Positions 1 to 24,880 of a stretch of DNA of 24,880 nt are shown in pieces; positions within the stretch are counted from its first letter, which is position 1; each line of letters starts with the position of its first letter. The position numbers and the translations under genes are program-made. The notes below the pieces were generated by a model that was not told the DNA's origin, did no database searches, and worked only from the letters and a program-made list of their open reading frames with translations. This DNA comes from Krasilnikovozyma curviuscula (lineage: Eukaryota; Basidiomycota; Tremellomycetes; Cystofilobasidiales; Mrakiaceae), in contig MVAQ01000277.1 of the NCBI GenBank assembly GCA_014825775.1, forward strand, positions 1-24,880. Reading direction: 5' to 3'.

Positions 1-801
1 CACTTATGAACAAGCTGCCGATCCCAAACTCGACTTGACACAATTCGGTGACTGGGCTGGTGCGACTTCCTACTCTGCTTCCAAGTCGTTGGCTGAGAAG
101 GCTGCTTGGGTGAGCTCATTTTGAGCACTGATACTCGCACGACTTCGGAAACTGATCGTTTCCTGTACACCCTGCTAGGACTATATGGAGTCCGCTAAGC
201 CTCACTACACCCTCTCCACTGTTCTCCCAACGTATATTGGCGGTGCCTCCATCTTCCCACTTGACACGAAGAACCCGACGGGAAAGCTCTCCTACTCTCA
301 GTATCTGATCTGGAGAAACTCGACTGCTGGAAAGGAAGGTCTCAGCCCAATGGACTGGCCCGGTTGGGTCGCTGTCCAGGATGTCGCTAGATCCCACCTG
401 CTGGCGTTGGCGAAGGGTCAGCAGCCGGAGATCTATGGAAAGAGATGGATTGTCAGCAGTGGCATCTACACTTATCAGATGGTGAGCCGAGCTCTTTTCC
501 TGCGGTGTGCATCGTTGGCTGATCGGGTTCGAGTTGTCTGTCATACAGATTGCTGATGTCGCCAGAAAGAACTTCTCTACCTTGACCCCCGCTGAAGGTA
601 CCCAGACTGTGGGTGCTTTCCCCCGTTCTCTGTGCATCTCCTTCATTGTTGCTGACCATCTCCTACCCTTTGCCTCAGTTAAAATGCTACACCGTCGACA
701 ACCAATCGACATTGGATGTGCTTGGGCTGGAAAAGTATATCTCGCTCGAGGAGATGGTCATAGATACTGTCAACCAGATCAAGGCGGCTTCTAACTTATA
801 G
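1..801 (+). CDS. GRE2-like NAD(P)-dependent reductase (extended SDR), 3' part
   Basis: Partial gene entering from the left edge. Exons: <1-109, 179-481, 549-608, 679-801; introns are 67-70 nt with GTGAGC/GTGGGT donors. The first visible exon carries YSASKSLAEKAAW, which holds the catalytic Tyr-x-x-x-Lys of short-chain dehydrogenases in the form usual for the dihydroflavonol-reductase / GRE2 ketone and aldehyde reductase group. The next exon has WVAVQDVARSHLLAL, matching the conserved (V/Y)DVRDVAxAH segment after the substrate pocket, and a substrate-domain stretch beginning DYMESAKPHY. The Rossmann GxxGxxG segment must lie upstream, outside the window. The third intron donor (GTGGGT at 609) was chosen over GTACCC at 598 because only it keeps the frame into LKCYTVDNQ. 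Expected to be a cytosolic NADPH-dependent carbonyl reductase; the substrate cannot be read from sequence. It ends at TAG. Confidence 0.85.
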
Positions 802-1194
802 TTGTGACACAATTTGTCCTAGTCCGCAGTACTGATGACAGATATTCTACTATGTATACTTGCTTGCACAATGGCGTGTTTTCGTAGGCCGGTGTGGCGA
901 CTATATATTTGGTAATTTGCATTGCAATGAAGGGTAATGTAAACACTGCCGAGGAAAACAGAATAAGAGCAGGAAGTGCCTGATATCCTCAGCGATAAGA
1001 GAACAGCTATGTTGGATTGCGCTTGTTTTGCCTTCCGTCTGAAGAGCTGCCAGTTCGACGCGAACCCTCAACAGCTTCAAAAACAAACAAAAATCACGTT
1101 GCCCTTGTCCATTTGAGCATCTATCCCAACAGCCTATCAATCAATAAGTTCCTGAATCGGACTATCCTCAGCAACAACTCAAGAACCTCATCAT
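802..1194. other. Intergenic region: 3' end of reductase and promoter of SPC19
   Basis: This stretch has no gene. It holds the 3' flank of the reductase and the 5' flank of SPC19. The one notable site is an MCB-like ACGCG core at 1058-1062 within TTCGACGCGA. A-rich and C/T-rich stretches follow up to the SPC19 start. Confidence 0.6.
1054..1063 (+). promoter_or_regulatory. MCB-like element (TTCGACGCGA) upstream of SPC19
   Basis: The ten bases TTCGACGCGA contain ACGCG, the core of the MluI cell-cycle box bound by MBF (Mbp1-type) factors in fungi. They lie 141 bases before the SPC19 start codon. The identical decamer in the same orientation lies upstream of the next gene at 2243-2252. Seen: the shared sequence. 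Inferred: G1/S or mitotic-cycle regulation. Confidence 0.45.
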
Positions 1195-2082
1195 ATGTAC
1201 GGTGTCTCGCGCCAGTCGCTAGCCCCGCCTTCGATGGCTTCAGCTTTAGAGCATTTGGAAGGATGTGTGAGAGCTACGGAGGAAGGTGGTAGAAGGGTGA
1301 GTGGCTTTGATTATGATTACTATTTTGGAAACTGTGATTCGTTGTCCTGGCTGGGCGGAGAAACGAACAAACAGTGGACTCATACCTCACCACTTCCTTC
1401 CCTTCACAATGAACCGGCTATTGGTCACCATGAACGCTTTAACGGGTCACTTATGGTCAATCTAATAGCTGGAAGAATGTATCCGGACGTTACAGCCGGG
1501 GGTGGAGGATTTACCAAGGTTGAGGAAAGTGCTCGAGAATCGAAGGGTATGTTCTGTCGTCTTCTTTGCAGCAACTCTATCTCAACATTGACTCATAAAG
1601 ACGGTCCTCATTCCCCTCCTCATCTGACCCTTTCAATAACTTCATCCTCGCCTCGCTGTTGTGAACTACAACAGATGTTCCTCCTGATACCTGAGCCTGT
1701 TCTGACCGCTCAAAAGGCTCACTTGTCTGCTTCGATGGAACCTCAAATCACTGAGCTCGTTCGTCGAGCTGAGCGAGCGGTTGGGAGAAGTGAAAAGAGG
1801 TTAGGTGGATTAGAACGAAAAGTCAGTAAACAGAAGGCAACTAGCCCGTTTATTCTCTAGTCTTACTGCTATTCCAGCTCCCCCTAAGTATAAGCTAATC
1901 TTCTTGAAATTGGTCTTAATCAGCTGGCTCTGTACGAGAACCTCCAACTCATCCCCTCACCACCGCCTCCTTCTGCCCCTGCTCCGTCCAAACCAAGTGC
2001 GCTACAATTAAAGAAACTGGAAATGATCAAGAAGAGGCGAGACCAGTTATTGAGAGAGGTAGAACAGCTGGAGGAGCAGTAA
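1195..2082 (+). CDS. SPC19: DASH/Dam1 complex subunit Spc19
   Basis: Four exons (1195-1296, 1469-1546, 1675-1821, 1924-2082), all joined in phase 0, give 161 residues, close to the roughly 165 of yeast Spc19. The order of features fits the family: a short N-terminal helix (ALEHLEGCVRA), then LQPGVEDLPRLRKVLENRR, matching the conserved (D)FPRLxKVLxxxR block, then FLLIPEPVL and PQITELVRRAE, matching the FELVPE...PxIxxLLxRxE core. A Pro/Ala linker and a basic coiled coil (KKLEMIKKRRDQLLREVEQL) end the protein. Spc19 is part of the ten-subunit DASH ring that couples kinetochores to spindle microtubule plus ends. The second exon must be read from 1469; reading straight on in the frame of exon 1 gives an unrelated sequence. 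The upstream MCB-like box fits a cell-cycle gene. Confidence 0.85.
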
Positions 2083-2149
2083 CTTGCCACGGCGGTTTGA
2101 GCTTGGGCCACGAACGATTGGAATGGGACTGGTCTTTGGGACAGTTTTT

Positions 2150-2155
2150 ACGCGT
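2150..2155. promoter_or_regulatory. MluI cell-cycle box ACGCGT
   Basis: A palindromic ACGCGT, the consensus MCB site of fungal MBF, sits 256 bases before the start of the KEN-box gene, flanked by T-runs on both sides. It could also lie in the 3' UTR of SPC19; function is inferred only from position and from the second core nearby. Confidence 0.4.
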
Positions 2156-2242
2156 TTTTTTTTGGATGAATGTTGTACAAATTGGATATATCGACATAGA
2201 AAGAACTAGTTTCAGTCTGTACCCAAAGAACAAGATTATGTT

Positions 2243-2252
2243 TTCGACGCGA
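2243..2252 (+). promoter_or_regulatory. MCB-like element (TTCGACGCGA) upstream of the KEN-box gene
   Basis: Same decamer and same orientation as the element before SPC19, here 168 bases before the start codon at 2411. A shared ten-base word in two adjacent short promoters is unlikely by chance and suggests common control. Confidence 0.45.
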
Positions 2253-2410
2253 CTGTGGCTCCTGTCGAGCGGAGTCCAGTGTTTTTTGAGGGGTTGACGA
2301 CATATCCACCATCCACTTGACAAAAACTAGCTCAGCAACCGACTCTTCCTTCCTTGGCCAGCAGCAACGATCATTATACAGCTATACAATAAACAGTTAG
2401 AGCATCAGCA

Positions 2411-3794
2411 ATGCAGTCGTCCGTATCCAGTAGCAGTAGACAGCTCGAGCCGCCATCGATAATCAAACGGTCGTCGTGTTCAGCCTCTTCGTCTTGCTCG
2501 ACGAGGACAGCGCTGTCCGTCATCCTCCTGGACAAAGTGCCAGTACCTGTAGGAACCAAAAGAGTAGGTAGTCACAGTCCTGCTCGTAGTAGCTGGGAGG
2601 GAGAGGAGGAGGACGAAGGGGGAGTGGAATCACCGTCACGAGGGTCATCAAAGAAACGACGAACTGGCCAGTGAGTTCGCTTATACTCTCCCTGTCACTC
2701 ACCCTCAGTTGACCCTCAGAGACGAGTGTACTAAACTTGGATTGTTTCTTAAAGGGCTCCGTCTTCGCCTCTGAAAAAATCAACAACCTACAGCATGTCC
2801 ACAGCAGCAGAGAATTCCCCAGCCCGAAAGCTCTTCGCGACGAATTCAGCTAGTTCCTCAGCTTCTTCATCAGTGGTAACGACTCCAACGAAGTTTAAGC
2901 ATCCTGCTGGAACACCAACGTCGAGACCGTCAGCGCTAAATTTCGACTTTATGTTCGTCACTCCGTGAGAGACTAATGTTCCTGCCCCTTTTCCTTCTCT
3001 CATACAGAACTTCACCTTTCCTATCCCGACCAGGGTCACCATCCACTTCGATTTCACGTCCCCTATCGCCCATCGTCTTCCTCCACGGAACGGCTGGATG
3101 TGGCTTCGAAGTCTACAATGACCCAACCTCTTCGCCCAGCTACCTCTTCAACCGAATGGATCTCGAAAACCAATCATCACTCGACCAGCCTGAGGATGAA
3201 AAAGAAAACATGGCACCGCTCTTTGAGCCCTTGGCGTTCCGAGCGGAGGTGAAGAAGATGAGTTCGCCACGCACGAAGGTTTATGACAACACCAACGAGC
3301 TCAATGTTGCTTCAACGACGACATCCGATATATACTATATCTCATCTGCATCGTCGACGTCAACCAACCCAACATCGTCCGTTAAGAAAACGAATCTGCC
3401 GATGAAATCGCATCTGATGGAACTTGCACCCAGTCCACCCTTACAATCCGTCGCACCATTTCTGCCAGTCAACAAACGCGTCTATAATGAAGATGAGGAG
3501 TACGATGAAGACGAGGTCAATGAGGGGATCACTTTGACGCCCGGCAAACTGGGACTAGCGAAGGACAAAGGCAAAGAGGTGTCATCGTGGAGTGGGAGGA
3601 GAATTTTGGAAGAAGAAAGGGCATGAGATTTGCAGAGAGTCAACGTGGAAAACAAGTTCTACGAAGGATCGAAAATGTGAGTCGCCGCCGCGAGATTCTT
3701 AATCCTGGCCCAGAGCTAACTTCGCCGGTCTGTATATCTCGTCTTTTTCTCCAGCATACACGAGCTGGCCCACAGAAGTTCTCAAAATCTCTGA
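2411..3794 (+). CDS. Disordered Ser/Pro-rich KEN-box protein, function unknown
   Basis: Not a family I recognise. Best model: exons 2411-2670, 2755-2964, 3008-3578, 3636-3676, 3755-3794 (373 residues). A simpler model reads exon 3 on to the TGA at 3624-3626 (362 residues). I prefer the longer one because good coding sequence in the same frame (RVNVENKFYEGSK) follows that TGA and runs into a strong GTGAGT donor at 3677; a 57-nt phase-0 intron (3579-3635) removes the stop. The protein is mostly low-complexity Ser/Thr/Pro with many SP/TP sites, basic patches (SSKKRR near residue 83) and an acidic stretch (NEDEEYDEDEVNEG). A KEN box with acidic flank (DEKENMAP, KEN at 222-224) and an RxxL near residue 32 are APC/C degron-like. 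With MCB-type boxes upstream, a cell-cycle protein destroyed in mitosis is a reasonable inference. Confidence 0.6.
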
Positions 3795-4418
3795 ACGACG
3801 AAAGTCATACAAACTAAACATGCATGAAGTCATGATAAGCATTATCGCTACAGTCATCCAATCCTTCCATCTCACCTTACCTCTCCGCTCAGAAGTGTTG
3901 ACGTTTTATCGAGATCTACTGAATAAATGCCAACTTCGCCACCCTCTATCTCGCATACCCCTTTCGATCACCCTGACAAGGGCTGCATCACCATCACAGA
4001 TCAACAGTCCCTACGATCTGCCTTCCCCCTTGCGCTCTCACATACACTTGCATTGAAACTAGTTTTCTAACTTCCCCTACTATATACTTATGTTGATTAT
4101 TTTCTGCCCTTGCTCACTTGAGACTTGATAACGTACCTTCTTGGACTTTCTTGTCATGATTTTGTCTGTTTTGTATTGCAACGACCATTGTCTGGAACAA
4201 GCGTCACTATAGTACAAAACGGCGAAAGATGTGACTCTCCTTCGTCCAGTGACTCCAGCGGAATTCGTTTGCTGGAGCAAGAGGATTTGAAGCGGAATAC
4301 ATGGCGATGCGGAAAATAAACCACAACAATGCATCAGCTACTTGCAGCGCCACACTAGCCAATAAGAAGGAGACCTCATACCTTTTCTCTGCTTCTTCTC
4401 CCTAGTCTTCAAATCACA
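3795..4418. other. Intergenic region, promoter of the DUF3455 gene
   Basis: Beyond the putative end of the KEN-box gene I see no convincing coding sequence; an open frame at 3820-4056 lacks family similarity and codon pattern. The last 100 bases before 4419 are C/T-rich (CTTTTCTCTGCTTCTTCTCC), typical of fungal promoters and leaders. Confidence 0.5.
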
Positions 4419-5361
4419 ATGGTCAAGTTATTTGTTTTTCTCTCTGCTGTGGCCATCTCCATCGCCTCTGCTGCCCCATTCCGGACTCTCACATTCCACA
4501 GACCCAACTCTCTAGTAACCAGGGCAGCTGGAACTCCAAGACCAGTTCCTTACTGTGATTTTGTGGACTCATCTCTGTTAGAGATTTCGACACTTCCAGC
4601 TCCATCAGAGAAAATTGAGTACGTATTCTTGGGACGTGGAATTCAGGTTTGTCATCGCTCCTCTTTGCCTCAGCTGGTTGAAATCAGGACTTACAAACAG
4701 CACTTCGTCCATCTATCAGAACTACACTTGCAATTCTACTTCAGGTCACTACGTCTCAGTTGGCGCCGTCGCGAATCTCTACGACATCAGGTAAGCTAAA
4801 AGCCATTGCGCTTGGTCCTTGTAGGCCCCTAGAATTCTCATTGTATTGATTTTGCTCGTTTTATTAGCTGTCAGCTGTCCCTCCTTGATGTTCCAGGCTA
4901 TACCGATGCTCTTCCAGCTGTCGCACTCAAAAGTATTTCCTTTCCGAACGGTACACCTTCTCTTGAACCTTTCCTCACCGCTCAACACTTCTTCATCAAA
5001 AACCCATCCCCTGGAGGAATAGGATTGGCTCCAAAGTTTGTTCTTGTCGACAATCCCGAGATCTTCGTCGCAGCGTCCAAACTGGAGGACGTCCCGGCGC
5101 CTGACGACCCAACTGAAAACGTGGACTGGCTGGCGCTAAATGCTTTAATTGGGACGGAGGGAGGAACCTTGGGTAAACAAGTCTATAGAGTAAATACAGC
5201 CGGTGGACAGCCACCTTCTACAGTAAGTGTTTGTCCTATTTCACGTTCATGTTTTGATATTTGTCTTACGTCAACCATTAAACCGTTCGGTACAGTGTAC
5301 CCCTGGAGATAATTCTATCCTCTCTGTGCAGTATGCTGCACTCTACTATTTCTTTAAGTAA
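4419..5361 (+). CDS. Secreted DUF3455-family protein
   Basis: Five exons (4419-4646, 4720-4790, 4868-5222 and 5296-5361, the last joined in phase 0; four in total after merging no others) encode 239 residues. A clear signal peptide covers residues 1-19 (MVKLFVFLSAVAISIASAA). The rest follows the DUF3455 pattern: YVFLGRGIQNYTC, then SVGAVANLYDI, a LxxVPGYTDALP segment, FLTAQHFF, VPAPDDPTENVDWLAL, VYRVNTAGGQPPSTC and the terminal VQYAALYYFFK. The family is common in fungi as secreted proteins; some database entries call it malate dehydrogenase, with no dehydrogenase motif to support that. No catalytic residue is assigned. The acceptor at 4867 was chosen over 4874 because only it keeps the frame. 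It converges on the long minus-strand gene ending at 5650. Confidence 0.85.
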
Positions 5362-5649
5362 AACAATACTATCTTTGTTGTCAGCTGGTTAGAATTCTTT
5401 CGGGTCTTGTTTTGTTGCTTTTACGTTACATTGGCATCTGATCGGGTGCAATTATTGCTTCGAGCTTCTAAAGTACATCCCAGAAAGAAAAAAAAAAAAA
5501 CATAGTTATGGATAGAGAAAGTCTAACAGCTTTTGTGAGCAACACAAGGGGGGTAAGTTTAGAAGAGATGGAACACATGACCAAAGAGGAATTTTTGAGA
5601 AGGACAATGACCTGGCGTCGCTCAAGAAACGATCTACAAAAAACCTCCT

Positions 5650-8600
5650 TTAGGCAGAAATCTCCTTTACAACATTATTCTCGACTTGAGCTTCTCCAGC
5701 ACCCTCAGCTTTCACAACATCTCCGTTGGCGCCTGCTGGTTCATCAGCCGCCTCTTCGACACGCTTGTCCTCTAAAATAGCTTCGACAGCAGTGGATGAG
5801 GTTCTGTTGCTACTATCATGAGTAAGCAGCAACCACTCGAAGACTCTGCCGAGCGTGATCTCACTGGGGACGACGTCAGCTCCAGTTGGTGTCGGGACCC
5901 CCCAACAGGAGAAGAGAGCGTTAAGGACGAGACGGCATTCGTCAGCAGTGGTGGCTGATGTGAGGATGGAACGTAGTTGCTCAAGTTGAGCAAAGGTGAT
6001 AGTGTTGGCAGGCGCTGAAGCTGGAGTGGTCGTGGGAGGTTCGACCTGAGTGATGGGTTCAGTTTGAGTGATTTCGTCTTGAGGGACGACAGCGGGCGAG
6101 GCTTCAGTTACGGTTTCAGTTGACGTCGGTGGCACAACAACTTGTGATCCATTGGTTACTGTCGATGCAACAGCGGCGGCTCCGGCAGCAACGACTCCAA
6201 GACCAACTGCTGAAACTGTTGCAGCTGCAGCTGGGAAGGCGGATTTGAGAGCTGTGGGAGATAAGTACAAAGTATGTTAACAAGAGATTTAGAACGAAGA
6301 AAAGCTTTACTTGCCATGGGAGGCGCCGTTTTGAGCTGGTACATCGGTGACTTTCTGGGAGGAACTACGAGATGAGACCGTGATGGGTTGCTTGTCCAAG
6401 TTCGAGGTAGAGGATGGTGAAATTTTTGTGGAGTCATAAGAAGTATTGCGATCAAGAGGCCCTCCCTTTGAGTGGAGTGACGAATCACCTACTGGCGGCA
6501 CAGCAACACGACGAGGTGAAATGATGACTGTAGAAGAGGGGACTGGGAGGTCTGGAGTTTGCGATGAAGGACTCTTTTCCGCTGCCAAAGAGGTTGAGGA
6601 CTTGGATCTTGAACCTGCAAAAGAACGACCGTTGGGAGAACCTGCTGGCGGTAGGCGCGAAGTTGAGTCCAGATGTCGATTGAAAGAGCTTGAGGGCGAC
6701 GGAGGTACAGCTGAAGCAGCGGTCACCAATGGCAATGGTGGTGGTCGGCTGTTCTCTTCAGCCTTTGAGGACTTGTCCTCCTTTCCACCTCCCGACAATC
6801 TGTTCATAAATCCTTTAAACCGTCCACCCTTCTCCTTCCCACCAGTACTGTGTGTTGAAAGCGCAGCAGAGCTAGCTCGAGTGCGGAGCATTGGCTGCTG
6901 GGGTGAGTCATTGCCAGGTGGTGGTGGAGTTTTCTCCAAGAAATCGATCAGCTCTCTGGCCGCTGAAGTTTTCCGCTTCTTTGGAAGGCCGGACAGCTCA
7001 TCGTCACTATCAGGGCCAATCTCATCGCCGTGTGCTTTAGGTGACCCAGCTGTCGGACGGTTAGGACTGGTGTGAGAAGATCCGAACATTTTGTTGGGCG
7101 CATTGTTGATGGAAGGCGCAGTACCTTCGAACCTAGCGGCTCGTGCACTAAGACTGCTATTGTTGGACTTCGTGGCTGACATTGGGACTGACGAGGGAGA
7201 GGCCCAAGGTGGCTCAGAAGCAAGGCTGAGAAGAATTAGCAAGGGTGAGCAACAGGCTGAAGAACTGTCCCCACACCGTGCCCTCAAGAAACTTCTTCTG
7301 AACTCACACGTCGACCAAACTTTCCTTTCTTCGAGGCTTGATACCAAGCTCTTCATCGATCAAATTATCATCGTCTTTCTCGCCGGGCTCACCCCTGGGT
7401 TCCAACTTCCCAAGGCTACCGTTGCCAAACGAAGAAGGAGGTATTCTCGGTGCCTTCATTGCACTCTTGATGACAGTAATGCCACTACTACTGTTCAGAC
7501 TTGGACTCTTGGGAAGAGATGGAGAGGTCCTCAACCCAGTAGAAGTAGAAAGTGATGACGTGAATGAAGGATGAACATCTGATGATGCCAAACGAGGGCT
7601 AGAGCCAGCGAGAGCTCTAGAGGACCGAGGTTTTTGAGGTGAAGACTTGTTGAACATCTGGGAAGAGGCCATAGGCGAGGTCGTAGTGAGAGACATTGTG
7701 TCGAGTCAAGACGAGTACGAGAGGAAAATAGTTAGTAGCAAAGAAAGACAACGGGATTTTTATCAACGAGAAGTTTGATCGAATGTCAAGTGACATGTTT
7801 TCCACGTTTGTCACACGAGGGACCGGGCACAGAGGATGAAACAAAAAGGGGTTAAAGCTTCAGCCAGTGGCGTCGGGAAGATCAAAGGGAGATATGCGTA
7901 TTGGAACTGACCTCGACACTGTTGAGCCTACTAGGAGTCAGCGAAATTTTCATTGTTTCCTTTGAGTTCAACAGTTTCTCGAACTCGTCATCCTCCCCTA
8001 AGAGTCCATGGCCCAACAAAGACCCGTCCTCACTTGCTGCGAACCTCGAGTTGCTACGGACACTCTTCCCATCGTCTCCTATTGACTTGCGGCTTTCAGA
8101 ATCAGGACCAATGATGCCAATCACACTTTTCTTTCGTGCTCCAGTTGAAGAGATGGAAGCGTGACTCATATGAGTTCGATAGTTGGCAGCAGCTGACGAA
8201 TTTGTTGAGTCCACAGAAACCCGCCGGTTGGAGCTTGAAGTTACAATGGAGGGATCTGGAGAAAACTTCTGTTGTCCAGAAGCAGCAGAGCGGGACGACT
8301 TCGGCTGCTGCATCGTTCTTACGATTGATTGGCATACTAAAAAGATGACATTATATGTGAGCTGCTCAACTTATAAAATCGACTGGCAATCAAGAAAAAA
8401 AATGACACAAACCATTCATGTTTTTGAACAGGCTCCACAAAGGAGTGTCTTCCGCAAGAGCAGTATAGAAGTCGTGGACGCTCGCTTGAGATTGCGACGA
8501 CTCCCTGGAGGTAACTTTACCAATGTCAGCAAGAACATGCTCAGCCAAGTACCTAGAAATAAGTGCACGTCAGATGGTGCTGAAGAGGCAGAAAACAAGG

Positions 8601-9553
8601 ACTGATGTACTTACTCGATGAGTGCAGTCAAGTACAATGCGGCTGTTGAGATGGTAGTTTCACGCACATCCCCACCGCGAACTTTGAGAGCGGCAACATA
8701 GGATTTCTCCAGAGCGTCATTTTGAGGTCTATCTCCCAGGGTCTGTAGAACGCAAAAGACAACCGTTGTCAGGTTTACATCAGGAGTGATGGTCGAGGAT
8801 ACAATAGTTGCTTCTACTTACGGAATAAGTCTGCGTCATTACCCGCATTAGATCCCAAGCTTCTTGGAAAGGAAATGCTGGCACACTTTTTTTTCTTGAG
8901 CCAGGAGAAGACGCGATGCTGTTTCCGTCTTCTGAAACTTCGCCAATGGTAGCGACCGAACTGCGTTTGCTTTTCCCCTTCCTCTCTTTCTCTTTGAGCC
9001 GTCTGGTTGCCTTTCCCTCATCAGATGCAAGCCATGAACGAAGTTCGATCTCGGCTTCACCGATCGCATCTCGCCCGAGAGTATTAGGAAGCAATGGAAG
9101 CAAGCCTGAAGTCTTCAACGCGTCTTTGGAAGCACAAACATCAAAATGGAGCACAAATATATTGCATGTGTTAAAAAGGGAACTGCACTTACCAACATCG
9201 AGAGAAGAAGCCGAGTCTATGATGAGTCCCAACAGTTCATCGAGAAATTCATTGAGATACTTCAGACACTGCGTTGAAAGAGTTGTTGGCCGTAACTCAG
9301 ATATCAGAGCATCACCTAATATGTTCAAACCGGACCAACGCCAACTGTAAGCAGAGAATCCTAACATAACACGCTCAGCGTACGCACCACTTCGAGCAGA
9401 AACATATCGGGAATTGCCAGACCCCACCACGATCCGGGTACCACCAGGATTTCCAGCACCAGCTTCGCTTGTTGAAACATGAGTTGAGAAGGCCGGTGGA
9501 CCTGGGTTGTATTCGTCCTCCACCTGTGTGGGAGCGGCAGAGATTGTGTCCAT
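5650..9553 (-). CDS. Conserved fungal protein with H2A-like histone-fold segment and disordered tail
   Basis: Eight exons (9553-9193, 9123-8822, 8742-8615, 8552-8413, 8336-7912, 7657-7308, 7225-6315, 6251-5650) give 1072 residues. The N-terminal third is folded: residues 58-125 include YLNEFLDELLGLII, then LLPLLPNTLGRDAIGEAEIEL. Around 254-310 the segment ALYLTALIEYLAEHVL, followed by SVHDFYTALAEDTPLWSLF, lines up with helices 2-3 of histone H2A (VYLAAVLEYLTAEILEL...). I recall the same pattern in uncharacterised ascomycete proteins but know no gene name. From 310 to about 870 it is Ser/Pro-rich and disordered. Residues 876-905 are Ala/Val-rich and possibly membrane- or aggregation-prone, followed by a helical LEQLRSILTSATTADECRL region. 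Two oddities: intron 5 is 254 nt and holds a possible second start (ATG at 7696), and intron 7 must be GC-AG. The histone-fold reading is inference. Confidence 0.72.
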
Positions 9554-10736
9554 CCGACTGTGTGGGATCGTTAAATCAAATGGTGGTGTCGAAACGAGGG
9601 AGATTTACACTACAACACACTACAACAGGATGTTAAACCAGCAGGTTAGGCGAGTGAAGAAGCTGATTCAAGTGGCCAGTTGTCTTGTGAATGTATGCTG
9701 GACAGATTGGATTAGGTTTGTCGACTCTTGAGTCTACAATTGGGTTTGCTGTTCTTGAAAACAGGACTAACTGGAATCCAAAAGTGAAGGTAAAAGATAA
9801 GATAAACAAGCTCGTGGGTCAACCCTGTTACAGAGAGGACATGGGATAGAGCACTCACCTGAAGCTGGCGATGAAACAGGACAACGGAGGAGGCTTGATT
9901 GTTTGAGCGAGCTGCTTATAGAACTGGCCTTGACCCGTGCGTGCTAGAGTATGGTGATATAAGGATCGTCTAATGGGTATAAGGTAGTTCACAGTGGAAC
10001 TGTAGGGATATGCGAAGCAAAGATGTTGTTGGAGGAAAACCAAAAAAAAAAAATCCTCTCGGTCCATGGCGACTAGAAATTGAGAGTCCCCAATCTCAAT
10101 TACAGACGGAGGTGGCTGCGACCAGCTTGCGATCGAACCTAAGAGATACATTGGCAACAGGTCCACTGGAAAATCCTCGCATACGGATTTTTCTTCGGAA
10201 GTGGGGAAGTGTCAAAGTTTCCTCCCTCCTTGGCCTCTGTCTGTAGCATGGAAGAGACGCATCCAGTACACCTGCTTTCGCCGCGCCAGCGCAGCCGCCA
10301 AATAGAATGATTTCCGGACCAACTGCTCGCAATCTTGCCTTGTGGTATGAGATACTGCTATCGTGCAGCTGTTGGGTCCGGTGGAATCAGCATCGGCAAC
10401 ACGCAATCGCCAATTATTTCATTCGCATACAGGACGCCATCTCTCGACGGATGTTGTTCACAGATGAAGAGATGATTTTGAGGACCACTACAGCACAAGA
10501 CTCTCCACACCTTTGATACTGGATCTACTAGATTTTGCGAAGGGTGTCAGAGGGTAACGGTATTGCAGTGATGCAGCGAGACTGTCGGGGATGTGATTAT
10601 AAGCGACATATACCGACAGATTGACTGAACCGGCAACCTCTGGAGAAACACTGCGCTGAGATTGACCTGGACACTTTACAAACTGATATCGAAAATCCAG
10701 AAGAAACAAGATACCATAGAAAGTCCCTCTCGACGA
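9554..10736. other. 1.2-kb region without a recognised gene
   Basis: This lies upstream of the long minus-strand gene and downstream of the TIGR04076 gene. Several short open frames exist on both strands (for example 9855-10166 minus and 10307-10516 plus); none resembles a family or shows sustained coding pattern. On the minus strand a perfect GTGAGT donor at 9859-9854 and a possible acceptor near 9770 (TGGATTCCAG) could mark a 5'-UTR intron of the 9553 gene. No tRNA or repeat was seen. Confidence 0.4.
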
Positions 10737-11467
10737 CTATGGCGCGGATTCATCTTTGACAAGCGGCACCGCAGTAGACTCAGCGTGAGAAAATGTGCGC
10801 TTTCCAGTCCGTTCGATAAGAAACCGAGCAGCACAGTTTGGGTCCGGGTTTCCTATGACTGACAAGGGCAGAGGTATCAGCGAGCAGCGTCGTTGTTATG
10901 GGTCGAGACCACAGATTCGTGGGGTGAACGTGAACCCACTTGAATCGGAGCTCATCCTAGAAAGTGTATGTGTCAGCCGAAGTGTTCTGGTCAGTAGTAG
11001 ATCTGAGCACTATGCTACTGACCAGTCGTTCTCATGCGTCATTCTCTGTTTAGCAGCCAGCAGAGGAATCAGAGCACCCAGGTTGTAGATTGAGAACCCC
11101 TGCTTCTCTGGGATGTACTGGTAAGAGTATAAAGCCATCAGTATAGAGCAAGTATGGGACTCAGGAGGGGAAATAGCGTCGGATACGCACGATCTTTTCT
11201 CCAACCATGGTGAAGTAGTCGCCGACCTGTAACAGCGGCCAAACAGCTTCAGCTTCAAAAGGATGCACCGGTCCAATGCAGTCGTATCTTTAAGAAACGG
11301 ACTTCTTGATTACAGTATATCTTCCCCCCAGAGGGGTTAATCACGGAGACCTAAGAGAGAGAGAACTATGTGAAAACGCCGCTCCTACCACAATGGACAC
11401 CTTGGAACGAGAAAGCTTTCACCTTCAAGTCGTATAAAGAAAAGGAGTCATCCTGAACTTCTCCCAT
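10737..11467 (-). CDS. TIGR04076-family small protein
   Basis: Six exons (11467-11423, 11350-11303, 11226-11191, 11117-11023, 10956-10940, 10858-10737) give 120 residues, the family's usual size. Motifs in order: DSFSLYDLKVSV, IYCNQEVGDYFTMVGEKI (family pattern C-x-x-x-x-VGDxF), GFSIYNLGALIPLLAAKQR, HENDWM, and NPDPNCAARFLIER, which corresponds to the family's CPDP(N)...F.I.R ending. TIGR04076 proteins are widespread in bacteria, archaea and fungi and have no established function; conserved Cys and Asp suggest metal or cofactor binding, but this is a guess. The fifth exon is only 17 nt and is needed to pass in frame from HENDW to NPDPNC. It is upstream of, and in the same direction as, the histone-fold gene, and downstream of the nucleoside hydrolase gene. 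Confidence 0.75.
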
Positions 11468-11707
11468 TGCGTGTGTCTACGAGGCTTTGATGGTTGAGAA
11501 GTACGTCGTGTGAAGGATGCATATCTCTCGAGGAGAGGAGAGGCGCCGGATCCCCTCCGAGTAGCGGTGGCACCTCTCAGGATATTTGGAGCACAAGAAA
11601 ACGTTGTCAGAGCTATTTTCCGAAGAGCTGTGCTGGTCTACGTTGTACAAAGGAGGTGTTCTACACTGAAACGATCTACAACGCTCAGTTCATCACACTC
11701 CTTCACC

Positions 11708-13320
11708 TCATTCTAAAGGCTGATCCTCTACTTTCTTCTCTGCCTTATTCACACAATCCAGAAAGACCTTCCAGAAGTCTGTGTGCTGTATCATTGGAGA
11801 AGAAAGAAGACGCGTTAGTACAAGTGACAAAAAATAAAAATGCAAAAGCGCGCCTCTCAACTAGACGCAAACGCAACGCACCTTCAAATCTTCAAGAACA
11901 AAGCAGTTGCCTTTCTCTCCCCTCTCAGTTGCCCATTCAGTTCCTGGAACAAGCCTTGTCTCTCCTTTGTCCTCTCCATCTTGACCAACTTCAAGTTCAC
12001 ACCATCTGCCCGAAAACATCTCTGGGAATACTGTCCATGCGACCCTGAAAATTCAAAAGACGAAAATCAAGTGAGACCACTTGGGAATAGACGAGTGAAA
12101 AGTATAAATCAATCACTCACGTAAGAGCATCATGTATAGGAGGGCCTTCCGTGAAGTTGAACACATCGCGGTACGTTTTGGCGAAGAACATCAGCATCGT
12201 ACTGATGGTCCACCTGATATCACTCTTCGGCTTGACATGAAGATTTGCTTCCTGCCCCACAATATCCTGCCCTTCTTTCACTGCGTCGCCGGTGAGAAGG
12301 TACTGGTTGGTGAGGGGGGTGAACAAGTTCTGATGTGTTACATTGAGACACGCCAGGATGACTGGTGGATATGGCGCGGGCTTGAGGAGGACCTGAAGTG
12401 CATACGGATCCGTGTGAACGTTGAATTCAGCCAGTGGTGTCCATTGAGGGATACCGAAGGCGCCTAAGCAGCAATACAAGAGTCTTAATCAGCAACGCCT
12501 TGCGTGCAACTGATCGAATCGACTCTGAAGACGAACCTCCCATCACAACCCAAGCTTCTATCGCATCTCTACAGAGCTCTTCTTCTGCCAGCATCAACGC
12601 TGCTGCATTCGTCGATGGTCCTGTCACGGCCACGTACACCTTCTCGCCTTTACCCCCGTTCCAGGTCGACCTAATAGCGTTCGCCATAGCAGAAACGGCA
12701 GTATTTTCTCCTAATTTCGTCTGGGTGTAGAAACTCGTTGCTAGTTTACCGGAGATAGGTGGCAGGAGTTCAACGCCGTCAAGTCTGCGTGTCGAAGCGC
12801 CGGGTCGCCAAGTTAGCTTCATCCTGCAATTCACATGGAACAGAGACATGGGTAAATCACACTTACCCACTCTGCCCGTGAATGGAGACTGCAGCTGTGT
12901 CGTTGTATTTCTCCTCGAGCAAAGGATGAGCATGACCTCGATGCAGAGGCAGGCCTTCCTTCGCTCTATATAGGGCTAGCAGTCTAGCAGCATTGATGTG
13001 ACAGTTCTCTAGCTTAGAATTACCATTCACCTGAGGTTGAGCAAAGTAGCTGTCCAATCAGCGAAGATACCAGGCGAGGCTACGCAAGATACTAACTGTA
13101 GAGACTCCCAAAAGCTCGATCTCATCAATATTCAGGGCAAGAGCCAGAGCGATAGCATCGTCATGACCTGGTGAAAGAGATTGCAAACGCAGAAAAGAAG
13201 GTAGTCAGGTCAGTATCTCAGTTTTGAAGCAAGTTTGGGACCAGAGGAACGACGACAGCTGCAGTAAGAATGCTGACCTGGATCACAATCGATCCATAGT
13301 TTCTTTATTGAGGACACCAT
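11708..13320 (-). CDS. Inosine/uridine-preferring nucleoside hydrolase
   Basis: Seven exons (13320-13278, 13167-13097, 13030-12867, 12784-12537, 12463-12121, 12044-11882, 11785-11708) give 369 residues. The N-terminus carries the family signature as DCDPGHDDAIALALA (residues 11-25), whose Asp cluster binds the catalytic calcium. Other conserved blocks: GVSTVNGN, VTGPSTNAA, VVMGGAFGIPQWTPLAEFNVHTDP (in pieces), and PIHDALTVAW near the C-terminus, with the His-Asp pair at 286-287. The enzyme splits ribonucleosides into base and ribose for purine/pyrimidine salvage, most likely in the cytosol; the yeast counterpart is Urh1. Substrate preference cannot be read here. Phase forces all seven exons. 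The nearest neighbours are co-directional on the minus strand but show no pathway link. Confidence 0.92.
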
Positions 13321-13764
13321 GAAAGGGTGTTATTGTCTTTAGGTTGAGAAGGTCGTGGTCTAGATGGGCAGAAGTCGACTTAACCGGCCAAGCGCTTGAA
13401 TCTCCTCCGCATGCTAGAAAAGTGGCGAGGGCAATAGAAAATGCGCTCGAACTCTTTACTGCTCGAACAGACTATTGACAACGAAGTCTCAAAGTTGGAA
13501 TCATCCAAGTCGTTACGCTTCCATATTGCTTGCTCGGATCGACTGACAGTCTTTCGTCTATGATTCTGATTTATCACCGGAAAACGAATGTCACAAGACT
13601 AGAAGTACATTCCGTACTGCTCTCCTTCTCCTTCTCTATCTATTCAAATGCGAGAAAGGTTATGCGAAAGGTGGGCGGTTGAATTTAGTACCTGATGAGA
13701 AGCAAAAAAGCCCGAAAAGTGCACACAAGAGGAATAATGATAACATGACACAAATAGACGTATT
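13321..13764. other. Intergenic region between nucleoside hydrolase and RMT1
   Basis: It separates two minus-strand genes, so it should hold the RMT1 3' end and the hydrolase promoter. An open frame at 13380-13577 on the minus strand has no recognisable similarity. A C/T-rich tract (CTCTCCTTCTCCTTCTC near 13620) is the only compositional feature I noted. Confidence 0.4.
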
Positions 13765-15624
<1,860 letters not shown>

Positions 15625-16731
15625 GATAGACGAGAGTTGGCGAAGGTGACGAGGTAGGTAGAGGGTATGAGGGGTATACAGCAAGCTCCTTGATACTACA
15701 GGGTATTTCAGTAACCTTCGGAGAATCTTCAGTAGCAAAAATGAAAGGGGCGACTGTGGTTGTAAAGCAGCAGGCGAACGCTGCTCCAAAAAATATTTGA
15801 AGGCGGGCGCTGTGGATTTCTAAATATTATTATTTTTTTACCTGAGCGCTCCTGAAACTCTAACTCAGAGTCTCAAATAGGTAGTTGAATAGATAGTGGA
15901 AACGGGCTGCTAGAATCCCAGAATCCTTTGGAAGCTCTCAAAAAACACTCGTGGCGAGGTTGCTTCCCTTCCCTGCAACGTCGAGCAACCGCACAACACT
16001 GCTGGGCAAGGGTAATTGAAGCTGGCAAGTTAGAGAAACTCATCCCATCAGTACTAAATTACTATTTTCGAGTCAAAATATAGTGAGGAAGAGTTGCAAC
16101 GTGCTGTCCGACGAGAGGGAAGTTGCTATTACGGAATCAAAACAAACATTGCGAACCATCGCATACAGCCTTGATACAACTTAAACACCCAATCGCTTTC
16201 ACTGACTTCATTTGCTGTACATTGAGACTTAGCCTGCACCATCGCAGGAAGTATCTTAATGATTTGGCTATCTCGTCGACATAATCAGCGACCTGTCTCA
16301 GCATACCAGTTTCCCTAGGGAACGTTCTTGCAAGCGACATCCCTTTCCCTAGCCAATAGGTCTAGAAGACCACCCTCCTCCCAAAAAGAAGAGAAACCCC
16401 CTGTGATTTGCACCTTGAAAATAGTCAAAGCCCTTGAAACCCCCTATTTTTTTCTAGAGGAGAAGCCTGCGAATAGCTTTATCTCGCCTATCCCAGCATT
16501 TTTAGACTAGACCATATCACTCACCACCCATCAACCGCAATCGAAGAGCCTTAATTATCTTTCAGACCCTTTGTAGTACAGGTAACCTGGTCAACAGAGA
16601 CTGTGCCTTGGTTCAAGGTCAGTATTGTTCTTTTTGTGCTGAAACAGGCCGCTTATTTAATTTGTTTAAGTTTTCGATCTCATCGCTGGTTCTTCTCTAC
16701 TCTCGTTGGGTAATCTGCATAGGTATCCAGT
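15625..16731. other. 1.1-kb divergent promoter region (RMT1 / KRE6-like A)
   Basis: It separates two genes pointing away from each other, so it should hold both promoters. No coding sequence is convincing; the open frames at 16137-16340 (minus) and 16328-16510 (plus) have no similarity. A TATTATTATTTTTTTA stretch lies near 15824-15839. The bases before 16732 contain possible splice signals (GGTAACC near 16580; GGTATCCAG just before the ATG) that may mark a 5'-UTR intron. I found no clear regulatory element. Confidence 0.4.
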
Positions 16732-19700
16732 ATGCCTCTTCCTACAATGGCAAGGAGTGATTCTTTCTCCACCGCTCAACTGTTGCCTGGGATTCCCAAC
16801 AACGAACATCCCTCTCCATCGTCGAGCAACTCCCCCTTTGCCTCCCCAGAGGGCTCGACAGTGAATCTGGCAGGTCCGGATGGCCAGTTCGGAACCTACG
16901 GTAGTAGCAGCGGTGTTCATGGGCGAGGAGACAGCTATTCTACCGTCAGTATTAACTTCAACGCTGTGCCACCCCTCGTCATATCGTGGTGCTGAGACTG
17001 GCCCCCTTTTTTAAAATCCTTTCTGCAGACCTCGTCTGCCAGACCTTTCAGAGGAGGACCTGCAGGAGTATCAACACAATCATCTCTAGCTCCTACTGTC
17101 AGCGAAAAGGTGTGTTCCTTTCTTGTTGGCTTCGAAAGTGCTATCCCCACTCTCTCCTCTCACACTCGCCTCCCCCTGTACTCGGTCGCAACGGAATAGT
17201 TTGCAATTCCTTTGGATGGAGGATGGGGGCAAGCTTCTTTCAACGGGTAAGTTTGGATAGTTAATCATCGTCAGCATGCAGTTGGCCCATTCTGTTGACG
17301 TCCTGTGGCGATCGATTTCGTAAGGCCTGAAGGTAAATCAGTTGTTACAAAATGAAACCCTTGACGTCCCACATTCTTGCTTACACTGCACTCTATCACT
17401 CCAGATGATGACTTCCTTCATAATCCTGATCCAGTAAGCTGAGTTTTCTATGAGGTGGTCTTCTTGGAGTTGATTCAGTCTTAACAAGCAGCTTTCTCCT
17501 TCATCCAACGCCTTCGGTCGGCAGAAACGAGATCGTCACAACGATCACGGTGGTTCCATGTTCACACCTAGGGGCTTAGCGAACTTAGGTACGTTCTGCG
17601 GTCTCGCGAAGCTACAACCTTTCTCGATGGCTGGCTTGTCCAACATGCGATCTGACTTGTCTGTTCTACGACATAGGTTGCTTGTTTATATTATCTGCAT
17701 CTATTCTAAGTATGTACTCGAACTGAGTCTCTTTGTATAATTCTTTGATTTTGACCGGTTATTTTGGTTCCATTACAAGTGCTCTTCGCTGGTTATGTAC
17801 GCCCTTCCTTCTCTCTGAAACAGAACCATCTGACCTGATTGAATTGATCCAACAGCCCATCCTTTCATATTATGACAACAAAGGAAACACTAAGAAAACT
17901 ATCGCTTGGGAGTGGGACCTGGCGAAGATCAATGGAAGCTTACAAGCGCACGACTTTATTCAAGGCCGAAGTACGTAGCCTAGCGCCTTTCATCGCTCAT
18001 GCGTCTCAACTCACAATTTTGATTCTTTCTTTCAAACTTTTCCCAGACTTCACGGCAATAGATCCTGCAACGCCGTCGTCTGCTATGTCCATGACTTCTG
18101 ACAGCGGCGAGACTTGGAACCTGGTCTTCTCAGACGAATTCGAGGTCGATGGAAGGACGTTCTATGACGGTGATGACCCGTACTGGCAAGCTATCGATCT
18201 CCATGCTTGGTCAACAGGTGAGTCGTTTCTGCATAAGCACTCCAGTAGTTCTCTCGCTGACTGCTTGGTGGTCACTAGGGGATCTTGAATGGTACGATCC
18301 ACGATATGGTGAGTTTTAGTTTCTCTTCTAGTCGGCCAGTCATACTGAAGAGCTACTATTTCCCTAGTAACCACAAAGAATGGAGCTTTGCGTATCACTG
18401 TGAGGCGCTTCGTTCGCCGCTCGATGGGTACATCACTCTTCATCTCACCGCACTATTCTCTTTGACAGATGGCAAATGTGACGAATCATAACTTGTACTA
18501 TCAGTCAGCTGAGATCCAGAGCTGGAATCGTCTTTGCTTCGTAGGTGGTAGATTGGAAGCATCTGTAAAAATTCCAGGCAGAGCAGATGGTGAGTCAGAG
18601 CTTGATAGTATCAGACGACCAATCAACCAACTCCAGAACGTCACTTACACTAACTTCTCACTCTAAGTTTACGGTTTATGGCCAGGTTATTCTCTTTCCC
18701 TCTGTACCGGCCGTTACTACCATATTCACTGATTCTTCTACCTCTATTCTCATTCGTTAGCGGTTTGGACGATGGGAAATCTTGGACGGGTAGGATATGG
18801 TAAGTAAGGAGTCTCTTCGTCTGTAAGATTATTTTACAGATTTTGTTTGCTTTGTTGTTGGGTTTTCTGTAGGTGCAACTACTGAGGGAATGTGGCCGTA
18901 TACAGTTAGTATCAAGCCCTCTGCTGATTCTTCCAATGCTAACGTTGATCGACTTGCTGTTTATGGTAGTACAATTCGTAGGCCATCTCTCCTTTCTATT
19001 TCTTCGGTCACGTTTCTGATTATCCTATCGTCTACTCAGGTGTGATGTTGGGGGTGAGCGGCCGTAGGTTTCTGGACTGCGCTTCCATTTTCTAACCCTT
19101 TCTTGACTTTCAGCTGCTCCAAATCAGACATTGAATAACGAGCCTTTGATAGCAACTGCTCAGGGTAAATACGGAGTGGAGTTGTCATATCTACCAGGAC
19201 AACGACTATCTCGTTGCGTCTGGTGCGTCGTATCGTTTCCGTATCCTTCGTCGCATCCATTGACACCATTTTGATTCCTCACAGTCCTTCTGAGTATCAC
19301 CCAGGCCCGCAGAACGCTGACGGCAGCTGGAAGGGAAGGTCCGCTCCGGGTAAGTTGATCGCTAACATTATTTTCAACATTGACTAATAAGCAGTTTCAT
19401 CTCGTTGCCCAGAAATTGATGTGTGAGTCCTCCCTTGTTTTGTTTCACACAACTTTCGATTTTGTGGAAGTTGACTTACCTGTGGTCGACCGCTGCAGCT
19501 TTGAAGCACAAACGGACGACACCACACACATTGGTCAGGTTTCACAGTCGAGTCAATGGGCTCCATTCAACGCCCAAGTAAGCAGGTGTTTGTTTCCCGT
19601 TGATGTCGATTCTTAAGCTTGAACCCGCGTCTGCTCTGTAGTACGACTGGGATTCAGCCACATACATGGACATCTTCGATACCACCATTACCACGAGGAA

Positions 19701-20604
19701 TAGTTACAGTGGAGGACAGTACCAGCAGGCTAGCTCAGGAGTCAGTCAGACAAATCAGAATTGCTACGAATATGGCCAAGATGGCACGACAGCGAACTCC
19801 TGCTTCGCTGTGTATGCCTTTGAGTATCAGCCTGGCGAAGATGGTTATATCACGTGGTTCTCTGATGCGAAGAAAATGTGGACATTCGAGCCAGGTGGTG
19901 AGTCTTTTTTTCATAATAATAGCGCACGTCTGTCGGCGTGTCTCTGTGCATGTATATCTTTGCGCTCTAAGTAACGCTTATTTGTGGGCGACTTGCAGGA
20001 ATGGGGAAGAATGATACTGTGGGCGTTTCTGCTAGACCGGTTCCTTATGAGTAAGTGAAGCTGTATTTGCTGCGTTTCCAGTCGAACAATGTCTACTTCT
20101 CTCTTTCGATCTGGTACTCACCAATCATTCTTTATCTTGTTCTAGACCGATGTACGTAATCATCAGTAAGTCATCTGTTCTTTCACTGTTTGTTCAATGG
20201 CTTTGATATCGGTCTCTCATCCGCTCGCATATGATATCTCTCCTCTCCGCCTCTTCCATTGTCCAACAGATCTTGCTCTTTCACTGAACTTCGGTGAAAT
20301 TGATTACACGAGTTTGGAATCTCTTTGGCCTGTTACTATGGAGGTCGAATGTAAGTTTTCTTGAGTTTGTGTGACGATTAGCATTCAAATTTAAGCGTCA
20401 ACCCCTTTCTTAGACATTCGAATTTATCAAGACACATCTGGTACTTCTAATCATACTCTTGGATGTGACCCGGAATCAGCTCCAACCAGTGCCTACATTG
20501 AGAAGTATGCAGAAGGCTACAACAATCCGAATCTGACAACGTGGGCTGAGATGAACGGCGGGGTCAAGGATTTGCCGAAGAATAGCTTAACAGGCTCGTG
20601 TTAG
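16732..20604 (+). CDS. SKN1/KRE6-family beta-1,6-glucan synthesis protein, copy A
   Basis: Twenty-seven exons give 655 residues: 16732-16944, 17029-17109, 17200-17246, 17325-17332, 17405-17433, 17492-17588, 17677-17709, 17780-17796, 17856-17970, 18047-18217, 18279-18308, 18368-18399, 18469-18589, 18668-18685, 18761-18799, 18873-18904, 18970-18977, 19040-19053, 19114-19222, 19285-19349, 19413-19422, 19499-19577, 19642-19897, 19999-20050, 20146-20165, 20270-20350, 20414-20604. A disordered cytosolic N-terminus is followed by a basic KRDR and one membrane segment (about 158-180, GCLFILSASILMLFAGY), as in type II Golgi/ER proteins. The luminal part is a GH16-like fold with the catalytic pattern EIDVFE (E427, D429, E432), VWTMGNLG, YNSCDVGAAPNQT, and the family ending NPNLTTW...PKNSL..SC. 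The family is needed for cell-wall beta-1,6-glucan; the exact enzymatic step is unsettled. Nine of its exons are 32 nt or shorter. Confidence 0.92.
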
Positions 20605-20971
20605 AAGAAGCTCAAACGATGACCTTATCAGAAATAGAAGATGCCCCTATGATCGAGTTTTATTTTGACTCCACTCAAGACTCACACCACAGCATTTTTA
20701 CCATCTATACCACATATTTGCCATCGCGATTTCCAAACCACCTGTAACTAGAAACATGAACATTTGGCTGCTTATCTGCCATCATTGACTGTGTTCCTAT
20801 AGAGGCACAAATTGAGTATCAAAACAAGAAAACATAACGATCGTAACAACTAATAAATACTCTAGCTCGACAATTTGATATCAACCAAGTTACTGCCCGA
20901 AGAAGGGGCGTATGCAATAGAATGAGGTGGGAAAGGTTTGTTGGGAAACTCGAAGACAGCTCGGTTTTTGT
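20605..20971. other. Short convergent intergenic region between the two KRE6-like genes
   Basis: The stop codons of the two paralogs face each other across 367 bases, so both 3' UTRs and polyadenylation sites must lie here. The stretch is A/T-rich (for example AATAAATACT near 20852). No gene, repeat or hairpin was evident. Confidence 0.5.
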
Positions 20972-21313
20972 TTAGCAGCTGCCCGTGAGGTTATTGGCTG
21001 GGAACGTATCTAAACCAGTCATTTGGGCCCAGGTTGTCTTAGTAATGAGAAAAACAGATCCAGGATAAGAAAGGAGGAATAAAGATGCCGAAGCAAAAAC
21101 GAAATAAAAATAGAATGTCAGAACAGTCTTCTCAAGAATGAACAAAAAAAACGACGCACGATGTTGGGGTCGTTGTAGCCGTGGATGTACTTTTCAATGT
21201 ACGCTGATGTTGGGAAATCTGGTGGGTTGCAGCCAATGTTTTTACGATCCGGATCCTCTGCATTGTTCAAATGCAGTGGTTAGATGGATGGTATCACGAG
21301 GAGATGGCGTAGA

Positions 21314-21345
<32 letters not shown>

Positions 21346-24300
21346 AGAAAACTCACGGTAGACACGTATGTAATCCACGTACATCGTCACTGGCCATAAA
21401 GAAGCCAAAGAATCGTAATCTATAGCGCCGAAATTCAAGGACAGAGCGAGATTCTGATGCAATTGTGCATAATGAATCGAGATGACGCGAGTGACATGTA
21501 GTAAGCGCAGTTATGAAGAGAGTCAGTATTGGAGTAATGTACGACTGTGACAGTTCCATAGAGAATTGATTTGAACAAAGAGACGTACGATAATGATGTA
21601 CATTGGTTCCTGAGGAACCGGACGAGCGGACACTCCAACCTGCGGGGAGGCTCCAAAACCGGCACCCTCATACGTCCACGCCTCGATGTCGTCGTTGAAC
21701 CAGGTGATTGATCCATCATATCCTGGCTGGTATTCAAAAGCGTAGATCGCGTAACATCCGTTGGGATTGCCTTTCGAATCCACTTGGTAACAGTCCTGGT
21801 TCGTTGTTGTGACACCTGAAGCAGTTTCCTGGTACACACCACCAGCATAAGAATTAATCTGAGTAATATCCGGGTTCTTGATATCCATGTAGGTTTTATT
21901 GGGCCAGATGTAGTAAGCCTAAACACCAGGGATAAGACATTAGATTCAATGCAACGGTAGTGTCATTTGATGTTGGAAAACCGAACTCACACTGGGAAGG
22001 GTGGAAACCAGTAAATGTCAAAGAGGGAACGGAGGAGAGGAGTTGTCACAACATAATGTTTGTTTATCAGTCTGGCTGCTTAAGATTTAATGAAGGGACA
22101 ACAGGAGAAAAAGAGAACTGACTTGAACGGGGCGAACTGCACACTCTGTGAGACTTGTCCAAGAAAAAGTTGGTTATCGGTTTGTGCTTCATAAAGATCG
22201 ATCTCTGTTGGTGAATTGAAAGGTCAGATTGGGGAGTTTGGACTCGACTTCGATGGCAAAAGCCACTGACCTGGAGCGCTTCTGCCGACCCAAGTTCCGT
22301 CGGAATGCTGAGAAATTTTTTGAAAATTAGATGGGGGGTAAAAACATCTACAAATAAGGAGAACAACTCACTTTCGGGCCAGGATGAGATCCATCGTTGA
22401 GATTCGGGCAAACGCATCGAGAGAGCCTTTGACCTGGATAGAAAGCATGAGCAACTACACGGAAGGAAAACGCACGTGTTGTACTAACCTGGCAGATAAG
22501 AAAGCTCGTAATTGGTCTTGGAATCCGTGCCGGACGTCATTGCAAGAGGTGGGAACTCATTTAGCGTCTGATTAGGCGCAGCTCCGACATCGCAACTGTC
22601 GTACTGTATGAGGAGAAACGAGATCAGATTGGAGACAAGACGATAGGCTAGGAGGAGATCAGAACTCACAGAATAAGGCCACATTCCGTCCAGTGTTCCA
22701 CCGTAGCCTGCTCTTCCCAAGTTGCCCATGGTCCACACTGCCAGTTTGACAAGAATTGTGAAGTATCTCAGTGAAAGGCAACGAGATGTCAATGAAGGAA
22801 CGATTCTGTACCTGCAGGCCAGAGGCCAAACACGGAGGCACGTCCAGGTAGTCTAGCGCGCGCTTCAAGTCTTCCACCGGTGAAGCAGAACCTATGTAGC
22901 GAGTGCGCGTGGGTGGGAAGGGTTCGTCAGCGGGTCAAGATCGAGGAGACAAGAAGGAGACGGAGGCAACTCACTTATTCCAACTTGAGATATGAGCCGA
23001 GATGTAGTCGAGGTCGTGATTTGAGTAAGGCATCATTGTGATCTGCAGTGCGCCGTCCTTGGTCGTGACCTGTCTGGGGTCATACCACTCCAGATCGCCT
23101 ATGAGACCCCCCAATACCTTGTTAGTTCACTATCAAATCTATTACAAAATTTAATTTGAGAAAAGACGGACCTGTAGACCACGCGTGGAGATCAACAGCT
23201 TCCCAGTATGGGTCATCACCTGGGTAGAACGTTCGACCCGCCGTTTCTGTTATGGGCACAACGGGCGGCGGCTCTTCGCATCAGTTCCAAATGATTCTCT
23301 CTAGATAGCAGGTGTACGAAATGAAACTCACCGAACTCATCTGAGAACACAAGCTCCCACGTCTCGCCGGTCTTGGCTACCATTGTCATAGCCGACGCGG
23401 GTGTCATTGGATCAACCAGCCCAAACGCTAATTGTCAACAAAGCGGCAGGTGGGGCGTCTCAGTAAGATGGCAGAATTCAAGTGTACGAGCGGGCCTAAA
23501 AAAAAAAGAACTCACAAGAGATGACAGCGGGGACCTGGCCAGATGCGTTCACACCCCCGAGGTTGAACGAGCCAGTCAGCGGCGCTTTCTTGCGAGTGTA
23601 GTGCGCGACGATGGGGTATCCCGCAAACCTACAGATAAAAACTGTCACTGACTGCCGCTGGAATATAATAAACTCTTATGGAGAAAAGAAAAATTGGGAC
23701 TCACAGCATGATCAGAGCCATGATCAGTAAGAAGAGGCAGCCTAGGTTGGCAATTCCTCTAGGGTTCATGAACGATCCGCCTCTGTCATTCTTCCGGTCG
23801 CGTTTCTGAAGCAGAGACGCAGTGAAAGGATAGGTTGTAAGTGAAAGATCAAAGAAATGGGAGAGAGAAATACGAAGTGGGAATCTCACGGGATCAGGAA
23901 TATGGAGATAGTCGTCTGGCTCTGGCCCTGCGCTCGCCAGTGATTCCTGCCAGATGGCCGGGTCGGACGGTAACGAATACTGCCACAGAAACCAGGAGTT
24001 TTCTAATGATCAGAAGGGGTTTATCGCAAAGGAGAGTGGAAGCGCTTACTCACTTTTTCAGAGACGGTGGGTGCCAGAGAGCTGTAGCTGTTGGAACTCG
24101 GCGGCCGCTGCTGATTCTGAGCAAAGGACTTTGGTAAGAGATTGGAAAAAATAAAAGATGAATCAGAGGCATCAGCAAGGAGATTTCCCGTGGGAGAGTT
24201 TCGGTCTGAGAAATGCGAAAGTGGTGGCAGAAATTAAGCATCGAGACACGCATGTCGCCCAAATTGAAAGTCCACTCGTGTTTGGGTGAATATGTATGGA

Positions 24301-24870
24301 TCCCTCATTCCGCTCGTTCGACCTTCCACCTACGTAAAGAGACCCCAAACAAAAAAAACCATAATTGGGAGGAAACAGGATGCTCACCCTGTTGCTTCCA
24401 AGACTGGTGACGGAATTTTGCGCAGAGTCGTTGTACGAGTGGCTGGGGAGAAAGCTGGTCTGGCTGCTGGCCGGAGAGCCGTGCATCTGAGGGTTGTAGA
24501 AGCCGTAGTCGTTGGCAGATGACACAGGCTGAGCTCCATAAGGGCTTGGATAAGGATTTGCGGCCAGGTTGCCGGGGCCACCAGCAGAGGGCTGGTTCGG
24601 GGCACCCAGAGGTGAAGGGACGTTCCTCTGTCTGGACCCTTTCCTGGAGTGGCCGGAGGACACTGAGGAGCTCTGGCTGCTTGCTTTCACGTAAGGCGAG
24701 GCTGCCTCTGTCGTCCTGTTGGAGGGCGAGGGGGAGGCGGATCGCTTGGTGGTGTTGGGCCTGCCTCCAGGCGGTGGGGGAGCGTCGGTGGACGAGTAGT
24801 GCGAGTTTCTGGAGGAGAAGGAGTAGTTGTTGGCCCCAGGAGGCTTGGTAGAGCCTGTGAGGAAAGGCAT
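20972..24870 (-). CDS. SKN1/KRE6-family beta-1,6-glucan synthesis protein, copy B (5' end near window edge)
   Basis: Nineteen exons give 726 residues: 24870-24388, 24116-24054, 23979-23890, 23805-23705, 23628-23516, 23427-23332, 23246-23172, 23098-22975, 22891-22812, 22737-22670, 22603-22489, 22433-22372, 22307-22271, 22204-22123, 21991 (one base), 21918-21589, 21453-21357, 21257-21160, 21037-20972. The architecture matches copy A: a long Ser/Pro/Gly-rich cytosolic tail, KRDRKNDRGGSFMNPRGIANL, one membrane segment (about 233-250), then the GH16-like domain with EIDLYE (E503, D505, E508), WTMGNLG, YDSCDVGAAPNQT and ending ANNLTGSC. Shared blocks with copy A include LAPTVSEK and SARPVP. The ATG at 24870 is the first visible; only ten bases lie upstream, so an earlier start is possible. 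A 30-A tract lies in the intron after 21357. Confidence 0.9.
21315..21344. repeat. A30 homopolymer (T30 on the gene strand) inside a KRE6-like B intron
   Basis: Thirty consecutive A on the plus strand, hence T on the coding strand of copy B, start about 13 bases downstream of the GTGAGT donor. The CTAAC branch point and CAG acceptor follow normally, so the tract need not disturb splicing. Such runs are length-unstable in sequencing and in vivo. Confidence 0.9.
21991..21991 (-). other. Candidate single-nucleotide exon in KRE6-like B
   Basis: On the minus strand the bases read CTTCCCAG, T, GTGAGT: a strong acceptor, one base, then a perfect donor. The upstream exon ends TTC AA and the downstream exon begins GCT TAC, so one extra base (T, completing AAT = Asn) is needed to keep frame. 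This gives FN-AYY where copy A has FN-AQY. The flanking introns would be 131 and 72 nt. Confidence 0.55.
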
Positions 24871-24880
24871 CGCAGACCGA

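Follow-up and report, generated by a model that had tools for sequence, protein, structure and literature searches.

Gene B, a KRE6/SKN1-like gene on the reverse strand of the window (the whole 24,880-nucleotide stretch of Krasilnikovozyma curviuscula DNA analysed here), very probably contains a real exon of a single nucleotide. The reading frame, the splice signals and the constraint seen in homologues together point to a constitutive exon, a T at position 21991, placed between two U2-type introns of 131 and 72 nucleotides in a gene that would encode an intact KRE6/SKN1 protein. We hold this reading with high confidence.

The landmarks of the site, which a first-pass annotation of the window had named, are all present at the positions it gave. 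The donor GTCAGT begins at 22122, the acceptor CCCAG runs up to 21992, a second donor, GTGAGT, begins at 21990 and the acceptor TTTAG runs up to 21919. Genomic sequence at the end of exon 14 and into the donor (22126-22117) reads TTCAAGTCAG. Exon 14 is in frame with the homologues through its last codon, and splicing it straight to exon 16 breaks the frame. The AA with which it ends needs a T or a C to make an Asn codon; the base at 21991 is T. The same annotation had argued that joining APFN directly to AYYIWP runs off frame and that the T repairs it, and with this T included the spliced coding sequence on the contig is 729 residues followed by one terminal stop. A single base bounded by AG and GT lies between two exons whose phases clash by exactly one base, and this base restores the conserved protein sequence with nothing gained or lost. 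Under this model the mRNA is expected to read TTCGCCCCGTTCAA-T-GCTTACTACATC.

A usable donor, a usable acceptor and a branch-like motif are present in each of the two flanking introns, the weakest element being the acceptor of intron 15. The branch-like motif is TTGAC in intron 14, 27 nucleotides before the 3' end, and CTAAT in intron 15, 22 nucleotides before the 3' end; motifs of this kind are found in 96 of 126 introns of KRE6-family genes. The interval from 22122 to 21919 spans 204 nucleotides (131 + 1 + 72). The first-pass figure of 194 nucleotides was an error, although its division into 131 and 72 nucleotides is correct. Its description of the interval as unusually long holds in comparison with the 126 conserved-domain introns of eight KRE6-family genes, which range from 54 to 158 nucleotides with a median of 70, but not against every intron modelled: intron 1 of gene B, in a hand model of the poorly conserved N-terminal part, has 271 nucleotides, and one intron of an acetyl-CoA carboxylase (ACC) gene parses as 223 nucleotides. 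Since introns longer than 200 nucleotides seem to exist, we do not argue for a hidden exon from length alone.

The last 196 amino acids of gene B match PF03935 with an E-value of 4e-53 and a score of 181 bits, against a curated cut-off of 30. Among the matches listed for the protein, the named best ones are from Phaffia rhodozyma and Mrakia frigida, at about 60-63%. A paralog, gene A, is arranged tail to tail with gene B: the two stop codons (A, 20602-20604; B, 20972-20974) are about 370 bp apart, in the interval 20602-20974 of the window.

Table 1. Positions of gene B features and of small exons and a nearby intron in paralog A, numbered along the window
Feature	Position	Strand	Length (nt)	Description
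Gene B, KRE6/SKN1-like (PF03935)	20972..24880	-		5' end beyond contig; 18 introns in the portion present
Exon 14	22123..22204	-	82	Ends TTC AA, phase 2 within the Asn codon
Intron 14	21992..22122	-	131	GTCAGT...CCCAG
Candidate exon 15	21991..21991	-	1	Single T; would complete AAT (Asn)
Intron 15	21919..21990	-	72	GTGAGT...TTTAG
Exon 16	21589..21918	-	330	Starts GCT TAC TAC ATC TGG (AYYIW)
Intron 16	21454..21588	-	135	Phase 0
Paralog A 8-nt exon	18970..18977	+	8	TACAATTC
Paralog A 14-nt exon	19040..19053	+	14	
Paralog A 10-nt exon	19413..19422	+	10	AAATTGATGT
Paralog A intron after FNAQ	19578..19641	+	64	Two codons downstream of the position of intron 15 in gene B

Spliced alignment and competing parses

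Gene B was parsed with a profile-to-genome spliced aligner of our own, which places no restriction on intron phase or exon length and was not supplied with the proposed exon. The profile was made from the 120 listed homologues, of 3,872 that were detected, with gene B excluded; the query used to fetch them already contained the Asn. Splice-site weights were trained on 124 KRE6-family introns, a set that leaves out the two introns under test and includes the poor parses of one paralog, L014. Introns were called as GT/AG only, except in the runs at different intron penalties and in the enumeration of in-frame solutions. The aligner has no frameshift state, so that an indel would be visible only as an odd parse.

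The unprompted best parse of gene B contains the one-nucleotide exon and scores 1070.9 bits. Four intron penalties (8, 14, 20 and 26 bits) all led to this exon, which was ahead by 26.7, 23.9, 17.9 and 11.9 bits respectively, and allowing GC donors left the parse unchanged. We also ranked, on splice signals alone, the 35 in-frame ways of bridging exons 14 and 16 with at most one internal exon, the best 14 of which were detailed. The one-nucleotide exon reached from the donor at 22122 ranks first, with a score of 0.5. Second (-2.9) is the same exon reached from a poorer upstream donor, with loss of the APFN motif. The best solution lacking the one-nucleotide exon scores -10.7, a GTTCTC donor -12.4 and a 10-nucleotide exon -13.4. 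Relative to the 124 training introns, intron 14 is at the 46th percentile for the intronic part of its donor and the 48th for its acceptor; the corresponding donor of intron 15 is at the 96th percentile and its acceptor is weak, at the 8th.

The protein is constrained at this position. The split codon is Asn in 116 of the 120 listed homologues (of 3,872), Asp in three and Ser in one, and the APFNxxYxW stretch has the same length in 119, in agreement with the first-pass claim that the T completes Asn without gain or loss of a residue. All seven of the other parsed paralogs have the same length at the site; Asn is replaced by Asp in one (L015) and present in the other six. In four of them (L010, L012, L014 and L015) the stretch is encoded without a break and is as long as in the homologues; because it can be read there directly, this evidence on length is independent of our aligner. 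The one listed homologue of different length, the Mrakia frigida protein model P0006, is garbled exactly at the APFN site (SRSHPPSPSR), and tiny exons may have been missed in that public model too. We found no solved structure around APFN: 18 PDB sequences match, and the motif lies outside the one alignment shown.

The alternative that survives best is an assembly error, in which the sequence lacks one base at the end of exon 14, the true gene has one intron of about 204 nucleotides here and CAG-T-GTGAGT occurs by chance. The assembly is a draft of 387 contigs for a 22.4-Mb genome, the region is single-copy in it, with no second copy for comparison, and the two long introns modelled elsewhere would make a single long intron less exceptional. 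However, the frame is intact up to the ends of the two exons, which confines the missing base to a few nucleotides around the junction, and translation stays in frame in ACC and in six further KRE6-family models (in L014 it does not everywhere, and this gene shows anomalies described below). When a base was added at the junction and the error was made cost-free, the score was 1067.0 bits, still 3.9 bits below that of the one-nucleotide exon; the splice motif would in addition have to be a coincidence of 3 in 20,000. An assembly indel had been among the first-pass alternatives. We keep it as a minor rival and regard it as unlikely.

A better-placed competitor, overlooked in the first-pass annotation, is one long intron that uses a weak donor, GTTCTC, at 22118. 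The expected mRNA would be TTCAAGTCAGCTTAC and the protein would read APFKSAYY, with Lys in place of Asn and one residue gained. This solution is in frame and becomes the best parse when the donor of the one-nucleotide exon is forbidden (1047.1 bits); weak donors are also modelled elsewhere in the KRE6 family, for example GTTATT in gene A. Against it, the donor falls at the 0-1st percentile, and the model trails by 12.9 bits in the splice-signal ranking and by 23.8 bits in total score. Lys replaces Asn in none of the 120 listed homologues, and 119 of them show no change of length. We give this model very little credence.

Still less probable is a longer internal exon, of 10, 19, 22 or 79 nucleotides, in place of the single base. 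In-frame solutions with exons of 10, 22 and 79 nucleotides do exist, but the best of these lie 11.8 to 13.9 bits below the one-nucleotide exon on splice signals and would insert 3, 7 or 26 residues into a stretch whose length is fixed in 119 of the 120 listed homologues. Two such exons had been offered in the first-pass annotation: the 10-nucleotide one is 13.9 bits lower and adds three residues, and the 19-nucleotide one falls outside the best 14 of the 35 in-frame solutions. That gene B, seen in a single genome, carries a real frameshift or is a pseudogene or broken allele is scarcely credible, given that nothing else is broken in the 729-residue frame or at the other 16 introns, and that conserved positions are kept.

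Chance occurrence and controls

The frequency with which such a site arises by chance was estimated from dinucleotide-preserving shuffles of the interval. A one-nucleotide exon with equal splice signals was obtained in 3 of 20,000 shuffles, and an equally good exon of 1, 4, 7, 10 or 13 nucleotides in 7 of 20,000. Within 96,088 bases from the window and 11 loci, scanned on both strands, the gene B site is the top AG-N-GT, at 17.78 bits. The second best (14.7 bits) was rejected as an exon; it lies inside a PRP8 intron, where the frame is already intact without it.

The 119 internal exons of the KRE6 family and the 21 exons of ACC yielded no further one-nucleotide exon. Genome-wide, the pattern YYYYYAGNGTRAGT is not enriched, with 56 matches compared with 84 for a reversed control. 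An ab initio score for flanking coding sequence did not separate right from wrong phase in the 55 matches outside gene B (medians 23.7 and 24.25), and by this score gene B is merely ninth of the 56. Four of the 55 matches were inspected closely (L042, L068, L055 and L032). Of these, L042, which we take to be cyclophilin-like, and L068 both look like ordinary exon ends and not like further one-nucleotide exons.

Where a splice site has been lost, the aligner is capable of making up tiny exons. When exons were shortened in silico by their last base, at 125 junctions in all, four re-parses contained a new exon of 6 nucleotides or fewer, one of them a one-nucleotide exon. With GC donors allowed, the aligner invented a 2-nucleotide exon with a poor GC donor in L014, and removing one base at a junction of this gene raised the score by 23.7 bits. 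In the same paralog, on contig C343, an AG acceptor has seemingly been lost on the reverse strand at about 2840-2470 (CCAA before ATGCGATGTT); use of the upstream CATCAG as acceptor would give an in-frame insertion of 12 residues. L014 also has, on the reverse strand, a likely GC-AG intron of 104 nucleotides that starts GCATGTTC.

Intron crowding, order of splicing and origin

Across the eight parsed KRE6-family genes, 127 introns interrupt 10,029 coding nucleotides, and internal exons average 77 nucleotides. Twenty-five of the 119 internal exons are 25 nucleotides or shorter, and tiny exons of 8, 10, 12 and 14 nucleotides are present. Random placement of introns in these eight loci is expected to yield about 1.6 exons of one nucleotide, where one is seen, and about 8.9 exons of 2-7 nucleotides, where none is seen. 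ACC, by comparison, is sparser, with 22 introns in 6,636 nucleotides and no tiny exon, indicating that such crowding is not common to every gene. The ACC protein is about as close to Naganishia as to mushrooms (64-65%), among 120 listed carboxylases that include no Phaffia or Mrakia sequence. In one further locus, L016 on contig C7, the KRE6-like C-terminal part alone was recognised, as a two-exon piece; it may represent either a fragment or a copy that has diverged, and none of the intron and exon counts includes it. Phaffia rhodozyma and the order to which it belongs are said to exceed all other known fungi in introns per gene (PMC5103461).

An intron lies within three codons of the Asn codon in five of the eight parsed genes, at differing positions. 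Neither member of the pair formed by introns 14 and 15 of gene B is shared with any of the seven other parsed genes. Intron 16 of gene B is exactly one nucleotide from a phase-1 intron common to gene A, L010, L013 and L014, a single-nucleotide intron shift. Fekete et al. reportedly devoted a paper to a shift of this kind in 2017.

We infer the splicing of gene B, its order and its origin from sequence, frame, splice-site strength and the constraint in homologues. In the mRNA, TTC-AA, T and GCT-TAC would be joined to encode Phe-Asn-Ala-Tyr. Only one base separates the 3' splice site of intron 14 from the 5' splice site of intron 15, making it improbable that both are bound simultaneously, and the two introns would thus be removed one after the other. 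Either order would give an identical mRNA. Intron 15 would most likely be defined and removed first, as it combines a typical length with a near-perfect donor, the strongest, despite its weak acceptor; CCCAG/TGCTTAC would then be left as an ordinary acceptor. In the reverse order, a donor, AAT/GTGAGT, would be rebuilt, as at a recursive splice site but with one base left over.

The exon probably arose through the crowding of introns in this gene family. In the simplest account, a second intron came to sit one base upstream of a phase-0 intron that was already there. A published alternative, in which the loss of an exon base is rescued by a cryptic exon, fits equally in the form in which it is put forward there (PMC12940212). 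A genome search for another copy of the region, or another allele, returned a single match, the region itself. Further copies of intron 14, as expected of a mobile intron, were not found: it matched only itself in a genome search at E-values up to 10. Nor did introns 14 and 15 show the likeness expected of a tandem duplication (614 of 1000 shuffles were as good).

A more speculative reading, which we consider doubtful, is that the one-nucleotide exon is a way-station in intron movement: near intron saturation a new intron would land one base from an old one, the two would coexist for a while, and losing either would shift the intron by one nucleotide. Gene B would then show both the intermediate, at 21991, and the finished one-nucleotide shift, at intron 16. 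With internal exons as short as those described above and introns of paralogs lying one nucleotide apart, the KRE6 family is well suited to asking whether such exons are steps of this kind. If RNA confirms the exon, gene B would be a further gene with an exon of one nucleotide. The case bears on the smallest exon that a spliceosome can handle in short-intron genomes, and on automatic annotation, which would probably break gene B.

Comparison with known single-nucleotide exons

The exon of gene B would probably be a further case of an exon type that is already known. In Fusarium, a one-nucleotide exon in CYP621A is called the first fungal case by its authors (Nelson and Syed 2026, PMC12940212), who describe it as common to 20 orthologues (24 genes are also stated) and report 18 RNA reads. 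As described there, it resembles that of gene B in being one nucleotide between AG and GT in a fungal nuclear gene, within a codon of a conserved motif, detected through a frame clash in an interval that exceeds the usual intron. CYP621A is an ascomycete P450 gene in which the single base stands in the middle of a Gly codon, whereas gene B is a basidiomycete KRE6 gene, its exon base is the third of an Asn codon, and it is known here from the sequence of one genome alone. No basidiomycete one-nucleotide exon was found among the matches listed from the open-licence papers searched.

Single-nucleotide exons are also described in plants, in Arabidopsis APC11 (Guo and Liu 2015, PMC4674806) and, conserved across land plants, in APC11 and VPS55 (Yu et al. 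2022, PMC8831610). The evidence given consists of constructs for APC11 and of RT-PCR and RNA-seq for both genes (PMC4674806, PMC8831610). Although these are plant genes, they share with gene B, according to these accounts, the arrangement of two introns around one base that is required for the frame, and VPS55 shares the GTRAGT donor.

Two further systems are related. Stwintrons, which are nested fungal introns, resemble the gene B site in that abutting U2 introns are removed in turn; as they are described, however, the inner intron splits a signal of the outer intron itself and no exon base is left (PMC9024468). We rejected gene B as a stwintron, as the signals of both its introns are complete and a single coding base separates the two introns. 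At a recursive splice site, AG/GT, the exon has zero length, and the donor is rebuilt at the joint once the upstream intron leaves. A donor would be rebuilt at the joint in gene B as well but, unlike a recursive splice site, gene B would keep one exon base in the mRNA.
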